Below are positions 1-64,000 of a DNA stretch of 64,000 bases, piece by piece; the stretch's first letter is position 1; the number at the start of each line of letters is the position of its first letter. This DNA is from Halomarina oriensis (lineage in GTDB: Archaea > Halobacteriota > Halobacteria > Halobacteriales > Haloarculaceae), in contig NZ_WSZK01000034.1 in NCBI RefSeq assembly GCF_009791395.1, positions 1-64,000 on the forward strand. Direction: 5' to 3'. The notes under the pieces are model-generated. The model had not been told where the DNA came from, did no database searches, and saw nothing but the letters and a program-made list of their open reading frames with translations. A program made the position numbers and the translations under genes.

Positions 1-1997
1 AGCGTCCGGTCGGTCGTCCGCGCGAGCGCGAGCAGGTCCTCGATGAGGTCGGTCATCCGGTCGTGTGCGTCCTTGATGCGGTCGAAGTGCTCGTCGTCGC
101 CCGTCTCCCGAGCGATGTCGAGGAACCCGACCGCGGCGGTCAGCGGCGTCCTGAGGTCGTGTGCGACGACGCTGGCGAACTCGTCGAGTCGTTCGTTGGT
201 CTCGCGCAGCCGTCGTTCGCGGTCGGCGCGCGTCAGGGCGGCCTCCGCGGCCGCACCGAGGATACGAACCAGTTCCAGGTCCTGTTCGTCGTACTCGTCC
301 TCGACGGGCGAACCGGCACCGAGGACGCCGTGGTCGCCGATGGGGACGGCGATTCCCGAGCGAACCCCCTGGTAGGTCGGGTCGACGACACTCAGGTCGT
401 CGTAGAGGACACACTCGCCCGCTCGGAACGCCGACCACAGCCGTTCGTCGTCGGGACCAAGCACTGGGAGACGACCGAGTCGCTCGCGTGCGGCCTCGCT
501 CCTCGTCGTCGGGTCGAGACACTGGTCGTCCTCGTCGTATCGCCAGAACGCGGCCAGCGGGTAGCCGAGCACGTCGGCGGCCGCGTCGACGGCCACTCGT
601 CGTATCTCTTCGGCGTCGGCGGCGACGTTCAGTTCGCTCGTCGTCGTCTGGAGCGCCCGGAGTTTCCGCTCGAACTCCCGCAGTTCGGTGACGTCGTCCA
701 TCACGCCGTACACCTCCCCGACGTCGCCGTCGGCCGTCCGGAACGGCGCGGTCGAGAGTCGGAGGTCGAGCACGTCGCCGTCGCGTGTCAGGCGACGGAT
801 GGACTTTCCGTGGTACTGCTCGTCGTCGAACGTCCGTCGTCGCATCTCCTCCGCGTCGGCCGACTCGGCGGCCGGGACGAGCGGGTAGTCCTCGCCGACG
901 ACCTCCTCGGCCTCGTACCCGAACATCGCCTCCGCGCCGGGGTTCCAGCGCGTGACGGTCCAGTCGTCGCTCACGCCGACGACGGCCAGCGGTATCGCCT
1001 CGACGAGCGATTCGAGGCGGTCGGTCAGCGCTTCGAGTTCACGCTGGCGACGCGCCCGCAACAGGTCGCTCCCGACCCACTCGGCGACGAGTCTGAAGAG
1101 TGCGACGTCCGCGTCCGTGACGGGGTCGGTGCGTGGCTCCTCGCTGGCCAGACAGACGGTGCCGTAGAGGCCCTCACCGACCGTGACCGGGAGGCCGAGG
1201 TAGGACTCCATCCCCATCTCACAGTAGGCGCGTTTCTCGACGGCCCCGGCGTCGGCGGCGTCGAGGAACCACTCGACGCTCGCCGAGTCGACGACCCGCT
1301 TGCAGTAGGTCCCGTCGAGGTCGAACGTCGCCCCCGCCGCGATGTGTTCGCCGGGCGCGTGGACGGAGCGAATCTCGTAGTCGTCGTCGCTGACCCGCGA
1401 GAGGACGCCCATCTCGAACCCGAGCGTCTCACAGCAGAGTTCGAGCAGGGCCGACGCCTGTTCGTCGAACGACGCCTCGGGGTCCATCGTGACGTCGAGA
1501 AACGAGTAGAGGAACGCCCGGTCGCGCTGGAGGCGTTCGGCCGCCACGGCGTCGTCCGACCCCACGTGCCGGCCGTCGGCCCTCGTTCCCTGCGAGGAGC
1601 GGTCCGCGCGGATGGTCCGTCGCGCCCGTGCCAACTGCTCGATACGACGCGCCGCCAGCGTCGCCCGCCCGTCGAGGCCCTCGGTCGTGAGGACGTCGGC
1701 AGCACCCGCCGTCGTGAGACGGTCGAGCGTCTCGTCCCCGAGGGGGCCGTCGTGGACGGCGACGACGGCGGTGTCGGCCGTCTCGACGACCTGCTCGATA
1801 CGGCTGCCGGGGCGCTCGTCGTCCGTTCCGATGACGACGCAGTGAGGCGGGTCGTCGAGGGCGACGAGCGACTCCAGTGACGACGCGCGTCGATAGGCGA
1901 GTCCGTCGACCGTGTCGAACGCCGTCGACAGCGACCGAACGACGGCACTCTCGACAGCGACGAACGCGACCTGCGCACCCGACTCGTCGGTCCCCAT
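1..1997 (-). CDS. Multidomain sensor histidine kinase (partial, C-terminus beyond left edge)
   Basis: Soluble sensor kinase read in the reverse frame from an ATG at 1997; the frame is still open at base 1, so the catalytic HATPase domain lies outside the window. Visible layout: a degenerate receiver-like region (about residues 1-120), a GAF domain (about 165-305), a PAS domain (about 320-440), a second GAF domain (about 455-600), then a HisKA dimerisation helix with the phospho-acceptor motif VVAHDLRTPLT, His613. No membrane segment is seen, so it should sense a cytoplasmic signal. A TATA element (about 2022-2034) is 27 bp before the ATG, which supports this start and a leaderless mRNA. No response regulator is adjacent. 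The ligand cannot be deduced. Confidence 0.9.
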   Translation of the reverse strand, partial: MGTDESGAQVAFVAVESAVVRSLSTAFDTVDGLAYRRASSLESLVALDDPPHCVVIGTDDERPGSRIEQVVETADTAVVAVHDGPLGDETLDRLTTAGAADVLTTEGLDGRATLAARRIEQLARARRTIRADRSSQGTRADGRHVGSDDAVAAERLQRDRAFLYSFLDVTMDPEASFDEQASALLELCCETLGFEMGVLSRVSDDDYEIRSVHAPGEHIAAGATFDLDGTYCKRVVDSASVEWFLDAADAGAVEKRAYCEMGMESYLGLPVTVGEGLYGTVCLASEEPRTDPVTDADVALFRLVAEWVGSDLLRARRQRELEALTDRLESLVEAIPLAVVGVSDDWTVTRWNPGAEAMFGYEAEEVVGEDYPLVPAAESADAEEMRRRTFDDEQYHGKSIRRLTRDGDVLDLRLSTAPFRTADGDVGEVYGVMDDVTELREFERKLRALQTTTSELNVAADAEEIRRVAVDAAADVLGYPLAAFWRYDEDDQCLDPTTRSEAARERLGRLPVLGPDDERLWSAFRAGECVLYDDLSVVDPTYQGVRSGIAVPIGDHGVLGAGSPVEDEYDEQDLELVRILGAAAEAALTRADRERRLRETNERLDEFASVVAHDLRTPLTAAVGFLDIARETGDDEHFDRIKDAHDRMTDLIEDLLALARTTDRT

Positions 1998-2021
1998 AGT
2001 CGGTGCGAGCTAACGAGTACG

Positions 2022-2034
2022 GTGATATAAACGT
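2022..2034 (-). promoter_or_regulatory. TATA element of the sensor kinase gene
   Basis: On the minus strand this reads CGTTTATATCACC and is centred about 30 bp upstream of the ATG at 1997. That is the spacing of a leaderless haloarchaeal transcript. Confidence 0.6.
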
Positions 2035-2152
2035 ATCCTGAATAGTCATAGACCTCTGCCGGTCCGTCGCGGTCGTCCCCGGACGACGACCGCCACCAGA
2101 AACCGCCGGAGTCGACGACCAGCAGGCGGACGAAGCCACCGGCGGGCAGCCC

Positions 2153-3250
2153 TCACTCGTCGAGTCCGGGAGGGTCAGAACGACCGATGTGAATCTCGCG
2201 GGCCTCGATGTCCTCCAGCGCGGCGACCTGTCCACCGACGTCGACGAGGCCCTCGCCCGTGTCGACGGTGAGCGCGGCCGTCTCGCGGTTGGTGCCGACG
2301 GAGACGTCGACGACCTCGCCGTGGACGGTTCGGCTCGCCCCGCCCTCGACGTCGCGGCCGACGATGCTGGCGTAGAACGGGCCGTCGGTCGCCGAGAGGT
2401 CGCTCACGCACCGTCGGATGGTCGCGTAGCGACGCGGGAACGCGGGGCGGCTGTCGTCGTGCTGGACCGTCGTCGCACTCGTCCAGACGACCGTGTTGAG
2501 GAAGCCCGAGACGAGAAAGCCCAGTTCCGACCGGTTGAAGATGACGCCGTAGCGGTCGCGGTCCGACCGGAGTGCGTCTCGGGTCGCGTACACCGAGTAG
2601 CTCCCGTCGGCGACGGCGACGACGGGCGTCGTGAGTCCACGGCGGGCGCGCGTGTGCGTCGCAATCCTGGCGTAGTCGTACTCCTCCGGTCCGGGCGCGT
2701 CGACCGCCGGCGAGAGCAGGAGTTCGATGGTGACGCCCGCTTCCCGTCGCTCTTGGAGTTCCTCCTCGAAGCGACCGACGAGGTCGGGCGAGACCGAGAG
2801 TACGAGTTCGTACTCGGCGGACTCGATGACGTCCGCGAGGTAGCGTAGGATGGTCGAGCGGGACTTGACGAGCGTCACGGCCTCCGAGTCGCGGACCGGC
2901 GAGGTGTACTCGCGTTCGAGGTCCTCGACGAGGTCGTCGAGCGAACTCCGGAGGTCAGTGAACGCCTCCTGCGGGTCGACGGCGAGCACGCGCATGGGCC
3001 GTGACTCCTGGAGTTCGACGAGACCGACGTTCGCCAGCCCACGGACGGTGTCGTAGACTCGTGGCTGGGGGATGTCGGTGTACTCGGCGATCTCCGAGGC
3101 GGTCAGTTCGCCGTGCCGGAGGATGGCGAGGTAGGCCTCGGACTCGTACTCGCCGAAGTCGAACCGACCGCTGAGGCGTTCGAGTGTCGCGCGCGGGTCG
3201 CCGGAACTCATCGGTCGTCCGTTGGCGAGGTGACCAAAGAGGTTGTTCAT
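2153..3250 (-). CDS. TrmB-family sugar-responsive transcriptional regulator
   Basis: 365-residue regulator. The N-terminal winged helix (about residues 25-95) has the TrmB pattern YESEAYLAILRHGELTASEIAEY followed by IPQPRVYDTVRGL; the middle is a phospholipase-D-like ligand domain, and a beta-rich C-terminal domain follows. TrmB proteins bind sugars and control sugar transport and glycolysis genes. It lies just downstream of glucose dehydrogenase on the same strand (41 bp gap), so control of gdh or of the flanking glucosidase is likely. An alternative start is the Met at 3211 (MSSGDP), which fits the usual family length better; neither start has a clear TATA. The effector sugar is unknown. 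Confidence 0.87.
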   Translation of the reverse strand: MNNLFGHLANGRPMSSGDPRATLERLSGRFDFGEYESEAYLAILRHGELTASEIAEYTDIPQPRVYDTVRGLANVGLVELQESRPMRVLAVDPQEAFTDLRSSLDDLVEDLEREYTSPVRDSEAVTLVKSRSTILRYLADVIESAEYELVLSVSPDLVGRFEEELQERREAGVTIELLLSPAVDAPGPEEYDYARIATHTRARRGLTTPVVAVADGSYSVYATRDALRSDRDRYGVIFNRSELGFLVSGFLNTVVWTSATTVQHDDSRPAFPRRYATIRRCVSDLSATDGPFYASIVGRDVEGGASRTVHGEVVDVSVGTNRETAALTVDTGEGLVDVGGQVAALEDIEAREIHIGRSDPPGLDE

Positions 3251-3291
3251 TCAAGCGAGCCGCGTGGGGTCAACGTTCACCGAGACCGGTC

Positions 3292-4353
3292 TCAGTAGGT
3301 GTCGAACTGGACCGCGGTCTTCAACACGGCGTCGTCGGCGACGAACGCGTCGGGCGCGTCGTCGAGGTGGTAGACGCCGCTGACGAACTCGTCGACGAAC
3401 CAGTCGGGGAGGTCGGTGAGCGTGTCGACGGCCGACTCGAAGTGGGCCGCACCGGAGTTGACGCTCCCGACGATGGCCTTGTTGTTCATCACGACGTCCT
3501 TGTGGAACGAGCCACCGTCGACCTCGAACGACCACGACTCGGGGACACCCAGCAGCGCCGCGACGCCGCCGGGGGCGAGCGCGTGGATCCCGTCGAACGC
3601 GTGGCGGGCGTAGCCCGTCGCCTCGAAGACGAGGTCCACAGTCTCGTGGCTCTCGGGCACTTCGGCGACCGGCGTCCGGCGAGAGTCGACGTACGTCGCG
3701 CCGAGTCGTTCGATGATGTCGATGCTCGGGTCGGGCCGGTCGCGCCGGCCGAGACAGTAGGTGCGCTCGTAGTCGTCGAGCATCGCCAGCGTGAGCAGGC
3801 CGAGCGGGCCGTTCCCGAGGACGAGCGCGGATTCGGGTCGCCAGTCGAACGCCGACCGCGAGACGTAGGCGTGGTGGAGCGCCTTCTCCGTGATGGAGAT
3901 GGGTTCGACGAGGAACCCCAGCGGCGCGAGGTGTTCGGGGATGGGCACCAGCGTCTCCTCGGGGCTGGTGAAGTAGTCGCTCATGAAGCCGTGTGCGCCA
4001 GAGATACCGCGTTCGAGACACTGGTCGGGTGGGGCCATGTCGGCCTGCCCGCGCTCGAAGTAGTCGTTCGTCCGTCCCTCGGGTCGTCGACGGACGGTGG
4101 GGACGACCACGTCGCCCACCTCGAACGACGTGCCGTTGGGGTCCTCGACGACGCCGACCGCCTCGTGGCCCAGGACGAGGTGGTCGTCACCCTCCGGATA
4201 CCCCCCGTGTGTCCCGTCGATGACCTCCCGGTCGGTCCCGTCGACGCCCACCCGAAGCGTCCTGACGAGCGCTTCCCCGGTCGCTGGCTCCGGGCGGGGC
4301 TTCTCGACGACCGTCGGCGACGTCTCGCCGCGGCGGATGGCTACTGCTCGCAT
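3292..4353 (-). CDS. gdh: Glucose 1-dehydrogenase, NAD(P)-dependent, zinc MDR family
   Basis: Oxidises beta-D-glucose to gluconolactone, the first step of the archaeal semi-phosphorylative Entner-Doudoroff route. The 353-residue length and zinc ligands match the characterised Haloferax mediterranei enzyme: Asp38 (GVDGTD), His63-Glu64 (LGHEAVGV) and Glu150 (FLVEPISI). The nucleotide fold is GNGPLGLLTL (about 180-189), followed by CLGRRDRPDP, whose two arginines are the expected NADP-phosphate contacts. The gene is transcribed toward the TrmB regulator and diverges from the GH13 glucosidase, which would supply its substrate. The promoter has a strong TATA about 30 bp before the ATG and a GAGTA-type site directly upstream of it. 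Confidence 0.95.
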   Translation of the reverse strand: MRAVAIRRGETSPTVVEKPRPEPATGEALVRTLRVGVDGTDREVIDGTHGGYPEGDDHLVLGHEAVGVVEDPNGTSFEVGDVVVPTVRRRPEGRTNDYFERGQADMAPPDQCLERGISGAHGFMSDYFTSPEETLVPIPEHLAPLGFLVEPISITEKALHHAYVSRSAFDWRPESALVLGNGPLGLLTLAMLDDYERTYCLGRRDRPDPSIDIIERLGATYVDSRRTPVAEVPESHETVDLVFEATGYARHAFDGIHALAPGGVAALLGVPESWSFEVDGGSFHKDVVMNNKAIVGSVNSGAAHFESAVDTLTDLPDWFVDEFVSGVYHLDDAPDAFVADDAVLKTAVQFDTY

Positions 4354-4375
4354 GTTCGTCCTCTGCGTCCCTCAC

Positions 4376-4402
4376 GGATAAATATTTACCCGATTCTGAG
4401 TA
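4376..4402 (-). promoter_or_regulatory. gdh promoter: TATA plus TrmB-like TAC(C/T)-N7-GAGTA site
   Basis: The reverse-strand TATA element TAAATATTTATCC covers about 4378-4390. Partly overlapping and upstream of it (4387-4402, plus-strand reading) is TACC-N7-GAGTA followed by AAC. This differs by one base from the TACT-N7/8-GAGTA element published for Halobacterium TrmB. The same element recurs before the gapN-like gene, uspA and ppc in this window. Confidence 0.6.
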
Positions 4403-4502
4403 AACACTGAATCCCCCCGACCGACGACTCGGCGACTCGGCTGTGTCGGACGGGTGTGGCGACGGGAGAAAACCGGGCGACCACAGTCCTGCCCCAAACG
4501 GT

Positions 4503-4513
4503 CAGTTTAGTAC
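4503..4513 (+). promoter_or_regulatory. TATA element of the GH13 glucosidase gene
   Basis: The TTTAGTA-containing box is about 27 bp before the ATG at 4537, which supports that start over the longer upstream frame. Confidence 0.45.
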
Positions 4514-4536
4514 CGACGGCGGTACAAGCCGGACCG

Positions 4537-6231
4537 ATGACGTCCTCACAGTCCGACCTCGACAGGCGGTGGTGGAAGGAAGCGGTCGTCTACCAGATCT
4601 ACCCGCAGAGCTTCGACGACACGACCGGTGACGGTATCGGCGACTTACAGGGGATACTCGACCGTCTGGACTACCTCGACGAGTTGGGTGTCGACGTGCT
4701 CTGGCTCAACCCCGTCTACGACTCGCCACACCACGACGACGGCTACGACGTCCGTGACTACCGCGCGATTCGGGAGGCCTACGGCGACATGGACGACTGG
4801 AACGAACTGCTCGAGGCGGTCCACGACCGAGGGATGAAGCTCATCATGGACCTCGTCGTCAACCACACCAGCGACGAACACGCGTGGTTCGTCGAGGCCC
4901 GCGAGACCCCCGACGGCGAGTATCGGGACTACTACGTCTGGCGAGAGGGCGAAACGGACGCCGACGGGAACCGGGGGCCGCCGAACAACTGGGAGTCGGG
5001 GTTCGGCGGGTCGGCGTGGGAGTACGACGAACCGAGCGGCGAGTACTACCTCCACCTCTTCGACGTCCACCAACCGGATCTGAACTGGGAGAACCCGACC
5101 GTCCGCGAGGAGGTGTACGACATGATGCGCTGGTGGCTGGAGAAGGGTATCGACGGCTTCCGGATGGACGTCGTCAACGTGCTCTCGAAGCCCCAGGAGT
5201 TCCCGGACGACGACCCGAACCGGGGATGGGTCGGGATGGGGCACGTCAGCGACGGGCCGCGACTCGACGAGTTCCTGGGCGAGATGGCCACGGAGACGTT
5301 CGACCGCCACGAGACGATGTCGGTCGCCGAGATGCCCGAGGCGACGCTCGAACAGGCCCGACGCCTCACAGGCGTCGACGGGCCGCTCGACATGGTCCTC
5401 CACTTCGAGCACGTCACGCTCGACTACCACGACGAGGACGGCTGGTGGACCGTCCGTGACATCCCCCTCCCGGAGTTCAAGCGGGTCATCACGCGCTGGC
5501 AGACCGGACTCGACGAGGGGTGGAACGCCGTCTACCTCGGCAACCACGACCAGCCACGCATCGTCTCGCGGTTCGGAGACGACGACGAGTTCCGCTACGA
5601 GTCCGCGACGCTCCTCGCCACGCTGCTGTTGACGCTCCGTGGCACGCCGTTTCTCTTCCAGGGCGACGAGATCGGGATGTCGAATTACCCGTTCGAGTCG
5701 CTCGAAGAGATGGCCGACGCCCAGACGCTCGGCAACGTCGAGACGGCCATCGCCGAGGGCCGCATCGACGACTTCGAGGAGGTGAAAGAGCTCGTCCGCT
5801 ACCGCTCGCGGGACAACGCCCGGACGCCGATGCAGTGGGACGACTCCGAACACGCGGGGTTCACCGACGGCGACCCGTGGCTCCCGGTCAACCCGAACTA
5901 CGCCGAGGTGAACGTCGCGGCGGCCCGTGCCGACCCCGACTCCGTCTTCCACTACTACCGGAGACTCGTCGACCTGCGCCACGACGAGGAGACGCTCGTC
6001 TACGGCGAGTACGACCTGCTGCTCCCCGACCACGAACGCGTGTTCGCCTACACCCGAACGCTCGGTGACGACCGGTGGGTGGTCGTCCTGAACGTGGCCG
6101 CCGAACCGACGCGCGTCGACCTCCCCAAAGTCGCCGCCGCCGACTTCGTCGTCGGTAACGACGGCCGTCCCGACGACGCGGACGAACGACTCGACCTGCG
6201 GCCCTACGAAGCACGGGTCTATCGGGGGTGA
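4537..6231 (+). CDS. GH13 alpha-glucosidase / oligo-1,6-glucosidase
   Basis: 564-residue intracellular glycoside hydrolase, with no signal peptide, that releases glucose from short alpha-glucans. The GH13 core is complete: DLVVNHTS (about 105-112), catalytic nucleophile Asp211 in GFRMDVVN, acid/base Glu265 in VAEMPE and transition-state Asp338 in GNHD. The residue after the nucleophile is Val212. In characterised oligo-1,6-glucosidases and isomaltases Val at this place goes with alpha-1,6 activity, whereas Ala or Thr goes with alpha-1,4, so isomalto-oligosaccharides are a reasonable guess. The start at 4537 was chosen because of the TATA spacing; an in-frame codon at 4456 would add 27 residues unlike the family. 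It is divergent from gdh and precedes a PfkB kinase. Confidence 0.92.
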   Translation: MTSSQSDLDRRWWKEAVVYQIYPQSFDDTTGDGIGDLQGILDRLDYLDELGVDVLWLNPVYDSPHHDDGYDVRDYRAIREAYGDMDDWNELLEAVHDRGMKLIMDLVVNHTSDEHAWFVEARETPDGEYRDYYVWREGETDADGNRGPPNNWESGFGGSAWEYDEPSGEYYLHLFDVHQPDLNWENPTVREEVYDMMRWWLEKGIDGFRMDVVNVLSKPQEFPDDDPNRGWVGMGHVSDGPRLDEFLGEMATETFDRHETMSVAEMPEATLEQARRLTGVDGPLDMVLHFEHVTLDYHDEDGWWTVRDIPLPEFKRVITRWQTGLDEGWNAVYLGNHDQPRIVSRFGDDDEFRYESATLLATLLLTLRGTPFLFQGDEIGMSNYPFESLEEMADAQTLGNVETAIAEGRIDDFEEVKELVRYRSRDNARTPMQWDDSEHAGFTDGDPWLPVNPNYAEVNVAAARADPDSVFHYYRRLVDLRHDEETLVYGEYDLLLPDHERVFAYTRTLGDDRWVVVLNVAAEPTRVDLPKVAAADFVVGNDGRPDDADERLDLRPYEARVYRG

Positions 6232-6305
6232 GTGACTGGTCGGCGCTGTCGAGTCGGTGGAGTCGAGCGACGGTGATCCCCGGTCGCTCGACCGGGTCCC
6301 GGCGT

Positions 6306-6315
6306 GCTTTTGATT
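6306..6315 (+). promoter_or_regulatory. TATA element of the PfkB kinase gene
   Basis: GCTTTTGATT lies about 27 bp upstream of the ATG at 6337 and fits a leaderless transcript. Confidence 0.4.
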
Positions 6316-6336
6316 CTCACGGGAGAGTGTCGAGGT

Positions 6337-7299
6337 ATGACCCACCGACCCGACGTCCTCGTCGCCGGCGAGACGCTCGTCGACTTCCTCCCCGGTTCGG
6401 CCGGCCCGCTGGCGAGCGTCGAACGGTTCACCAGACGCCCCGGCGGTGCGCCGGCGAACGTCGCCGTCGGCCTGGCGACGCTCGGCCACGCGCCGTGGTT
6501 CTGGACGCGCGTGGGAGCGGACCCGTTCGGCGACCTGCTCGCCGAGACGCTCGCCGACCACGGCGTGCCCGACCGGTTCGTCGAACGCGACCCCGAGGCG
6601 AAGACGACGCTCGCGTTCGTCGAACACGACGACGCGAAGGACCGTGCGTTCACGTTCTACCGCGACGGGACCGCCGACACCCGCCTCCGGCCGGGGACGG
6701 TCCCCGACGGAGTGCTCGCGTCGGTCGGGTGGGTGTACGTCGGTGGTGTCGCACTCGCCTCCGGGTCGTCACGGGAAGCGACGTTCGACCTCGTCGAACG
6801 CGCACGCGAGCGGGGAGCGATGGTCGTCTTCGACCCGAACGCCCGCCCGGAACTGTGGGACGACGACTTCGCGGCGGTCGCCACCCGCGCGCTCGAGGCC
6901 ACGGACGTCGTGAAGGCGACGCCGGAGGACCTCGCGGCGGTCGGGTTGGAGGGGTCTCCCGCGGCGCTCGCGGAGGCCGTCCTCGACGGTGGCCCGCACA
7001 CCGCTCTGGTGACGCGCGGGGCGAAGGGGGCACACGCGTCGTCGACGGCCGACGCGCCCTGGGGGGCCGACACCGTCGACCACGCCGGCTACCCGGTCGA
7101 CCCGGTCGATACGACCGGTGCGGGTGACGCGTTCACGGCGGGGGCGCTCGCGGCGCTCGTCGACGGCGAGTCGCTCCCGGAGGTCCTCGCGTTCGCCAAC
7201 GCCGTCGCCGCGGTGACGACGACGGCCGAAGGGGCGATGACCGCACTCCCCGACCGAGGGGCCGTCCGAGCGTTCCGGAGCGACCGTGACGGCGCGTGA
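6337..7299 (+). CDS. PfkB-family sugar kinase, fructokinase/ketohexokinase-like
   Basis: 320-residue ribokinase-fold enzyme that phosphorylates a sugar with ATP. PfkB signature 1 is GGAPANVAVGLATLG (36-50), and signature 2, with the catalytic Asp, is DTTGAGDAFTAG near residue 250. The N-terminus (GETLVDFLPG) and the GGAPANVA block look like haloarchaeal fructokinases rather than 2-keto-3-deoxygluconate kinases, though KDG kinase cannot be excluded given the neighbouring gdh, gapN-like and pyk genes. It follows the glucosidase by 105 bp and has its own TATA. If it is a fructokinase, a sucrose-type substrate for the cluster is possible. The assignment to the kinase family is firm; the substrate is not. 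Confidence 0.85.
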   Translation: MTHRPDVLVAGETLVDFLPGSAGPLASVERFTRRPGGAPANVAVGLATLGHAPWFWTRVGADPFGDLLAETLADHGVPDRFVERDPEAKTTLAFVEHDDAKDRAFTFYRDGTADTRLRPGTVPDGVLASVGWVYVGGVALASGSSREATFDLVERARERGAMVVFDPNARPELWDDDFAAVATRALEATDVVKATPEDLAAVGLEGSPAALAEAVLDGGPHTALVTRGAKGAHASSTADAPWGADTVDHAGYPVDPVDTTGAGDAFTAGALAALVDGESLPEVLAFANAVAAVTTTAEGAMTALPDRGAVRAFRSDRDGA

Positions 7300-7372
7300 G
7301 TACGCCTCCGACGCCGACCGAGAACCGGGCTTCGGTACCGACGCGTCCGTGGCCGGGCGCGTCAGCCACTAG

Positions 7373-7406
7373 GAGTAATTAATTCGTTTGTGAGTAAACT
7401 TCTTAG
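7373..7406 (+). promoter_or_regulatory. Promoter of the gapN-like gene with GAGTA half-sites
   Basis: TAAT-N8-GAGTA (7380-7396) followed by AAC, with a further GAGTA at 7373-7377. A TATA-like CTTCTTA at 7399-7405 is about 27 bp before the ATG at 7430. The element sits a few bases upstream of TATA, as in the uspA (36.0 kb) and ppc promoters. Confidence 0.5.
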
Positions 7407-7429
7407 GGGTGGCTCCCCGACTGACGACT

Positions 7430-8860
7430 ATGGCAGTGGGAACGGTACATCACGGCAAGACGAACCTCATCGACGGTCGCTGGGAACAGTCGGACGCCAC
7501 CATCGAGGTCGAAGACCTGGCAGAAGGCGGGGTCTTCGCCGAGATAGCGAGTGCGACGGCGGAGCAGGCGACCGACGCCGTCGCCGCCGCCCACCGTGCG
7601 AAGGCTGCGATGCGGGAGACGACCATCGTCCAGCGCGCCGGGTGGCTGGAGGAGATAGCGGCGGGACTCGTCGAGCGAAAGGAGGAACTCGCGGAGGTCA
7701 TCGTCCGTGAGGCGGGCAAGCCGGTCTCCAGCGCCCGTGGCGAGGTGGACTCCGCGGCCGAACGCTTCCGACGTGCCGCCGAGGAGGCGCGCAACCAGCA
7801 GGGCGAGTTCATCGAGGGCACTACCGAGGGCCACGAGGGCTGGGAGGCCATCGTCAAGCCCCAGCCGGTCGGGACGGTCCTCTGTGTCGCCCCCTACAAC
7901 TACCCGCTGATGACGACGGCGCTCCAGGTCGCGCCGGCGCTCGCGGCGGGCAACAGCGTCGTCCTCAAGCCCGCCTCGAAGACGCCCATCAGCAGCGCCA
8001 TCCTCGCGGAGGTCGTCTCGGAGGTCGGCCTCCCCGACGGCGGCTTCAACTTTGTCGCCGGCTCCAGCGGCGACATCGGCGACACGCTCGCCGGTGACGA
8101 CCGCATCGACGCCGTCGCCATGACCGGGTCGTCGAGCGCCGGCACACACGTCGCCCGCGAGTCGGGCATGGTCGAACTCCACATGGAACTGGGCGGGAAC
8201 GCCCCGGCCATCGTCTTCCCGGACGCCGACCTCGACGCCGCGGCTGCCGACTGCGCGAAAGGCTCGTTCAAGTACGCCGGGCAGCGCTGCTCGGCCGTCT
8301 CGCGCGTCCTCGCCCACGACGACGTCCACGACGAGATGGTCGAGCGCATCGAGGCGGAGATGGACGACTGGCGACCCGGCGACCTCTTCGAGGAGGACAC
8401 CGCCATCGGCCCGCTCATCGACGAGTCGCAAGCCGAGTGGGTCGAGGAACTCGTCGAGGACGCCGTCGAGAAGGGCGCGACGCTCGTCCGCGGTGGCGAG
8501 CGCGACGGCAAGACGTTCGAGCCGACGCTGCTCGCGGACGTGCCCCACGACGCCCGTATCGTCCACGAGGAGCAGTTCGGCCCCGTGGCGGTCCTCACCC
8601 GCTTCGCCGACGAGGAGGAAGCGCTGAGCATCGCCAACGGCGGTGACCTCGGGCTCGACGCCGCCGTCTTCACCGCCGACCACGACCGCGGGATGCGCGT
8701 GGCCGACCGCATCGAGGCCGGCGCGGTCCGTCTCAACGGCGCACCCTCGCACGGACTCGGTGACATCCCGTTCGGCGGCGTGAAAGACTCCGGTATCGGC
8801 CGGGAGGGCATCGGCTACTCCATCGACGCGTTCACGACCACGAAGAGCATCGTCCTCTGA
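7430..8860 (+). CDS. NAD(P)-dependent aldehyde dehydrogenase, GapN-like
   Basis: 476-residue ALDH-superfamily enzyme. The catalytic Cys287 is in YAGQRCSAVSRV and the general base Glu253 is in MELGGNAPAIV. The C-terminal GGVKDSGIGREGIGYS stretch is characteristic of the non-phosphorylating glyceraldehyde-3-phosphate dehydrogenase / lactaldehyde dehydrogenase subgroup. GapN would convert glyceraldehyde-3-phosphate directly to 3-phosphoglycerate with NADP reduction, without ATP. Its place between a sugar kinase and pyruvate kinase supports a glycolytic role, but glyceraldehyde or lactaldehyde oxidation remains possible. The ATG at 7430 was preferred to an in-frame codon seven residues upstream because of the TATA spacing and the family N-terminus. 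Confidence 0.87.
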   Translation: MAVGTVHHGKTNLIDGRWEQSDATIEVEDLAEGGVFAEIASATAEQATDAVAAAHRAKAAMRETTIVQRAGWLEEIAAGLVERKEELAEVIVREAGKPVSSARGEVDSAAERFRRAAEEARNQQGEFIEGTTEGHEGWEAIVKPQPVGTVLCVAPYNYPLMTTALQVAPALAAGNSVVLKPASKTPISSAILAEVVSEVGLPDGGFNFVAGSSGDIGDTLAGDDRIDAVAMTGSSSAGTHVARESGMVELHMELGGNAPAIVFPDADLDAAAADCAKGSFKYAGQRCSAVSRVLAHDDVHDEMVERIEAEMDDWRPGDLFEEDTAIGPLIDESQAEWVEELVEDAVEKGATLVRGGERDGKTFEPTLLADVPHDARIVHEEQFGPVAVLTRFADEEEALSIANGGDLGLDAAVFTADHDRGMRVADRIEAGAVRLNGAPSHGLGDIPFGGVKDSGIGREGIGYSIDAFTTTKSIVL

Positions 8861-8867
8861 ACCGGCC

Positions 8868-8876
8868 GCTTATTTC
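8868..8876 (+). promoter_or_regulatory. TATA element of pyk
   Basis: GCTTATTT lies about 30 bp before the ATG at 8905 in the short 44 bp gap after the aldehyde dehydrogenase. No GAGTA-type site accompanies it. Confidence 0.45.
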
Positions 8877-8904
8877 ACCCGGCGACCCCACATTCCGACC
8901 ATCT

Positions 8905-10668
8905 ATGCGCAACACGAAGATAGTCTGTACCCTCGGCCCCGCCTCGAACGACCGCGCGACCATCGACGGCCTCGTCGCCGCCGGGATGTCGGTCGCACGA
9001 CTGAACGCCAGCCACGGCACTCCCGAAGACCGTGCGGCCGTCATCGAACGGGTCCGGGCGGCCGACGCCGACAGCGACGACACCGTCGCCGTCCTCCACG
9101 ACCTGCCCGGCCCGGAGATTCGGACCGCGCCGCTCGACGACCCCATCCACCTCGAAGACGGGTCGGAACTCCGGTTCGTCGAGGGCGACGACGCGACGCC
9201 CGAGGAGGTCGGCCTCTCCGTCGCCCTCGACGGCGTCTCGGCGGGCGACGTGGTGTTGCTCGACGACGGCCGTATCGAGACCACGGTCCTCGCCGTCGAG
9301 GACGACGGCGTCCGCGTCCGCGTCGACGACGGCGGCGAACTGTCGGGACGCAAGGGCGTCAACGTCCCCGGCGTCGACCTCGGCCTGGACCTCGTCACCG
9401 AGCGTGACGAACGGGAACTCGACCTCGCGGCCGAGGCGGGCGTCGACTTCGTCGCGGCGAGTTTCGTCCGCGACGCCGCGGACGTCTACACCATCAGCGA
9501 GGCGCTCGAATCACGAGGTGCGGACATCCCCGTCATCGCCAAGATAGAGCGTGCGGACGCCGTCGAGAACCTCGAAGGCATCGTCGACGCCTCGTACGGC
9601 ATCATGGTCGCTCGCGGTGACCTCGGCGTCGAGTGCCCGCTCGAACAGGTGCCGCTCATCCAGAAGCGCATCATCGCCCGCTGTCGGGAGACCGGCACCC
9701 CCGTCATCACCGCGACGGAGATGCTGGACTCGATGGTCCACTCCCGGCGACCGACCCGCGCGGAGGCGACCGACGTCGCCAACGCCGTCCTCGACGGGAC
9801 GGACGCGGTGATGCTCTCCGGTGAGACGGCCGTCGGCGACCACCCACCGCACGTCGTCGAGACGATGGACCGCATCGTCGGGGACATCGAAGCCAGCGAG
9901 GAGTACCACGAGTCACTGGAAGAACGCGTCCCGACCGCTGGCGACACCCAGACCGACGCGCTCGCGCGGTCGGCCCGCTTTCTCGCCCGCGACATCCGCG
10001 CCAGTGCGGTCGTCGCCGCCAGCGAGTCCGGTTACACCGCCCGCAAGGCCGCGAAGTACCGCCCGAACGTTCCCGTCGTCGCCGCGACACCGAACGACGA
10101 GGTCCGCCGCCAACTCGTCCTCTCGTGGGGTATCGTCCCTCGTCGCATCGAACTGCTCACCGAGGGAGCCGACCAGGTCATCCAGAACGCCGCGCAGTCG
10201 GCGCTCTCGACCGGCGTCGCCGAGTCCGGCGACACCGTCGTCGTCCTCTCGGGGATGATGACCGACCTCGACGGGACGGACACGACGAACCTGCTCAAGG
10301 TCCACGTCGCCGCCGAAATCGTCGTCTCCGGGCGGAGCGTCGTCGCGGGCCGGGTCGCCGGACCGCTCTTCCGGAGCGGCGACGGCGACCTGAGCGAAGC
10401 GCCGGAGGGCGCCATCGTCGCCCTCACCGCCGGGTTCGACGGCGAACTCACCGGCGACTACGACCGCGTCGCGGGTGTCGTCGACGCTCGCCCCGGTCTG
10501 ACGGGGTACGCCGCCGTCGTCGCCCGCGAACTCGGCATCCCGATGGTCAGCGACGCGACCGTCCCCCCGGAACTGGACGACGGCGAGACGGTGACCGTCG
10601 ACGCCGAACGCGGCGTCGTCTACGAGGGCGACGTCGTCCGCGAACACGACGACCTGCGCTGGCACTGA
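8905..10668 (+). CDS. pyk: Pyruvate kinase with C-terminal swivelling domain
   Basis: Converts phosphoenolpyruvate and ADP to pyruvate and ATP, the last glycolytic step. The catalytic barrel is complete: KIVCTLGPAS at the start, Lys213 in VIAKIERAD, metal ligands in ARGDLGVE (Asp239) and TEMLDSM. The allosteric C domain ends near residue 470. About 110 further residues form a PEP-utiliser swivelling-type domain, which makes the protein 587 residues, longer than the classic 470. That domain has TGYAAVVARELGIP where phosphotransferring relatives have T-S/C-H, so the phosphorylatable His is missing; such extra domains are known in Bacillus-type and haloarchaeal pyruvate kinases and are thought to be structural or regulatory. 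The gene has its own TATA. Confidence 0.96.
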   Translation: MRNTKIVCTLGPASNDRATIDGLVAAGMSVARLNASHGTPEDRAAVIERVRAADADSDDTVAVLHDLPGPEIRTAPLDDPIHLEDGSELRFVEGDDATPEEVGLSVALDGVSAGDVVLLDDGRIETTVLAVEDDGVRVRVDDGGELSGRKGVNVPGVDLGLDLVTERDERELDLAAEAGVDFVAASFVRDAADVYTISEALESRGADIPVIAKIERADAVENLEGIVDASYGIMVARGDLGVECPLEQVPLIQKRIIARCRETGTPVITATEMLDSMVHSRRPTRAEATDVANAVLDGTDAVMLSGETAVGDHPPHVVETMDRIVGDIEASEEYHESLEERVPTAGDTQTDALARSARFLARDIRASAVVAASESGYTARKAAKYRPNVPVVAATPNDEVRRQLVLSWGIVPRRIELLTEGADQVIQNAAQSALSTGVAESGDTVVVLSGMMTDLDGTDTTNLLKVHVAAEIVVSGRSVVAGRVAGPLFRSGDGDLSEAPEGAIVALTAGFDGELTGDYDRVAGVVDARPGLTGYAAVVARELGIPMVSDATVPPELDDGETVTVDAERGVVYEGDVVREHDDLRWH

Positions 10669-10750
10669 CTCCCGACCACGGCGCTCACTCGGAGCACCCG
10701 GTGTCGCTGCCCGACCAGTTAAGCCGTCGGCCCGAGGTGTGTCGACCGTC

Positions 10751-11746
10751 ATGGAGTACACTCGACTCGGCCGGACGGGCCTCCAGGTATCGCCGCTCTG
10801 TCTTGGCACGTGGCGGTTCGGTAAGGAGAACAGCGGCGTCGTCGAGACGGGGCGCGAAGAGGCCCACGAACTGCTCGACGCGTTCGAGGACCGCGGGGGC
10901 AACTTCATCGACACCGCCAACGGCTACGGCGGTGGCGACTCCGAACGCTGGATCGGCGAGTGGCTCGACGAGCGCGACCGGGAGGACTACGTCGTCGCCT
11001 CGAAGGTCTACTGGTCGCAGAACTCGCGGTTCGGGGAGAACCTCTCGCGGAAGAACGTCCGTGCCGAGATAGCGGGCACCCTCGACCGCCTGAACACCGA
11101 CTACATCGACCTCTACTACATCCACCGCTGGGACGAGGACACCCCCGTCGAGACCACGCTTCGGGTACTGAACGACCTCGTACACGAAGGGACGGTCCAC
11201 ACCCTCGGTGCGTCGACGATGGCCGCCTGGCAGTTGACGAAGGCGCTCTGGAAGGCCGACGTCGACGGCCTCGACCGTTTCGAGGTCACACAGCCCCTCT
11301 TCCACGCGGCGTACCGCGACGACGTGGCGGACTACCTCGACGTCTGTGCCGACCAGGACCTCGCGGTCTGTCCGTACTCGCCGCTCGCCGGCGGCTTCCT
11401 CACCGGGAAGTACGAACGCGCTGGCGACGGGAGCGGCGACGTCGAGGCCCCCGACGGTTCGCGGGGAGCCATCGACGAACTGTTCACCGACTACTACGTC
11501 TCCGACCGCGGCTGGTACGTCCTCGACGAACTCCGGGCCGTGGCAGCGGCGTGCGACGCGACCCCCGCACAGGTCGCGCTCCGCTGGCTGATGGACCAGC
11601 GCGAGTTCTCGTGTGTCCCGATCGTCGGGGCCCGGACCGTCGACCAACTCGACGAGAACCTGGGCGCTCTGGACGTGACGCTGAGCGACGAGCAGTTCGA
11701 GCGCATCGACGACGCCCGCTACGACGAGGGCGGCGAGCGGTACTGA
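10751..11746 (+). CDS. Aldo/keto reductase
   Basis: 331-residue NAD(P)H-dependent oxidoreductase of the AKR (beta/alpha)8 superfamily. The tetrad is intact: Asp54, Tyr59, Lys85 and His125 (IDTANGYG, VASKVY, YYIHRWD). The ATG at 10751 was taken because a GTTAAG TATA-like box is about 30 bp upstream; a GTG at 10739 would add four residues. It converges with the adjacent Gfo/Idh/MocA gene (11 bp between stops), so it is not in that operon but may share the pathway. It is a paralog of the AKR at 24.0-25.0 kb. Substrate unknown; reduction or oxidation of a sugar is the usual role of AKRs in such contexts. Confidence 0.87.
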   Translation: MEYTRLGRTGLQVSPLCLGTWRFGKENSGVVETGREEAHELLDAFEDRGGNFIDTANGYGGGDSERWIGEWLDERDREDYVVASKVYWSQNSRFGENLSRKNVRAEIAGTLDRLNTDYIDLYYIHRWDEDTPVETTLRVLNDLVHEGTVHTLGASTMAAWQLTKALWKADVDGLDRFEVTQPLFHAAYRDDVADYLDVCADQDLAVCPYSPLAGGFLTGKYERAGDGSGDVEAPDGSRGAIDELFTDYYVSDRGWYVLDELRAVAAACDATPAQVALRWLMDQREFSCVPIVGARTVDQLDENLGALDVTLSDEQFERIDDARYDEGGERY

Positions 11747-11757
11747 GGGCGGCCGAC

Positions 11758-12885
11758 TCAGTCCACGTCGACCCACTCGCCCGCGTCGTCGCTGCGCTCG
11801 ACGGCGTCGAGCACGCGCTGGACGGCGAGGGCGTCCTCGAAGTCCGGGTGGAACGCCTCGTCCCCATCGATGGCGGAGAGGAACTCGGAGTTCTCGTGGA
11901 CGAACGTGTGCTCCCAGCCGACGACGTGGCCCGGCGGCCACCAGTGGTCGATGTACGGGTCGGACTCGTCGGTGACCAGCACCGTCTCGTAACCCCGTGC
12001 GTCGCCCGTCTGGACCTCCAGTTCGTTGAGCCGTTCGAGCGAGAACCGGAGGCTCCCCTCGGTGCCGTGGAGCGTGATCGTGTGGTCGTTCGCGTGGCCC
12101 GTCGCCACACGGGAGGCCTCGAACGTCCCCATCGCGCCCGACTCGTACTCTGCCTGTGCGGAGTAGGCGTCGTCGACGGTCACCTCGCGCGATTCGTCCA
12201 CACCCTCGACGGGTCGTCGCTCGGTGAACGTCCGGAGGTGGCCCGACAGTCGCTCGACTTCGCCGACGTGGTCGCCGACGAGGAAGCGCGCGAGGTCGAC
12301 GGTGTGTGCCCCGAGGTCACCGAGTGCGCCCGACCCGGCCATCTCCTCGTCGTTGCGCCACGACCACGGGGCCTCGGGGTCGGCCAGCCAGTCTTGCATG
12401 TAGCGCCCGCGAACGTGGCTGATGTCGCCGAGTTCGCCCGCGTCGACGAGGCGCTTCGCGTAGCGAATCGCGGGCACGAACCGGTAGTTGAACGCACACG
12501 CGGCGTGTGCGTCGCTGTCGCGGGCGGCCTCGGCCATCCGTTCGGCCCCGTCGAGCGTCGGCGCGAGCGGTTTCTCACAGAGCACGTTCGTCCCCGCTTC
12601 GAGCGCCGTCACCGTGGGTTCGACGTGGAGGTGGTTCGGCCCGAGGTTGTAGAAGACGTCCACGTCGTCGACGACGTCGCGCCAATCGGTGGCCGTCTCG
12701 GCGAACCCGAATCGGTCGGCGGCGGCCGCCAGCGCGGACTCGTCGCGCCCGACGAGAACCGCCCGTTCGGTTTCGGGGGCGTCCGGGAAGAACATCGGCA
12801 ACCGAGCGAGGGCGTTGGCGTGGGCCTTGCCCATGAACCGGTAGCCGAGGAAGCCGACGCGAAGCGGGGGAGAGGTGTCACTCAT
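11758..12885 (-). CDS. Gfo/Idh/MocA-family oxidoreductase
   Basis: 375-residue NAD(P)-dependent sugar or polyol dehydrogenase. The Rossmann motif is VGFLGYRFMGKAHA (10-23), and the conserved EKP motif with the catalytic Lys is at 104-106 (CEKPLAPT). GDLGAHTVDL, with the Asp-x3-His pair, sits in the C-terminal sheet domain. It is last in a minus-strand set running from 15.03 kb (Gfo/Idh/MocA, TIM-barrel isomerase, this gene), with 6 bp between it and the isomerase. The pattern of two such dehydrogenases with a xylose-isomerase-like protein is common in inositol, rare-sugar and 3-keto-glycoside pathways. Substrate not identifiable from sequence alone. Confidence 0.88.
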   Translation of the reverse strand: MSDTSPPLRVGFLGYRFMGKAHANALARLPMFFPDAPETERAVLVGRDESALAAAADRFGFAETATDWRDVVDDVDVFYNLGPNHLHVEPTVTALEAGTNVLCEKPLAPTLDGAERMAEAARDSDAHAACAFNYRFVPAIRYAKRLVDAGELGDISHVRGRYMQDWLADPEAPWSWRNDEEMAGSGALGDLGAHTVDLARFLVGDHVGEVERLSGHLRTFTERRPVEGVDESREVTVDDAYSAQAEYESGAMGTFEASRVATGHANDHTITLHGTEGSLRFSLERLNELEVQTGDARGYETVLVTDESDPYIDHWWPPGHVVGWEHTFVHENSEFLSAIDGDEAFHPDFEDALAVQRVLDAVERSDDAGEWVDVD

Positions 12886-12891
12886 CGGTGG

Positions 12892-13854
12892 TCACTCCGC
12901 CCAGTACGCCTCGCCCGGTTGCGTCTCGAACACCGCGCGGTCGAGCAGTTCGACCGCCTTCTCCAGTCCCTCGCGGGAACTGGTCAGGGAGTCCTCGTGT
13001 TCGATGGAGAGCGCCCCGTCGTAGCCGACCATCCGGAGCGTCGAGACGAGGTCCTTCCAGTGGCTCTCGCCGTGGCCGTAGCCCACGCTCCGGAAGAGCC
13101 ACGAGCGCTCGGGTTCCTCGCGGTAGTCGGTCGTGTCGAGGACGCCCTTCACGCGGCTGTTGGCCTCGTAGACCTTCGTGTCCTTCGCGTGGACGTGGTG
13201 GATGGCGTCCCCGAGGAAGCGGACCGCCTCGGTGACGTCGATACCCTGCCAGTAGAGGTGAGAGGGGTCGAAGTTCGCGCCGAGACGCTCGCTGGTCGCG
13301 TCACGGAGTCGCTGCATCCCGTGGGGTTCGTAGACGAGCATGTTGGGGTGCATCTCGATGGCGACGTCGACGCCGTGGTGGTCGGCGTGGGCCGCGAGGT
13401 CAGACCAGTACTCCGTGGCGACCGCCCACTGGTAGTCGTGGGCGTCGGCGTGTTCACCCGGCCACGGTGCGGTCACCCAGTTGGGCACCTCGTCGTTCGG
13501 TCCGCCCGCCGGGAGCCCCGAGAAGCAGGTGACGGTGTCCACGCCGAGTTGGTCGGCCAGTCGGACGGCCTCGCGCAACTCCGTGTCCGCGCTCTCGGCA
13601 CGGCTCTCGTCGGGGTGGAGCGGGTTGTTGTGGGTCGCCAGCGCGCTCACACGGGTGTCGTACTCGTCGAGCGTGTCGTGTAACTCGGCCTGGGCGTCCT
13701 CGTCGTCGAGCAACGCCTCGCGGGGCAGGTGGTCGTCGCCGGGGAACCCGCCACAGCCGAGTTCGACGGTCCCGACACCGAGGGCCGAGAGGTACGCGAG
13801 CGTGTCGTCGAGCGACTCATCGCCGAAGGGGACGGTCAGTACGCCGATGTCCAT
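12892..13854 (-). CDS. Sugar phosphate isomerase/epimerase family TIM-barrel protein
   Basis: 320-residue AP-endonuclease-2 / xylose-isomerase-like barrel. It has the expected metal-binding positions in strands ending ELGCGG, AIEMHPN, NFDPSHL, HVHAKDT and SIEHED. Such proteins isomerise, epimerise or dehydrate sugars and inositols. The start is the ATG at 13854 (MDIGVLTVPFGD); a longer open frame upstream overlaps the neighbouring gene and is not family-like. It lies between two Gfo/Idh/MocA dehydrogenases, 6 bp and 32 bp from them, in one probable operon. The substrate is unknown. Confidence 0.87.
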   Translation of the reverse strand: MDIGVLTVPFGDESLDDTLAYLSALGVGTVELGCGGFPGDDHLPREALLDDEDAQAELHDTLDEYDTRVSALATHNNPLHPDESRAESADTELREAVRLADQLGVDTVTCFSGLPAGGPNDEVPNWVTAPWPGEHADAHDYQWAVATEYWSDLAAHADHHGVDVAIEMHPNMLVYEPHGMQRLRDATSERLGANFDPSHLYWQGIDVTEAVRFLGDAIHHVHAKDTKVYEANSRVKGVLDTTDYREEPERSWLFRSVGYGHGESHWKDLVSTLRMVGYDGALSIEHEDSLTSSREGLEKAVELLDRAVFETQPGEAYWAE

Positions 13855-13886
13855 ACGACCGCTACTCGGAACGGGTAGGTAAAACC

Positions 13887-15032
13887 TCAGTCCGTCGTCT
13901 CGACCTGGACCGCACTCGGCTGGTCGACCGGGTCGTCGAGTCGGACCGCACGGCCAGTCTCCGAGGACTCGTAGATGGCGTCGATGACGCGCTGGACGGC
14001 GAGTCCCTCCTCGACGGTGACCGGCGCGGGGCCGTCGTTCCGAACCGCGTCGACGAACCGGCGTTGCTCGGCGCGGTGTCCGTTCTCGCCACGCGTCGTG
14101 ACTTGCGAGTCGGAGAAATGTGCCGCACCGAGGTCGCTCGTCTCGAACAGTTCCAACTCGTCGTCGACGTGGTTGTACGTCGCCCCCGCCTCCGTCCCGC
14201 GGACGACGATGTCGCTGTTCGGTGGCCGGTTCGACGCCCAGGCGACCTCCAGCGAGATAGTCTGGCCGTCCGCACAGCGAAGCAGTGCGGTCGCGGAGTC
14301 CTCGACGTCGACCGTACCGTCGCCGGACGACCCCCACTGGTCGATGTAGGTGTAGTCCTCGTCCGTGCCGAAGGCGTCGCGCGTGACTCCCGACACCTCG
14401 ACGACCTCCGGATACCCCAGCACGTACAGCGCGAAGTCGATGGCGTGGGTTCCGATGTCGACGAGTGCGCCGCCGCCCGCGACGGCGTGACTCGTGAACC
14501 AGGAGCCACGGCCGGGGACGCCACGCCGGCGGACGTAGTTCGCCTCGACGTGGTAGACGTCGCCGAACCGACCGTCGTCGAGACAGCCACGGAGGACCTG
14601 CGCGGGCGAACCGAAGCGGTTGTGGAAGCCGACCATACAGAACCCGTCGGCCCCACGCGCGGCGGCCGCGATGCGCTCGGCGCTCGCCAGGTCGTGTGCC
14701 AGCGGCTTCTCGACCAGCACGTCGAGTCCGGCGTCGAGGGCGGCGACCGCGTACTCCTCGTGGAAGCAGTTGGGCGTCGTGACGATGACCGCGTCGACGG
14801 CCTCGAACAGTTCGTGGTGGTCGCTGTACGTCTCCACGCCGAACTCCGCCTCGAACGACTCCCGTGCCTCGGCGGCGATGTCCATCCCACCGACGAGCGT
14901 CACGGCCTCCTCCTCGTCGATGACCCGGAGTTGGTTCGCGTGGTGCCGGCCGATGTTTCCGAGTCCGACGAGTCCGAGTCGGACCGCCTCGCGCTCGATT
15001 AGTTCAGTAGTGGTCTCGTTCGTGTGCCCCAT
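13887..15032 (-). CDS. Gfo/Idh/MocA-family oxidoreductase
   Basis: 381-residue NAD(P)-dependent dehydrogenase and first gene of the three-gene minus-strand cluster. The Rossmann motif is LVGLGNIGRHHA (about 21-32). The EKP motif occurs in VLVEKPLAHD, and DIGTHAIDFALYVLG is the conserved His-containing helix. The start was set at the ATG at 15032 (MGHTNETT); 11 more codons are open upstream but are arginine-rich and non-homologous in look. It is divergent from the CNNM/CorC-like gene across a 387 bp spacer. It belongs to the same superfamily as the 11.8-12.9 kb gene but clearly differs from it, so the two probably act on different intermediates. Confidence 0.88.
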   Translation of the reverse strand: MGHTNETTTELIEREAVRLGLVGLGNIGRHHANQLRVIDEEEAVTLVGGMDIAAEARESFEAEFGVETYSDHHELFEAVDAVIVTTPNCFHEEYAVAALDAGLDVLVEKPLAHDLASAERIAAAARGADGFCMVGFHNRFGSPAQVLRGCLDDGRFGDVYHVEANYVRRRGVPGRGSWFTSHAVAGGGALVDIGTHAIDFALYVLGYPEVVEVSGVTRDAFGTDEDYTYIDQWGSSGDGTVDVEDSATALLRCADGQTISLEVAWASNRPPNSDIVVRGTEAGATYNHVDDELELFETSDLGAAHFSDSQVTTRGENGHRAEQRRFVDAVRNDGPAPVTVEEGLAVQRVIDAIYESSETGRAVRLDDPVDQPSAVQVETTD

Positions 15033-15190
15033 TCGTACTCTCTGCGACCGGCTACAACGAGTCACCGAAAGAGGGTTGCGGAACGTCCGCGAAAGCTGAC
15101 AGTTCAGAAGACGGAACGACCGGACTCCGAGGAATGGCGACCGGGACCGGTGCTCACGGTGGGCGTGGAAGACACCGCGACGGGTCGTGC

Positions 15191-15229
15191 CACGACCGAC
15201 GGGTCACGACCGACGAGCCACGAACCACG
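15191..15229. repeat. Three imperfect 14-bp tandem units
   Basis: Units begin at 15191, 15205 and 15219. The first two share CACGACCGACG exactly, and the third is CACGAACCACG. Found in the divergent spacer; function unknown. Confidence 0.4.
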
Positions 15230-15301
15230 ACGGGAGTCGGGTGTCACCGCACGAGAGAGGGACGGAGGGTGTCACCGCGCCCGAATTTTGGACTGCGTCA
15301 C

Positions 15302-15335
15302 TTTCGGCGAGAACGGAGTTCGTTCCTTGCCGAAA
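15302..15335. repeat. Nested inverted repeat upstream of the CNNM/CorC-like gene
   Basis: The outer arms are TTTCGGC (15302-15308) and GCCGAAA (15329-15335). The inner arms are GAACG (15311-15315) and CGTTC (15321-15325). It could form one hairpin with a small internal loop. It lies about 55 bp upstream of the TATA-like box, so it is more likely a DNA site than an mRNA leader unless an earlier start is used. Confidence 0.45.
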
Positions 15336-15419
15336 CCGCGGTGAGCGGTACTTTTCGTCGCAAAGTGGCCGCCGGTCTTCCCAAGGGTTACTTTTCTACT
15401 CCTGCAAGTGACGACACTG

Positions 15420-16802
15420 ATGGGATCGTCCGTACTCACAGCAGTGTTCGAGGCCTGTCTCCTGCAGTACACCGTTCCGGTCTTCGGAATCGAACTGGGG
15501 GAGACGGGAGTGACCGTCGTCGGCGTTCTCATGATTCTGTTTCTCATCATGGGGTCGGGGTTCTTCTCGTCGTCCGAGATCGCGCTGTTCTCCCTCCCGG
15601 CCCACCAGATAGACGCGATGGTCGAGGAGGGCAAGCGTGGTGCGCGGGTGGTCAAGTCGCTCAAAGACGACCCGCATCGACTGCTCGTGACGATTCTCGT
15701 GGGGAACAACATGGTCAACATCACGATGTCGTCCATCTCGACGACCATCGTCGGCATCTACTTCGACGCGGGCACGGCAGTCATCGTCTCGTCGCTGGGT
15801 ATCACGTCGATAGTCCTGCTGTTCGGCGAGAGCGCACCGAAGTCCTACGCCGTCGAGAACACCGACTCGTGGGCCCGGACGGTCGCCCCTCCGCTGAAGC
15901 TCTTCGGGAAGCTGATGTGGCCGCTCATCACGATATTCTACTATCTGACGGGCATCGTGAACCGAATCACCGGCGGTAGCTCGTCCATCGAATCGTCGTA
16001 CGTCTCGCGGGCCGAGATACGAAACATGATCAAGACCGGCGAGCGCGAGGGCATCCTCGAGGAGGAAGAGCGCCAGATGCTCCAGCGGACCCTCCGATTC
16101 AGGAGCACCGTCGCCAAGGAGGTGATGACCCCTCGACTCGACGTGCGGGCCATCTCGACGGACCTGACCGTCGAGGAGGCCATCGAGGAGTGTCTACAGG
16201 CGGGACACGCTCGCCTGCCGGTCTACGAGGGGAGTCTCGACAACGTCGTCGGCGTCTTCGACATCCGTGAACTGGACCGGGACGCCGACGACGCCAGTCT
16301 CGACGTCGCGGACGTGTACAACCCGACGCTCCACGTCCCCGAGTCGAAGAACCTCGACGAACTCCTCGGGGAGATGCGCGAGAACCGGTTGCACATGGTC
16401 ATCGTCATCGACGAGTTCGGTGCCACCGAGGGCATCATCACGATGGAGGACGTCCTCGAAGAGATCGTCGGCGAGATACTGGTGGGCGACGAGGACCACC
16501 CCATCGAGTTCGTCGACGACGACAGCGTCCTGACGAACGGTTCGGTCAACATCGACGAGGTCAACGAGGCGCTCGGTATCGACCTCCCCGAGGGCGAGGA
16601 GTTCGAGACCATCGCCGGGTTCGTCTTCAACCGCGCGGGCCGTCTCGTCGAGCAGGGCGAGTCGTTCGACTACGAGAACGTGACGCTCCGAGCCGAACGG
16701 GTAGAGAACACTCGGGTGCAGCGCGTCCGGGTGACCGTCGACCGCGACATCCCCGACCCGGTCGAACCGGTGTCACAGACCGACGAGGACGACAGCGACT
16801 GA
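15420..16802 (+). CDS. CNNM/CorC (hemolysin-related) membrane protein with CBS pair
   Basis: 460-residue integral membrane protein. The N-terminal DUF21/CNNM domain has about three to four hydrophobic segments, with the conserved GSGFFSSSEIALFS block. A CBS-domain pair (about 210-330) includes TPRLDVRAI and the IDEFGATEGIITMEDVLEEIVGEI segment, and a CorC_HlyC ion-associated domain closes the protein. The family is linked to Mg2+ or Co2+ efflux and to tolerance of divalent cations; the CBS pair probably binds adenine nucleotides. The ATG at 15420 is preferred over a GTG at 15408 because of the TATA spacing. It appears monocistronic. The name hemolysin is historical and not a function. Confidence 0.9.
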   Translation: MGSSVLTAVFEACLLQYTVPVFGIELGETGVTVVGVLMILFLIMGSGFFSSSEIALFSLPAHQIDAMVEEGKRGARVVKSLKDDPHRLLVTILVGNNMVNITMSSISTTIVGIYFDAGTAVIVSSLGITSIVLLFGESAPKSYAVENTDSWARTVAPPLKLFGKLMWPLITIFYYLTGIVNRITGGSSSIESSYVSRAEIRNMIKTGEREGILEEEERQMLQRTLRFRSTVAKEVMTPRLDVRAISTDLTVEEAIEECLQAGHARLPVYEGSLDNVVGVFDIRELDRDADDASLDVADVYNPTLHVPESKNLDELLGEMRENRLHMVIVIDEFGATEGIITMEDVLEEIVGEILVGDEDHPIEFVDDDSVLTNGSVNIDEVNEALGIDLPEGEEFETIAGFVFNRAGRLVEQGESFDYENVTLRAERVENTRVQRVRVTVDRDIPDPVEPVSQTDEDDSD

Positions 16803-16924
16803 ACGGCGGCGTCTCGGCGACGTCGTTCGGCACGGACGGCCGGTTCCACGGCCCGGTCGCGTGGCCGTGAGCGACGGGTGAAAACCATTAGGCCACGGTG
16901 GGCGTAACCCCGTCGTACCGACAG

Positions 16925-17794
16925 ATGTTCGAGAACATCCTCATCCCGTACGACGGTAGCGACGGCGCGGCGGAAGTGCTCCATCACGCCAGCGAACTGG
17001 CCCTGTGGGCCGACGCGACGATTCAGATCCTCTACGTCGCCGACACGACACGCGACAGCGTCACGGTCGTCCAGGGCCACACCGTCGACGCACTCGAACG
17101 ACAGGGAGAGGACGTCGTCGACGAAGCCGCGAGAACGCTCGACACGCTCGGCGTCTCGTACGAGACCGACGTCGTTCAGGGCAACCCGGCCCCGACCATC
17201 GTCGACTACGCCGAACGGTACGACCAGGACCTGATCGTCATGCCGACACACGGCCGCGAGGGAGTCTCGCGGTACTTCGTCGGGAGCGTCTCCGAGAAGG
17301 TGGTTCGACTCTCCTCGGTCCCCGTCCTCACCGTTCGTATGCAGCCCGACGAGACGCTCGTGTTCCCCTACGAGAACGTCCTCATCCCGACCGACGGGAG
17401 TACCGCTGCGACGCACGCTGCCGGTCGGCTCGTCGAGTTCGCGGCGGCACTCGACGCGACCGTCCACGTGCTGTCAGTCGTCGACGACGCTACGCTCGGG
17501 TTAGACGTCGGCTCGACGGGGTCCGGTGCGGAGGACGAGGCGGCCGCCACCGACGCCGTCGACGCCGTCGTGTCGGAGGCCGAGACACACGGTGTCACGG
17601 ACACGGTTCGCTACGTCGAACACGGAACCCCCGTCGAGGAACTCCTCGGCTGCATCGAGTCGAACGAAATCCACGCCGTCGGCATGGGGACGACGGGGAG
17701 ACGTGGGACGGACCGTATCCTCCTGGGGAGTGTCGCCGAGAAGACCGTCCGGTCGGCACCGGTGCCCGTTCTGACCGTCGCGGAACCCGAGTGA
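16925..17794 (+). CDS. Universal stress protein, two tandem UspA domains
   Basis: 289-residue cytoplasmic protein made of two UspA alpha/beta repeats (about 1-143 and 149-289). Each begins with a Y(E)N-type strand, NILIPYDGSDGA or NVLIPTDGSTAA. Each ends with the ATP-binding loop: MPTHGREGVSRYFVGSVSEK in the first, MGTTGRRGTDRILLGSVAEK in the second. Both loops retain the G-2x-G-9x-G(S/T) nucleotide motif, so both domains may bind ATP. The start is the Met at 16925; a longer frame from 16898 adds nine unconserved residues. A TATA-like AAAACCATTAGG at 16881-16892 precedes it. Its role in stress survival is known only at family level. Confidence 0.9.
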   Translation: MFENILIPYDGSDGAAEVLHHASELALWADATIQILYVADTTRDSVTVVQGHTVDALERQGEDVVDEAARTLDTLGVSYETDVVQGNPAPTIVDYAERYDQDLIVMPTHGREGVSRYFVGSVSEKVVRLSSVPVLTVRMQPDETLVFPYENVLIPTDGSTAATHAAGRLVEFAAALDATVHVLSVVDDATLGLDVGSTGSGAEDEAAATDAVDAVVSEAETHGVTDTVRYVEHGTPVEELLGCIESNEIHAVGMGTTGRRGTDRILLGSVAEKTVRSAPVPVLTVAEPE

Positions 17795-18007
17795 GTCCTC
17801 ACGAGGGGTCGGTCTCACCGCGCGTCACGTGCGGGTCACGAGGAGCGGCGGGGCGAGTGTCGACTCCGCTCGCCCCGTCGGGAGCGTGAACGGGGGCGTC
17901 GACCGGCCGAGAACACGGCGTCGGGAGTCGGCCGTGCGTGCAGGGTCGACGTCGCGGCCGACGCCACGTGTCACGGGGCCGCGACACGGCCACGGTCCCG
18001 ACGGCGG

Positions 18008-18208
18008 TCAGTACAGCTGTTGTTCCGTCTGTTCGCGTTCCTCCTGTCGCTCCGCTTCGGCCTGCTGCTGTTGCCGACCGCGCCGGTACTGCCGCAGGCC
18101 GGGGACGAGCCGGTGGCGAACGTCTCGGACGAACGAGACGATGCCGTATATCCAGAAGAAAAACAGCAGCGTCCCGCCACCGAAGTAGAGGAGTGCTGCC
18201 GTCTCCAT
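18008..18208 (-). CDS. Small single-pass membrane protein coupled to the ABC operon
   Basis: 66-residue protein whose ATG overlaps the stop codon of the upstream ABC ATPase gene by one base, so the two should be translationally coupled. Residues 5-28 form one hydrophobic helix (AALLYFGGGTLLFFFWIYGI). The rest is a very polar cytoplasmic tail, basic at first (VRDVRHRLVPGLRQYRRGR) and then Gln/Glu-rich (about 46-66), possibly a short coiled coil. I do not recognise a named family. Being last in a sugar ABC operon suggests an accessory or anchoring subunit for the transporter, but that is inference. It is well under 100 codons and easily missed by gene finders. Confidence 0.72.
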   Translation of the reverse strand: METAALLYFGGGTLLFFFWIYGIVSFVRDVRHRLVPGLRQYRRGRQQQQAEAERQEEREQTEQQLY

Positions 18209-19389
18209 CAGTCGTCGCTCCCCGCTTCGGCCTCCTCGGTCGTCGAGTCTCGGGACGTCGGGTTCACCAGTCCGTGCTGGATGGCGTCGCCCGTCTCGCT
18301 GTCGAAGAGGTGAATCTTCGCACGGTCGAGGACGACCTGGATGTCCTGGTCGACGTCCACGTCGCTGTCGGGCGAGACGCTCATGAGCAACTGACCGGCC
18401 TCCGCGGCCTCGAAGTCCATCTCGATGTCCTCCTGGGTCACGAGGTAGACGAATATCTCGTCGCCCATCGGCTCGGTGACGTCCGTCCGGGCGTCGATAC
18501 GCATCGAGGGGTGGCCGACGGACTCGCGCTGGTCGACCGGGTAGACGTCCTCGGGACGGACCCCGAGCGTGACGTGGTCCCCCGGTGAGACGCCCATCCG
18601 CGCGGGGTCGAACTCGATGTCGAAGCTGTCGGAGGTGAACCCCGACTCCGTGACGTCTCCCGTCGTGAAGTTCATCGACGGCGACCCGATGAAGCCGGCG
18701 ACGAACAGGTTCGCCGGTTCGTTGTAACAGACCAGCGGCGGGTCGATCTGCTGGAGTTCGCCGGAGTCGATGACCGCGATGCGGTCGGACATCGTCATCG
18801 CCTCGGCCTGGTCGTGGGTGACGTAGATGATGGTCGTCTCCAACTCCTTGTGCAGGCGCTGGAGCTCCGTCCGCATGTGGACGCGCAGTTTCGCGTCCAG
18901 GTTGGCGAGCGGTTCGTCCATCAGGAACACGTCCGGGTTGCGCACGATGGCCCGGGCAATGGCGACACGCTGGCGCTGCCCGCCGGACATCTCGTCGGGC
19001 ATGCGTTCGAGCATCCCCTCCAGTTGGACGATGTCCGAGGCGCGCTCGACGCGCCGGTCTATCTCCTCCGAATCGTACTTCCGGAGTCGCAGGCCGAAGG
19101 AGATGTTGTCCTTGACGTTCATGTGCGGGAACAGCGCGATGTTCTGGAACACCATCGCTACCCCGCGGTCTTTCGGCGGCAGTCGGGTGACCTCGCGGTC
19201 GCCGATCCACACCTCGCCCTCCGTCGGGAGCGTCAGTCCGGCGATGGTCTCCATCGTCGTGGACTTCCCACACCCCGAGGGGCCGACGAGGCAGACGAAC
19301 TCCCCGTCTCTGATGTCGAGGTTCATGTCGTCGACTGCGGTGACGTCCTCGTAGCGTTTCGTGACGTGTTCGAGTTTGACTCGTGCCAT
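18208..19389 (-). CDS. Sugar ABC transporter ATP-binding protein (MalK/MsmX/UgpC type)
   Basis: 393-residue ATPase of the CUT1 carbohydrate importer family. Walker A is GPSGCGKST, the Q-loop VFQNIALFPH, the signature MSGGQRQRVAIARA, Walker B DVFLMDEPLANLD and the switch His is in YVTHDQAEAMTM. The C-terminal regulatory TOBE/OB region (about 240-370) is the part that in MalK receives regulatory input. The start codon overlaps the stop of the upstream permease by one base. Operon order of transcription is binding protein, two permeases, ATPase, small membrane protein. It is a paralog of the ATPase at 42.3-43.5 kb, so the two transporters have separate ATPases. Confidence 0.93.
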   Translation of the reverse strand: MARVKLEHVTKRYEDVTAVDDMNLDIRDGEFVCLVGPSGCGKSTTMETIAGLTLPTEGEVWIGDREVTRLPPKDRGVAMVFQNIALFPHMNVKDNISFGLRLRKYDSEEIDRRVERASDIVQLEGMLERMPDEMSGGQRQRVAIARAIVRNPDVFLMDEPLANLDAKLRVHMRTELQRLHKELETTIIYVTHDQAEAMTMSDRIAVIDSGELQQIDPPLVCYNEPANLFVAGFIGSPSMNFTTGDVTESGFTSDSFDIEFDPARMGVSPGDHVTLGVRPEDVYPVDQRESVGHPSMRIDARTDVTEPMGDEIFVYLVTQEDIEMDFEAAEAGQLLMSVSPDSDVDVDQDIQVVLDRAKIHLFDSETGDAIQHGLVNPTSRDSTTEEAEAGSDD

Positions 19390-20339
19390 TATTCTTTCAG
19401 TGCTCCTGCGGTCAGGCCGCTGACGATGCGTTCCTGGGCGACGATGACGAGAATCGCGACGGGGAGGACCCCGATGATGCTCGCCGCGGCGAACAGGTTG
19501 AACGACGTGGTGTACTGCGTCTGGTAGCTCAGGATACCGCCCACGAGCGGCGACCACTGGGTGTAGTCGTTCCCGAGCGCCATGATTTGCGAGAAGAAGT
19601 ACTCGTTGTACACGCTGATAAAGGTTAGCACGCCCGCGGTCGCCACACCGGGTGCCGACAGCGGGATGATCACCCTAAAGAGCGCGCCGATACGGGTCGT
19701 CCCCTCGACGCGAGCGGCGTCCTCCAGTCCGTCCGGGATCTGCCCGTAGAACGTCGTGAGGACGAATATCGAGAGCGGCAAGAACAGCGCGCTGAACGGC
19801 AACACCATCGCTGCCGGCGTGTTGATGAGCCGTGGCGGCGTGAACAGCGCTATCTCGGTGAACGGGACGACGATGGGTGAGTTGCCGGTGAAGATGTCGA
19901 ACAGCGGGACGACGAACGCCGCCGGTGGGAAGTAGCTGATGGCGAGGATGAGCAACATCAGCACGCCACGGCCGGGGAACTCCAGTCGGCCGAAGACGTA
20001 GCCCGCGAAACTGGCGATGAACAGGACGATGACCGTCGTCACTGTCGCCAGGATGAAGCTGTTCAGCATGTAGAAGTGGAACGGCACCTGCTGGAACACC
20101 TCCACGAACGCGTAGACGTTGAACCCCTCCGGAACCAGGCCGATACCGTTCAGAATCTCGTTGTTCGGCGTCAGCGCCAGCACGATGAGCCAGTAGAACG
20201 GGAACATCGTGGTGACGATGAAGAAGATGGCGGCGACGTAGAACATCGCCCGGTACGTCCGCTCCGGGTTCCGAATCGAACGGCTCGCCCAGCGGTTGAG
20301 CGGCCCGTCCGAGGTCTTGGAGTCCGACTCCGTCGCCAT
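19389..20339 (-). CDS. Sugar ABC transporter permease (MalG type)
   Basis: 316-residue inner component of the importer with about six transmembrane helices. The cytoplasmic EAA loop, EDAARVEGTTRIGALFRVIIP, docks onto the ATPase. The extended loop after helix 2 and the C-terminal GLTAGALKE ending are typical of MalG/UgpE-type CUT1 permeases. One base separates it from the upstream permease gene and it overlaps the ATPase start by one base. Confidence 0.92.
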   Translation of the reverse strand: MATESDSKTSDGPLNRWASRSIRNPERTYRAMFYVAAIFFIVTTMFPFYWLIVLALTPNNEILNGIGLVPEGFNVYAFVEVFQQVPFHFYMLNSFILATVTTVIVLFIASFAGYVFGRLEFPGRGVLMLLILAISYFPPAAFVVPLFDIFTGNSPIVVPFTEIALFTPPRLINTPAAMVLPFSALFLPLSIFVLTTFYGQIPDGLEDAARVEGTTRIGALFRVIIPLSAPGVATAGVLTFISVYNEYFFSQIMALGNDYTQWSPLVGGILSYQTQYTTSFNLFAAASIIGVLPVAILVIVAQERIVSGLTAGALKE

Positions 20340-20340
20340 C

Positions 20341-21327
20341 TCAGAACCCCTCCCGGTACTGCTGGTAGATGATGACGCTGACTACCGCAGCGATGATGAT
20401 GGCCGTCACGAACGCGATGACCGCCGCCACCTCGGTGTTGATACCGAGGTTGGCGACGACCATGCAGGACAGCGACGGCACGACCTCACACTTCGAGGTC
20501 GTGTCGATGACACCGTAGACGCGCATCGCCGCCACCGTGCGAAACAGGATGGCGACCCCGATGGTCGGCAGGACCAGCGGGAACGTGATGAGCTTGAACT
20601 GCTGCCACTTCGAGGCTCCCGCGACCTTCGCCACGTTGTAGAGCGAGCGGTCGATGCTCTGGAGACCCGCGAGGATGAGCAGCGCCATGAACGCCGACGT
20701 CTTCCAGATGTCGGCGATCATGACGATGAACAGCGAACTCCACGGGTCGTTGAGCGTGTTCGTCCCCTCGATGATGCCGAGGTCCGCGAGGAACGGCGTC
20801 GCGAAGCCGATGTTCGGCTGGAACATCAGCAGGAAGATCATCCCCTGGATGACGATGGGTACCGCCCACGGGATGATGATGGCGACGCGCACCCACCGCC
20901 GGCCACGGAAGTCCTGGTCGAGGACGAGCGCCTGCCCGAGACCGATGACGGTCTCGAACAGCACCGTCACCGCGGTGAAGATGAGCGTGACCATCAGCGA
21001 ACTCCGGAGTATCGCGGTCAGCGACAGCGAGGACGGCAGGAACGTCGTCGTCCCCGGTAAGAACCCGTTGAGGCCGCCGTCGAACAGCGCGACGTAGTTC
21101 TCGAGGCCGATGAACTGCGGGTCCGTGTACGGGTCGGCGAACATCGACAGCTCCAGCGTCCGCAACAGCGGGTAGAACGCGATGGCACCGAGGATGACGA
21201 ACACCGGTGTCAACAGCAGGTACGCGAACGCCGTCTCGCCGAGGTTCTCGACCCAGCGAGTGACGCCGGAGAGCGCACCGCCGCTCCCGGACTCCCGTCG
21301 TCTGTCCGCGGCTGTATCCGTGCTCAT
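20341..21327 (-). CDS. Sugar ABC transporter permease (MalF type)
   Basis: 328-residue permease with a cytoplasmic N-terminal arm, a first helix near residues 35-55 (FAYLLLTPVFVILGAIAFYP) and five further helices. The EAA-loop region is RSLYNVAKVAGASKWQQFKLITFPLV. The N-terminal LTPVF...PLLRTLELSMF stretch is typical of MalF/UgpA-like CUT1 permeases. It lies 4 bp after the binding protein stop and 1 bp before the next permease, in a tight operon. Confidence 0.92.
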   Translation of the reverse strand: MSTDTAADRRRESGSGGALSGVTRWVENLGETAFAYLLLTPVFVILGAIAFYPLLRTLELSMFADPYTDPQFIGLENYVALFDGGLNGFLPGTTTFLPSSLSLTAILRSSLMVTLIFTAVTVLFETVIGLGQALVLDQDFRGRRWVRVAIIIPWAVPIVIQGMIFLLMFQPNIGFATPFLADLGIIEGTNTLNDPWSSLFIVMIADIWKTSAFMALLILAGLQSIDRSLYNVAKVAGASKWQQFKLITFPLVLPTIGVAILFRTVAAMRVYGVIDTTSKCEVVPSLSCMVVANLGINTEVAAVIAFVTAIIIAAVVSVIIYQQYREGF

Positions 21328-21331
21328 GGCA

Positions 21332-22831
21332 TCAGGCGTTGTTCTCTATCTGCTCGATGGCACTCTGGAGGTCGCTCATCGCCTGGCTCGCCGACTTCGA
21401 CCCGGAGACGGCGTTGTTGGCCTCCTGTGCGATGGTCGACGACTCGTTCGGCCAGACCTGTGTCACCGGTCGTGGCATCGTGTTCTCGCCGGCGATACGC
21501 ATCGTCTCCATGTAGCCGCCGAGGACCGGCACCTCCTGTGCACGGTCGGAGTTGAACAGCGCCGGTTTCGGCGGGAGCCAGCCCTGAATCTCCAGCAGCG
21601 TCAACTGGAAGTCGTCCTGGGTCATCGCGGTGAGCACCTCGTAGACGGCCTCGAGGTTGTTGGAGTTCGGGTTGACCGTCGCGTGCCAGCCACCGAGTGC
21701 GGCCGTCGTGCCGCCGGTGCCCTGCTGGGACGCCTCGCTCTCGGACACCGCGTACGGGATGGGCATCGCGCCGTAGGCGTCGGTGCCGAGGGCGTCCTCC
21801 GCGGCGTTGAGCGCGATGGCGTACGGCCAGTTGCGCTGCATCACGGACTGGCCTTCGAGGATGGCGGTCCGTGCGTCCTCCTCTTGCCAGCCGGTGACGG
21901 CGTTGGGCATGATGCCGCCCGCGTAGCCGTCGAGCGCCTCGTCGTAGGCGTCCCCCTCGACGAACGTCCGCATCATCCGCAGGGAGTCGATGACCGGCTG
22001 TTCGTTGATGGTGACCGGGCGCTCGCCGACCGGCCCGAACAGGTTGCCCCGGCCGCCGAAGTACGCGCCGCCCCACGAGGAGAGCGCCTCGTTGAACGTA
22101 CAGCACGCCGTCCCCTCGTAGACGTCCCACTGGGTGACGAAGCCGTACTGCGTCTCGGTCTGTTCCTGGATGTCGGCGGTGATTTCGGACCACTCCTGCC
22201 AGGTCATCGGCTCGGTAGCCCACGTCTCGAAGTCCGAATCGCCGTAGCCGGCTTCCCGCGCGAAGTCCTTGCGGTACTGCATCGTCGGGAAGTCCGGGAA
22301 CACCGGCACGCCGAACAGGTTGTCGTTCTCCGGGTTCCGGGCCGTCGCGGTGAACCCCTCGAAGTAGTTGTTGTCGACGCTGTCGACGATGTCGCCCGGC
22401 GCGTTCTCCGTGAGGTTCAGGAGCCGGTCGTTCTGGATGAAGATGTTCACCCAGCCGTTGTCCATGAGGAACATGTCCGGCTGCGCCTCCCCGGCACGGA
22501 GGATACGGTTGTAGTTGTCCCGGCGTGTCCCGGTGTCCTGTGCGCCGGCGACGAGTTCGACGGTGATGTCGTCGGAGAGGCCGTTGTCGTGTAACGCCTG
22601 TTTGATGGCGTCGCCGTTGTCCTGTGCGGCCACCGGGTCGAACCCGAACTGCACGGTACCACCGCCGCCGCCGCCGCTGCCGTTCCCACCGCCACCACCG
22701 CCGCCACCGTCGCCGTAGATACAGCCGGCCAGTCCTGCCATCGCCCCGCTCGCACCGGCGGCTTTGACGAACGTTCGGCGAGAGACGGTCCGACCCCCTT
22801 CTCCACTGGTATGCGAACCCTTGTCGGGCAT
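21332..22831 (-). CDS. Sugar ABC transporter substrate-binding lipoprotein (Tat-exported)
   Basis: 499-residue extracellular solute-binding protein (family 1). The twin-arginine signal VSRRTFVKAAG (about 16-26) is followed by a lipobox ending LAGC with Cys37 as lipid anchor. A glycine-rich linker (about 41-58, encoded by a GGN-rich tract) then spans the surface layer. The mature part has the two-lobe SBP look, with aromatic residues that could stack on sugar. First gene of the operon. The ATG at 22831 is 27 bp from a TATATACC box, and a palindromic operator lies between the two. Substrate unknown: probably an oligosaccharide or sugar, by family and by the adjacent TrmB. Confidence 0.92.
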   Translation of the reverse strand: MPDKGSHTSGEGGRTVSRRTFVKAAGASGAMAGLAGCIYGDGGGGGGGGNGSGGGGGGTVQFGFDPVAAQDNGDAIKQALHDNGLSDDITVELVAGAQDTGTRRDNYNRILRAGEAQPDMFLMDNGWVNIFIQNDRLLNLTENAPGDIVDSVDNNYFEGFTATARNPENDNLFGVPVFPDFPTMQYRKDFAREAGYGDSDFETWATEPMTWQEWSEITADIQEQTETQYGFVTQWDVYEGTACCTFNEALSSWGGAYFGGRGNLFGPVGERPVTINEQPVIDSLRMMRTFVEGDAYDEALDGYAGGIMPNAVTGWQEEDARTAILEGQSVMQRNWPYAIALNAAEDALGTDAYGAMPIPYAVSESEASQQGTGGTTAALGGWHATVNPNSNNLEAVYEVLTAMTQDDFQLTLLEIQGWLPPKPALFNSDRAQEVPVLGGYMETMRIAGENTMPRPVTQVWPNESSTIAQEANNAVSGSKSASQAMSDLQSAIEQIENNA

Positions 22832-22834
22832 ATC

Positions 22835-22864
22835 CCCTTATCCAATCGGTAAGGGTATATACCT
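22835..22864 (-). promoter_or_regulatory. ABC operon promoter with palindromic operator
   Basis: CCCTTA (22835-22840), 9 bp spacer, TAAGGG (22850-22855): a perfect inverted repeat between the TATA element (reverse-strand GGTATATACC, about 22855-22864) and the start codon at 22831. This is the position expected for repressor binding. The TrmB protein encoded immediately upstream is the obvious candidate ligand. Confidence 0.6.
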
Positions 22865-22914
22865 ACTGTCGGTACAACGGCCGTTGTAAACGGAGCCGCC
22901 CGGTGATTCGTCCG

Positions 22915-23997
22915 TCAAGCGTCGGGACCCCCACTCGAGCGAATCACACGTTCGACCGTGATAGTCGTCGCCTCCACCTCCTCGACGATAGCGCCCCAGC
23001 CGCCGACGCTCACCTCTCGTCCGTCCGTCTCGACCAGGAGCGTCACCTGGCCGGCGAGTTGGAGGACGCCGTCGGAGGCCGACCCGGGCGTGAAGCGGGT
23101 GCCGGTGACGCGGCCGTCGAACGAGACGGGGTCGCTGCTGGTGATGTCGAACCCTTCGACCCCCACCTCGACCGTCGCTCCCTCGTCGAGGAGGCCACGG
23201 ACGTCGCGGACGCAGTACCGGATGTCGACGTACTTGACCGGTGGCTCCCCCGTCGGTTCGGCGTACAGCGGGTCGCAGTGCTCCCACAGCGAGGTCATGA
23301 AGTACCAGTGGAAGACGTAGGTGTGCGTTCGGTCGTCGACGACGACGCCGTAGAGGTCGTAGGAGTCGGGATGGTGTGCGAAACACGTCTGGTGACGGTC
23401 GACGAGCGCGACGAACGGTGCCGGGAGTCCGCGGTGGCGTGCCTCGGTACACGCCCCCCGTAGTCGGTCGAGAGCCGGCGGTTCGCCGGCGGGGTCGGTG
23501 TGGATGGAGAGCCGAATCGAGACGCCACGGTCGTGAGCGTTCATCAGCGCCGGGCGGAGCCGCTCGAAGTGTGTCGGTGTGACCGAGAGCTGAATCTGGT
23601 TCGTCGCCGACGAGATGAACTCCTCGGCCCGCTTGAGGACGATACCGAACTCCCGGACGATGGTCGCGTGGTTCCCTTCGAGTTCGGGTTGCTCCCAGCG
23701 CTCTTCGACCTCTTGGGCGGCCGCGTCGAGGCGTTCGGCACGGCCACGGAGCGTCGACAGCACCTCGTCGGGGCTGTGTGCGCTCGCACGGAGCGAGTCG
23801 TTCTGGTAGGTCTCGACGAACCCGCGGCTCTCGAGCGCGTCGAGCACGTCGTAGATACGAGGTTTCGGGACGTCGCTGGCCGCCGCGAGTTCCGTCGCCG
23901 ACGCCGTGCCGAGGTCGAGCAACGTGACGTACGCTGTGGCCTGGTACGGCGACAGCCCCGCGTCCTCCAGCGTGGCCACGAGTTCCTCGGAGTCCAT
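22915..23997 (-). CDS. TrmB-family regulator, probable repressor of the adjacent ABC operon
   Basis: 360-residue regulator. The N-terminal winged helix (MDSEELVATLEDAGLSPYQ, then ASDVPKPRIYDVLDALESRG) has the TrmB signature. A phospholipase-D-like sensor domain (about 105-265) follows, then a beta-rich C-terminal domain (about 275-350). A coiled segment with the predicted recognition helix and linker lies at 70-105. It is 83 bp upstream of the binding-protein gene on the same strand, the standard arrangement of TrmB with its target transporter. An open frame continues upstream to 24420, but the reading there is the antisense of the AKR gene; the ATG at 23997 gives the family N-terminus. The inducer is presumably the transported sugar. 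Confidence 0.88.
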   Translation of the reverse strand: MDSEELVATLEDAGLSPYQATAYVTLLDLGTASATELAAASDVPKPRIYDVLDALESRGFVETYQNDSLRASAHSPDEVLSTLRGRAERLDAAAQEVEERWEQPELEGNHATIVREFGIVLKRAEEFISSATNQIQLSVTPTHFERLRPALMNAHDRGVSIRLSIHTDPAGEPPALDRLRGACTEARHRGLPAPFVALVDRHQTCFAHHPDSYDLYGVVVDDRTHTYVFHWYFMTSLWEHCDPLYAEPTGEPPVKYVDIRYCVRDVRGLLDEGATVEVGVEGFDITSSDPVSFDGRVTGTRFTPGSASDGVLQLAGQVTLLVETDGREVSVGGWGAIVEEVEATTITVERVIRSSGGPDA

Positions 23998-24037
23998 ACG
24001 GGACGTGGACGAGCCAGGAACGTTAAACTCCGCCGCC

Positions 24038-25030
24038 TCAGCTGTCCTTCCCCGGCGCGGGCCACCGTGGCGTGATGGGAGCCTCGATACGCGAGACGTC
24101 GGCCTCCGACAGCGACACGTCGAGCGCACCGAGGTTGTCGTCCAGGTGGTCGACGGACTTCGGCCCGACGATGGGGGCGGTGACGACGTCCTTCTGCAAC
24201 AGCCACGCGACGGACACCTGTGCGGGCGTCGCCGCTCGCTCCTCGGCGACGGCCCGAATCTCGTCGAGGACCGCCCAGTTCTCGTCGGTGAACCGCTCTC
24301 TCGTGTACTCATCGTCGGCCGCTCGCCCCTCCTCGGGGGCCTCGTCGCGCTCGTACTTCCCGCTGAGGAAGCCGCCGGCGAGCGGCGACCACGGGATGAC
24401 GCCGACACCCTCGTCCGCACACGCGGGCAGGACGTTCGCCTCCTCGTGGCGGTCGACGGCGTTGTACTCCGGTTGCATCGAGACGAACCGTTCGAGGTTC
24501 TCGGCGTCCGCGCGGTAGAGCGCCCGCGTGAACTTCCAGGCGGGCATCGTGCTCGCGCCGACGTACCGGACGAGTCCCTCCTCGACCAGCCAGTCGAGGG
24601 CCGTCAGGGTCTCGTCGAGCGGCACGTCGTCGTCGTAGCGATGGATCTGGTAGAGGTCGACGTAGTCCAGGCCGAGGCGGTCCAGCGAGGCCCGAAACTG
24701 GTCGAGAACGTGTTTTCGGGAGAGACCCGACCGGTTCGGGCCGTCGCCCATCCCGAAGAACACCTTCGTCGCCACGACGAGTTCCGAGCGGTCACGGTCG
24801 GCGAGAGCGTCGCCGACGATGCGCTCGCTCTCGCCGCGCGAGTAGACGTTCGCGGTGTCGAGGAAGTTGATACCCGCGTCGAGGGCGTGGTCGAGCACCT
24901 CGTGGCTCGCCGCCTCGTCGTTCAGCATCCACGGTGCGCCGCTCCCGAAGTTCATACAGCCCAGACAGAGCCGCGAGACCTCCAACCCGGTCGAGCCGAG
25001 TCGGGTGTACTCCATCTCCACGTCGGTCAT
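24038..25030 (-). CDS. Aldo/keto reductase
   Basis: 330-residue AKR-superfamily oxidoreductase with an intact tetrad: Asp58, Tyr63, Lys89 and His130 (FLDTANVYS, VATKVFF, YQIHRYD). WSPLAGGFLSGKYER and IVGPKSVDHLDDNLGAL are the usual C-terminal barrel motifs that hold NADP(H). The start was set at ATG 25030; a frame running 20 codons further upstream is not family-like. It lies 40 bp upstream of the TrmB gene on the same strand, so it may be cotranscribed with the regulator and act on the imported sugar. Substrate unknown. Confidence 0.88.
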   Translation of the reverse strand: MTDVEMEYTRLGSTGLEVSRLCLGCMNFGSGAPWMLNDEAASHEVLDHALDAGINFLDTANVYSRGESERIVGDALADRDRSELVVATKVFFGMGDGPNRSGLSRKHVLDQFRASLDRLGLDYVDLYQIHRYDDDVPLDETLTALDWLVEEGLVRYVGASTMPAWKFTRALYRADAENLERFVSMQPEYNAVDRHEEANVLPACADEGVGVIPWSPLAGGFLSGKYERDEAPEEGRAADDEYTRERFTDENWAVLDEIRAVAEERAATPAQVSVAWLLQKDVVTAPIVGPKSVDHLDDNLGALDVSLSEADVSRIEAPITPRWPAPGKDS

Positions 25031-25131
25031 ACGGACGTCCACGCACGTCCGGCGCAAAGCCCTACCGGCGGGCGCGACGGCAGGTGCCACACGGCGGAAC
25101 GCTCATCCCGGTCGGCGTGAAACCGCTCCCC

Positions 25132-25962
25132 ATGTCGTCGCTCGATGCCATCCGCCGCCCCGAACACACCGGGGACCGGCGGTGCTGGCCGTGTACGCTC
25201 GTCAACGGTGTCGCGGTCCTCGCCACCGCCTTCCTCGTCGCCCGGCGTCGCCGCGGGTTGGGACTCGTCGTCGCCGTCCTCGGGGGCGTGCTCGTCTGGC
25301 TTCGAGGCTACGTCGTCCCCTACACGCCCGCGTTCGCCCCACGACTGGTCGCCGCCTCGCCGCTCCCCGACGACTGGTTCCACACCGAGACGCAGTATCG
25401 CACCGCCCCCGAGGGGAGCGACGGCCCCGAGGCACCCGGCACGCTCGGGGCCGACGCCGGTCTCGACGGCGAGGAGACGCTGAGCGTGCTCCTCGACGCC
25501 GGAGCGGTCGAAGCCGACGACGACGGCATCCGACTCACCCCCACGTTCGAGGAGGCGTGGCGTGCGGAGATGACTCCGCTGGCCGACCGCGACACCGAGG
25601 CGCTCGCGGCCTCGGTCGGCGGCGTCGTCCCCGACCGGCCCGCGACGGTCGTCGAGGGCATCGACGACGAGTGGGTCGTCCTCGGGGACGGGACCCCCGA
25701 GGAGACGTGGCTCTCGCGTCCCGTCGCCGTCGCGGAACTCGCCGCGGTCCGGGCGCTCGACGGCGTCGTCTCGGCGGACGTGGCGCGGCAGGCCGCCGGT
25801 CCGCTCCGGATGTTCCTCTCGACGTGTCCGGACTGTGGGACGCCGGTCGTCGAGAGCACGACGGCGACGTGCTGTGGTGGGTACACGACGCCGCTGTCGG
25901 CACCCGACGACGTGCTGGCGTGTCCCTCCTGTCAGCTTCGGCTCTTCACGTTCGGGGAGTAG
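25132..25962 (+). CDS. Conserved haloarchaeal membrane protein with zinc ribbon
   Basis: 276-residue protein of unknown function. An N-terminal CWPC pair (Cys18, Cys21) precedes two hydrophobic helices (about 22-60: TLVNGVAVLATAFLVARR, then GLVVAVLGGVLVWLRGYVVP). A soluble acidic middle follows. The C-terminal zinc-ribbon-like knuckles are TCPDCG, TCCGG and ACPSC (about 226-267). The start is the ATG at 25132, divergent from the AKR gene. The domain layout suggests a membrane-anchored protein that binds zinc or a partner, but I do not recognise a named family with known activity. Confidence 0.75.
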   Translation: MSSLDAIRRPEHTGDRRCWPCTLVNGVAVLATAFLVARRRRGLGLVVAVLGGVLVWLRGYVVPYTPAFAPRLVAASPLPDDWFHTETQYRTAPEGSDGPEAPGTLGADAGLDGEETLSVLLDAGAVEADDDGIRLTPTFEEAWRAEMTPLADRDTEALAASVGGVVPDRPATVVEGIDDEWVVLGDGTPEETWLSRPVAVAELAAVRALDGVVSADVARQAAGPLRMFLSTCPDCGTPVVESTTATCCGGYTTPLSAPDDVLACPSCQLRLFTFGE

Positions 25963-26049
25963 CGAGGCGCTCGCAGAGCGAGGGCCTCGAAGAACCGAGC
26001 GGTGCCGCTGAACGCGGTATCGGTATCGAACCCGCCGTCGGCGGCACGG

Positions 26050-27225
26050 TCACTGTCGGAGGTCGTACAGTCGCCGGAAGACGGTCGGCGGGAACGGGAA
26101 CTCGATACGACTCGGCGGGCGGCCGCGGCCGTCGCTCCCCTCGACCCGGACCCGTTCGACGACGCCGTCCTCGGCCAGTTCGTAGAGGAACCGTTTCACC
26201 GTCCCCGGCGAGAGGTCGACCGCCGGGTCGGCGGTGATGGCCTCCGTCGTTCGGCCGACCGAGACGCGCTCTTCGGGGCGTAGTTCCGCGAGTCGCCGGA
26301 GGACGAGTCGTTCGTTCGGGGGTAACGCCAGCACGCGGCCCAGCGAGATGGAGGGACTGGGCATCTCCGTCGTCGCTTCGGTGACGTCGTGTTCGGTGAG
26401 TCGGGTTCTGTTCGCCGCGTCGGCGTGCGTGGCCGCGATGAACAGGACCGCCAGTGCGTCGTGGGCGTTTCCGTCGGCCCACTCGGCGATGCGCCGGGCC
26501 AGTGTGTGTTCGAGCGCCTGTGGAGCGAGGCCCAGCGAGGACCGTTGCATCAGCACGTCCACGAGCGGTTGCCGCCGGTAGCGGTCGACTGCGATGGTGC
26601 TCGCCGTGTACTCGACCAACTGCGTCTCGGCCGGGGGTGCTCGACCGATACCGAGCCAACTCACGTTGCTCGGGAGGCCGGCGAACAGGTCGACCAGTTC
26701 GTCGGTGTCGACGCTCCCCGGCCCGGTCACGTGGTCGACGGCGACGACGACGCCGGTACGCGAGGTTCCGAGTCGTCGATGGAGGCGGGCGCGCACCTCG
26801 TCGGTGCTGATGCCGTGTCGCGGAATCGGCTCTTCGACGAGCGCGTTGAGGACGTTGCGGTAGAAGGCGAACTCGCTCGTCGCCGTCCGCATGTCGACGT
26901 AGACGAACCCCGGCGACGTGGGTTCGGCCGCCCTGGTGCTCGTGTGGATGACCGACCGGGTCTCCGTCGGGAGTCGTCCCAGCCGCGAGAACAGCGCCGT
27001 GACGACGGCCGATTTCCCACAGCCGAACGGGCCGTGGAGATACGCGTTCGGCGGGAGGTTCCCGTCGAACACCGGGTCGAGGTGGTCGAGCAGTCGCTCG
27101 AACACCGGCCCCCTGTCCGAGGGGTCCTCGACGTGGGCGACCGGCGACAGCGATTCGAGGTCTCGAAGCAGCCGTGGGCCGTCGTCCCGGCGCTGTCGCC
27201 GCTCGATTCGCTCGTCTAAGTCCAT
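26050..27225 (-). CDS. Orc1/Cdc6-family AAA+ ATPase paralog
   Basis: 391-residue protein of the archaeal replication-initiator family. Walker A is GPFGCGKSAV (65-74). The expected Walker B reads VVVAVDHVTG, with His in place of the usual Glu after Asp. A C-terminal winged helix (about 305-390: LPPNERLVLRRLAEL, then SPGTVKRFLYELAEDGVVERV) is intact. Haloarchaea encode many Orc paralogs, only some of which serve origins. No origin-recognition-box repeats or long A/T-rich stretch flank it here, so a role in this region's replication is not supported; regulation or an accessory role is possible. It follows the glycerol facilitator gene on the same strand after 156 bp and a likely terminator. Confidence 0.82.
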   Translation of the reverse strand: MDLDERIERRQRRDDGPRLLRDLESLSPVAHVEDPSDRGPVFERLLDHLDPVFDGNLPPNAYLHGPFGCGKSAVVTALFSRLGRLPTETRSVIHTSTRAAEPTSPGFVYVDMRTATSEFAFYRNVLNALVEEPIPRHGISTDEVRARLHRRLGTSRTGVVVAVDHVTGPGSVDTDELVDLFAGLPSNVSWLGIGRAPPAETQLVEYTASTIAVDRYRRQPLVDVLMQRSSLGLAPQALEHTLARRIAEWADGNAHDALAVLFIAATHADAANRTRLTEHDVTEATTEMPSPSISLGRVLALPPNERLVLRRLAELRPEERVSVGRTTEAITADPAVDLSPGTVKRFLYELAEDGVVERVRVEGSDGRGRPPSRIEFPFPPTVFRRLYDLRQ

Positions 27226-27250
27226 CCCTTCACGTCCGTTTCCGTGACCG

Positions 27251-27295
27251 TCGGTTCGTCCGAGACCGGCAAAAGAATCGCGGTCGGCGAACCGA
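27251..27295. repeat. 8-bp inverted repeat upstream of the orc-like gene
   Basis: TCGGTTCG (27251-27258) and CGAACCGA (27288-27295) flank a CAAAAGAAT stretch. The pair lies 26-70 bp upstream of the ATG at 27225 and brackets the likely promoter. Confidence 0.35.
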
Positions 27296-27311
27296 GGGCG
27301 GGTCGGTGCTC

Positions 27312-27348
27312 GCTGTCCGGGGGTCGGGCGTCGAACCCGGACGACAGC
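27312..27348 (-). terminator. Hairpin downstream of the glpK-facilitator operon
   Basis: The left arm GCTGTCCGGG (27312-27321) pairs with CCCGGACGACAGC (27336-27348) with a 3-nt bulge. It lies 34 bp past the facilitator stop. In the direction of transcription a pyrimidine run TTCTTTT follows about 40 nt later. The strong stem fits a transcription end signal; the T run is rather distant. Confidence 0.4.
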
Positions 27349-27381
27349 GGTGAGAGCGTCTGCATAGGGTGGTGCTCGTCC

Positions 27382-28449
27382 TCAGAGGTACCCCGCGTTC
27401 GGAATCACGCCCAGGAGGGCGAGCACGCCGAGCAGGAGCATCACGAGCACGATAGCCATCGCGGGCGGGTCGACGTGGGTGCCCGAGTGCGAGTAGAAGA
27501 TTCGCTGGGTCACCTCCCCGAGGAGTCCGCTGAGGACCCCGAACGCGCCGGCCGCGAGCAGCGTGACGATGGGACTCCCGAGCATCGCGGAGACGACCAC
27601 CGCACCCGCCGACCCCATCAGCGTGATGTGGTGGGTGACGGGGATCTTCTCCACCCCGAGGTTGAGGAACAGCAGGCTCATCGCCGAGATGGCGTAGCCC
27701 ATGAAGATGCTCCCCGTCTGCAGCCAGATGTACCCCCCGATGATACCGCCGACGAGGCCGATGACGGTCACGCCAGCCCACTTGTACTGGTGGGGGAGCC
27801 ACGGTTCGGTCGCGGGTCTGACTCGCCCGACGCCGCCGTCGGTCACCGCCCGTTCCTCGCCGCGCTCGAACGGCGACATGTCGAGGAGACTGTTCCCGGC
27901 GGCACGGCCGACGAGCGGGTAGCCGAAGACGACGCGGGCGAGCATCGCCGTCAGGAACACCGACAGCGCGATGGTGTCGGTCGGGGTACCGAAGTTGAGC
28001 GCGACCCGGTGGACGAGCATCCCGAGCACGCCGAACACCGCACCGACGGCGAGGATGTCGGGTTTCGTCCCGAACGCGTAGGTGATCTCCTTGCCGAAGT
28101 GGTAGCCCTCGCCGTCGCCGCCCATCTCGGGGTAGCGCTTCCCGGCGTAGGCCGTCGCGGCGACACCCCCCGCGAACGCGATGTGCGGCCCGGTGATAGC
28201 ACCGAACCCGATGACGCTCGTGACGCCCGTGGCGATGTTACCACTCGTTGCGACGCCCGCGTCACCGAGGTTCTGTTCGAGGACGAAGAGCCCCTCACCG
28301 AGGAAGACGACGAACCCGGTGAAGACGAACGCCGGGAGCGCCCCCAGCGCGGCCCCGAACGCCCCGCCCGCGAGCGCCGTGATGAACAGGAGCAGGAACT
28401 GCTCCAGTTCGACGCCGACGACCGGAAGCTGTAGCAGGAGTCCGTGCAT
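27382..28449 (-). CDS. glpX: Putative glycerol permease/facilitator (haloarchaeal GlpX type)
   Basis: 355-residue polytopic membrane protein with about nine to ten hydrophobic helices and glycine-rich pore-like segments (ATGVTSVIGFGAITGPHIAFAGG; VGGIIGGYIWLQTGSIFMG). It is not an aquaporin: no NPA motifs are seen. In Haloferax volcanii a membrane gene called glpX, in the glycerol operon with glpK and gpdABC, has been proposed as the glycerol facilitator; this protein has the same position and general features. It lies 3 bp downstream of glpK. The symbol must not be confused with bacterial glpX (fructose bisphosphatase). Transport function is inferred from context only. Confidence 0.7.
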   Translation of the reverse strand: MHGLLLQLPVVGVELEQFLLLFITALAGGAFGAALGALPAFVFTGFVVFLGEGLFVLEQNLGDAGVATSGNIATGVTSVIGFGAITGPHIAFAGGVAATAYAGKRYPEMGGDGEGYHFGKEITYAFGTKPDILAVGAVFGVLGMLVHRVALNFGTPTDTIALSVFLTAMLARVVFGYPLVGRAAGNSLLDMSPFERGEERAVTDGGVGRVRPATEPWLPHQYKWAGVTVIGLVGGIIGGYIWLQTGSIFMGYAISAMSLLFLNLGVEKIPVTHHITLMGSAGAVVVSAMLGSPIVTLLAAGAFGVLSGLLGEVTQRIFYSHSGTHVDPPAMAIVLVMLLLGVLALLGVIPNAGYL

Positions 28450-28452
28450 ACA

Positions 28453-29985
28453 TCACTCCTCGGTCGCCCAGTTCAGCGAGCGTTCGACGGCGTCGTCCCA
28501 CCGAGCGTACATCCTGTCGGCGTCGTCGGCCGTCATCTCCGGTTCGAACTCGCGGTCGACCTGCCAGTTGTCCCGGAGTTCGTCGATGGTGTCCCAGTAG
28601 CCGACGGCGAGTCCGGCGGCGTACGCCGACCCCAGTGCCGTCGTCTCGTCGACCTCCGGGCGGGCGATGTCCGTCTGGATGATGTCCGACTGCAGTTGGC
28701 AGAGGAAGTTGTTCTTCACCGCCCCGCCGTCGACGCGCAGGGACGTCGTCTCGACGCCCGAGTCGTTCTCCATCGCCTCCGCGATGTCGCGGGTCTGGTA
28801 GGCGATGGCCTCCAGCGTCGCCCGGACGATGTGGGCCTTCCGCGTCCCGCGGGTCATCCCGACGATGGTCCCGCGGGCGCGGCCGTCCCAGTGGGGCGCG
28901 CCGAGACCGGTGAACGCCGGGACCATGTAGACGCCGTCGGTCGAATCGACCGAGCGGGCGAGTTCGGCGGTCTGGGCGGCGTTGTTGATGAGGTCGACGT
29001 CCTCGAGCCACTCGATGGCCGCGCCGGTGACGAAGATAGAGCCCTCCAGCGCGTACTGGACGGGTTCACCCGACATCTGGAAGCCGATGGTCGTCAGCAG
29101 GCCGTGGTCCGAGGAGACGGCCTCGTTGCCGGTGTTCATCAGGTAGAACGACCCGGTCCCGTAGGTGTTCTTCGCGTCACCGACGTCGAAGCACGTCTGG
29201 CCGAACAGGGCGGCCTGCTGGTCACCGAGTGCGCCCGCGATGGGCACCTCCGCGTCGAGGAAGCCGTCGGGGTCGGTCGTCCCGTAGAACTCCTCGTCGG
29301 AGGACGGCCGCACCTCCGGAAGCATGGCCTCGGGGACGTCGAACTCCTCGAGGAGTTCGGCGTCCCAGTCGAGTGCCTCGATGTCGTACAGCATCGTCCG
29401 CGAGGCGTTCGTGACGTCCGTGATGTGGTTGCCCGTCAGGTTGTAGATGAGCCACGAGTCGATGGTCCCCATCAGCAACTCCCCCGCCTCCGCCCGGTCA
29501 CGGAGGTCCTGGGTTCGACTCGTCGAGAGCTTCAGCGGTTCGGCGTTGTCGAGTATCCACTCGGTCTTCGTCGCCGAGAAGTACGCGTCCGCTTCGAGAC
29601 CCGTCTTCTCGCGGATCCACTCGACCTTGTCCTGGTCCTGTAGCGCCTCGACCCGGTCGGTCGTCCGGCGGTCCTGCCAGACCAGCGCGTTGTGGACCGG
29701 CCGGCCCGTCTCGGCGTCCCAGACCAGCGTCGTCTCCCGCTGGTTGGTGATGCCGATAGCTTCGAGTTGGGTCGCGTCGATGCCACCCTGTTCGAGCGCC
29801 GCCTGGACGACGCTCTGGGTGTTCTCCCAGATTTCGATGGGGTCGTGTTCGACCCAGCCGGGTTCCGGGTAGATCTGTTCGTGTTTCTCGTAAGCGTTGG
29901 CGACGACCTGACCGGCGTGGTCGAAGACCATGAACCGTGTTCCTGTCGTCCCCTGGTCGATCGCGCCGATGTACGTGTCCTCCAT
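28453..29985 (-). CDS. glpK: Glycerol kinase
   Basis: 510-residue FGGY-family kinase that makes sn-glycerol-3-phosphate from glycerol and ATP. The N-terminal phosphate-binding loop is AIDQGTTGTR (8-17), the substrate region contains NQRETT and VWQDRRT, and GLGAPHWD and the C-terminal GGAVKNNFLCQ ATP loop are intact. Glycerol is abundant in hypersaline habitats because of Dunaliella, and glpK is essential for its use in Haloferax. The start at 29985 is preceded by GGAG about 12 nt upstream. It is divergent from gpdABC across 436 bp and followed after 3 bp by the facilitator gene. Confidence 0.97.
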   Translation of the reverse strand: MEDTYIGAIDQGTTGTRFMVFDHAGQVVANAYEKHEQIYPEPGWVEHDPIEIWENTQSVVQAALEQGGIDATQLEAIGITNQRETTLVWDAETGRPVHNALVWQDRRTTDRVEALQDQDKVEWIREKTGLEADAYFSATKTEWILDNAEPLKLSTSRTQDLRDRAEAGELLMGTIDSWLIYNLTGNHITDVTNASRTMLYDIEALDWDAELLEEFDVPEAMLPEVRPSSDEEFYGTTDPDGFLDAEVPIAGALGDQQAALFGQTCFDVGDAKNTYGTGSFYLMNTGNEAVSSDHGLLTTIGFQMSGEPVQYALEGSIFVTGAAIEWLEDVDLINNAAQTAELARSVDSTDGVYMVPAFTGLGAPHWDGRARGTIVGMTRGTRKAHIVRATLEAIAYQTRDIAEAMENDSGVETTSLRVDGGAVKNNFLCQLQSDIIQTDIARPEVDETTALGSAYAAGLAVGYWDTIDELRDNWQVDREFEPEMTADDADRMYARWDDAVERSLNWATEE

Positions 29986-30421
29986 ATGGTGTTCTCCGTC
30001 GACGGTATGTGCCCCACTGCCACCGTCGTCTCGCTAACAACTGTAATGTAGAACAATAACTGTTACCCAGACCCCCATACCTTTGGTAAAGAAAGCGTAG
30101 CGGGCCGCTCCCAACGGACCCCGGAACCGAGAGAGGCGGCATGGCGGGGAGAACGACACTCGAACGAGTCGAACGGTCGAACGATGTTAAGACGAACGGA
30201 CGGCCAGGAGAACCCGGTCCGACACGAGGAACGTACCGATTTCCGACCACTCTCCGGGAGGAACCGACGGACTTCGCGTCCGGACGTGGTCACACCCGAG
30301 CGAGTCGAACGGCCGCGGGTCGGGACGAAACGAGGGCGAACGGTCCAGGAACCGATATATTTACTGCCGCGACGCCACCATCGGTGAAACAAAGAGGCTG
30401 GACCCCGAAGCACCGTCAGGA
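29986..30421. other. 436 bp divergent promoter region between glpK and gpdA
   Basis: No gene is seen. AACTGT occurs twice 19 bp apart in a locally A/T-rich patch (about 30030-30060) near the expected glpK promoter. TCGAACG-type words repeat around 30165-30185 and at 30304. A clear TATA for gpdA is GATATATTTA at 30354-30363. These are candidate sites for glycerol-responsive control; no regulator gene is adjacent. Confidence 0.5.
30354..30363 (+). promoter_or_regulatory. TATA element of the gpdABC operon
   Basis: GATATATTTA lies about 63 bp upstream of the ATG at 30422. Transcription would start near 30385 and leave a leader of roughly 37 nt, so this mRNA is not leaderless. Confidence 0.55.
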
Positions 30422-32164
30422 ATGGCATCGGTACCACACATCACGGTCGTCGGTGGGGGGTCGACCGGCACCGGCATCGCCCGTGACCTCGCCATGCGGG
30501 GCCTCGACGTGACGCTCGTCGAGAAGGGGAACCTCACCCACGGCACGACCGGGCGGATGCACGGCCTGCTCCACTCCGGTGGTCGCTACGCCGTCTCCGA
30601 CCAGAAGTCCGCCCGCGAGTGCGTCGAGGAGAACTACGTGCTCCGGGAGGTCGCCACACACTGCGTCGAGGAGACCGGCGGCCTGTTCGTCAAACGTCCC
30701 GAGGACGCCGAGGAGTACTTCGAGGAGAAGCTCCAGGGCTGTCGGGACTGCGACATCCCCGTCGAGGTGCTCTCGGGGGCGGAGGCCCGCGAGATGGAAC
30801 CGCACCTCGCCGAGGACGTCGACAGGGCCATCTGGGTTCCGGACGCCGCCATCGACCCCTTCAGACTCTGTGTCTCGAACGCGCTCGACGCCGAACGCCA
30901 CGGCGCACGCGTCGAGACCCACGCCGAGGTGACCGACGTGCTCGTCGAGGGCGGCGAGGTGACCGGCCTGGAGGTTCGCCACGACTCGGGGCCGGGAAAG
31001 CGCGTCCACGGCTCACCGGGCGGCACCGAGCGCATCGAGACCGACCACGTCGTCAACGCGACGGGCGCGTGGGCCGGCCGCATCGGTGACCTCGCCGGCG
31101 TGGACATCGAGGTCCGTCCCTCGAAGGGTGTGATGACCGTCATGAACACTCGACAGGTCGACACCGTCGTCAACCGCTGTCGGCCGAAGGGGGACGCCGA
31201 CATCATCGTCCCTCACGAGACGGCCTGTATCCTCGGCACGACCGACGAGGAGGTCTCCGACCCCGAGGACTACCCAGAGGAGGGCTGGGAGGTCGACCTG
31301 ATGATCGACGAACTCTCGGAACTCGTGCCGATGCTACAGGAGGCCCGGACGATTCGCTCCTTCTGGGGCGTCCGCCCGCTGTACGAACCGCCGGAGGTCG
31401 GCAGCGAGGACCCCACCGACATCACGCGGGACTTCTTCTTGCTCGACCACGAGGAACGCGACGACCTGCCCGGCATGACGAGCATCGTCGGCGGGAAACT
31501 CACCACGTATCGGCTGATGGCCGAGTCCATCAGCGACCACGTCTGTGCGCAGTTCGGGACGACCACGACGTGCCGGACCGCCGACGAACCGCTGCCGGGC
31601 AGCGAGGATTTCACCGTTCTGGCCGACGCGATGAAGCGCTTTGGCCTCCGGTCGCCGGTGGCGCGTCGCTCCTCGCAGCGACTCGGGTCCCGCACCGAGA
31701 GCGTGCTCTCGCGGTGTGACCCGAACCCGGTGCTCTGTCCCTGCGAGGCCGTCTCGCGGGCGGAGGTCCGGGACGCCATCGACCAGGCCGGGACGGACCT
31801 CAACGCGGTCCGACTCCGCACGCGGGCGTCGATGGGGAACTGTCAGGGCGGGTTCTGCTCACACCGCATCGCGGGCGAACTCCACCCCACACACGACGAA
31901 CCGACGGTCGACGACGCGCTGACGGAACTCGTCGAGGAGCGCTGGAAGGGCGAACGCCACGCGCTGTGGGGCGAACAACTCTCACAGGCCGCACTGAAGT
32001 ACACCCTCCAGGCGACGACGATGAACCGCGACGCCGACCCCGTGGACGACGACGTCGACTGGGGAGCGTTCGACGCCGGCGAGCGGTCGGCCGCCGACGG
32101 AGCGGTCACGGACGGTGGTCGGCGCGACGAGGGGAGCGACGGAGGGACGACCGGTGGCGATTGA
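30422..32164 (+). CDS. gpdA: Glycerol-3-phosphate dehydrogenase subunit A (FAD, anaerobic type)
   Basis: 580-residue catalytic flavoprotein that oxidises glycerol-3-phosphate to dihydroxyacetone phosphate. The FAD-binding Rossmann motif is [16 protein letters not shown] (8-23), followed by [20 protein letters not shown]-terminal BFD-like [2Fe-2S] domain has four cysteines in CPCEA and GNCQGGFC (about 440-480), as in E. coli GlpA. Its last 11 bases overlap gpdB. With B and C it forms the membrane-associated complex that feeds electrons to the respiratory chain. The Haloferax operon gpdA1B1C1 has the same order. Confidence 0.96.
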
Positions 32165-33419
32165 GGACGACGTCCTCGTCGTCGGTGGCGGCCTCGCGGG
32201 CGTCACCGCCGCGCTCGCCGCCGCCGACACCGGGGTTCGGGTCAGACTCGTCTCGCACAAGGAGAGCACGCTCCGACAGGCGTCCGGCGTCGTCGACGCG
32301 CTCGGGGCGCTCGACGGGACGCTCGTCAGCGACCCGTACGAAGCCGTCGAGCGACTGTCCGACGGGCACCCCTACCGGACGCTCGGGGCGGACGCGCTCC
32401 GGTCCGGGTTCGACCTGTTCGACGGCACCGTGACGGGCTACGAGGGTAGCCACACCGACGCGAACGCGCTGGTCCCGACCCACGGCGGGACGGTGAAACC
32501 GACCGCCCGGTACCCGGAGTCGGTCGCGCCGGGACTGGCGAGCGACGACCGTCCCATGCTGCTCGTCGGCTTCGAGACGCTCCCGGACTTCGACGCGCCG
32601 CGGGCGGCCGCCCACCTCGAACGGGTCGGCGTCCCGTTCGCGGTCCACGGTGTGACACTCGACTTCCCGGGGAACCTGCGTGCGGACGCCGCCGTCACGC
32701 GCTACGCGGACCTGCTCGACGAGGCGGTCCCGGTCGACGGCGGCCGCGTCGACGCCCGGACGGCGCTGGTCGAGCGCGTCAAATCCCACCTCTCGGGGGC
32801 CGAGCGGGTCGGCTTCCCGGCACTGCTCGGCCACGAGGCACACGACGAGGTCCGTGCCGAACTGAGCCAGCGCCTCGGTGCCGACGCCTTCGAGGTGCCG
32901 ATGGGGCCGCCCTCCCTGCCCGGCACGCGACTGGCCGACCAGTTGTACGCCGCGATGGACGACGCCGGCGTCGGCATCGAGACGGGCAACCCGGTCGTCG
33001 ACGTGACGACCGACGGCGAGCGGGTCACCGAGGTGACGGTCGAACGGACCCACACGGCGGTCCCCTACGCCGCCGAGCAGTACGTGCTGGCGACGGGCGG
33101 CCTCGTGGGCAAGGGCATCGCGTCGAACCGCGAGAGCGTCCGCGAGCGGGTGTTCGACTGTCACGTGCCCCACCCGGCAGACCGGTACGACTGGTCGGTC
33201 GAGGGGGCGTACGGCGACCACGCGTTCGCGCGGTTCGGCGTCCGTATCGACGCCGACGGGCGGCCGCTGGACGCGAGCGAGGACGTGGAGTACGAGAACC
33301 TGCGGGCGGCGGGCGGCGTCGTCGGCGGGGCGGACGTGGCGGCGGAGAAGTCGGCCAGCGGCGTCTCGCTGGCGACTGGTTTCACGGCCGGGCGACTGGC
33401 CGGCGAGGAGGTTTCATGA
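32154..33419 (+). CDS. gpdB: Glycerol-3-phosphate dehydrogenase subunit B
   Basis: 421-residue flavin-containing subunit of the GlpABC-type complex. The N-terminal dinucleotide motif is [20 protein letters not shown]. The C-terminal [28 protein letters not shown] is the usual second FAD contact. The start is a GTG at 32154, inside the end of gpdA: the dinucleotide fold begins five residues later, and longer starts would read through gpdA coding sequence. It overlaps gpdC by 4 bases (ATGA). Subunit B is thought to pass electrons from A to C. Confidence 0.94.
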
Positions 33420-34786
33420 GTTCACCATCCGACACCGACGTAGACGACCCGACAGGCAGCGCACCGGACGACGACTGGACGTACGTGTTCGGCGAACAGG
33501 GGTCGCTCGCCCCCGGTGAGTCCGACCTCCGCCCCGGCGCGGACTCCTGTTACAAGTGCTCGTCGTGTGATACGTCCTGTCCGGTCGCCGAAGTCGACGA
33601 CTCGTTCCCCGGCCCGAAGTTCCAGGGACCCGAGCAGTGGCGACTCAAGCGACAGGGCGACGAGGACATCGACCCCTCGGTGATGGAGTGTTCGAACTGC
33701 ATGCGCTGTGACTCGGCGTGTCCCTCCGGGGTGCCGCTGAGTCAGATGCACAACACCGCCCGCGCCGAGTACGTCGAAGAGCACGTCAGCAAGACGTCGC
33801 TGAAGTACTGGCGGAATCGCGTGCTCTCGAACTACGGCCTGCTCGCCCGACTCGGCTCGAAGGTCCCTCGTCTGACGAACGTCGTGATGGGGTCGCGGCT
33901 CACGCAACTCGTCAACGACCGCGTGTTCGGCATCACGAGCGAACGCGAGTTCCCCGAGTTCGCCGAACAGACGTTCGTCGAGTGGTGGGACGAACGGGGC
34001 GGCGACGAGGGGTCTCGGCGGCGCGCCCGCGAGACCCGGGCCGAGCGCGACGACTGCGAGGTCGACGACGAGAAGCGCGTCGCGTACTTCCACGGCGACT
34101 ACTCGAACTTCAACACGCCCGAGGTCGCCCAGGCGATGGTCCGGGTGTTCGAACAGTACGGCTACGAGGTGGCGGTGCCCGACCAGCGCTGCTCGGGCAC
34201 GCCGATGTTCGCCAACGGGATGCTCGACGACGCCCGCCGCGCCGCGAAGTTCAACGTCGAGACGTTCCACGCGCTCGTGGAGGACGGCTACGACGTCGTC
34301 TGCTCGTGTACCTCCTGTTCGATGGCGCTCCGCCAGGAGTACCCCGAACTGTTCGAGTTCGAGGGCACCGAGACGGTCTCGGCGCACACCTACGAGGCCC
34401 TGGAGTACCTCCGTATCCACGAGTCCGTCCGCGAGGACGTCGCCGACTCGGCGGTGGAGTTCCCGGACCTCGCGTACCACGCGCCGTGTCACGCCCGCAA
34501 CCAGGGGCTGGACCGACAGGCGGTCGAACTGTTCGGCGACCTGGAGGGCGTCGCGGTGGACGACGTCGGCGACTCCTGCTCGGGCATCTCGGGCACCTAC
34601 GGCTGGAAGAGCGAGAAGTACGACACCTCGATGGCTATCGGCGAGGAGATGTTCGACCACATGGAGTCCGTCGAGGGCGAGACGGGCATGACGGAGTGTC
34701 CGACCTGCGCGATGCAGATGGAACACGGCACCGGCTACGAGATTCGCCACCCCCTAGAACTGCTGGACGCGGCACTGGTCGACTGA
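33416..34786 (+). CDS. gpdC: Glycerol-3-phosphate dehydrogenase subunit C (iron-sulfur, CCG domains)
   Basis: 456-residue iron-sulfur protein, third gene of the operon and overlapping gpdB by 4 bases. Two [4Fe-4S] motifs are CYKCSSCDTSCP (about 43-54) and CSNCMRCDSACP (about 91-102). Two CCG domains follow, seen as CSCTSCSM and APCHAR...CSGISGTYG...CPTCAMQ. The CCG domains resemble those of HdrB and SdhE and should carry a further cluster. Subunit C anchors the complex at the membrane and delivers electrons to the quinone pool. About 70 bp of spacer follow before the tenA promoter. Confidence 0.95.
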   Translation: MSSPSDTDVDDPTGSAPDDDWTYVFGEQGSLAPGESDLRPGADSCYKCSSCDTSCPVAEVDDSFPGPKFQGPEQWRLKRQGDEDIDPSVMECSNCMRCDSACPSGVPLSQMHNTARAEYVEEHVSKTSLKYWRNRVLSNYGLLARLGSKVPRLTNVVMGSRLTQLVNDRVFGITSEREFPEFAEQTFVEWWDERGGDEGSRRRARETRAERDDCEVDDEKRVAYFHGDYSNFNTPEVAQAMVRVFEQYGYEVAVPDQRCSGTPMFANGMLDDARRAAKFNVETFHALVEDGYDVVCSCTSCSMALRQEYPELFEFEGTETVSAHTYEALEYLRIHESVREDVADSAVEFPDLAYHAPCHARNQGLDRQAVELFGDLEGVAVDDVGDSCSGISGTYGWKSEKYDTSMAIGEEMFDHMESVEGETGMTECPTCAMQMEHGTGYEIRHPLELLDAALVD

Positions 34787-34838
34787 GGCGACACTCCCCC
34801 CGTCCCCTCCACCATCGACAACCAAGTTGTATTCGCCA

Positions 34839-34847
34839 GTTATATTG
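34839..34847 (+). promoter_or_regulatory. TATA element of tenA
   Basis: GTTATATTG is centred about 32 bp upstream of the ATG at 34875 and supports that start. Confidence 0.5.
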
Positions 34848-34874
34848 CGGCGACGCCGCTCCCTTCGAGCGCCA

Positions 34875-35558
34875 ATGGCGTTCAGTGACCACCTGCTCGA
34901 CGTCGGCGAACCGCTCTGGAGCGCGCAGTACGACCACCCGTTCGTGCGGGAACTGGCCGCCGGCAGTCTCGACGAGTCCGCGTTTCGGGTCTGGTTAGCG
35001 CAGGACTACCGGTACCTGCTCGACTACGCCCGGACGTTCGCCGTCCTCGGGACGCACACGAGAGACGAGACGACGATGGGCCGCTGTTTCGGCGTCGCCG
35101 ACGCCGTGCTCTCCGAAGAGCTGGACCTGCACCGTTCGTTCGCGGCCGACTACGGTCTCACGCCCGAGGACCTCGCGGCGACGGAGAAGACCCCGACCTG
35201 CGAGGCGTACACGAACTACCTCCTCCGAACGGCCCGAGAGCGACCGTTCGCCGTCGGGGCGGCGGCCGTCTTCCCCTGCGGACAGGGCTACCTCGACGTG
35301 GCCGAGCACATGGCCACACTCGCCGACGAGGACCACCGATACACGCCGTTCGTCGAGAAGTACACGAGCGAGGCGTTCCGCGAGTCGGTCGCGTGGATGC
35401 GGGCGCTGGTCGACCGGTGTGCGACCGCCCACCCGTCACTGAAACCGGAGATGGAGACCGCGTTCCGTCGAAGCGCCGAACTCGAACACGCGTTCTGGGA
35501 GATGGCCTACACTCGGGAGCGGTGGCCACACGAACGGGCGACGGCCGCCGACGACTGA
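34875..35558 (+). CDS. tenA: TenA/thiaminase II family protein
   Basis: 227-residue all-helical protein of the TENA/THI-4 family, which hydrolyses amino-HMP from degraded thiamin for salvage. The residues needed by Bacillus TenA fall at equivalent positions: Asp44 (WLAQDY), Cys135 (VFPCGQGY) and a Glu near 204 (AELEHAFW). The active-site Cys is thus kept, although the following residues are GQGY rather than the more usual YWLY/YWGY. It is monocistronic, convergent with the uspA gene (5 bp between stops) and unrelated in function to its neighbours. The start at 34875 was chosen by the TATA spacing. Confidence 0.88.
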   Translation: MAFSDHLLDVGEPLWSAQYDHPFVRELAAGSLDESAFRVWLAQDYRYLLDYARTFAVLGTHTRDETTMGRCFGVADAVLSEELDLHRSFAADYGLTPEDLAATEKTPTCEAYTNYLLRTARERPFAVGAAAVFPCGQGYLDVAEHMATLADEDHRYTPFVEKYTSEAFRESVAWMRALVDRCATAHPSLKPEMETAFRRSAELEHAFWEMAYTRERWPHERATAADD

Positions 35559-35563
35559 CCGAG

Positions 35564-36013
35564 TCACTCCCCCCTGACGAACGTCACCGGGCAGGGCGCG
35601 TTCAGGATGACCTCCTGTGCGGTCGACCCGAAGACCGCCTTGCCGGTCGGCGAGCGTTTGCGGCCGCCGACGACGACGAGGTCCGCCTCGAACTCCTCGG
35701 CCAACCGCACGATGGTCTCGCCCTCCTGCCCGACCGCACCGTGGTAGGTGAACTCGATGCCGGCGTCGGTCATCGCGTCGCCCAACTCGCGGATGGTGAC
35801 GTAGCGTTTCGCCACCACGTCGGGCGTCACCTCGGCGTCACGGTCGAAGTCGAGCGCCTGTCGTGTCTCCCGGTAGCCCTCCTTCGAGAAGACGTGGGCG
35901 AGTTTCACCGTCGCGCCCGCCGGCCCCGCGATGTCCGCCGCCGTCCGTGCCAGTGCGTCGATTCGGTCCTCGTCGGTCTCCCCGACCGCCACGAGGACGG
36001 TGTCAAGACTCAT
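35564..36013 (-). CDS. Universal stress protein UspA family, single domain
   Basis: 149-residue UspA-fold protein. It starts MSLDTVLVAVGETDEDR and ends with the nucleotide loop VVGGRKRSPTGKAVFGSTAQEVI, which keeps the G-2x-G-9x-GS pattern with small changes, so ATP binding is possible. A strong TATA lies 25-35 bp before the ATG and a GAGTA-type element lies directly upstream, shared with ppc, gdh and the gapN-like gene. It is the only stress protein here that appears tied to the sugar regulon. It lies just past the 3-prime end of ppc on the same strand. Confidence 0.9.
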   Translation of the reverse strand: MSLDTVLVAVGETDEDRIDALARTAADIAGPAGATVKLAHVFSKEGYRETRQALDFDRDAEVTPDVVAKRYVTIRELGDAMTDAGIEFTYHGAVGQEGETIVRLAEEFEADLVVVGGRKRSPTGKAVFGSTAQEVILNAPCPVTFVRGE

Positions 36014-36036
36014 ACTCGGCCCTATTCGACGCCGGT

Positions 36037-36071
36037 ACTTAATAAAACGGAATGTAATTCGGACCCGAGTA
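36037..36071 (-). promoter_or_regulatory. uspA promoter: TATA plus TAAT-N8-GAGTA site
   Basis: The reverse-strand TATA is GTTTTATTAAGT (about 36037-36048). Upstream of it, in plus-strand reading, TAAT-N8-GAGTA followed by AAAT spans 36055-36071. The half-site layout and distance to TATA match the gapN-like promoter at 7.4 kb. Confidence 0.5.
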
Positions 36072-36085
36072 AATTTTTCTCCAGG

Positions 36086-38794
36086 TCAGCCGGTGTTCTT
36101 CATCCCGGCGGCGATACCCTTGACCGTCAGGCGGAGTGTCCGGTCTTCGAGGTCCGTGCGGTGGGTTCGGTCGAGGAGTTGCATCTGGAGGTAGTTCAGT
36201 GGGTCGACGTACGGGTTCCGTCGCTGGAGGTTCTCGACCAGCCAATCGCGGCTGATGAGGCGCTCCTCTTCGGTGACGTCGAGGACGAGGTCGCGGGCAC
36301 GCTCGTACTCGTCGGTGATACGAGCGAACACGGTGGTTCGGAGGTCGTCGTCGGCCAGTTCGGCGTAGCCCGAGGCGATTTCGAGGTCCGTACGGGCGAG
36401 CGAGAGCGCCGCGTTGTCGAGCATCGTCCCGAAGAAGGGCCACTCGCGGTACATCTCCCGGAGCGTCTCGACGTCGCCGCCGTCGTCGAGGTACGCCTCC
36501 AGCCCCGCGGCCAGCGAGTACCAGCCGGGGATGATACACCGGGCCTGCGTCCAGGAGAACACCCACGGGATGGCTCGCAGGTCCTCGACGGTCCGCTCGC
36601 CCGAGCGTGAGGCGGGCCGTGACCCGAGGTTGAGGTTCTCGATGACGGTGATGGGGGTGGCCTGCTCGAAGAACGCGACGAACCCGTCGGTCTCCAGCAG
36701 GTCACGGTAGGCCCGTCTGGCGGCGGGTGCGGCCGTCTCCATCGCCTCGCGCCACTCGTTTTTGACGCGCACCCGGTCGCCGTCGAGCGCCCGGTGGCGT
36801 GCTCGAATCTGCGCGTTGAGCATCTGTTCGAGGTTCCGCTGGGCGATACGCGGGTTGGCGTACTTCTCGGCGATGGCCTCGCCCTGTTCGGTGAACTTCA
36901 CCTGCCCGGTGACGGTGTCGGCGGGGAGCGCCAGTAGCGCGTCGTTCATCGGGCCGCCGCCACGCGAGATGGACCCGCCGCGGCCGTGGAACAGACGCAG
37001 GTTCACGTCGTAGTCGTCGCAGATGGCGGCCAGTCGCTTCTGGTTTCGATGCAGCGACCACTGGGCGGCGAGGTAGCCGTTCTCCTTGTTCGAGTCGGAG
37101 TAGCCGAGCATGATCTCCTGCGTGCCGTTGCGGGCGGCGACGGCCGCGGCGTACGCCTCGTTCTCGAACAGCGTCCCCATGATACGCCGGGCCCCGGAGA
37201 GGGCGTACTCGGTTTCGAGGAGGGGGACGACGTCCAGTCCGCAGTAGCCCGGCAGTTCGACCACGTCGGCCTGGTCGGCGAGGAACAGCACTTCGAGGAC
37301 GTGACTCGGCTCCTCGCACATCGAGATGCAGTAGGTGTCGATGGCGTCGACGCCGAACTCCCCCTGCCACTCGGCGGTCCGCTCGAACAGTTCGAGCACC
37401 TTCTCGGCCGTCTCCGAGCAGTCCGTCCGGTCGTGCACGTCGACGAGCGGTTCGTCCTGCATGATGGCCTCGGTCAGCAGGTCGACGCGCTCGTCCTCGT
37501 CCATCGCGGCGTAGTCGACGCCCTCTCGCTCCAGCGTCTCGGTGACCGCCTGCGTGTGGTTCTGCTGGTGGTCGCGCAGGTCGAGACTCGCCAGCGAGAA
37601 CCCGAACGTCGACACCTGCCGACGCAACGGGTCGACGTGCGCCTCGGCGACCGACCCCGCACCGTTCGCACGGAGGTCGGCCGCGAGCGCGTCGAGGTCA
37701 CGGGAGAGCGCGCCCTCACCCTCGTAGCCACCCGGCCGCACGCTGTCGACGCGCACGAGGCGTTCGCGCATCAGCTTCAGCAGTTGGCGGTACGGTTCGT
37801 CCGGGTAGCGTGACTCGGCCTCCTCGGCGACGTTCGGGAGCGCGCCCGCGTGTTCGGCGAGACAGTGAGCGACGTCGTCGCCCACCTCGATACGGGTCGC
37901 GTCCTGACTGACGACGCCCGAGAGGCGTTTCAGCTCCTGGCGATAACGCGAGAGGACGACCGCACGCTGGCGCGTCAGCGTCTCTTCGGTCACGTCCGGG
38001 GTGACGTAGGGGTTGCCGTCCCGGTCGCTACCGGCCCACGAGCGGAACTCGAACAGTTTCGGCACCTCGACTCCGGGATACGCCTCGCCGAGTTCCGACT
38101 CCAGTTCGTCGTACACCTCGCCGACCACGTCGAACAGCGTGTTCTCCAGATACCACTGGACGTTGAGCGCCTCGTCGGTCACCTCCGGACGGCGTTTGCG
38201 GACCTGTTGGGTCTGCCAGAGACTCGTCACCTCGGCTTCCAGCGCCCGGTCGATGCGCTCGCGTTCGTCGTCGGTCAGTCGGCGTTCGTCGAGCGTCTCG
38301 ATGTGCCCGGCGATGGAGCGGAGTTTCGCCTTCACCGTCTTCCGTCGCGCTTCCGTCGGGTGGGCGGTGAACGTCGGTTCGATGAGCACGTCGTCGAGGA
38401 CGCGCTGGACGAGTTCCGGGTCGGCCTCGGCGTCGACCAGCGTGTCCACCGCCGCCGCGACGCTGTCGGCGAGCGTCCCCGACTGCGTCCCTCGGCGGAC
38501 CGCCCGGACCCGTTCGCGCTCCTCGGCGAGGTTCACCAGTTCGAAGTACGACGTGAACGCCCGTGTGACCTCTCCCTGCCGCGAGGCCGAGAGGTCGGCG
38601 AGCGCGGCGTCGAGCGCCTGTCGGGTCTCGGCGTCGCCCCGACGGTAGTCGATGGCGGCCCCGCGGACCTCTTCGACCGTCTCGAACGCACCCTCGGTGG
38701 ACAGGTCCGCCAGGACGTCACCCAACAGCGCGCCGAGTTCCCGTACGTCCTGGTCGACCCTCCTGTCATGCAGTCCCGTGTCACTCATACACAC
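36086..38794 (-). CDS. ppc: Phosphoenolpyruvate carboxylase
   Basis: 902-residue bacterial-type PEPC that carboxylates PEP to oxaloacetate and so refills the citric acid cycle. Catalytic His145 lies in FTAHPTEARR, the PEP-binding glycine loop is HGRGGSISRGGGP (about residue 600), and the C-terminal catalytic loops and the ending GIAAGMKNTG are intact. The first ATG (38794) and an in-frame ATG two codons later (38788) are both at leaderless distance from the TATA box. Haloarchaea often have this enzyme rather than the short archaeal PEPC. Its promoter carries the best match to the TrmB motif in the window, and a TrmB-family gene lies just upstream. Confidence 0.96.
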   Translation of the reverse strand: MCMSDTGLHDRRVDQDVRELGALLGDVLADLSTEGAFETVEEVRGAAIDYRRGDAETRQALDAALADLSASRQGEVTRAFTSYFELVNLAEERERVRAVRRGTQSGTLADSVAAAVDTLVDAEADPELVQRVLDDVLIEPTFTAHPTEARRKTVKAKLRSIAGHIETLDERRLTDDERERIDRALEAEVTSLWQTQQVRKRRPEVTDEALNVQWYLENTLFDVVGEVYDELESELGEAYPGVEVPKLFEFRSWAGSDRDGNPYVTPDVTEETLTRQRAVVLSRYRQELKRLSGVVSQDATRIEVGDDVAHCLAEHAGALPNVAEEAESRYPDEPYRQLLKLMRERLVRVDSVRPGGYEGEGALSRDLDALAADLRANGAGSVAEAHVDPLRRQVSTFGFSLASLDLRDHQQNHTQAVTETLEREGVDYAAMDEDERVDLLTEAIMQDEPLVDVHDRTDCSETAEKVLELFERTAEWQGEFGVDAIDTYCISMCEEPSHVLEVLFLADQADVVELPGYCGLDVVPLLETEYALSGARRIMGTLFENEAYAAAVAARNGTQEIMLGYSDSNKENGYLAAQWSLHRNQKRLAAICDDYDVNLRLFHGRGGSISRGGGPMNDALLALPADTVTGQVKFTEQGEAIAEKYANPRIAQRNLEQMLNAQIRARHRALDGDRVRVKNEWREAMETAAPAARRAYRDLLETDGFVAFFEQATPITVIENLNLGSRPASRSGERTVEDLRAIPWVFSWTQARCIIPGWYSLAAGLEAYLDDGGDVETLREMYREWPFFGTMLDNAALSLARTDLEIASGYAELADDDLRTTVFARITDEYERARDLVLDVTEEERLISRDWLVENLQRRNPYVDPLNYLQMQLLDRTHRTDLEDRTLRLTVKGIAAGMKNTG

Positions 38795-38813
38795 TCCGGA
38801 ACGCGTGCCACTG

Positions 38814-38847
38814 TCTAAAAAAGACTACTACTCAGTTCCGAGTAAAT
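38814..38847 (-). promoter_or_regulatory. ppc promoter: TATA plus perfect TACT-N7-GAGTA element
   Basis: The reverse-strand TATA is CTTTTTTAGAC (38814-38824). Five bases upstream lies TACTCAGTTCCGAGTA (38829-38844), an exact match to the TACT-N7-GAGTA element reported for Halobacterium TrmB and followed by the same AAA(T/C) as in the other three sites. In Halobacterium a site upstream of TATA goes with activation. Confidence 0.7.
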
Positions 38848-38887
38848 TTTGCACCAACCGGAGGTCCGGGCGAGCCGTCGTCCGTGT

Positions 38888-40027
38888 TCAGTGTCCCCCG
38901 GGGGGTTCGGTGTCGGCCACGTCGACCGACGAGTCGTCGCCGGGGTCGGCGACTTCGAGCGTCACCTCGTCGGCCTCGACGTCCTCGACGAACGCGCCGC
39001 GCCCGCCGACGGTGTACCGACCGGTCTCCGTCTCGACGACGAGCGAACTCTCGACGGGGAAGGTGTTGTTCACCGGGACGACCATCCCCTGTCGAACCTC
39101 GACGAGTCGCCCGCGCAGTTCCGTGGCCGCCGGTTCCTCGGTGCGGTCGGACGGGTCGTCGGCGTCGAGCGCGCGCCCGCGTACCGTAGCGACGATGGGG
39201 GTCTCCTCTCGCAGGTGGAGCGTCGCCTGCAGGACCGCCTGCCGGAAGTCGCGGTAGGTGTCGGGAAGCGGCCGTCGGGGGGCGACGGCGACCTGCTCGG
39301 CGTTCGGCCAGTAGTTCCCGAAGAACGACCCGACCATCACGGGGGCGAGCTGTTCCTGTGTGAACGTGATGGCCTGCTCCCCGCTGTTCGAGCGCGTCAC
39401 CATCGCCTGTGGCGCGATGACGCTCCGGGTCCGGTCGGCGGTGACCATCGTCGGCATCGCCTCGTACCAGACGCGGACGACACTCCCGAGACCGGCCAGT
39501 TCCTCGTCCAGTCCGGTCGCGCCGGGGTCGACGCTGGTCACTACGAGCAGGACGAGGAGGCCACGCTCGACGGCGTCACGGAGCGACGACTCGACCTCCG
39601 AGAGTTGACTGTAGGGGACCGAGAGGATGACCTCCTCGCTGGCCTCGTCGATGAGCGCCGCGATGCGCTTGCGGACCGTCACCCGTGATTTGACGACTTC
39701 GAACTCGTCGGCCGACTGCGGGGCCGTCGTGTACCGGTCTTCGAGCGCGGGGCGCATCCGCTCGACCTCCCCGGAGAGCGTCTCGATGACCTCCTCGGGC
39801 GGGTTGGCACGAATCGTCGTCGGTACGACGTGGTCGTTGACGGTGACGAACCCACGGGATTCGAGGTTCTCACTGATGCTGTAGACGTAGCGCTTCGAGA
39901 CGCCCGCGTCGTCCGCGACCGTACTGGCCGTCGCCTCCCCGTGTTCCAGCAAGACGAGATAGGTGTCGATCTCCTTCTTCGAGAAACCGAACTGCTCCAG
40001 CAGGCCGGCGAGCGCCGAGTCGTCCAT
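38888..40027 (-). CDS. TrmB-family regulator, candidate global sugar regulator
   Basis: 379-residue protein. The N-terminal winged helix (QFGFSKKEIDTYLVLLEHGE, then DAGVSKRYVYSISENLESRGFV) is of TrmB type. The central phospholipase-D-like sugar-sensing domain (about 110-265) contains ITFTQEQLAPVMVGSFFGNYWPNAE. The C-terminal beta domain includes LVEVRQGMVVPVNNTFP and VGGRGAFVEDVEADEV. The VPTTIRANPPEEVI linker and overall layout recall the glucose-responsive TrmB of Halobacterium (VNG1451C), so it may be the orthologous global regulator. That cannot be proven without an alignment. It sits between ppc and the divergent glucoamylase and has its own TATA at 40053-40064. Confidence 0.87.
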   Translation of the reverse strand: MDDSALAGLLEQFGFSKKEIDTYLVLLEHGEATASTVADDAGVSKRYVYSISENLESRGFVTVNDHVVPTTIRANPPEEVIETLSGEVERMRPALEDRYTTAPQSADEFEVVKSRVTVRKRIAALIDEASEEVILSVPYSQLSEVESSLRDAVERGLLVLLVVTSVDPGATGLDEELAGLGSVVRVWYEAMPTMVTADRTRSVIAPQAMVTRSNSGEQAITFTQEQLAPVMVGSFFGNYWPNAEQVAVAPRRPLPDTYRDFRQAVLQATLHLREETPIVATVRGRALDADDPSDRTEEPAATELRGRLVEVRQGMVVPVNNTFPVESSLVVETETGRYTVGGRGAFVEDVEADEVTLEVADPGDDSSVDVADTEPPGGH

Positions 40028-40052
40028 CGTGTGGTGCGAATCGGCGAGCGCC

Positions 40053-40064
40053 CCACTTAACTAC
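40053..40064 (-). promoter_or_regulatory. TATA element of the TrmB-family gene
   Basis: The reverse-strand GGTAGTTAAGTG is centred about 31 bp before the ATG at 40027, the spacing expected for a leaderless transcript. Confidence 0.45.
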
Positions 40065-40219
40065 CCGTGTCACCCGTCCGAGTCGGGCCGCCCGCACCTC
40101 CCGCCCACTATCGGCCACCCGTTCCGACGGCGACCGACGCCACCTCGCCGCACACGATATGAATTTGTGAACGACGATTACACCAAACACTCTTGGGGAG
40201 TGGTTCCCTCCGCACTGTC

Positions 40220-42280
40220 ATGCAACTCCGCGACGCCCTCGACGACGTGAAACGGGTCGAGGGGACCGACGCCCGGTTTCCGGGCGAGCGCCGCACGACG
40301 ACGGGTCTCTTCTCCGGTCTCACGCCCGACGAGGACGCGCGAGCAGCCGACGCGCGACTCGTCTACGTCGACCGCGACGGGACGACGACGGACTTCAGCT
40401 ACCCACTGACGGGGCTGACGGGCGTCTCACGGGCACGGCTCGGTCTCAGAATCGACGGCGAGAGCGTCTGGTTCGACGGCTGTGAGACGACCGACCAGAC
40501 CTACCACGAGGACACCGCCCTCGTCGTCACCGACCACCGGATCCCCGACGGCGACGTGACGGCCACGCAGTACGACCTCACCGTCGGTGCGGCCCACCTC
40601 ACGCACGTCACCGTCGACGCGCCGGCCGACGCGAGCGTCGAACTGGTCGGCTTCTACGGCTTCTCGCCCGACGGTCGGGACACGCAGGTCGCTCAGCTTC
40701 GTCACGAGCGCTCGGTCGAACTGTTCCACGCCGCCGAACACGACTACCTGACGAGCGCGACGGGCTTCTCCTCTGTCACGGGACAGGTGCCACCGAGTTT
40801 CGCGGAACTGCTCGCCGACGACCCCGTCGAACGACCTCGTGGCGTCGACGCGGGCCGCTACGAGGAGGAGACACTGAGCGGCGACGTGCTCTGTACTGCC
40901 CCCGTCGAGGCCGGGGCGGCGACACTCGCCACGCTCCTGACCGACGCCGACCAGGTGGGCCGAGAGACGGCACTGACGCGACTCGATACGCTCGCCGAGG
41001 AGTTCACCGAGGCCACGGCGCTCGAACGGGCCGCTCACGAGCAGGTGACGCGGAGCGCTCCCGGCCCGTGTCCGGACGCAGCGGCCGCCGACCTGCGCGT
41101 CCTCAGCGCCCTCTCCGCGGGGACTGGTCTCCGAATCGCCGGTCCGGACTTCGACCCCTACTACGCCCACTCCGGGGGCTACGGCTACACGTGGTTCCGC
41201 GACGACGCCGAAATCGCCCTGTTCTGCCTGGAGGCCGACCAGCGGTTCGACCTGGACCTGGGCGCGTGGCACGCCCGGAGCGCGGCCGCGTACCGGACCG
41301 CCCAGCGGGCCGACGGCTCGTTGCCACACCGCGTCTGGCCACGTGACGGCCGACTCGCGCCGGGGTGGGCGAACGGTCGCCTCGAAGCCGGGGACGGCAC
41401 GGACTACCAGGCCGATCAGACCGCGAGCGTCGTCACCTTCCTCGCGCGGGCGCTCGACGCCGGCGTCGTCGACCCGGCGACGGTCGAGGGGACGCTCGAC
41501 AGCGCCCTCGCCAGTCTCGACGAGACGCTCGCGGCCGACGGACTCCCGAAATCCTGTCAGAACGCCTGGGAGGACGCGACGGGTCGGTTCGCACACACCG
41601 CGGCGACGTTCCTCGAAGCGTACTCGGCGGCCGGGGCGCTCGACGGCCGTCCCGTTGCCGAGGAGCGAGCGGAGCAGGTCTACGACGCCGTCGACGACCT
41701 CTGGGTGGGAGAGCGGAGCGCGTACGCCTACCGGCTCACCGGTGACGGCGAGCGCGACGACCGTATCGACTCCGCGTCGCTCGCCCTCGTCGCCGCCCAC
41801 CGGGAGTACGACCGGGTCCACGGCGTCGACGACGAGCGACTGGACCGACTCGTCGCACACGTCGGGACGGTCCTCGACGTCCTCCACCGCGACCCGGACG
41901 AGAGCGCCGTCGAGGGACTGGTGCGCTACGAGGGCGACCCGTGGCGACAGGACGGACAGGACGCGCCGAAGGTCTGGACCGTCTCGACGGCGTGGGGGGC
42001 GAACGCCGCGGCCCACCTCGCGGCCCTCCTCACCGACCACGACGACCCGCGAGCCGAGACGGTCGCCGTTCGGGCGCGCGACCTGCTGGCACTCGTGTTG
42101 CCGGACGGGCCGCTCTCGACGAGCGGGGGCTACCTGCCCGAACAGTTCTTCGACGACGGGACGCCCGACAGCGCGACGCCGCTGGGGTGGCCCCACGCGC
42201 TGCGACTGGCGACGGTCGCACTGCTCGACGAACGAGGGCTGCTGGCGGCCGACCCGACGGTCGCCACGCTCGACGACTGA
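40220..42280 (+). CDS. Glucoamylase, glycoside hydrolase family 15
   Basis: 686-residue enzyme that removes glucose from non-reducing ends of maltodextrins. The N-terminal beta-sandwich (about 1-270) is followed by an (alpha/alpha)6 barrel. GYGYTWFRDDAEIAL and WARDG-like HRVWPRDGRL belong to the GH15 core. The probable acid is Glu451 (QNAWEDATG) and the base Glu641 (GYLPEQFF). No signal peptide is visible, so it works inside the cell on imported maltodextrin. The ATG at 40220 gives MQLRDALDDV; nine extra codons upstream are unlikely. It is divergent from TrmB and convergent with the ABC ATPase gene; its promoter region holds CACTC-N5-GAGTG (40188-40202). Confidence 0.9.
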   Translation: MQLRDALDDVKRVEGTDARFPGERRTTTGLFSGLTPDEDARAADARLVYVDRDGTTTDFSYPLTGLTGVSRARLGLRIDGESVWFDGCETTDQTYHEDTALVVTDHRIPDGDVTATQYDLTVGAAHLTHVTVDAPADASVELVGFYGFSPDGRDTQVAQLRHERSVELFHAAEHDYLTSATGFSSVTGQVPPSFAELLADDPVERPRGVDAGRYEEETLSGDVLCTAPVEAGAATLATLLTDADQVGRETALTRLDTLAEEFTEATALERAAHEQVTRSAPGPCPDAAAADLRVLSALSAGTGLRIAGPDFDPYYAHSGGYGYTWFRDDAEIALFCLEADQRFDLDLGAWHARSAAAYRTAQRADGSLPHRVWPRDGRLAPGWANGRLEAGDGTDYQADQTASVVTFLARALDAGVVDPATVEGTLDSALASLDETLAADGLPKSCQNAWEDATGRFAHTAATFLEAYSAAGALDGRPVAEERAEQVYDAVDDLWVGERSAYAYRLTGDGERDDRIDSASLALVAAHREYDRVHGVDDERLDRLVAHVGTVLDVLHRDPDESAVEGLVRYEGDPWRQDGQDAPKVWTVSTAWGANAAAHLAALLTDHDDPRAETVAVRARDLLALVLPDGPLSTSGGYLPEQFFDDGTPDSATPLGWPHALRLATVALLDERGLLAADPTVATLDD

Positions 42281-42343
42281 GGAGGACGCGAGGAGAACGG
42301 CCGGGGTGGGACGGGAGCGAGAGTGGGGGCCGACGGGTCCGAC

Positions 42344-43471
42344 TCAGGCTTCGATCGGTTCTCGCTGTCTGGTCTCGAGGAGCGACTCGCCCGTCTCGGC
42401 GTCGAAGAGGTGGATGGCCGACGACGGGACGTCGACGAGCACCTCCTCGCCCGGTTCCGGTTCGACCGCGGCGTCGACACGCGCGATGAAGTCGTCGCCG
42501 ATGTCGAGGTGGAGATAGTTGTCCGCACCGACCGGTTCGACCACCTCGACCGTCGCCGGAATCGCACCGCTCGTACCGGCGTCGACGACGGTGACCGACT
42601 CGGGCCGGATGCCGACGGTCACCTCGTCATGGCCCTGCAACGCGTCGAGCAGGCGCTGGTCGGTGACGTCGTACTCGAAGGTTCCGGCCTCGTCGACGAG
42701 AGTCGTCCGACCGGCGTCGGTGAAGACACCGACCGCCAGGAAGTTCATGCTCGGCGAGCCAACGAACCCGCCGACGAAGCGGTTGCGCGGGTTGCGGTAG
42801 ACCGACTTCGGGGCACCGCTCTGCTGGAGTTCGCCGTCGTTGAGGATGACGATGCGGTCGCCCATCGTCATCGCCTCCTCCTGGTCGTGGGTGACGTAGA
42901 CGGCGGTGATGTCGAGTTCGTTCTGGAGGCGCTGAATCTCGGTCCGCATCGTCGTCCGCAGTTTCGCGTCGAGGTTGCTGAGCGGTTCGTCGAAGAGGAA
43001 CACGTCCGGTTCGCGGACGATGGCGCGGCCGAGCGCGACACGCTGTTTCTGCCCGCCCGAGAGCTCCGCGGGCTGCTGGTCGAGTAACTCCTCGATGTCC
43101 ATCATCTCGGCGGTCTCGCGGACGCGCCGGCGGCGTTCGTCCTTCGAGAGGTCCGTCGACATCCGGAGGCCGAACGCCATGTTCTGTTCGACGGTCTTGT
43201 GCGGGTAGAGCGCGTAGTTCTGGAACACCATCGCGACGTCGCGGTCGCGTGCGTGGACGTCGGTGACGTCCTCGTCACCGATGGAGATGCGACCGGCGGT
43301 GGGCCGTTCGAGTCCCGCGACCATCCGGAGCGTCGTCGACTTCCCACAACCGGAGGGACCGACGACGGTGACGAACTCGCCGTCGGCGACCTCCAGCGAC
43401 AGGTCGTCGACGGCGACGATCTGACCGCCGTCGAACTCCTTTCTGAGTGATTCGAGCGTGAGCGTCGCCAT
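42344..43471 (-). CDS. Sugar ABC transporter ATP-binding protein (MalK/UgpC type)
   Basis: 375-residue CUT1 ATPase. Walker A is GPSGCGKSTT, the signature LSGGQKQRVALGRA, Walker B DVFLFDEPLSNLD and the H-loop YVTHDQEEAMTM; the C-terminal TOBE/OB domains are complete. It is transcribed away from the binding-protein and permease genes that it must energise, sharing the 165 bp divergent promoter region with them. A palindrome between its TATA and its ATG suggests repression. Given the flanking glucoamylase and alpha-amylase, maltose or maltodextrin is the likely cargo. Confidence 0.93.
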   Translation of the reverse strand: MATLTLESLRKEFDGGQIVAVDDLSLEVADGEFVTVVGPSGCGKSTTLRMVAGLERPTAGRISIGDEDVTDVHARDRDVAMVFQNYALYPHKTVEQNMAFGLRMSTDLSKDERRRRVRETAEMMDIEELLDQQPAELSGGQKQRVALGRAIVREPDVFLFDEPLSNLDAKLRTTMRTEIQRLQNELDITAVYVTHDQEEAMTMGDRIVILNDGELQQSGAPKSVYRNPRNRFVGGFVGSPSMNFLAVGVFTDAGRTTLVDEAGTFEYDVTDQRLLDALQGHDEVTVGIRPESVTVVDAGTSGAIPATVEVVEPVGADNYLHLDIGDDFIARVDAAVEPEPGEEVLVDVPSSAIHLFDAETGESLLETRQREPIEA

Positions 43472-43477
43472 CGATAC

Positions 43478-43505
43478 TGTGAGTTACCCTCACACTGTTT
43501 AGTCC
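43478..43505 (-). promoter_or_regulatory. Promoter of the ABC ATPase gene with palindromic operator
   Basis: TGTGAG (43478-43483), 5 bp, CTCACA (43489-43494): a perfect inverted repeat 7 bp upstream of the ATG at 43471. The TATA (reverse-strand GGACTAAACAG) follows at about 43495-43505. An operator between TATA and start implies repression. Confidence 0.55.
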
Positions 43506-43597
43506 TTTCCCTCTCGTGGCAACGTGTGGTGTTATGTTACTTCGTTCGTTCAACAGCGACCGGCGGTCCGCCCTCGTCGGTCATGAACGACCCCAAG

Positions 43598-43633
43598 GTT
43601 TAATATGTGAACTACTTATTCAACACTTATTCA
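43598..43633 (+). promoter_or_regulatory. Promoter of the binding-protein operon with 9-bp direct repeats
   Basis: The likely TATA GGTTTAATAT is at 43598-43607. ACTTATTCA occurs at 43614-43622 and again at 43625-43633, an 11-bp period (about one helical turn), ending 3 bp before the ATG at 43637. The repeats could be a factor-binding site at the transcription start. Confidence 0.5.
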
Positions 43634-43636
43634 TCC

Positions 43637-44944
43637 ATGAGCATGGAACGCAGGGATGTCCTCAAGCGAATCGGTGCACTGAGCGCGACTGGCGCGGTTG
43701 CGGGCTGTCTCGGCGTCCAGGAGCAGGGCGAGGGTGACGGGACCGACTCGTCGAGTGACGACGCGTCCGGGGACGGCACCGCGGACGACGGTTCGTCGGG
43801 GGACACCTCGACCGGCACGGAGTCCGGCCCCGCCGGGTCGGCGACGGTCTGGTACTCACTGCCCGACACGGAGACGCAGGCGCGAGAGCAGGCCATCGAG
43901 AGCTTCAACTCGAACTCGAGACACACCATCGACGGCGGTGACATCTCGGACCTCCGCAAGAAGACGACGAGCGCCATCCCCGCCGGGCAGGGACCGGCGT
44001 CGTTCGACTGGGCACACGACTGGGTCGGTGACTACGCCCAGCGTGGCTTCCTCGTCGACCAGAGCGACCAGCTATCGGTCGGCATGGACCAGTTCACCGA
44101 GGCGGCCGCGGGCGCGGTCCAGTTCGAAGACCAGGTCCTCGGCCTCCCGTACGCCGCGGAGACCGTCGCGCTCGTCTACAACGAGGAGTACGTCGACGAA
44201 CCCCCGTCGTCGGTCTCCGAGATGGTGTCGGTGATGGACGAGCACCACGACCCGAGTAACGGCACGTACGGTCTGAGCTACCCGTTCGACCCGTACTTCA
44301 CGAGCGCGTGGGTCCAGAGCCAGGGCGGCTACATCTTCGACCCCGAGCAGGACCCGATGCTCGGCCTCACGAACGACGCGACCGTCCAGGGTCTCCAGTT
44401 CGCGCTGGACAACTTCAAGCCGTACATGCCCAACGACCCGCAGTACGAGGCCCAGGCCGCCGCGTTCGCCGACGGCAACGCCGCGTTCGCCATCAACGGC
44501 CCGTGGTACCTGGCGACACTCAACGAGAAGGGTGTCGACTTCGGGACCGCGAAACTGCCCTCGGTCGACGGCGGCGAACCCAACCCCTACACCGGAATCC
44601 AGATGTGGTACTTCTCGACGGGGATGGAAGACGACGCGACCGCCGCGGCCGCCCGGTCGTTCATCGAGTGGCACGTCACGAACGAGGACCTCGTCCTGCA
44701 GGCCGCCGAGGAGCAGGGTGCGATTCCCGTGCTCTCGGAACTCGCCGGGAGCGACGAACTGCCGTCGAACGTCAAGGCGTTCTCGGAGGCCGTCCAGCAG
44801 GGCGTCCCGATGCCCACCCACCCGAAGATGAACGCCGTCTGGGAGCCGTACACGAGCGCGCTCATCAAGGCGTTCAACGGCGACACCGACGCGGCAGGAG
44901 CGATGGAGGAGGCGGCGTCGACCATCAGGTCGAACTGGGAGTGA
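43637..44944 (+). CDS. Maltodextrin-type ABC substrate-binding lipoprotein (Tat-exported)
   Basis: 435-residue family 1 solute-binding protein. The Tat motif ERRDVLKRIG (4-13) is followed by a short hydrophobic stretch and a lipobox ending AVAGC, with Cys24 as lipid anchor. A Ser/Asp/Gly-rich linker (about 25-70) precedes the two-lobed domain (SATVWYSLPDTE..., then YAAETVALVYNEEY). The start was placed at the ATG at 43637 because the Tat signal begins there; an in-frame GTG at 43607 would put ten residues ahead of it and lies inside the promoter. First gene of an operon with two permeases. Substrate inferred from the neighbouring amylases. Confidence 0.92.
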   Translation: MSMERRDVLKRIGALSATGAVAGCLGVQEQGEGDGTDSSSDDASGDGTADDGSSGDTSTGTESGPAGSATVWYSLPDTETQAREQAIESFNSNSRHTIDGGDISDLRKKTTSAIPAGQGPASFDWAHDWVGDYAQRGFLVDQSDQLSVGMDQFTEAAAGAVQFEDQVLGLPYAAETVALVYNEEYVDEPPSSVSEMVSVMDEHHDPSNGTYGLSYPFDPYFTSAWVQSQGGYIFDPEQDPMLGLTNDATVQGLQFALDNFKPYMPNDPQYEAQAAAFADGNAAFAINGPWYLATLNEKGVDFGTAKLPSVDGGEPNPYTGIQMWYFSTGMEDDATAAAARSFIEWHVTNEDLVLQAAEEQGAIPVLSELAGSDELPSNVKAFSEAVQQGVPMPTHPKMNAVWEPYTSALIKAFNGDTDAAGAMEEAASTIRSNWE

Positions 44945-44951
44945 GCCACCC

Positions 44952-45971
44952 ATGAGCACGGCCAACCGCATCGGGCGTCGACTGGAGGAGGTGCCGTTCC
45001 TCGACCGGAGCGACGTCTCTCTCCTCCTCGTGTTGCCGGGCCTGTTCCTGTTCTCGGCGTTCATGCTGTTCCCCATCGTCTACCTGGTGGGTATCTCCTT
45101 TACGAACGCCGAGCCGTCGAACCTGTTCGCCGGCGAGGGCGCGTTCTCGGTGCTGACGTTCGGCGAAGCGGAGTTCGTCGGCCTGACGAACTACCTCAAC
45201 GTGCTGTTCGACGGAACGTGGTCGCTCGTCCTGTTCGGCGAGACGTGGCTGACGCTGCCCATCAACGGCCAGTTCTGGAACTCCTTCGGCATCACGTGGC
45301 TGTTCGTCGCCACGAGCGTCCTGTTGAAGCTCGTCGTGAGCATCAGCATCGCGCTGGTCGTCACGGGCAAGCGCGTCCGCGGGAAGCGGGTCATGCGCTC
45401 GCTCATCATCGCGCCGATGGGGCTGCCGGCCATCTTCACCATCACCGTCTGGCGGGGCATCTTCAGCTCCGCCGAGTTCGGCCTGGCCAACCAGTTACTG
45501 ACGAGTGTCGGCTTCTCGTCGGTGGCGTGGCTCAGCCAGCGCTGGATGGCGTTTCTCGCGTACAACGTCACCGAGGCGTGGCTCGCCTACCCGTTCATGG
45601 TCATCATCACCGTGAGCGCGCTCCAGGACGTTCCACAGGAACTCCACGAGGCGGCGATGGTCGACGGAGCCGGGTTCGTCTCCCGGTTCTTCCACGTGAC
45701 CCTACCGTCGATCAAGCGGCCGGTGCTGTTCGCCACCATCCTCACCTCGGCGGCGTCGTTCCAGCAGTTCCTCATCCCGTACGTGTTCAACCAGGGTGGT
45801 CCCGCCCGGCAGAACGAACTCATCGTCGTCTACGGCTACAAGGAGGCGTTCTCGTTCTTCCAGTACGGTGAGGGCGCGGCCATCAGCATCATCGCCGTCC
45901 TGTTCATCGGGGCGTTCATGTGGCTCAACGTCAAGCGGGGCCGACTGGCCGACGGGGTGGACGAGGCGTGA
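44952..45971 (+). CDS. Sugar ABC transporter permease (MalF type)
   Basis: 339-residue permease with about six to seven transmembrane helices, the first near LLLVLPGLFLFSAFMLFPIV. The EAA loop is ELHEAAMVDGAGFVSRFFHVTLPSI, which contacts the ATPase. Residues GEAEFVGLTNYLNVLFDGTW form the periplasmic-side loop usual in MalF/UgpA proteins. It follows the binding-protein gene by 7 bp and overlaps the next permease start. Confidence 0.92.
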   Translation: MSTANRIGRRLEEVPFLDRSDVSLLLVLPGLFLFSAFMLFPIVYLVGISFTNAEPSNLFAGEGAFSVLTFGEAEFVGLTNYLNVLFDGTWSLVLFGETWLTLPINGQFWNSFGITWLFVATSVLLKLVVSISIALVVTGKRVRGKRVMRSLIIAPMGLPAIFTITVWRGIFSSAEFGLANQLLTSVGFSSVAWLSQRWMAFLAYNVTEAWLAYPFMVIITVSALQDVPQELHEAAMVDGAGFVSRFFHVTLPSIKRPVLFATILTSAASFQQFLIPYVFNQGGPARQNELIVVYGYKEAFSFFQYGEGAAISIIAVLFIGAFMWLNVKRGRLADGVDEA

Positions 45972-47050
45972 GCCTCCTTCGTACCATCGGCCGCGGGCTG
46001 AAGGCCGACGCGACACGCGTCGTGATGACACCCGTCGAGTCGCTCCGTAACGCCCGCTACACCATCGAAGGCGTCCGCTCGGGGAAGATACCTCCGAGTC
46101 GGCCGCTGAAGACGCTCGCCATCACGCTCGGTGCGCTGGTGTTCGTCTCGCTGTTGCTGTTCCCGCTCTACTGGGTCCTGCTCTCGGCACTCTCGCCGTC
46201 CGGTGGATCCATCTACTCGACGGGCGGGTTCTCGCTGCTCCCCGACGAGGTGTCGTTCAGCGCGTTCCTCTGGGTGCTCGGGGACCTCATCCTCCCGGCG
46301 TACGATATCACGCTGGGAATTCCGTTCACGAACCTCGAAATCGTGTCGAGTACGCCCGGCATCGAACTGCTCGACGTCTCTGACTACGGCGTCACGAACC
46401 CATCGGGGTTCAAGGGGTTCTTCTGGAACAGTCTGACCGTCGCCATCCCGACGGTGCTGCTCTCGATGTCGCTCATCGTCCCGGCGTCGTACGCGCTGTC
46501 GCGGCGGAAGTTCATCTTCCGGCGGAAGATACTGTTCGGCTACGTCCTGCTGACGCAGGTCGGTGGCGGCTTGGGCATCGCGTTGCTCATCGGTCTCTAC
46601 ACCATCTACGTCCAGTTCGGGCTGAACGACAGCAAACTGGCGCTGTCGGTGTACTACGCCGCGACGGCCGTGCCGTTCAACACGTGGCTGTTGAAGACGT
46701 ACATGGACGGCATCCCCGTCTCCTACGAGGAGGCGGCAGTCGTCGACGGTGCGCCGCCGTGGCGCGTCGTCACCGAGGTCATCCTGCCGCTGTCGAAGGC
46801 GGGGCTGGCGACGGTGTTCATCTTCACCTTCCTGACGGGGTGGACCGAGTTCGTCGTCGCACAGACGCTACTCGGCACGGACAACTACACGCTACCGGTG
46901 GGCCTGTTCTCGCTGGTCAGTGAGTACTCCGTGCCGTGGGCGAAGTTCTCGGCGTTCGCGCTCACCTTCGCCTCGCCCATCGTCGTCGTCTACCTGTTCG
47001 CCCAGCGCTACATCGAGGGCGGCCTCTCGTTCAGCGGGATGGAAGGGTAG
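45968..47050 (+). CDS. Sugar ABC transporter permease (MalG type)
   Basis: 360-residue permease. The start is a GTG at 45968 that overlaps the stop of the preceding permease by 4 bases; no ATG is suitably placed, and earlier codons would read through the other gene. Six helices follow a 40-residue cytoplasmic arm, with the EAA loop SYEEAAVVDGAPPWRVVTEVILPL and the typical MalG ending YIEGGLSFSGMEG. Together with the upstream genes and the divergent ATPase it completes one importer. The large external loop (about 75-140) is longer than in many MalG proteins. Confidence 0.92.
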   Translation: MSLLRTIGRGLKADATRVVMTPVESLRNARYTIEGVRSGKIPPSRPLKTLAITLGALVFVSLLLFPLYWVLLSALSPSGGSIYSTGGFSLLPDEVSFSAFLWVLGDLILPAYDITLGIPFTNLEIVSSTPGIELLDVSDYGVTNPSGFKGFFWNSLTVAIPTVLLSMSLIVPASYALSRRKFIFRRKILFGYVLLTQVGGGLGIALLIGLYTIYVQFGLNDSKLALSVYYAATAVPFNTWLLKTYMDGIPVSYEEAAVVDGAPPWRVVTEVILPLSKAGLATVFIFTFLTGWTEFVVAQTLLGTDNYTLPVGLFSLVSEYSVPWAKFSAFALTFASPIVVVYLFAQRYIEGGLSFSGMEG

Positions 47051-47090
47051 CGGACGACCACGACACTCACTTTTCGACGCCAGCACACCG

Positions 47091-47954
47091 TCAGCGGCGC
47101 GTGACTCGGGTCGTCTCGACGACCGACCCGTCTTCGGCGACGGTCACCCGCAGCGTCTCCCCGTCGCGGTGAATCGGAACGGCGACGTGAAGCGGGTCCT
47201 CGCCGACGACGAACACCGCCGCGTCGTCGATGCAGAAGTCGAACGCCCAGAACGGTCGGTCGTCGACGCGTTCGCCGTGGTCGGCGAGGAAGCCCACGAC
47301 TGCGGGGTCGGCGAGCAGTCGGAGGCCGACGGCCGTCGCCACCTCGGCGTCGCAGTCGACACACGCGCTGACCGCCGGGTAGTCGAGGTGGTGGTCCGAG
47401 CCTCGCTCGACGCGAGTGTGTGTCCGACCGCGGCAGAACGGACAGACGCCGCGGGCGGCGAGCGTGAACTCCCGCCACAGCACCTTCCCGTAGGCGGCGA
47501 ACAGCGCCTCGGGGTCGCGGCCGGACACCGCCCGCGGCGGGAAGTAGCCGTAGTGGACGAGCGTCTCGCAGTCCGGGCAGACGAGTTCGACGTCCTTCTC
47601 GGCGTACCTGCCGTGGAGTCGCCCCTCACACTGCGGGCAGTCGGCGTCGAGCGGGTGGTCGACCACGGCCGGTGTCGACCCGAACCGCTCGTCGGTGACG
47701 ATGTCGACGGCCTTCGACCCGGCGGCGGTGAGCCGGTAGCCCGCCTCTGTCTTCCGGACGAACTCCTCGAGCAGTCGGTCGAGGTGGTAGTTGAACCGAC
47801 CGCTGTCCTCGAACCCGGCCGCCGTCTGGAGGTCGACGAACGGTCGGACGCGGCCGTTGCGAAGCGCGAGCAGGATGGCGATACGGTCGGCGTCCGCGAG
47901 CGACCCCAGTGCGCTCGCCGCGCGTTCGGCGTCCGGTCCGTCCCCTCGGTTCAT
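47091..47954 (-). CDS. Winged-helix protein with two zinc ribbons, ArsR-like
   Basis: 287-residue putative transcriptional regulator. The N-terminal ArsR-type winged helix (about 10-95: ALGSLADADRIAILLALRNG, then FEDSGRFNYHLDRLLEEFV) is followed by zinc-ribbon pairs CPQC...CPDC (about 106-132) and CPFC...CVDC (about 174-205). A mixed C-terminal domain closes the protein. This wHTH plus zinc-ribbon layout is frequent in haloarchaea, but the regulated process is not known to me. It lies between the maltodextrin transporter and the alpha-amylase, on the opposite strand, and could regulate either. Confidence 0.8.
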   Translation of the reverse strand: MNRGDGPDAERAASALGSLADADRIAILLALRNGRVRPFVDLQTAAGFEDSGRFNYHLDRLLEEFVRKTEAGYRLTAAGSKAVDIVTDERFGSTPAVVDHPLDADCPQCEGRLHGRYAEKDVELVCPDCETLVHYGYFPPRAVSGRDPEALFAAYGKVLWREFTLAARGVCPFCRGRTHTRVERGSDHHLDYPAVSACVDCDAEVATAVGLRLLADPAVVGFLADHGERVDDRPFWAFDFCIDDAAVFVVGEDPLHVAVPIHRDGETLRVTVAEDGSVVETTRVTRR

Positions 47955-48081
47955 ACCCCGAGGAGGACGACCGGAGTAAAGAACGCTTCACATCCACCGG
48001 GCGCGAGTTCCGGGAACGGGTCGGGAGAGGCCACGAGACGGCGACGGGGAGACGGCGGCACCGAAGATCTCTTCAGAACAG

Positions 48082-48089
48082 CTTTATCG
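48082..48089 (+). promoter_or_regulatory. TATA element of the alpha-amylase gene
   Basis: CTTTATCG, about 29 bp before the ATG at 48115, supports that start over the frame opening at 48097. Confidence 0.5.
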
Positions 48090-48114
48090 ACGCTCCGTGC
48101 GCCGGTTCGAGCAC

Positions 48115-50205
48115 ATGCACCACCCCGGACCACCACGGTTCACGACCGTCGGGAAGTCGGTCGAACTCGCCCCCCGGAACCCGCCCGAGGACGCCGGCGA
48201 CGCGTTTCGCTGGCGACTGACCGTCGCGCCCGAGAGCAGCGACGTACTGCTCGACGCGGGACCGGTCGCCCACCTCGCGCCGGACGTCCCCGGCACGTAC
48301 CGCGTCGAACTCGACGCGCCCGACGGCACCCACCGCCAGACCATCCGCGCGTTCCCGGACGACCGCCGGGACGTCCGATTCCGCGTCGACGAGGACGACG
48401 TCGAGGGCGACGTGAGCGGTGTCGAACGCTGTTCGGTCATCGCGGCGTTCAACGACTTCACCACGGGCGTCCTCTTCGCCGAGCGTGAGGGCGAGGGCTG
48501 GGCCGTCGACGTCGCCCTCCCGCCGGGCGACCACGACGCCATCTTCACCTTCGACGACGGCTGGGAGCACTGGGCGAGCGACGGCGTCACCGTCGAGGGA
48601 CCGGGCCGACCGCGACTCGCGCTCGACGGGCACGTGGAGGACGGCAGCGTCGTCGTGGCGGCCGACGCCGCGGCCGCGCCGAACGGCGACGACCCGAGCG
48701 TCGAGTTCCACCTCGACGACCGGGACGGCCTGACCGACGACGCGGTCGAAATCGCGGACGACGAACTGCGCGTCCCGCTCGCGGCGCTCCCCGACGACGA
48801 GACGGTCCGCGTCCACGCCGTCCCGGTCGCCGAGCGCCACGGGGTGGCGGACACCGTCGAACTGCGGCGGGTGGGCGACGACGTCCACGTCGCCGTTCCG
48901 GGGTCCCCACCGGAGTGGACGCGCGACGCGACGATGTACCAGATATTCGTCCGGTCGTTCTGCGGCGACACGCTGGAGACGACGTTCGCCGAACTCGAAC
49001 GACGGGTGGCGTACGTCGAGTCGCTCGGCGTCGACACCGTGTGGCTGACGCCCGTCCTCGCCTCGCCGACGACCCACGGCTACCACATCACGGACCTGTT
49101 CGACACCGCCGCCGATCTCGGGACGCGTGCCGAGTTCGAGTCGCTCGTCGACCGGTTCCACGAGGCCGGCATCCGCGTGGTGTTCGACCTCGTGGTCAAC
49201 CACACCTCGCGGGACCACCCCGCCTTCCAACTGCACCGCGCGGGAGTCGAGGAGTACGCCGACCACTACGAGCGTGTTCCCCGCGAAGCGGACACGACGG
49301 GCGTCGACTGGGCCGGCGAGGACGCCCCGGGCGTCTACTTCAACTGGGCACGCATCCCGAACGTGAACTACGACTCGCTGGCGGTCCGGCGGTGGATGCT
49401 CGACGTCGTCGACGAGTGGGCCCCCGTCGTCGACGGCTTCCGCTGTGACGTCGCGTGGGGCGTCCCCCACGGCTTCTGGAAGGAGGTCCGCGAGCGCGTG
49501 AAAGCCCACGACGACGAGTTCCTCCTGCTCGACGAGACGGTACCCCGCGACGTCGCGTTCGCGGAGAACGAGTTCGACGCCCACTACGACACGGACCTCT
49601 ACGACGCGCTCAGAGACGTCGGGACCGGCGAGGCGTCGGCCGACGCCGTCCTCGACGCGGTCGGTGACGCCGAGCGGTACGGCTTCCCCGACGACGCCGC
49701 CCACATGCGCTACGTCGAGAACCACGACGAGGAGCGCTACGCCAGCGAGTGCGAGACGGGGACGCTCAGACCCGCGGCCGCCGCGACGTTCACCCTGCCC
49801 GGCGTCCCGATGATATACTACGGGCAGGAACGCGGCGTCCCCGAACAGCGTGGCCCGATGCGCTGGCACGACGGCGACGCCGACCTGACCGACTACCACC
49901 GCCGACTCGTCGCACTCCGCGACGCGTTCCCCGTGCTCCGCGAGGGGACCGTCGAACCGGTCGACGTCGACGTGCTGGAGGGAGCGACCGAGCGTGTCGT
50001 CGCCTACGCACGGACGGACGAGGACGCCACCGGAGACTCCTCGGACGACCTCCTCGTCGTGTTGAACTTCGCGGACGAACCGGTCCGCGTCGCCGTCGAC
50101 GGTGGGGCGACCGACCTGCTCGCCGACGAGGACTTCTCGGACGACGGGGACTCCTCGGACGACGGGCCACTGGTTGTCGAAGATGCCGCCGTGGTGCGCT
50201 ACTGA
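48115..50205 (+). CDS. Cytoplasmic alpha-amylase / maltodextrin hydrolase (GH13)
   Basis: 696-residue GH13 enzyme. The N-terminal beta-sandwich region (about 1-275) precedes the catalytic barrel (MYQIFVRSF...). Catalytic residues are nucleophile Asp445 (GFRCDVAW), acid/base Glu474 (LLDETV) and Asp538 (VENHDEERY); FDLVVNHTS is also present. No signal peptide is visible, as in haloarchaeal MalA-type intracellular amylases that degrade imported maltodextrins. A low-complexity acidic patch (about 670-690, Asp/Ser/Gly) lies before the end of the last beta domain. It complements the glucoamylase 8 kb upstream. The start was decided by the TATA at 48082. Confidence 0.9.
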   Translation: MHHPGPPRFTTVGKSVELAPRNPPEDAGDAFRWRLTVAPESSDVLLDAGPVAHLAPDVPGTYRVELDAPDGTHRQTIRAFPDDRRDVRFRVDEDDVEGDVSGVERCSVIAAFNDFTTGVLFAEREGEGWAVDVALPPGDHDAIFTFDDGWEHWASDGVTVEGPGRPRLALDGHVEDGSVVVAADAAAAPNGDDPSVEFHLDDRDGLTDDAVEIADDELRVPLAALPDDETVRVHAVPVAERHGVADTVELRRVGDDVHVAVPGSPPEWTRDATMYQIFVRSFCGDTLETTFAELERRVAYVESLGVDTVWLTPVLASPTTHGYHITDLFDTAADLGTRAEFESLVDRFHEAGIRVVFDLVVNHTSRDHPAFQLHRAGVEEYADHYERVPREADTTGVDWAGEDAPGVYFNWARIPNVNYDSLAVRRWMLDVVDEWAPVVDGFRCDVAWGVPHGFWKEVRERVKAHDDEFLLLDETVPRDVAFAENEFDAHYDTDLYDALRDVGTGEASADAVLDAVGDAERYGFPDDAAHMRYVENHDEERYASECETGTLRPAAAATFTLPGVPMIYYGQERGVPEQRGPMRWHDGDADLTDYHRRLVALRDAFPVLREGTVEPVDVDVLEGATERVVAYARTDEDATGDSSDDLLVVLNFADEPVRVAVDGGATDLLADEDFSDDGDSSDDGPLVVEDAAVVRY

Positions 50206-50232
50206 GCGCACTCGAACCGCATCGAACAGGCA

Positions 50233-50272
50233 GTTCGGCGGACGCCGTGCCGGCAGGCGTTCGGCGGACGCC
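50233..50272. repeat. 14-bp direct repeat with hairpin potential after the alpha-amylase
   Basis: GTTCGGCGGACGCC at 50233-50246 and again at 50259-50272 (26-bp period). The second copy, with its preceding GGC, forms the inverted pair GGCGT/ACGCC. The site lies between the convergent amylase and Bat-type regulator genes and may serve as a termination region. Confidence 0.4.
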
Positions 50273-50286
50273 ACGAACCTGCCCGA

Positions 50287-50943
50287 CTACGAGGTGCCGG
50301 CCGGGTCGGTGAAGCCGGTGCGGTCGGTGCGGGGCTCCGTGTCGTCGAGTGCCGCAGTGATGAGTTTCGACTCGGCCTTCCGGAGGTGTTCGAGCAGCGT
50401 CGCGCGACTGATGTCGAGTTCGGCGGCCAGTTGCTCGCTGTTGATGCGTCGGGGCCACTCGAAGTAGCCCAGTTCCAAGGCGACGGAGACCACCTCCCGC
50501 TGGCGGCCGGTGAGCTGGTGGGACGGTTCGTCGAACCGGGTTATCTTCCCGAGAGTCACCGCCCCGACCTGTCGGAACTCGTCGATCATCGCCCTGAGGT
50601 CCTCACGCCGGAACAGGAGGACGGTGTAGACCCGGTGGGTCGGCGTGATGTGGTTGCGGCGTCTGAGGATGCCGTGGTTCTGTTCGACCGCCGCGTACGC
50701 GCCACACGAGCGTTTCGTGACGAGGAACCGTCCAGACTCGAGTTCCTCGACGCGCTCGACCTGGTCGGCGGTTTCGAGGAACGCGACGTGCTCCGGTCGA
50801 GCGTCGTCGAGTTCGAGCACGAACGTCACGAGGTGGTCGTGGTGCTCCTCGATGGCGATGTCGAACGTCGCGTCGAATCGGTCGGCGAGACCGTGCAGGA
50901 CGCAGTACTTCTCCTGCTGGAGATGGATTTCTGCTTGGAACAT
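50287..50943 (-). CDS. Bacterio-opsin activator (Bat) type HTH regulator
   Basis: 218-residue transcription factor. An N-terminal sensing domain of unknown ligand (about 1-150) is followed by the HTH_10 domain seen as LTGRQREVVSVALELGYFEWPRRIN, then EQLAAELDISRATLLEHLRKAESKLI (about 153-203). This class is abundant in haloarchaea and named after the Bat protein. The ATG at 50943 was chosen; a GTG just upstream would add one residue. It is convergent with the alpha-amylase and divergent in position from nothing obvious, so its targets are unknown. Confidence 0.88.
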   Translation of the reverse strand: MFQAEIHLQQEKYCVLHGLADRFDATFDIAIEEHHDHLVTFVLELDDARPEHVAFLETADQVERVEELESGRFLVTKRSCGAYAAVEQNHGILRRRNHITPTHRVYTVLLFRREDLRAMIDEFRQVGAVTLGKITRFDEPSHQLTGRQREVVSVALELGYFEWPRRINSEQLAAELDISRATLLEHLRKAESKLITAALDDTEPRTDRTGFTDPAGTS

Positions 50944-51053
50944 CACCGGGTGTCTCTTCCCGACAGTCGACGGTGAGACGGATTAAGCGTTTAGTAGCGA
51001 TTCGGATGAGTCGACGGGTCGTGTCACTCGTCGGTTACGACCGGACGTGCTCG

Positions 51054-52148
51054 CTACTCCTCACCGAACCGCTCCGTGGCGAGAGCGAGTGCCCCGTCGA
51101 GGCCGAGGGGGCCGCGGTCGGCCAGCGCCTCCCGGTAGGCGGTGACCCGTTCCTCGCTCGTCGAGACGCCGGCGCGTTCGAGGAGTTTTCGTGCGCCGCT
51201 CTCGCCGGTGCCCGCGCCGAAGACGAGGTGGCGTTCCCCACCGAAGCGGTCGGGCGCGTACGGCTCCATCGTCGCCGGGTCGGTGAGCATCGCGGTCGTG
51301 TGAATCGAGGACTCGTGTTCGCCGACCGTCCGGCCGAGGACGGCCTTCCGGTCGTCCCACGACTCGCCGAGCGTCTCCAGGACGGTCCGACAGGTCGGAA
51401 CGAGGTCGGCCGTCTCGACGCCCAGGTCGTCGTCGTGGTCGACCGCACAGGCGACGACGACCTCCTCCAGGGGGCTGTTTCCGGCGCGTTCGCCCAGTCC
51501 GGCGACGCTCACGTCGACCTTCCCGACGCCCGCTTCGTACGCCGCCAGCGCGTTGGCCGTCGCACAGCCCAGGTCGTCGTGGAAGTGGACGCCCACACCG
51601 CCGAGGTCGAGGTCCGTCGACAGCACGTCGAGGTAGTCGCGGACGCTCGCCGGTGTCCGTGCCCCGACGGTGTCCGCGAGCGTGAGGGACGGCACGTCGG
51701 CGATGGTCTCGGCCACCTCGAGGACGTGTGCTTGCTCGGTACGGAAGGCGTCGGCGAGCGTGACGTGGACCGTCGCCCCCCGGTCGTGAGCGTAGTCGAC
51801 CGCCGAGGCGAGCATGTCGAGCATCTCCTCGCGGGCCATCCCGAGGAGGTGGTCGAGGTGGCGCTCGGACACCGAGACGAACAGTTCGACCACCTCGACC
51901 TCGGTGTCGACGACGGCGTCGACGTCCTCCTCCAGCGCGCGTGCTAACCCGACGACGTCCGCGTCGGTCGTCCCCGCGAGTTCCGAGAGCACCTGCTGGT
52001 CCTTCTCGCCGGTCGCCGGGAACCCCGGCTGGAGGAAGTCGAGGCCGAGTCCGTCGAGTGCCCGTGCACACTCGACTTTCTGCTCGGCGGTGAACTCGCG
52101 TCCGGGGAGTTGGTCGCCCTCCCGCAGCGTGACGTCCGAGAGGCGCAT
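51054..52148 (-). CDS. Acyltransferase/lyase of the HMG-CoA lyase / 2-isopropylmalate synthase superfamily
   Basis: 364-residue TIM-barrel enzyme that forms or cleaves a C-C bond with acetyl-CoA and a 2-oxo acid, or splits an HMG-CoA-like thioester. Metal ligands are visible: the LREGDQ motif (8-13), His188/His190 (HFHDD) and GLGERAGNSPLEEV (218-230). The last is the signature shared by isopropylmalate, citramalate and homocitrate synthases. The first motif has Glu instead of Asp, as in homocitrate synthases. It lacks the regulatory domain of LeuA. Its ATG directly follows the stop of the CoA-transferase gene (TAGATG), so the two should be cotranscribed and act on one acid. The exact substrate cannot be read from sequence. 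Confidence 0.82.
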   Translation of the reverse strand: MRLSDVTLREGDQLPGREFTAEQKVECARALDGLGLDFLQPGFPATGEKDQQVLSELAGTTDADVVGLARALEEDVDAVVDTEVEVVELFVSVSERHLDHLLGMAREEMLDMLASAVDYAHDRGATVHVTLADAFRTEQAHVLEVAETIADVPSLTLADTVGARTPASVRDYLDVLSTDLDLGGVGVHFHDDLGCATANALAAYEAGVGKVDVSVAGLGERAGNSPLEEVVVACAVDHDDDLGVETADLVPTCRTVLETLGESWDDRKAVLGRTVGEHESSIHTTAMLTDPATMEPYAPDRFGGERHLVFGAGTGESGARKLLERAGVSTSEERVTAYREALADRGPLGLDGALALATERFGEE

Positions 52149-53366
52149 CTAGATGACCTCGTCGGCTTCGAGCGTCGCTATCTCCGCCGCCGAGAGACCG
52201 AGTTCGCTCCCGTAGACCTCCACGTTGTGTTCGCCGTGCTGTGGCCCGAGGAACTCCACCGCGCCGGGCGTCCGCGAGAACTTCGGGACCGGCGCGAACG
52301 TCCTGATGGGTCCCACGTCGGGGTCGTCCACCTCGACGAACGAGTCGCGGGCCTGGAACTGCTCGTCGGCGAAGATGTCGGCCATGTCGTAGACGGGGCC
52401 GACGATGGCGTCGTGTGATTCGAGGACGTCGATGGCCGCCTCGGTGGTGCGCTCGCGGGTCCAGGCCTCGATCTCCGCGTCGAGCGCCTCGACGTGCTCG
52501 ACGCGCGTCGAGTTGTCCGCGAACCGCGGGTCGTCGACGAGTTCGGGCTTCCCGATGGCCTCGGCGACCCGTTCGAAGATCTTCTGGTTCGACGCGGACA
52601 TCGTCATGTAGCCGTCCGCGGTCTCGTAGATGTTGCGCGGGGCGGTGTTGGGGTGGCGATTCCCCGTCCGCTCGTGGGTGTGGCCCATCCGGTCGTAGGC
52701 TTCGACCTCGCCGAAGAACAGTCGCCACAGCGGTTCGGTCAGCGAGACGTCGATGACCTGCCCCTCGCCGCTCCCGCCACGGCCGACATCACGCTCGAAG
52801 ACGGCCATCAGCGTCGACTGGAGGGCGAACTGCGCGGCGGTGAGGTCCGCGAGGCTGATAGGCGGGAGGAGGGGTTCGCTGTCGGGGAAGCCGTTGGCGT
52901 GTGCCCACCCGGAGATGCCCTCGGCGACGGTCCCGAAGCCCGGTTTCTCTGACTTCGGACCGGTCTGGCCGTACCCCGACAGGCGGACCATGATGGCGCG
53001 TTCGTTCACCTCGTGGACGTCCTCGGGGCCGAGACCCCAGCGTTCCATCGTCCCCGGTCGGAAGTTCTCGAACACCACGTCGGCGTCCTCGACGAGGTCG
53101 AGGGCGAGGTCACGGCCACGGTCGGCCCCCAGGTCCAGCGTGATACAGCGTTTGTTCCGACCCAGTGACTTCCAGGCGAGGGACTCGCCGTCCTCGGTCT
53201 TCCGTGGCCACTCCCGGATGGGGTCGCCCACCTTCGGGTGTTCGACCATCACCACGTCCGCGCCGAAGTCACCGAGCATCGTCGTTGCGAACGCCCCGCT
53301 GATCATTCCCGACATGTCGATGACACGGAGACCGTCGAGCGGTCCCTGCCGTTCTCGTGCGGTCAT
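52149..53366 (-). CDS. CaiB/BaiF-type (class III) CoA-transferase
   Basis: 405-residue CoA-transferase that moves CoA between acids. The N-terminal block LDGLRVIDMSGMISGAFATTMLGDFGADVVMVEHPKVGDP is typical, and the catalytic Asp is Asp174 in ISLADLTAAQ. It lies immediately upstream of and translationally adjacent to the HMG-CoA-lyase-like gene. This suggests that one enzyme activates a hydroxy or branched dicarboxylic acid as a CoA ester and the other makes or cleaves it. Succinyl-CoA as donor is the family habit. Not part of a recognisable methylaspartate-cycle cluster. Confidence 0.88.
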   Translation of the reverse strand: MTARERQGPLDGLRVIDMSGMISGAFATTMLGDFGADVVMVEHPKVGDPIREWPRKTEDGESLAWKSLGRNKRCITLDLGADRGRDLALDLVEDADVVFENFRPGTMERWGLGPEDVHEVNERAIMVRLSGYGQTGPKSEKPGFGTVAEGISGWAHANGFPDSEPLLPPISLADLTAAQFALQSTLMAVFERDVGRGGSGEGQVIDVSLTEPLWRLFFGEVEAYDRMGHTHERTGNRHPNTAPRNIYETADGYMTMSASNQKIFERVAEAIGKPELVDDPRFADNSTRVEHVEALDAEIEAWTRERTTEAAIDVLESHDAIVGPVYDMADIFADEQFQARDSFVEVDDPDVGPIRTFAPVPKFSRTPGAVEFLGPQHGEHNVEVYGSELGLSAAEIATLEADEVI

Positions 53367-53423
53367 TGTGCGTTGCTACCAACTCACCCCCGTGTCGAAA
53401 AACCGTTGCACCAACCTGAGTAG

Positions 53424-53434
53424 GCTATTTATAA
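53424..53434 (-). promoter_or_regulatory. TATA element upstream of the CoA-transferase pair
   Basis: The reverse-strand reading TTATAAATAGC is a strong TATA, about 60 bp before the ATG at 53366; a weaker GGTTTTTCG box sits at leaderless distance. A single GAGTA half-site (53418-53422) lies just downstream of the strong TATA. Confidence 0.45.
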
Positions 53435-53548
53435 GTCCGACGGCCGGTCGGTCGTCCAGACGGGGGAGCGATCAGACGCGAGTTCCGGACCGAGACACCC
53501 GGCGGTAGCGGCCACACCGAGCGTCGAGAGGACGGCCCGTCGCTCCAC
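53429..53548 (-). CDS. Possible 39-residue Tat-type lipoprotein
   Basis: A short reading frame from GTG 53548 to TAA 53429 encodes a complete haloarchaeal lipoprotein signal: ERRAVLSTLGVAATAGCLG, with the lipobox Cys at residue 18. Only about 21 mature residues follow. A GAGGAGTGA Shine-Dalgarno-like stretch ends 3 nt before the GTG. No other reading frame continues the protein, so it is either a true mini-lipoprotein or the remnant of a longer one. The stop codon falls inside the TATA of the downstream CoA-transferase gene. It lies 88 bp after the DUF4396 gene on the same strand. Real expression is uncertain. Confidence 0.45.
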   Translation of the reverse strand: MERRAVLSTLGVAATAGCLGPELASDRSPVWTTDRPSDL

Positions 53549-53636
53549 GAGTCACTCCTCGCGTGTGGACCGTCCCGACCTGTCGTTCCTCGTGACCCTC
53601 GTGGGAGCATCACCCCGTCCGTGTCGGGGGGTGCTC

Positions 53637-54395
53637 TCAATCCGTCGTCGCCCGCCCGTCGCCGTGGCCGTTCGACGGGGAGGCGTCGCCCATCTCGGCG
53701 GGGTTCTTCATCCCCTCTTTGACACCGGCGTAGACGAGGGCGACGTTGACGGGGAACGCCGCGAGAAAGCCCAGCGAGAGCGAGAACGCCAGTGACGCCC
53801 AGAACAGCACGTCGCCGACGTGGGCCTGCGAGGCGAGCAGGAGGTCCGTCGAGATGGCGACGACCTCCATCACCGTGATAGAGGGGGTCTCGCTGTAGAG
53901 TGCGTCCTTGATCGCCTCCCAGAACACGACGCCCTCCTGTAACAGTGGGCCGACGGTGAGCGCGTAGCCGAACGTGTAGGCGAACCCGAAGGTGATGGCG
54001 GCGACCCACCCGACGGCGAGTCCGAGTATCGCCTGCGCGAGCAGGATACCGACGACTTCCCCCGCTCCACAGCCGGAGTAGCAGTGCGCCGTCGAGCGGA
54101 GGCCGCGCCGCCACAGCGAGTCGCGGGTGATCTGGGTCCGGCCGGCGAACCAGTAGATAGCGAGCCCGAACGGCCCGGAGTACAGCACGACGAGCGACCA
54201 GACGCCCTTCATCGTCGACGGCAACGCCTGGTTGCGCTGGCGGAGGTCCCAGAGGAGGCCCCCGAGGGAGAACAGAACGACGACTCCCCAGACGACCAGC
54301 AGTGTGGGTTCGGACAGAACCGGCTTCAGGACCTGCCGTACCGGCTCGAACGCCCGTTCGACCTGCGTGAAGAGTGAACTGAGTTGCGTGGTCAT
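53637..54395 (-). CDS. DUF4396 membrane protein
   Basis: 252-residue integral membrane protein with about six hydrophobic segments: LLVVWGVVVLFSLGGLLWDL, VWSLVVLYSGPFGLAIYWF, VVGILLAQAILGLAVGWVAAITFGF and others. The STAHCYSGCGAGEVVG stretch (about 101-116) matches the conserved His-Cys-x3-Cys core by which I recognise the DUF4396 family. The paired cysteines and His could bind a metal or undergo redox change. Function unknown. A perfect 16-bp palindrome (54419-54434) lies 24 bp upstream of the ATG. Confidence 0.8.
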   Translation of the reverse strand: MTTQLSSLFTQVERAFEPVRQVLKPVLSEPTLLVVWGVVVLFSLGGLLWDLRQRNQALPSTMKGVWSLVVLYSGPFGLAIYWFAGRTQITRDSLWRRGLRSTAHCYSGCGAGEVVGILLAQAILGLAVGWVAAITFGFAYTFGYALTVGPLLQEGVVFWEAIKDALYSETPSITVMEVVAISTDLLLASQAHVGDVLFWASLAFSLSLGFLAAFPVNVALVYAGVKEGMKNPAEMGDASPSNGHGDGRATTD

Positions 54396-54734
54396 CGTGA
54401 ATCGAACACCGTGGGTCGCGGAGTCTCGACTCCGTCCCGGTGTGGGGCTTCGGGCGGGCCACTCTCCACCGTTGTGGACGAGATTCGAAACCGAACGACG
54501 CGTCGAACCTTCGAAAGTCGGAGGCGGTGTCGGCGGTAGACGCGACGATGAAGGGACGAAATCGGTCGATACTCCTCGAAAGCGACGACAGAGGTAGCGA
54601 CTCGGTGGACTCCGAGAGCGAAGCTCCGGTTTCGATTCGAAGGGGCCTTCGGTGGGTTGTGAAGGTGGACTGTCGACGAGTGACGTGGCGGTCGAAGAGG
54701 CGAGGAGGCGAGGAGCCGAATCGAGAGACGACCG
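54396..54734. other. 339 bp intergenic region
   Basis: No gene is supported; codon patterns and acid-rich proteins are absent in all frames. It carries the palindrome CGGAGTCTCGACTCCG (54419-54434) near the DUF4396 promoter and a short GGCGAGGA tandem near 54700. Confidence 0.45.
54419..54434. repeat. 16-bp perfect palindrome upstream of the DUF4396 gene
   Basis: CGGAGTC-TC-GACTCCG, 24-39 bp before the ATG at 54395, at the place where TATA and factor binding would be expected. Confidence 0.4.
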
Positions 54735-55373
54735 TCAGTCGAACCGCTCGGCGAGTGCTGTGACGACGGTGTCGACGTCCACGACGTCGCCGTACTTCGC
54801 GTCGATGTCGAACAGGTTCGCACGGTGGGGCCCCTCCGCCCGGTCCCCGACGGCGTCGGCCGGGACGACGGTCCGATACCCGTGCTGGAGGCTGTCGACC
54901 GCCGTCGCCCGGACACAGCCGCTCGTCGTCACGCCCGCGAGGACGAGCGTGTCGACACCGTTGGTCGTCAGCTCCGTCGCCAGGTCCGTCCCGAAGAAGG
55001 CGCTGGCGTACTTCTTGAGGACGACTCGCTCGCCGTCTTCGGGGGCGACCCGGTCGTCCACGCGGACGCGGTCGGTCCCGACCCGGAGTTCGCGCAGCGC
55101 GGGCACCTTCTCGACGAACACCCCCGCGTCGCCGTACGACGCCTCGTACGCGACGGTCGTGAAGTACCGCGGCAGGTCGTGTTCGCGGAACGCGGCGAGG
55201 AGTCGCGCCGTCCGGTCGAGGACGCCCTCGACGTCCGACCCGAGGTTCGACTCGGGGTCGGTGAACGCCTCGATGAGGTCGATGACGACCAGCGCGGGTC
55301 GGTCGCCGAAGCCGACCCGCTCGGCGAACTCGCGGTCCGCGTAGAACGCTTCGACGTCGTCGGTCCAGTCCAT
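54735..55373 (-). CDS. Cysteine hydrolase, probable N-carbamoylsarcosine amidohydrolase
   Basis: 212-residue isochorismatase-fold hydrolase. The catalytic triad is visible as Asp32 (VVIDLIEAF), Lys120 (RVVLKKYASAFFGT) and nucleophile Cys153 (TTSGCVRATAVD). The 33-residue Lys-to-Cys spacing equals that of Arthrobacter N-carbamoylsarcosine amidohydrolase (Lys144, Cys177). That enzyme splits N-carbamoylsarcosine into sarcosine, CO2 and ammonia. The ATG at 55373 was chosen; a longer frame adds a Pro/Ser-rich stretch. It follows hyuB by 89 bp on the same strand, which strongly supports a place in hydantoin breakdown. Other ureido-acid amidases remain possible. Confidence 0.8.
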   Translation of the reverse strand: MDWTDDVEAFYADREFAERVGFGDRPALVVIDLIEAFTDPESNLGSDVEGVLDRTARLLAAFREHDLPRYFTTVAYEASYGDAGVFVEKVPALRELRVGTDRVRVDDRVAPEDGERVVLKKYASAFFGTDLATELTTNGVDTLVLAGVTTSGCVRATAVDSLQHGYRTVVPADAVGDRAEGPHRANLFDIDAKYGDVVDVDTVVTALAERFD

Positions 55374-55462
55374 AGCTGTGGGTGCGTGTGGGGGAGTGAT
55401 AGGTCGTACCGTCGACGTGGGCGGCGACGAGGAGGCCGGAGTCACGCCGACTCCCGACCGTT

Positions 55463-57313
55463 TCAGCGCCTTTCGAACGCGCGACGCTCCTCGGCGATGC
55501 GCTCGGCCAACTCCTCGTCGTCCGGGAGCGGGCCGTAGTCGAACTCCGAGAGCGCCTCGCGCTCGTCTCGCATCGTCGCCCGCCGGTCGTCGGTCGCCGC
55601 CTCGTCGACCGACCCGTCGGCCGCGAGGACGACGCCGTACGATTCGGTCGCGGCCGGCTCCGAGACGAGTCCACGTCGGACTTCGCGGGCGACCACCTCG
55701 GGGGCACGAGTCAGCGGGTCACCGAGTCCGCCGCCACCCGCCGTCCGGAAGACGAGTCTGTCGCCCGCGGAGACGGGTTCGTTCTCGACCTTCGAGGGGA
55801 GGTCCTCCTCCGTGCCGTCGGTGCGAATCAGCGTCTTCTCGCTCCGTTCGCCGTGGGTGCCGCCGTCGACGCCCCACGGGTAGGTGTGGGCGCGGTCGTC
55901 CTGGAACGTTATCGCGCCGTCCTCCTCGAACGTGAACACCTTCGTGATGCCGTGGCCGCCGCGAAACTCGCCGGGGCCGCCCGTGTCGGCGCGGGTGCTG
56001 TACTCCTCGATACTGAGCGGGTAGTACGCCTCCTGGTACTCCGCCGGGACGGTCCGGAAGAGCGGCCACCACGAGTGACCGTCGAGGCCGTCGCCACCGG
56101 GACGGGCCGGGATGCCGCCGTAGAGAATCTCCAGCATCTGGAACTGGTTGCCCTCCGAGTCGGTACCCGCGTAGACGAGGTTCGGCGAGGTGCCGTAGCT
56201 CCCGGCGACCGAGAACTGGTCGATGAGCTTCGAGAACGTCGCCTGCAGCACGTCGAACTGCCGGGCCATCATCGGCAGGCGGTTGCCCAGCGCGGCGGGG
56301 TACTCCGGCTGGACGACCGTCCCCTCCGGCAGTGTCACCTCGAACAGGTCGTAGTAGCCGTCGTTGAAGGTGAGCAGGGGGTCGAACGCCATGATGAGGA
56401 ACACCCCGGTGAACATCTTGAACATCTTCTCGTTCAGGAGGAAGTTGACCGTCCCCGGCACCTGCGCGTCGGTGCCCGTCCAGTCGAGGTGGACGGTGTC
56501 GCCCTCCCGGTAGATTTCGAGGTGGAGTTTGATGGGGCCGTTACCCATCCCGTCGTCGTCGACGTAGTCCTCGAACGTGTAGCGCTCGCCCTCGGGGACG
56601 AACTCCCGGATGAGGTCGACCATCCCGTCGCGCGTCCGGTCGAGGATGGCGTCACAGCTCTCCAGATACGTCTCCGTCCCGAAGCGCTCACAGAGTTCCT
56701 GGACGCGCTCCTCGGCGACGGCCGTCCCCGCCGCGAGCGCCTTGATGTCGGCCTCGGCGTGGTCGGGCAGTCGCGTGTTGTGCGCGAACGATGCCAGCAG
56801 TTCCTCGTCGAGTTCGCCGGCCTTGTAGAGTTTGACGGGCGGGAGTCGGATACCCTCCTCGAAGACGGTGGTCGCCTGGACGGGCATGCTGCCGGGGGTC
56901 TTCCCGCCGACGTCCATCAGGTTGCCCCACTGACTGCCGAAGCCGACACGCTCGCCCTCGTAGAAGATGGGGCGCAACAGCAGCATGTCGGGAGTGTGGG
57001 AGACCGCTCCGGCACAGGAGTACGGGTCGTTGGTGGCGACGACGTCGCCCTCCTCCAGGTCGTCCCAGTCGAACGGGGAGTTCTCGATGATGGTGTCGAT
57101 AGCCGACCCGAACTGCCCCATCACCATCCGTCCGTGGCGGTCGGCGATGAGCGGGAACTGGTCCGATTGCTCGCGGATGACCGGCGAGATGGCCGTCGTC
57201 TCCAAGACGCGGTCCATCTCGTAGCGGGTGTTCTCTAGCGTGCTCTCGACGATGTCGAGCGTGGTCGGGTCGACGTCGTGGTCGCCGACGAAGTCGGGGG
57301 GTTGGGTGCTCAT
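55463..57313 (-). CDS. hyuB: Hydantoinase/5-oxoprolinase subunit B
   Basis: 616-residue HyuB-type subunit that pairs with HyuA in ATP-driven opening of five-membered lactam rings (5-oxoproline, N-methylhydantoin, or carboxylation of acetone/acetophenone in relatives). Conserved stretches: DADRH-like LIADRHGRMVMGQ, ATNDPYSCAGAVSHTPD near residue 95, GGRGEFRGGHGI-like PGEFRGGHGITK near 475 and AGGGGLGDPLTR near 535. The ATG overlaps the stop of hyuA by 4 bases (ATGA). The length is slightly above the usual 500-600. Substrate not certain; the neighbour amidase points to N-methylhydantoin or hydantoin. Confidence 0.92.
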   Translation of the reverse strand: MSTQPPDFVGDHDVDPTTLDIVESTLENTRYEMDRVLETTAISPVIREQSDQFPLIADRHGRMVMGQFGSAIDTIIENSPFDWDDLEEGDVVATNDPYSCAGAVSHTPDMLLLRPIFYEGERVGFGSQWGNLMDVGGKTPGSMPVQATTVFEEGIRLPPVKLYKAGELDEELLASFAHNTRLPDHAEADIKALAAGTAVAEERVQELCERFGTETYLESCDAILDRTRDGMVDLIREFVPEGERYTFEDYVDDDGMGNGPIKLHLEIYREGDTVHLDWTGTDAQVPGTVNFLLNEKMFKMFTGVFLIMAFDPLLTFNDGYYDLFEVTLPEGTVVQPEYPAALGNRLPMMARQFDVLQATFSKLIDQFSVAGSYGTSPNLVYAGTDSEGNQFQMLEILYGGIPARPGGDGLDGHSWWPLFRTVPAEYQEAYYPLSIEEYSTRADTGGPGEFRGGHGITKVFTFEEDGAITFQDDRAHTYPWGVDGGTHGERSEKTLIRTDGTEEDLPSKVENEPVSAGDRLVFRTAGGGGLGDPLTRAPEVVAREVRRGLVSEPAATESYGVVLAADGSVDEAATDDRRATMRDEREALSEFDYGPLPDDEELAERIAEERRAFERR

Positions 57314-59373
57314 TGGTCCTCCTCGCGGGTGATTTCGATGTTCGCGTAGCGGTCGACGGTCGCACGGTGGTCCGGTTGGACGACCACCGTCGAGTCGTCC
57401 TCGACGACGATGGCCGGCCCGGAGAGTTCGTTGCCTGGCGTCAACCGTGAGCGGTCGTAGATGGGTGTCTCGTGGTACTCGCCGTCGAAGTAGACGTCGT
57501 GGTGGCCGGTGACCGCCCCGCTGGCGTCGGCGTCCCCGAGGTCCCGTGCTTCGAGTTCGACGCCCTGGACCGCTCCCTTGCCGACGACCCGGAGGTTGGC
57601 GATTTCGAGCGGCGCGTCGAGCGAGAAGCCGAACTGGCGGTCGTGGCGCGTCTCGAAGTCGTCTTTTATCTCGGCGAGGCCGGTGTCCGCACGCAGGGCG
57701 TCGATGTCGACCGGGATGGACATCTGGATGTCCTGTCGGTAGTACCGGCAGTCGGCGAAGTACTCGAAGCTGTGGTCGGCCTCGGCGACGCCCTCGCTGT
57801 CGAGCCACGCGGTCGCCTCGTCGCGGATGGTCGCCAGTTCGTCGGCGACGTCCGCACCCGAGACGTCCCGGTCGGTCTGGAGGTACGTCTCGGAGAACTC
57901 GTTCTGGATGTCCGACGTGAGGAAGCCAAAGGCCGACATCACGCCCGGTCCGGGCGGGATTATCAACGGGTAGGCGTCCATCACGTCGACCAGCGCGTTG
58001 GCGTGCATCGGCCCCGCACCGCCGAACGCGACCAGACCGAACTCGCGGGGGTCGTAGCCGCGTTCGACCGAGACGACACGCAGCGCGCTGTACATGTTCT
58101 CGTTGACGATGTCGAGGATGGCCTGTGCCGCCTCCTCGACGGACGTGCCGCGGTCCTCGGCGATACCGGCGACGGCGTCGCGGGCGGCTTCACGGTCCAG
58201 TTCCATACGCCCCCCGAGTTGGACCGACGGGGGGATGCGTCCGAGGACGACGTTCGCGTCCGTCACCGTCGGCTCTTCGCCGCCCTGTCCGTAGCAGGCC
58301 GGGCCGGGGTCCGCACCGGCGCTCTCGGGACCGACCTGCAACGACCCGCTCAACTGGACGCGGGCGATGGAGCCACCGCCCGCGCCGACCGTGTTCACGT
58401 CGACGGCCCGCGATTTGAACTCCCGGTAGCCGACCTTCGTCTGACGGGTCGTCCCCGGTTTGCCGTCCTCGACGAGCGAGACGTCCGTCGAGGTGCCGCC
58501 CATGTCGAGGGTCAGCACGTCCGGGACGCCCTTCAGTTGCGCGATAGTGGCCGCGCCGACGACGCCGCCGCTCGGCCCCGAGAGCGCGAGTTCGACCGGC
58601 CGTTGCGTGGCGGCCCTCGGACTCATCAGCCCCCCGTCCGAGCGGACGACGTTCATCGTCGCCGACGAGCCGGCGTCGGAGAGCGACGCGTCGAGGTCGT
58701 CGAGGTAGCGAATCACCTGCGGACGGGCGTAGTCGTTGATGACCGTCGTCAGCGTCCGCTCGTACTCGCCGTACTCCGGAACGATCTCCGAGGAGATGCT
58801 CACCGGGAGCTCAGGCGCTTCCTCGGCGACGATGTCCCGGACCTGCTGTTCGTGGGCCGGGTTGAGATACGAGTTGAGCAGGGCGACGGTCAGCGACTCG
58901 ACACCCGCTTCCTGGAGTTCGCGGACCGCCTCGCGCACGCCCTCCTCGTCGAGCGGGGTCGTCTCCTCGCCGTCGGGCGAACTGATGCGCCCGGCGACGC
59001 CCCGCGTGTCCACGAGGTCCGCCAGCGGGTCGGGTTTCTCCATCCCCATCCACCCGTACAGCGGGCCGGGGGTCCACGCACGCGCGAGGTGGAGGACGTC
59101 CTCGTGGCCCGCGCTGGTGAGCAGGCCGACGCGTGCGCCCGTCTCTTCGAGCAGCATGTTGGTCACGACGGTCGTTCCGTGGAAGAGGAGACCGAGGTCC
59201 GCCACGCTCGTTCCCGCCTTCTCGACGGCCGACTCGATTCCCTCTACGACGCCGTGTGACGGGTTCTCCGGCGTCGAGAGCACCTTGTCGATGGTCAGTT
59301 CGTTCGTCGCTTCGTCGAATACGATGACGTCGGTGAACGTCCCACCCACGTCGACGCCGAGATTGTGTGTCAT
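57310..59373 (-). CDS. hyuA: Hydantoinase/5-oxoprolinase subunit A
   Basis: 687-residue ATPase subunit. It opens with the acetate/sugar-kinase-like phosphate loop LGVDVGGTFTDVIVFDE (5-21). LLFHGTTVVTNMLLEE, LTLDMGGTSTDVSLVEDGKPG and VAFGGAGPMHANALVD are the conserved HyuA blocks. It is first in the hyuA-hyuB-amidase series. ATP-dependent N-methylhydantoinase (creatinine breakdown), 5-oxoprolinase and acetone carboxylase subunits all share this family. Two inverted repeats lie around its promoter and start codon, so regulation by a dimeric factor is likely. Confidence 0.93.
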   Translation of the reverse strand: MTHNLGVDVGGTFTDVIVFDEATNELTIDKVLSTPENPSHGVVEGIESAVEKAGTSVADLGLLFHGTTVVTNMLLEETGARVGLLTSAGHEDVLHLARAWTPGPLYGWMGMEKPDPLADLVDTRGVAGRISSPDGEETTPLDEEGVREAVRELQEAGVESLTVALLNSYLNPAHEQQVRDIVAEEAPELPVSISSEIVPEYGEYERTLTTVINDYARPQVIRYLDDLDASLSDAGSSATMNVVRSDGGLMSPRAATQRPVELALSGPSGGVVGAATIAQLKGVPDVLTLDMGGTSTDVSLVEDGKPGTTRQTKVGYREFKSRAVDVNTVGAGGGSIARVQLSGSLQVGPESAGADPGPACYGQGGEEPTVTDANVVLGRIPPSVQLGGRMELDREAARDAVAGIAEDRGTSVEEAAQAILDIVNENMYSALRVVSVERGYDPREFGLVAFGGAGPMHANALVDVMDAYPLIIPPGPGVMSAFGFLTSDIQNEFSETYLQTDRDVSGADVADELATIRDEATAWLDSEGVAEADHSFEYFADCRYYRQDIQMSIPVDIDALRADTGLAEIKDDFETRHDRQFGFSLDAPLEIANLRVVGKGAVQGVELEARDLGDADASGAVTGHHDVYFDGEYHETPIYDRSRLTPGNELSGPAIVVEDDSTVVVQPDHRATVDRYANIEITREEDQ

Positions 59374-59390
59374 ACGGTATCGTATATGAC
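59369..59390 (-). promoter_or_regulatory. Inverted repeat over the hyuA start codon
   Basis: GTCATA (59369-59374) and TATGAC (59385-59390) separated by 10 bp. One arm contains the start codon (CAT at 59371-59373). A factor or RNA structure here would block initiation. Confidence 0.45.
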
Positions 59391-59813
59391 ATCGCTCTGT
59401 CGCTCTCAGGGTAAGCGTTCTCCCAACCCGAGTTGGGGGTTCTTATACTGCTCCTCGGACGCGTCGTGCTCCTCGGCCGGGAAGAGCGGCGGAAGGTGGT
59501 GGGGGAGTGGGGGGGAGCGTACTCGGCCGAATCGGCCGCCACGTGCCTCTGACTGTGCCGTCGACCGGCAGTGGTCGTTACTCGCTGTACCGTAAATCGG
59601 TGGTGCCTACCCCTGTTGGCCGATCAAGTCACTCCGGCCTCGACGTGTGACGACCGTCGCAGTGAGCGTGGTCGTCGGTCGAGGGGCGAAACCGGTGGCT
59701 CCGCCGTTCACGAGCCGTGAACCGAACGAGAGAACCACGGGCGACCGGACGGGAGCGACACGACCCGCGAGGAGGTGACCGGGGCCGAGCGTCGCGGCCG
59801 GTCGGAGCGACGG
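59374..59813. other. 440 bp intergenic region upstream of hyuA
   Basis: No gene is supported. It holds the two hyuA-proximal palindromes, a TATA-like element at 59441-59450, CGGCCG direct repeats flanking AAT (about 59524-59540) and G-rich runs near 59498-59515. The rest shows nothing I can interpret. Confidence 0.45.
59422..59450 (-). promoter_or_regulatory. hyuA promoter candidate: TATA and CCCAAC-N4-GTTGGG palindrome
   Basis: The reverse-strand TATA GTATAAGAAC (about 59441-59450) is followed downstream by the perfect palindrome CCCAAC (59422-59427)/GTTGGG (59432-59437), next to the predicted transcription start. A repressor site is the simplest reading; the leader would be about 45 nt. 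Confidence 0.5.
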
Positions 59814-60218
59814 TCACTCCTCGCGGGCGAACGCCTCCCGGAGGAAGACGAGCGCACCGCCGAGCATCGCCAGGTTCCCCCAGAACGCCAGTCGTTCGCC
59901 GTCGCGGGAGTCCTCGTCCGCGTTCCAGAAGTCGTGCATCGTCAGCGTGACGACGGTCAGGAAGGTGACGACGGCACCGGTCGCCACTCTGGGCGCTCGC
60001 CAGAGCGCCAGCGCGACGCCGCTGACGAGCATCATCCCCGACGCGAACGGGGCGGCGAGTTCCGGCATCGGGACGCCAGCGGATTCGGCGTACTCGACGT
60101 TGTCCTCCATGTCTCGGAAGTCCTCGGAGGCCTGTAGCGCGAGCCCGAGGCCGAGCAACACCCGGCCGAGCCGTGACAGCGAGCGACGGCCGTCGCCCGC
60201 GTCTCCATCGGATACCAT
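59814..60218 (-). CDS. DoxX-family membrane protein
   Basis: 134-residue membrane protein with four hydrophobic segments: LGRVLLGLGLALQASEDF, FASGMMLVSGVALALW, VATGAVVTFLTVVTLTMHDFW and FWGNLAMLGGALVFLREAF. The spacing, with the charged HDFWNADE loop before the last helix, is that of DoxX/DUF6632-type proteins. Family members are linked to quinone-related redox or oxidative-stress complexes, but no specific reaction can be given. The ATG at 60218 is used. It is divergent from the PhoD-like gene (107 bp). Confidence 0.82.
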   Translation of the reverse strand: MVSDGDAGDGRRSLSRLGRVLLGLGLALQASEDFRDMEDNVEYAESAGVPMPELAAPFASGMMLVSGVALALWRAPRVATGAVVTFLTVVTLTMHDFWNADEDSRDGERLAFWGNLAMLGGALVFLREAFAREE

Positions 60219-60325
60219 ACCACAGCGCAGTCGTGCCAGCGACAAAACGCTTCGCGCCGAATCGAGCGTCGACGTCACGAGCGCCAACCGCAATCGGGAT
60301 ACGGGCCGCCGGTGAACCGCCTTCA

Positions 60326-62071
60326 ATGGTCGGTGAAGCCGAGTCGGACGGCGTCGACGCCGCGGACGACCACGCACAGCTCCTCTCCGAGTTGGACGCA
60401 CACGACCTCGCGTTCGCGATGGACGTCGTCGAGGTGAGCGACACGGCGGCCTTCTCGGCCGCCGAGGACGCCGACCCGGACGAGACGTTCCCACAGTCCG
60501 TCGCCAGCGGCGGCCCGACGCCCTCCGGCGTCATCCTCTGGACGCGACTCTCGCCGGACGCCTTCGACTCCGACAGCCCGCTCGCCGTCCGGGTCGCAAC
60601 CGACCCCGACTTCGAGGACGTCGTCTTCGACGGCGTCGTGACCGACGGCGACCGTATCCGCGCTCACGACTACACGGTGAAGGTCGACCTCGACGGCCAC
60701 CTCGACGCCGGTCGGACCTACCACTACCAGTTCGTCTACGATGGCACCGCCTCGCGGAGCGGACGCTGTCGCACCCTGCCTCACCCCGAGGACGCCCCGG
60801 AGTCGGTCAGCTTCGCCGTGCTCGCCTGTCAGAACTACCTCAACGGCTACTACGGCGCGTTCCACCACGTCGCCGAGGAGGACGTCGACTTCCTCGTCCA
60901 CGTCGGTGATTTCATCTACGAGTCCGACGCGGGCGACTTCAAGGGACTGGGGTCGTACGACTACGAGGGCCGGACGCTGGACCTACCGAGCGGCCACAGT
61001 CGGGTCGACGACCTCGACGACTACCGGTACCTCCACCGCGTCTACCGCGAGGACGGCTTCCTCCAGGCGGCCCTGGAGCGCCACACGCTCATCGCGGGCT
61101 GGGACGACCACGAACTCGTCAACGACGTCTACTGGGACTACACGACCGACGCGCCGAACGGCGACCACCCCCGAAGCGACGACCCGGAGTACATGACCGA
61201 ACTCATCGCCGACGCGATGCACGCGTGGTGGGAGTACATCCCCGCCCGCGTCTCGTACGACCCGAACGGTGAGGCGCTCCAGGAGCGGTTTCAGCTCTGG
61301 CGCTCGTTCGAGTTCGGCGACCTCGTGACGCTGGCGATGACCGACGAACGCCTGTTCCGCGACCCGCCACGCGAGGCCATCCCGACGCCCGACAACGTCG
61401 GCCCGCAGTACGAACCGCCGGGTCGGACGATGCTCGGCGACGAACAGCGCGAGTGGCTGGTCGACACCGTCACCGGGTCGGAGACGACGTGGACCGTCTG
61501 GGCCGACGAGGTGCTGACGGTGCCGTTCCGACTCGGCTCCGGCCCGCTGTCGGTCTACCCCGTCCAGGGTGGCTGGGACGGCTACACGCGCGAACGACAG
61601 CAGATTACCGAGGCCATCGGCGCGGCCGACGTCGACAACTTCGTGACGCTCACCGGCGACATGCACTGTTACGTCGCCGCCTACCAGCAGACCTCCTACC
61701 CCGGCCGCGTCTCCGGCGGCGAGGGGGTCGCACAGGGCGAGCGCATCGGCGTCGAGTTCATGACGCCCGCCGTCACCTCGCTCAACGCCGCCGAAGCGCT
61801 CCACATCACGCGCGGGTGGCGTGGCCGACTCACCGAGTCGCTGCTCACCAGACTGGTCACCGGGATGAACCCCCACATCGAGTTCTTCGACAGCCACGGC
61901 TGGGGCTACTCGGTCGTCGAGTTCACTCGTGAGGACTGCACCTACGTCGGCTACGCCGTCGACAAGACGGTCAACTCGCCGCTCGCCGACCGGTCGGTCG
62001 TCACCGCCTACCGCGTCCCCGAAGGGGACGTCGAACTCGAAGACGTCACCTCGTCGTACCGCGGCGAGTGA
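60326..62071 (+). CDS. PhoD-like alkaline phosphatase/phosphodiesterase
   Basis: 581-residue metallophosphoesterase. The PhoD N-domain motif FPQSVASGGPTPSGVILWTRLS (about 55-76) is followed by the metal-site motifs HVGDFIYE, GWDDHELVNDVYW and LTGDMHCYV, whose Asp, His and Cys/Asn-type ligands bind Fe and Ca in PhoD. It releases phosphate from mono- or diesters. Unusually, no Tat signal is seen: the ATG at 60326 begins with acidic MVGEAESDGVDAADDHAQ, and the longer open frame upstream (to 60173) reads across the DoxX start without a signal either. So it may act in the cytoplasm, or the true start carries an undetected sequence. Confidence 0.82.
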   Translation: MVGEAESDGVDAADDHAQLLSELDAHDLAFAMDVVEVSDTAAFSAAEDADPDETFPQSVASGGPTPSGVILWTRLSPDAFDSDSPLAVRVATDPDFEDVVFDGVVTDGDRIRAHDYTVKVDLDGHLDAGRTYHYQFVYDGTASRSGRCRTLPHPEDAPESVSFAVLACQNYLNGYYGAFHHVAEEDVDFLVHVGDFIYESDAGDFKGLGSYDYEGRTLDLPSGHSRVDDLDDYRYLHRVYREDGFLQAALERHTLIAGWDDHELVNDVYWDYTTDAPNGDHPRSDDPEYMTELIADAMHAWWEYIPARVSYDPNGEALQERFQLWRSFEFGDLVTLAMTDERLFRDPPREAIPTPDNVGPQYEPPGRTMLGDEQREWLVDTVTGSETTWTVWADEVLTVPFRLGSGPLSVYPVQGGWDGYTRERQQITEAIGAADVDNFVTLTGDMHCYVAAYQQTSYPGRVSGGEGVAQGERIGVEFMTPAVTSLNAAEALHITRGWRGRLTESLLTRLVTGMNPHIEFFDSHGWGYSVVEFTREDCTYVGYAVDKTVNSPLADRSVVTAYRVPEGDVELEDVTSSYRGE

Positions 62072-62320
62072 AGCGCTCTCCGACCGACCCACCGGGCCGC
62101 GTGACGGGGCGAGGCGAGCGCTACCGAAGCGGACGACCACCCGCACCGCAGCCACCTCAGCTAACGTAGCCGACTGAGGTGCGGTCGGCTCCCCGCGGTG
62201 GACGGGCGTCCGAGAACAGCGTGTCGAGACGGCACTCGGGACGGGGTCGGAGAGGAACGTGAGACGTTGCAGGCCGCCTTACGGCGGGGAGGGATGGTCG
62301 GCGGGGGGGGGCGTACCGCG

Positions 62321-62572
62321 TCACCGGCGCGACGGGAGTTTCGCCTCGACGGCGACGCCCTGTCCACGGGACACGACAGACGTCCCTACGGGGAGCATGC
62401 CCGACGCCACGGGGACGAGTTTGAGGCTCCGACCGCTCGGCGTCTTCACCCACTCGGTCCCGTTCTCGTCGTCCCAGCAGTACGGCGTCCACGACCCGTC
62501 CTCGAACCGTTCCCAGATCTGCGTCTCGCTCACGTACTCCCCCGTCGAACAGCGATAGATTGCTTCGTTCAT
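62321..62572 (-). CDS. Small conserved-looking hypothetical protein (83 residues)
   Basis: An 83-residue acidic protein with two Cys (YRCSTG near 8, PYCWDD near 32) and many Trp residues (WERFEDGSWTPYCW). This resembles small beta-rich zinc-finger-like or wing proteins found singly in haloarchaea. The start at 62572 is preceded by GGGAGAGGT, a Shine-Dalgarno-like stretch, and is preferred to an in-frame ATG 20 codons upstream. It lies between phoD and the P-type ATPase genes with no operon partner. Function unknown. Confidence 0.62.
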   Translation of the reverse strand: MNEAIYRCSTGEYVSETQIWERFEDGSWTPYCWDDENGTEWVKTPSGRSLKLVPVASGMLPVGTSVVSRGQGVAVEAKLPSRR

Positions 62573-62707
62573 CGATACCTCTCCCGGAAAGGACGTCGAC
62601 CAGGAGCGACTACTTGCCCGTTGAGAGGACAACGTGGACTACCCCCCGTCGAAGAATCAATCCGTTCGCTGACACTCCGAGCCGGAGGTGCGACCGGCCG
62701 TCGGCGG

Positions 62708-64000
62708 TCACTCGTCGGGGGTGAGGTCGGGGGTGACCGACGAGAGGCGCATCGCGTTGCCGGTGACCCCGACGGTCATCCCCGCGTCACCGAACAGGAC
62801 GGCGGCCCAGATGGGGAGGCCGAACGGGACGGCCACCGCGAGGGCGGCCTTCGCGGCGAGACTGGTCCAGACGTTCTGTCGGATGACACCGTTGGCGCGG
62901 TGGGAGAGGTCGTAGAGGTAGGGGAGTCGGGAGAGGTCGTCGGCCATCAGCGCGATGTCCGCCGTCTCCAGGGCGGTGTCGGTGCCGGCCGCACCCATCG
63001 CCACACCCACGTCGGCGGTGGCCAGTGCGGGTGCGTCGTTGATGCCGTCGCCGACCATCGCCACCGTGCCGTACTCGCGCCGAAGCGCCTCGACGGCGGT
63101 CACCTTGTCCTCGGGGAGCAGTTCCGCACGCACGTCGTCGACGCCGACCTGCTCGGCGATGGCGTTCGCGGTCCGTTCGTTGTCGCCGGTGAGCATCACG
63201 ACGTGCTCGACGCCCAGTTCGTGGAGCCGCTCGACCATCGCGGCGGCGTCGGGACGGACCTCGTCGGCGACGGCGATGACACCCTCCAGTTCGGCGTCCG
63301 TACCGCCGGACTCCGTCCGGTCTCCGGTCGAGGGCCGCCCGGTGCGGCCGACGAGGACGACGGTCTTCCCCTCGGACTGGAGGCTCGGGACGGTGTCCTC
63401 CAGGAGGTCGAGGCAGTCGTTGCGCTCACAGAGCTGCTGGGTCGTCGTCGTGACCTGCCCGCCCTCCGTCGTCGCGTGGACGTGCGAGAGGTCGAAGCCC
63501 AGTTCCTCGAACAGTCCCGGCTTCCCCGCGACGTGGGGCGTCCCGTCGAGGGCCGCACGGACGCCCTTCCCGGTGAGGCTCTCGAAGTCGGCGACGTCGC
63601 GGTCACCGACCTCCCGACCGTCCGCCTGCGCGACGATGGCCTCGCCGATGGGGTGCTCCGAGCGCCGCTCCAGCCCGCCGGCACACCGGAGTACGTCCGC
63701 CTCGCTGTTCCCGTTGAGCGGAATCACGTCGGTGACGACGAGTTCACCCTTCGTCAGCGTCCCCGTCTTGTCCAGCGCGATGGCGTCGACTTCGCCCATC
63801 GCCTCCAGGTGGTCGCCGCCCTTGACGAGCACGCCGTTCTTGGCGGCGCTGGTGATGCCGGAGACGACGGAGACGGGCGTCGAGATGACGAACGCACACG
63901 GGCAGGCGAGGACGACGAGCGTCAGCCCGCGGACGAACCAGACGGTCCAACTCCCACCGAACGCCAGCGGCGGGACGACCATCGCCAGGAGTGCGACGCT
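62708..64000 (-). CDS. Heavy-metal translocating P1B-type ATPase (partial, N-terminus beyond right edge)
   Basis: C-terminal 430 residues of a metal-exporting or importing ATPase; the frame is open to base 64000. The transmembrane metal site CPC occurs in VVLACPCAFVIS, the phosphorylation motif is DKTGTLTKGE, the HP locus is RRSEHPIGEAI, and the hinge is MVGDGINDAPALA. Two C-terminal helices follow (SLAAKAALAVAVPFGLPIWAAVLFGDAG). A CPC site with a following Ala-Asp-rather-than-Met context suggests Zn/Cd/Pb or Cu, which cannot be separated without helices 7-8 analysis. An insertion (about 165-215) with TGRPSTGDRTESGGTD is disordered and haloarchaea-like. The N-terminal metal-binding domain is outside the window. 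Confidence 0.93.
   Translation of the reverse strand, partial: SVALLAMVVPPLAFGGSWTVWFVRGLTLVVLACPCAFVISTPVSVVSGITSAAKNGVLVKGGDHLEAMGEVDAIALDKTGTLTKGELVVTDVIPLNGNSEADVLRCAGGLERRSEHPIGEAIVAQADGREVGDRDVADFESLTGKGVRAALDGTPHVAGKPGLFEELGFDLSHVHATTEGGQVTTTTQQLCERNDCLDLLEDTVPSLQSEGKTVVLVGRTGRPSTGDRTESGGTDAELEGVIAVADEVRPDAAAMVERLHELGVEHVVMLTGDNERTANAIAEQVGVDDVRAELLPEDKVTAVEALRREYGTVAMVGDGINDAPALATADVGVAMGAAGTDTALETADIALMADDLSRLPYLYDLSHRANGVIRQNVWTSLAAKAALAVAVPFGLPIWAAVLFGDAGMTVGVTGNAMRLSSVTPDLTPDE

Follow-up and report, generated by a model that had tools for sequence, protein, structure and literature searches.

A small single-helix protein encoded downstream of the ATPase in haloarchaeal sugar importer operons of the CUT1 type: a candidate accessory subunit

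In Halomarina oriensis, an operon for a CUT1-type sugar importer ends with a gene for a 66-residue protein, ORF66, which we consider likely (probability roughly 0.7) to serve one branch of the haloarchaeal CUT1 importers as an accessory subunit. A part in the importer is favored by its constant company with the importer genes, the usually tight spacing, purifying selection, its specificity for one ATPase and its decay beside a ruined transporter. The first-pass annotation had suggested a haloarchaeal accessory subunit outside the classical CUT1 set, and this suggestion is now well supported by inference, since ORF66 follows the ATPase gene in many genomes of the order. The gene is genuine and conserved, and on the present searches it appears unstudied: none of the papers listed from an open-access library deals with its product, and both family copies in NZ_CP007056.1 are annotated "hypothetical protein".

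ORF66 and the operon that encodes it

The window, i.e., the whole stretch of DNA analyzed, comprises 64,000 nucleotides, and the features discussed here are collected in Table 1. Translation confirmed that the predicted ORF consists of 66 codons with an ATG start and a stop, and also that it overlaps the end of the ATPase gene by one base, as had been claimed: the TGA of the ATPase gene and the ATG of ORF66 have one base in common (TGATG). There is a single hydrophobic stretch (approximately residues 6-28), and an AlphaFold2 model made with an alignment of 82 sequences (A2) consists of one helix from residue 2 to 65, with a mean pLDDT of 78.7 and the highest values in the membrane part (block mean of 92 for residues 11-20); both agree with the one membrane helix of the first-pass annotation. 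The Gln/Glu-rich tail described there is found in the window copy but not in the family consensus, which is Arg/Glu-rich, and the Gln richness is thus local to the window copy. Lysine or arginine precedes the LFFFW motif in only one of the 82 rows (L058), and the 20 residues after the hydrophobic core contain at least four such residues (mean 6.8). With the positive-inside rule, this distribution predicts that the N-terminus lies outside and the tail in the cytoplasm.

Table 1. Features of the ORF66 operon in the window
Feature	Position	Strand	Basis or description
ORF66	18008..18208	minus	Last gene of operon; 66-residue single-helix protein
ORF66 transmembrane core, ~residues 6-28	18125..18193	minus	LFxFWxYG and F26 (D29 next); conservation in 82 sequences, helix prediction
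ORF66 C-terminal QLY, residues 64-66	18011..18019	minus	Alignment A2 (82 sequences)
MalK/UgpC-type CUT1 ATPase	18208..19389	minus	Walker A, MSGGQ, GVRPED CUT1 motif
MalG-like permease	19389..20339	minus	Resemblance; carbohydrate ABC permease annotated at equivalent place in Halostagnicola
MalF-like permease	20341..21327	minus	Resemblance and Halostagnicola annotation
Substrate-binding protein	21332..22831	minus	Resemblance and Halostagnicola annotation
TrmB-type regulator, start approximate	22915..23990	minus	Position and resemblance; TrmB annotated at equivalent place in NZ_CP007056.1

The operon is a five-gene run on the minus strand, encoding a substrate-binding protein (SBP), MalF-like and MalG-like permeases, a MalK/UgpC-type ATPase and ORF66; the gene set of a CUT1 importer, i.e., an SBP, a pair of permeases and a single ATPase within the same cluster, is thereby present. 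The ATPase carries the motifs GPSGCGKST, MSGGQ and GVRPED, the last of which fits G[IV]RPE[DH], the CUT1 ATPase motif as defined in PMC11519228. It exceeds the Pfam cut-offs for ABC_tran and OB_MalK, and scores 420 bits against the UgpC subfamily model, slightly below the cut-off of 432. The host genome contains 16 ABC ATPases that match it at E ≤ 1e-30, and ORF66 follows this one only (1.0-1.5 kb read); the genome holds one clear copy of ORF66. A second MalK-type ATPase in the window (42380-43471, minus strand; approximately 46-50% identity) has no ORF66 behind it.

Further along the window (11758-15065, minus strand), two Gfo/Idh-like oxidoreductase genes flank a TIM-barrel sugar isomerase-like gene (identified by eye); these genes, a few kb from the operon, are possibly catabolic partners of the importer. 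In Haloarcula argentinensis (L076), lookalikes of TrmB, Gfo/Idh and glucose dehydrogenase genes (again by eye) flank the same five-gene order. In Haloarcula hispanica, according to PMC10817205, genes for a carbohydrate ABC transporter and glucose-1-dehydrogenase have a TrmB gene upstream of them; we do not equate this cluster with that of L076. In Halostagnicola, a ThuA gene is annotated near the operon of the main subfamily. Such neighbors give hints to the substrate only, and we claim no particular sugar.

Distribution, conservation and genomic place of the family

Within the genus, clear homologues of ORF66 were found in six of eight genomes, including the window's own, with E values of at most 1.6e-19; a tally of seven of eight counts the host genome and one chance-level match (E 0.92). 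The relatives in the five other genomes are 49-73% identical, and all six copies can start at most 11 bases from the stop of a long frame with ABC motifs. The first-pass annotation would have been refuted if homologous ATPase genes in relatives had no similar ORF behind them, and it clearly survived this check. An order-wide scan found ORF66 in 165 of 392 genomes (E ≤ 0.01) and 46 of 95 genera, mostly behind MalG and the ATPase, one of the 165 (G073, E 0.0025) being unconfirmed by a larger profile. A scan of named genomes gave 71 loci, in Haloferax, Haloarcula, Halorubrum, Natronorubrum, Haladaptatus, Halorussus and others. Of 392 genomes sampled across the phylum, with an unlisted share from outside the order, 25 matched, and all of these belong to the same order.

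The sequences are under purifying selection, with dN/dS values of 0.038-0.471 (median 0.087) in 17 pairs; these remained from 18 hand-picked pairs after one of unequal length had been left out, and two of them have dS above 1.4, near saturation. Ten residues (L15, F16, F18, W19, Y21, G22, F26, D29, P36 and L65) are invariant in all 82 sequences of A2, and Y8, F17, I23, R45, E57, R58, E62, Q64 and Y66 are nearly so. At the C-terminal QLY, Q occurs in 81, L in 82 and Y in 76 of the 82 (replaced by L in five and H in one). Departures outside A2 include F16 to Y in L161, L168 and L169, FLPW in place of FFFW in L173, and a terminal GLY in L167. Tails differ across the family in composition and, to some degree, in length: the middle is replaced in L062 and L086, with the helix and the EEQLY or ERQLY end kept, and the C-terminus is altered or lost in L074 (Haloquadratum), L108 and L110. 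The helical moment of conservation, an uncalibrated measure to which we give no weight, is 0.30 for residues 15-28 and 0.08 for the tail. The window copy shows every mark of the family, i.e., the LFxFWxYG core, D29, P36, a C-terminal QLY/L and a place behind a CUT1 ATPase.

Searches of Pfam, NCBIfam and the PDB gave no significant match, the lowest E value shown over 82 Pfam scans being 0.0035, with matches scattered over unrelated families. A profile of the 82 members retrieved two PDB sequences at E ≤ 10, neither of them a Ccm protein. The best PDB match, 8de3 (E 0.17), was rejected as kin: it is a resemblance over 16 residues in a 539-residue chain named "Transporter".

Ninety-four non-redundant operons show the complete gene order MalF, MalG, ATPase, ORF66. 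In 36 of them the start of ORF66 overlaps the ATPase stop; in the others it follows that stop by 0-10 bases (37 operons), by 11-60 bases (nine) or by more than 60 bases (12), with 230 bases as the largest gap; starts were picked by rule, and single cases may be off. Thus, 73 of the 94 starts lie between 11 bases before and 10 bases after the stop. Eight of the 12 gaps above 60 bases are in Haloferax loci. Close spacing is therefore common but not universal in the family. According to PMC6728339, coupling was strict in 13 of 14 overlapping stop-start pairs tested in Haloferax volcanii and E. coli. Together with those data, the stop-start overlaps make translational coupling of ORF66 to the ATPase likely where the genes overlap, as they do in the window; the coupling claimed in the first-pass annotation is to that extent likely, but it is not universal in the family.

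We then related the places of ORF66 to those of MalG, using 150 places listed order-wide for each. In 128 of these cases a MalG listed on the same strand lies 1168-1488 bases upstream of ORF66; this distance leaves room for one ATPase gene, whose presence is presumed from the spacing and not from case-by-case inspection. The other 22 were inspected singly: 17 have the whole operon (SBP-MalF-MalG-ATPase-ORF66) with the ATPase adjoining ORF66, two abut an ATPase at a contig end, one is cut by a contig end, one is that of genome G101 and one is an orphan (L155). Twenty-two of the MalG places have no listed ORF66; when 20 of these were examined, 14 proved to have one outside the 150 listed and six had none, two of the six also being without a detected ATPase. 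Counted by genome (n = 392), 163 have ORF66 with a close MalG, two ORF66 only (G073 and G101), 100 MalG only and 127 neither (Fisher p = 2e-36, ignoring kinship among genomes).

Three loci depart from the usual arrangement. In a Halosimplex-type locus (L199; G282:C1:2596000-2606000), the family member (5503-5710) lies directly behind MalG, and the ATPase is at the other end of the cluster, set apart by a membrane protein-like gene. L155 (G140:C63:32000-41500) has a full-length ORF66 at 6520-6721, preceded by what appears by eye to be repetitive sequence; no operon gene was detected in the surrounding 9.5 kb, and genome G140 is 77% complete. In G101 (L159; G101:C1:1683000-1692500), ORF66 (6755-6956) has R for the otherwise invariant core W and C for the last Y, the match of the adjacent ATPase starts only at residue 101 of 393, and no permease was found near ORF66 or, at E ≤ 1e-70, anywhere in the genome. 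This one case is decay of ORF66 beside a ruined transporter.

We also noted that a TIM-barrel-like gene and a second MalG follow the family member in L199, and that this locus (775-1738) and the Haloferax locus L089 (7477-8277) each encode, near sugar ABC operons, a protein with an RCxPCTAxN motif and hydrophobic stretches.

Probable losses and a second subfamily

To this point the operons described mostly contain ORF66. We also collected 29 regions around MalG from 25 genomes, 24 chosen for having no listed ORF66 and one (G194) with it listed. Twenty-seven of these regions lack ORF66, that of G194 (L133) has it, and L132 (G281:C1:240462-250397) carries a decayed remnant at approximately 6633-6747, behind the ATPase gene. 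Two sets of SBP, MalF and MalG genes (L175 and L180) had neither ATPase nor ORF66 detected in the stretch fetched.

The order MalF-MalG-ATPase was found in 123 non-redundant operons, with an SBP segment alongside in 122. A midpoint-rooted tree of the three proteins was made from these 123 operons (94 with and 29 without ORF66), 11 of 141 loci having been left out for an incomplete gene set; operons without ORF66 were deliberately sought, and the sample is non-random. The presence of ORF66 on this tree requires at least six changes, five of them forced by well-supported branches, against a mean of 26.3 after shuffling. The simplest reading is that ORF66 would have been present early and lost several times, one loss covering most of a 23-row clade; single gains may also have occurred, e.g., in L157 inside the lacking clade. 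From this early presence and repeated loss it follows that ORF66 is modular and not indispensable.

A scan of the columns of SBP, MalF, MalG and ATPase found 13 that are conserved with ORF66 and different in at least two of the groups lacking it. Once phylogeny is taken into account, no ATPase or permease residue tracked the loss of ORF66. MalG G152 and F182 were considered as contacts tracking ORF66 and rejected, because L157 has ORF66 yet carries the residues of the lacking clade.

In nine of nine loci (L200-L208), a second subfamily with a short tail immediately follows the ATPase gene of a more divergent operon of the CUT1 type, whose ATPase is 56-63% and MalG 51-56% identical to those of the window. 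The helix core is kept, QLY is absent, and the proteins end in DPEEYL or DPEEYI in five of the nine and differently in the others. A profile of this subfamily gave 12 matches, each in a different genome, that rank ahead of the main family at E ≤ 7.6e-23, two of them (G332 and G233) being known from the profile match alone. The nine ATPases form one clade near the base of a tree with host-genome paralogues as outgroup, in which branches are long and support for the deeper fork is 73. In Halostagnicola larsenii both subfamilies occur, the main one amid TrmB, Gfo/Idh and ThuA genes and the second amid GH28 and IclR genes. Decayed family copies with no intact operon around them were seen in L198 and L211.

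Proposed role and comparison with known systems

How might ORF66 act? Seven of the nine residues from 15 to 23 vary little or not at all, which makes it probable that the helix packs among partner helices and does not face lipid on most sides. We suggest that ORF66 would be made in step with the ATPase, and that its helix would be set into or against the MalF/MalG bundle, with the charged part extending into the cytoplasm alongside the MalK dimer. At the inner face of the membrane, D29 and P36 may form one contact near the coupling region; the C-terminus may form another, with the ATPase or the cytoplasmic face of the permeases. In the main subfamily the C-terminal QLY would dock on a partner; since the C-terminus of the second subfamily differs, such docking would not be common to the whole family, and the C-terminal contact predicted there must be a different one. 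The likeliest effect would be to stabilize or tune the permease-ATPase assembly, and not sugar recognition, which is disfavored by the finding of two subfamilies amid different catabolic genes in one organism, i.e., Halostagnicola larsenii. An essential part in the transport cycle is disfavored because ORF66 is missing from many operons.

A more specific proposal, which we regard as tentative, is that ORF66 would be an early-arisen fifth CUT1 subunit, its helix a lever gripped by the permeases and its cytoplasmic end (QLY in the main subfamily) engaging the MalK dimer, setting ATP hydrolysis or assembly whatever sugar is carried. The first-pass annotation had spoken of an accessory subunit tethering or regulating the ATPase. 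The accessory subunit stands, by inference, but a tether or regulator of the ATPase is one option only and is not established, given the gene order in L199, the lack of any residue tracking the loss of ORF66, and its absence from four-gene operons. Against the subunit reading as a whole, the importer can exist without ORF66 (27 of 29 regions, mostly preselected), L199 places the family member after MalG, and L155 is an intact orphan.

A stabilizing or tuning subunit fits best. Its main rival, although unlikely, is a role in on/off control or turnover: ORF66 would inhibit or gate the importer, or else present it to a membrane protease or protect it from one, on the model of SgrT, AcrZ, MgtR/MgtS or sP36. 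The short single-helix form of ORF66, and its absence from operons that retain the four core genes, would suit such a role. However, the genes of these regulators are usually separate from those of their targets, whereas the start of ORF66 close to the ATPase stop in most operons suggests synthesis with the transporter and not conditional expression. Precedents are available, and small regulators of transporters are the subject of a review (PMC10710835). One is sP36, which PMC10714827 describes as a 61-residue archaeal protein that binds and controls AmtB1. Like ORF66 it is a small archaeal protein tied to a nutrient transporter; unlike ORF66 (and the two were compared by description only) it is dispersed in the cytoplasm until nitrogen upshift, acts with GlnK1 and serves another transporter class.

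It is considerably less probable that ORF66 acts outside the mature transporter, as an aid to the folding or insertion of MalF/MalG or as a membrane anchor for a pathway enzyme. The charged helix could bind a soluble partner, and several of the small number of clusters inspected (by eye or from annotation) have Gfo/Idh-like genes downstream, but the surroundings of the second subfamily in Halostagnicola differ while the core stays, making one common enzyme partner unlikely. Finally, short ORFs are frequent at this GC content (84 of at least 50 residues overlap 13 kb), but a chance ORF behind the ATPase gene with no functional product can be dismissed in view of the spread of the family, its low dN/dS and its invariant residues, this conservation speaking strongly against it.

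We return to the accessory subunit and its relation to known transporters. PMC11519228 describes the typical CUT1 transporter as four genes. Operons with ORF66 share with the classical systems (MalEFGK2 and, in haloarchaea, MscEFGK) the SBP, the pair of permeases and the single ATPase bearing the CUT1 motif, and differ from them in having a conserved fifth gene. The best reading by analogy is that ORF66 may work like CcmD in CcmABCD, with no detectable kinship: CcmD was absent from the PDB matches and from the best 25 of 42 weak Pfam families. The analogy has limits. The neighbors of ORF66 are sugar ABC genes and not ccmA, ccmB or ccmC; CcmD, unlike ORF66, serves haem transfer and starts with an amphipathic part in the periplasm; and no contact of the CcmD tail with the ATPase is seen in the structure of CcmABCD, a result that counts against extending the analogy to an ATPase contact of ORF66. 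Another unexpected extra subunit of an importer is LucB of the Mce1 lipid ABC transporter, a conserved membrane protein with a cytoplasmic C-terminal extension, as described in PMC9882608. LucB resembles ORF66 as an additional membrane protein of an ABC importer with a cytoplasmic C-terminal part; compared by description only, it differs in having at least four helices, in belonging to a different ABC class and in having had no MCE link before the structure.

Importers with ORF66 would thus be a version of an established transporter class that has an added small subunit, with a putative mechanism. CUT1 importers, described as systems of four genes, serve as a reference for ABC transport; if our reading is correct, ORF66 would add a part for control or assembly to the CUT1 model. 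The operons that naturally lack ORF66 offer ready-made comparisons, and some haloarchaea are genetically tractable.

Follow-up and report, generated by a model that had tools for sequence, protein, structure and literature searches.

A candidate TrmB operator at sugar-degradation promoters of Halomarina oriensis and related haloarchaea

The locus and the shared palindrome

The 64-kb stretch of Halomarina oriensis DNA analysed here (the window) has a G+C content of 68%. On its minus strand, a gene for an orthologue of TrmB, the haloarchaeal sugar-sensing regulator (2153..3250), lies directly downstream of gdh, the glucose dehydrogenase gene (3292..4353; PF16912). On the plus strand, a gene for a gapN-like aldehyde dehydrogenase (7430..8860), whose closest NCBIfam model is the archaeal NADP-dependent GAPDH with a score under the cut-off of that model, is followed after 44 bp by pyk, the pyruvate kinase gene (8905..10668). 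Further along, again on the minus strand, the phosphoenolpyruvate carboxylase gene ppc occupies 36086..38788, with the universal stress protein gene uspA downstream of it (35564..36013) and a distant TrmB-family paralogue upstream of it (38888..40027).

Symmetry alignment of one element from each of the gdh, gapN, ppc and uspA promoters gave a common 20-bp palindrome, TTTACTC-N6-GAGTAAA. A preliminary description of this DNA had located the four elements, and re-reading of the window confirmed their places. The gdh copy (TTTACTCAGAATCGGGTAAA on the gene strand) occupies 4385..4404 on the minus strand, at -51 to -32 from the start codon, with one mismatch. The copy in the gapN-pyk promoter (TTAATTCGTTTGTGAGTAAA) is found at 7379..7398 on the plus strand, likewise at -51 to -32, with two mismatches. 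On the minus strand, the uspA copy (TTTACTCGGGTCCGAATTAC; 36054..36073) has three mismatches and extends from -60 to -41, and the ppc copy (TTTACTCGGAACTGAGTAGT; 38827..38846) has two and extends from -58 to -39 from the ATG at 38788. A putative TATA box of ppc, TTTTTTA, could be read at 38816..38822 on the same strand, at about -34 to -28.

The core of the palindrome is TACT-N7/8-GAGTA, the motif of Halobacterium TrmB, and it is exact at ppc. As a core, this element of the preliminary description holds; the N7 and N8 spacings do not represent two variants, because a single spacing fits all four sites once they are aligned by symmetry. The same geometry, immediately upstream of a TATA box, had also been claimed for all four promoters. 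However, the edge nearest the start codon lies at -32 in the gdh and gapN promoters, at -39 in that of ppc and at -41 in that of uspA. Only at gapN is GAGTAAA the half next to the TATA box, as gdh, ppc and uspA are encoded on the minus strand. In the window, exact TACT-N7-GAGTA occurs once, at 38829 (ppc). GAGTAAA occurs five times on the plus strand, four of them within these palindromes, and TTTACTC is absent from that strand of the 64 kb.

Chance, conservation and further sites

Matches were counted genome-wide by pattern, and the reversed pattern served as the control. A scan of the kind suggested in the preliminary description, here with TACT-N7-GAGTA, gave an excess over the control, with 7+6 matches (13 strand-wise) against 1+1 (2). 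For the 20-mer with up to three mismatches, 36 places were found versus 13 for the control pattern, and the gdh palindrome, with its single mismatch, was the top match of the whole genome. A matrix built only from the gdh, gapN and uspA sites of relatives placed the gdh, gapN, ppc and uspA sites at ranks 1-4 in the window, with scores of 30.0, 28.8, 22.1 and 18.5 for these ranks, followed by 10.2 and then 4.6. At the score of the weakest site (18.5), at most 0.005 matches per window are expected by chance. Matrices trained on gdh alone or on uspA alone returned an identical top four. The training sites were picked by their likeness to the consensus of the window, so that the matrix test is not fully independent, and the fixed spacing across relatives is less circular evidence than the ranking. 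The fifth-best palindrome of the window (59577-59596, score 10.2) lies between genes, some 200 bp ahead of a hydantoinase/oxoprolinase gene; its spacing differs from that of the other sites and it is probably a chance match.

Orthologous promoters were taken mostly from 59 related genomes, which include Haloarcula species and Halorarius litoreus of the same family. With a match defined as three mismatches or fewer and the expectation derived from dinucleotide shuffles (0.02-0.15 across gene sets), the palindrome was present in the promoters of 20/30 gdh, 17/20 gapN, 9/16 uspA and 5/30 ppc orthologues. The uspA count is slightly inflated by a few loci that had been fetched for holding the palindrome. 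The gapN site is found at -50/-51 in the relatives, with one exception in which the start codon was placed differently. The gdh site is mostly at -50/-51 and nearer, at -42 to -46, in several members of one genus, and the uspA site is at -58 to -61 in eight of nine cases. That the four elements are a chance likeness among A+T-rich promoters within a G+C-rich genome has next to no likelihood, given the matches expected at the weakest score, the frequencies at gdh, gapN and uspA against 0.08-0.15 expected from shuffles of those very promoters, and a spacing that is constant across genera.

The ppc operator is the least conserved of the four. It lies at -58 in H. oriensis, at -54 in Halorarius litoreus and farther out in three other genera, and is reduced to the core in one congener; taken alone, it could possibly be a recent or marginal site. 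In Haloarcula argentinensis and Haloarcula vallismortis, the palindrome of the uspA gene beside ppc takes the variant form TACTAC-N4-GTAGTA, with its position kept at -59.

The palindrome is not confined to this stretch. An unbiased search of the relatives with at most one mismatch returned the promoters of gdh, gapN and uspA together with that of a gluconate-dehydratase-like gene (gad), and also those of a class I aldolase, a GAPDH (gapI-like) and a small conserved protein, which were named from their N-terminal sequences. In H. oriensis, contig C49 has palindromes ahead of gad, of a second trmB and of a fumarase/aspartase-like gene, and contig C16 has one ahead of a ROK glucokinase-like gene. 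The names gapN, gad and ROK protein are tentative, as they denote family matches under the curated NCBIfam cut-offs. The sugar regulon proposed in the preliminary description is supported for glucose oxidation and uspA, and for ppc in this lineage with a patchy occurrence among relatives; it is not local, since sites lie on further contigs. The pyk promoter had rightly been described as lacking the element (at three mismatches or fewer, 0/11 orthologous promoters contained it). It is hardly an exception to the regulon, because pyk begins 3-98 bp after gapN in many genomes, and a separate pyk site never occurs. This is as expected if the two genes share an operon, as gapN and pyk probably do in H. 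oriensis.

The predicted reader of the palindrome

The protein encoded at 2153-3250 contains the TrmB DNA-binding domain (PF01978) and a sugar-binding domain (PF11495) and scored 591 bits against NF047392, the equivalog model of haloarchaeal TrmB, which has a cut-off of 500 bits. It is 65.5% identical to the TrmB of Haloarcula amylolytica, and both have the recognition helix IPQPRVYDTVR. A second orthologue on contig C49 reached 547 bits with the same helix. Four TrmB-family proteins were found in the H. oriensis genome: the one on contig C49 and three full-length regulators within 40 kb of the window (2153-3250, about 22838-24000 and 38888-40027), the three being set among two sugar ABC transporter clusters, amylases and GH15 enzymes.

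The preliminary description had taken the protein at 38.9-40.0 kb for TrmB, and this paralogue might be thought to read the palindrome, at the adjacent ppc as well as at gdh, gapN and uspA. Its gene directly precedes ppc, and the protein contains both TrmB domains. However, it scored 125.6 bits against the cut-off of 500, is 25-28% identical to true TrmBs and has VSKRYVYSISE in place of the TrmB recognition helix; we consider it very improbable as the reader, and the orthologue is the protein at 2153-3250.

The identity of the motif could be examined with published binding data for Haloarcula hispanica, for which H. amylolytica served as a proxy, the correspondence being made by gene identity and neighbourhood. 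In H. amylolytica, palindromes with three mismatches or fewer are present at fbp/paaH, ppsA, ribC, an MFS sugar porter and a neighbouring universal stress protein (USP) gene, the orthologues of H. hispanica TrmB ChIP peaks 1, 10, 11, 5 and 14, respectively. Five of the 44 matches in that genome thus fall on the 15 published TrmB sites, far above chance. The overall excess of the palindrome is small there (44 versus 37 for the control) and the evidence lies in the placement of the sites. Because the matches coincide with five published peaks, the palindrome can be equated with the haloarchaeal TrmB operator, in agreement with the preliminary description. Among near-complete genomes, the palindrome with at most one mismatch occurred in 18/31 with TrmB and in 0/12 without it (p = 0.0004, a value that ignores relatedness). 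Its presence ahead of the second trmB gives further support. We regard it as rather probable that the palindrome is a TrmB operator and that it is read by the TrmB of 2153-3250. TrmB binding in H. oriensis, its response to sugar and the direction of regulation are what we infer from sequence.

Another candidate for the reader is GfcR, a PyrE-like HTH-phosphoribosyltransferase that activates the degradation of glucose and fructose and that would bind beside the BRE when sugar is present and recruit basal factors. The genes for GAPDH I and pyruvate kinase of Haloferax volcanii are activated by GfcR, and loss of GfcR hampers growth of H. hispanica on glucose (PMC11519228). The palindrome-bearing genes are catabolic, their -51 to -32 placement fits an activator, and gfcR is directly behind gdh in many relatives and near gad in H. 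oriensis. Nevertheless, the palindrome equals the TrmB motif and coincides with TrmB ChIP targets of gluconeogenesis, among them fbp and ppsA. The gad site, which spans the TATA box to the start in five genomes, is ill suited to an activator, and near-perfect palindromes were found in 0/6 near-complete genomes with GfcR but without TrmB (p = 0.02, again ignoring relatedness). These three points weaken GfcR as the sole reader, and we find it distinctly unlikely that GfcR reads the palindrome. The literature searched yielded no DNA motif for GfcR. In several relatives, gdh is followed directly by gfcR and then by trmB, and GfcR and TrmB may be co-transcribed there under the palindrome. In H. oriensis, gfcR is on contig C49, near gad and the second trmB.

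Operator position, sign of regulation and comparison with known systems

Haloarchaeal transcripts are mostly leaderless, and on this assumption the TATA box and BRE positions were read off the sequence. The operators then fall into three classes. At gad, the palindrome covers the TATA box to the start (about -29 to -10). At gdh, gapN and the second trmB, it covers the BRE up to the TATA box. At uspA, ppc and the glucokinase-like gene, it is 7-11 bp further upstream, and the ppc copy overlaps the presumed BRE by two bases.

In H. hispanica, repressed TrmB targets have the motif over the BRE and activated ones generally have it further upstream (PMC10817205). The preliminary description had deduced activation from a position upstream of the TATA box, which is not supported at gdh and gapN, where the site covers the BRE, or at gad. 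Activation of all four genes by TrmB without glucose would be in line with the majority of the H. hispanica targets, which are activated from upstream sites (PMC10817205), and with the uspA and ppc sites, which are clear, or nearly clear, of the BRE. However, the gdh and gapN sites occupy a position tied to repression in H. hispanica, the gad site covers the TATA box to the start, and a cell would gain little from expressing its genes for glucose breakdown in the absence of glucose. Activation of all four is unlikely in our view, although it keeps some probability. For gad, gdh and gapN-pyk, we predict that repression without sugar is likelier than activation, because their sites cover the BRE or the TATA box; this also fits the role of these genes in sugar degradation. 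For uspA and ppc, activation without sugar or a weaker repression is possible. Either sign may apply to ppc, in view of its two-base overlap with the presumed BRE and of the need for anaplerosis on sugar.

Under the mechanism that we propose, the TrmB of 2153-3250, a predicted winged-helix sugar sensor, would bind the 20-bp palindrome, perhaps together with the TrmB of contig C49. TrmB would sit on the palindromes when sugar is absent and be released when sugar is present. At gad (-29 to -10) and at gdh and gapN-pyk (-51 to -32), bound TrmB over the TATA box or the BRE would block TFB/TBP, and the genes of the semiphosphorylative Entner-Doudoroff pathway would be kept off until sugar is present. 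At uspA (-60 to -41) and ppc (-58 to -39), the site is about 7-9 bp further upstream and would leave the TATA box free. It is a tentative suggestion, somewhat short of even likelihood, that TrmB has been rewired here from an activator of gluconeogenesis to a direct off-switch of the Entner-Doudoroff genes gdh, gad and gapN-pyk. The operator would act at three set distances from the start codon (over the TATA box, over the BRE and roughly a helical turn upstream), which would let a single protein exert different signs or strengths at different genes, and a gdh-gfcR-trmB operon would be shared with the opposing activator GfcR.

In H. hispanica, TrmB (HAH_1548; Hackley et al. 2024) acts chiefly as an activator of gluconeogenesis (fbp, gapII), exerts no direct repression on glycolytic enzymes, and binds at gdh while gdh expression is unchanged (PMC10817205); the last two findings count against the mechanism proposed here. 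The H. hispanica regulon resembles the one described here in the partially palindromic operator, the regulator gene near gdh, and gdh and USP promoters among the sites (ChIP peaks 4 and 8; PMC10817205). The variant-palindrome uspA of H. argentinensis and H. vallismortis may be the counterpart of the TrmB-bound USP HAH_1264. H. hispanica TrmB is bound mainly without glucose, and the same is predicted for H. oriensis. In contrast, the H. oriensis sites concentrate on gdh, gad, gapN-pyk, the glucokinase-like gene and ppc, with none at ppsA. The TrmB of Halobacterium salinarum (VNG1451C) shares the motif core TACT-N7/8-GAGTA and a dual activator/repressor model set by position relative to the promoter (PMC3794607, PMC4158304). 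It differs in its global reach, with about 113 promoters under its control, including pyk and ppsA as a control point, and in belonging to a species without growth on sugars. GfcR of Haloferax volcanii and H. hispanica acts on overlapping sugar-degradation genes, and gfcR lies behind gdh in relatives of H. oriensis; unlike TrmB, it belongs to an unrelated protein family and activates with sugar present (PMC11519228). In Thermococcales, TrmBL1/Tgr is also a TrmB-family regulator on an inverted repeat, TATCAC-N5-GTGATA, whose position relative to the TATA box sets the sign (PMC4158304), although sequence and spacing of that glycolytic motif are different.

A conserved set of TrmB operators is ordinary in kind and new in its targets. 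The novelty lies in direct TrmB-type sites on Entner-Doudoroff genes across many genera, compared with H. hispanica, the best-studied relative, which was reported to be without direct glycolytic repression. No published link between ppc and TrmB was found in the literature searched, and the ppc site is restricted to certain lineages. The conserved operators at gdh, gad and gapN-pyk predict direct TrmB repression of glycolytic genes in many sugar-degrading haloarchaea. If true, this would be an example of the target set of one regulator being rewired along with metabolism, and the three operator positions would provide a natural series for relating operator placement to the direction of regulation in archaea.

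At ppsA, a canonical target in gluconeogenesis, the H. oriensis genome lacks the palindrome, which counts against the TrmB reading; ppsA promoters have a site in Haloarcula and partial cores in some other relatives. The ppsA match of H. oriensis (C16:63087-63869) ends at query residue 258 of 477, unlike that of nearly all near relatives, which possibly reflects a frameshift, an assembly error or a real truncation of the PEP synthase. In four congeners, a protein of about 100 aa that matched no Pfam family (MMWQDLIFLAGSVFSLFVLVPTLRDSMANV...) is encoded about 80-100 bp downstream of near-perfect palindromes.
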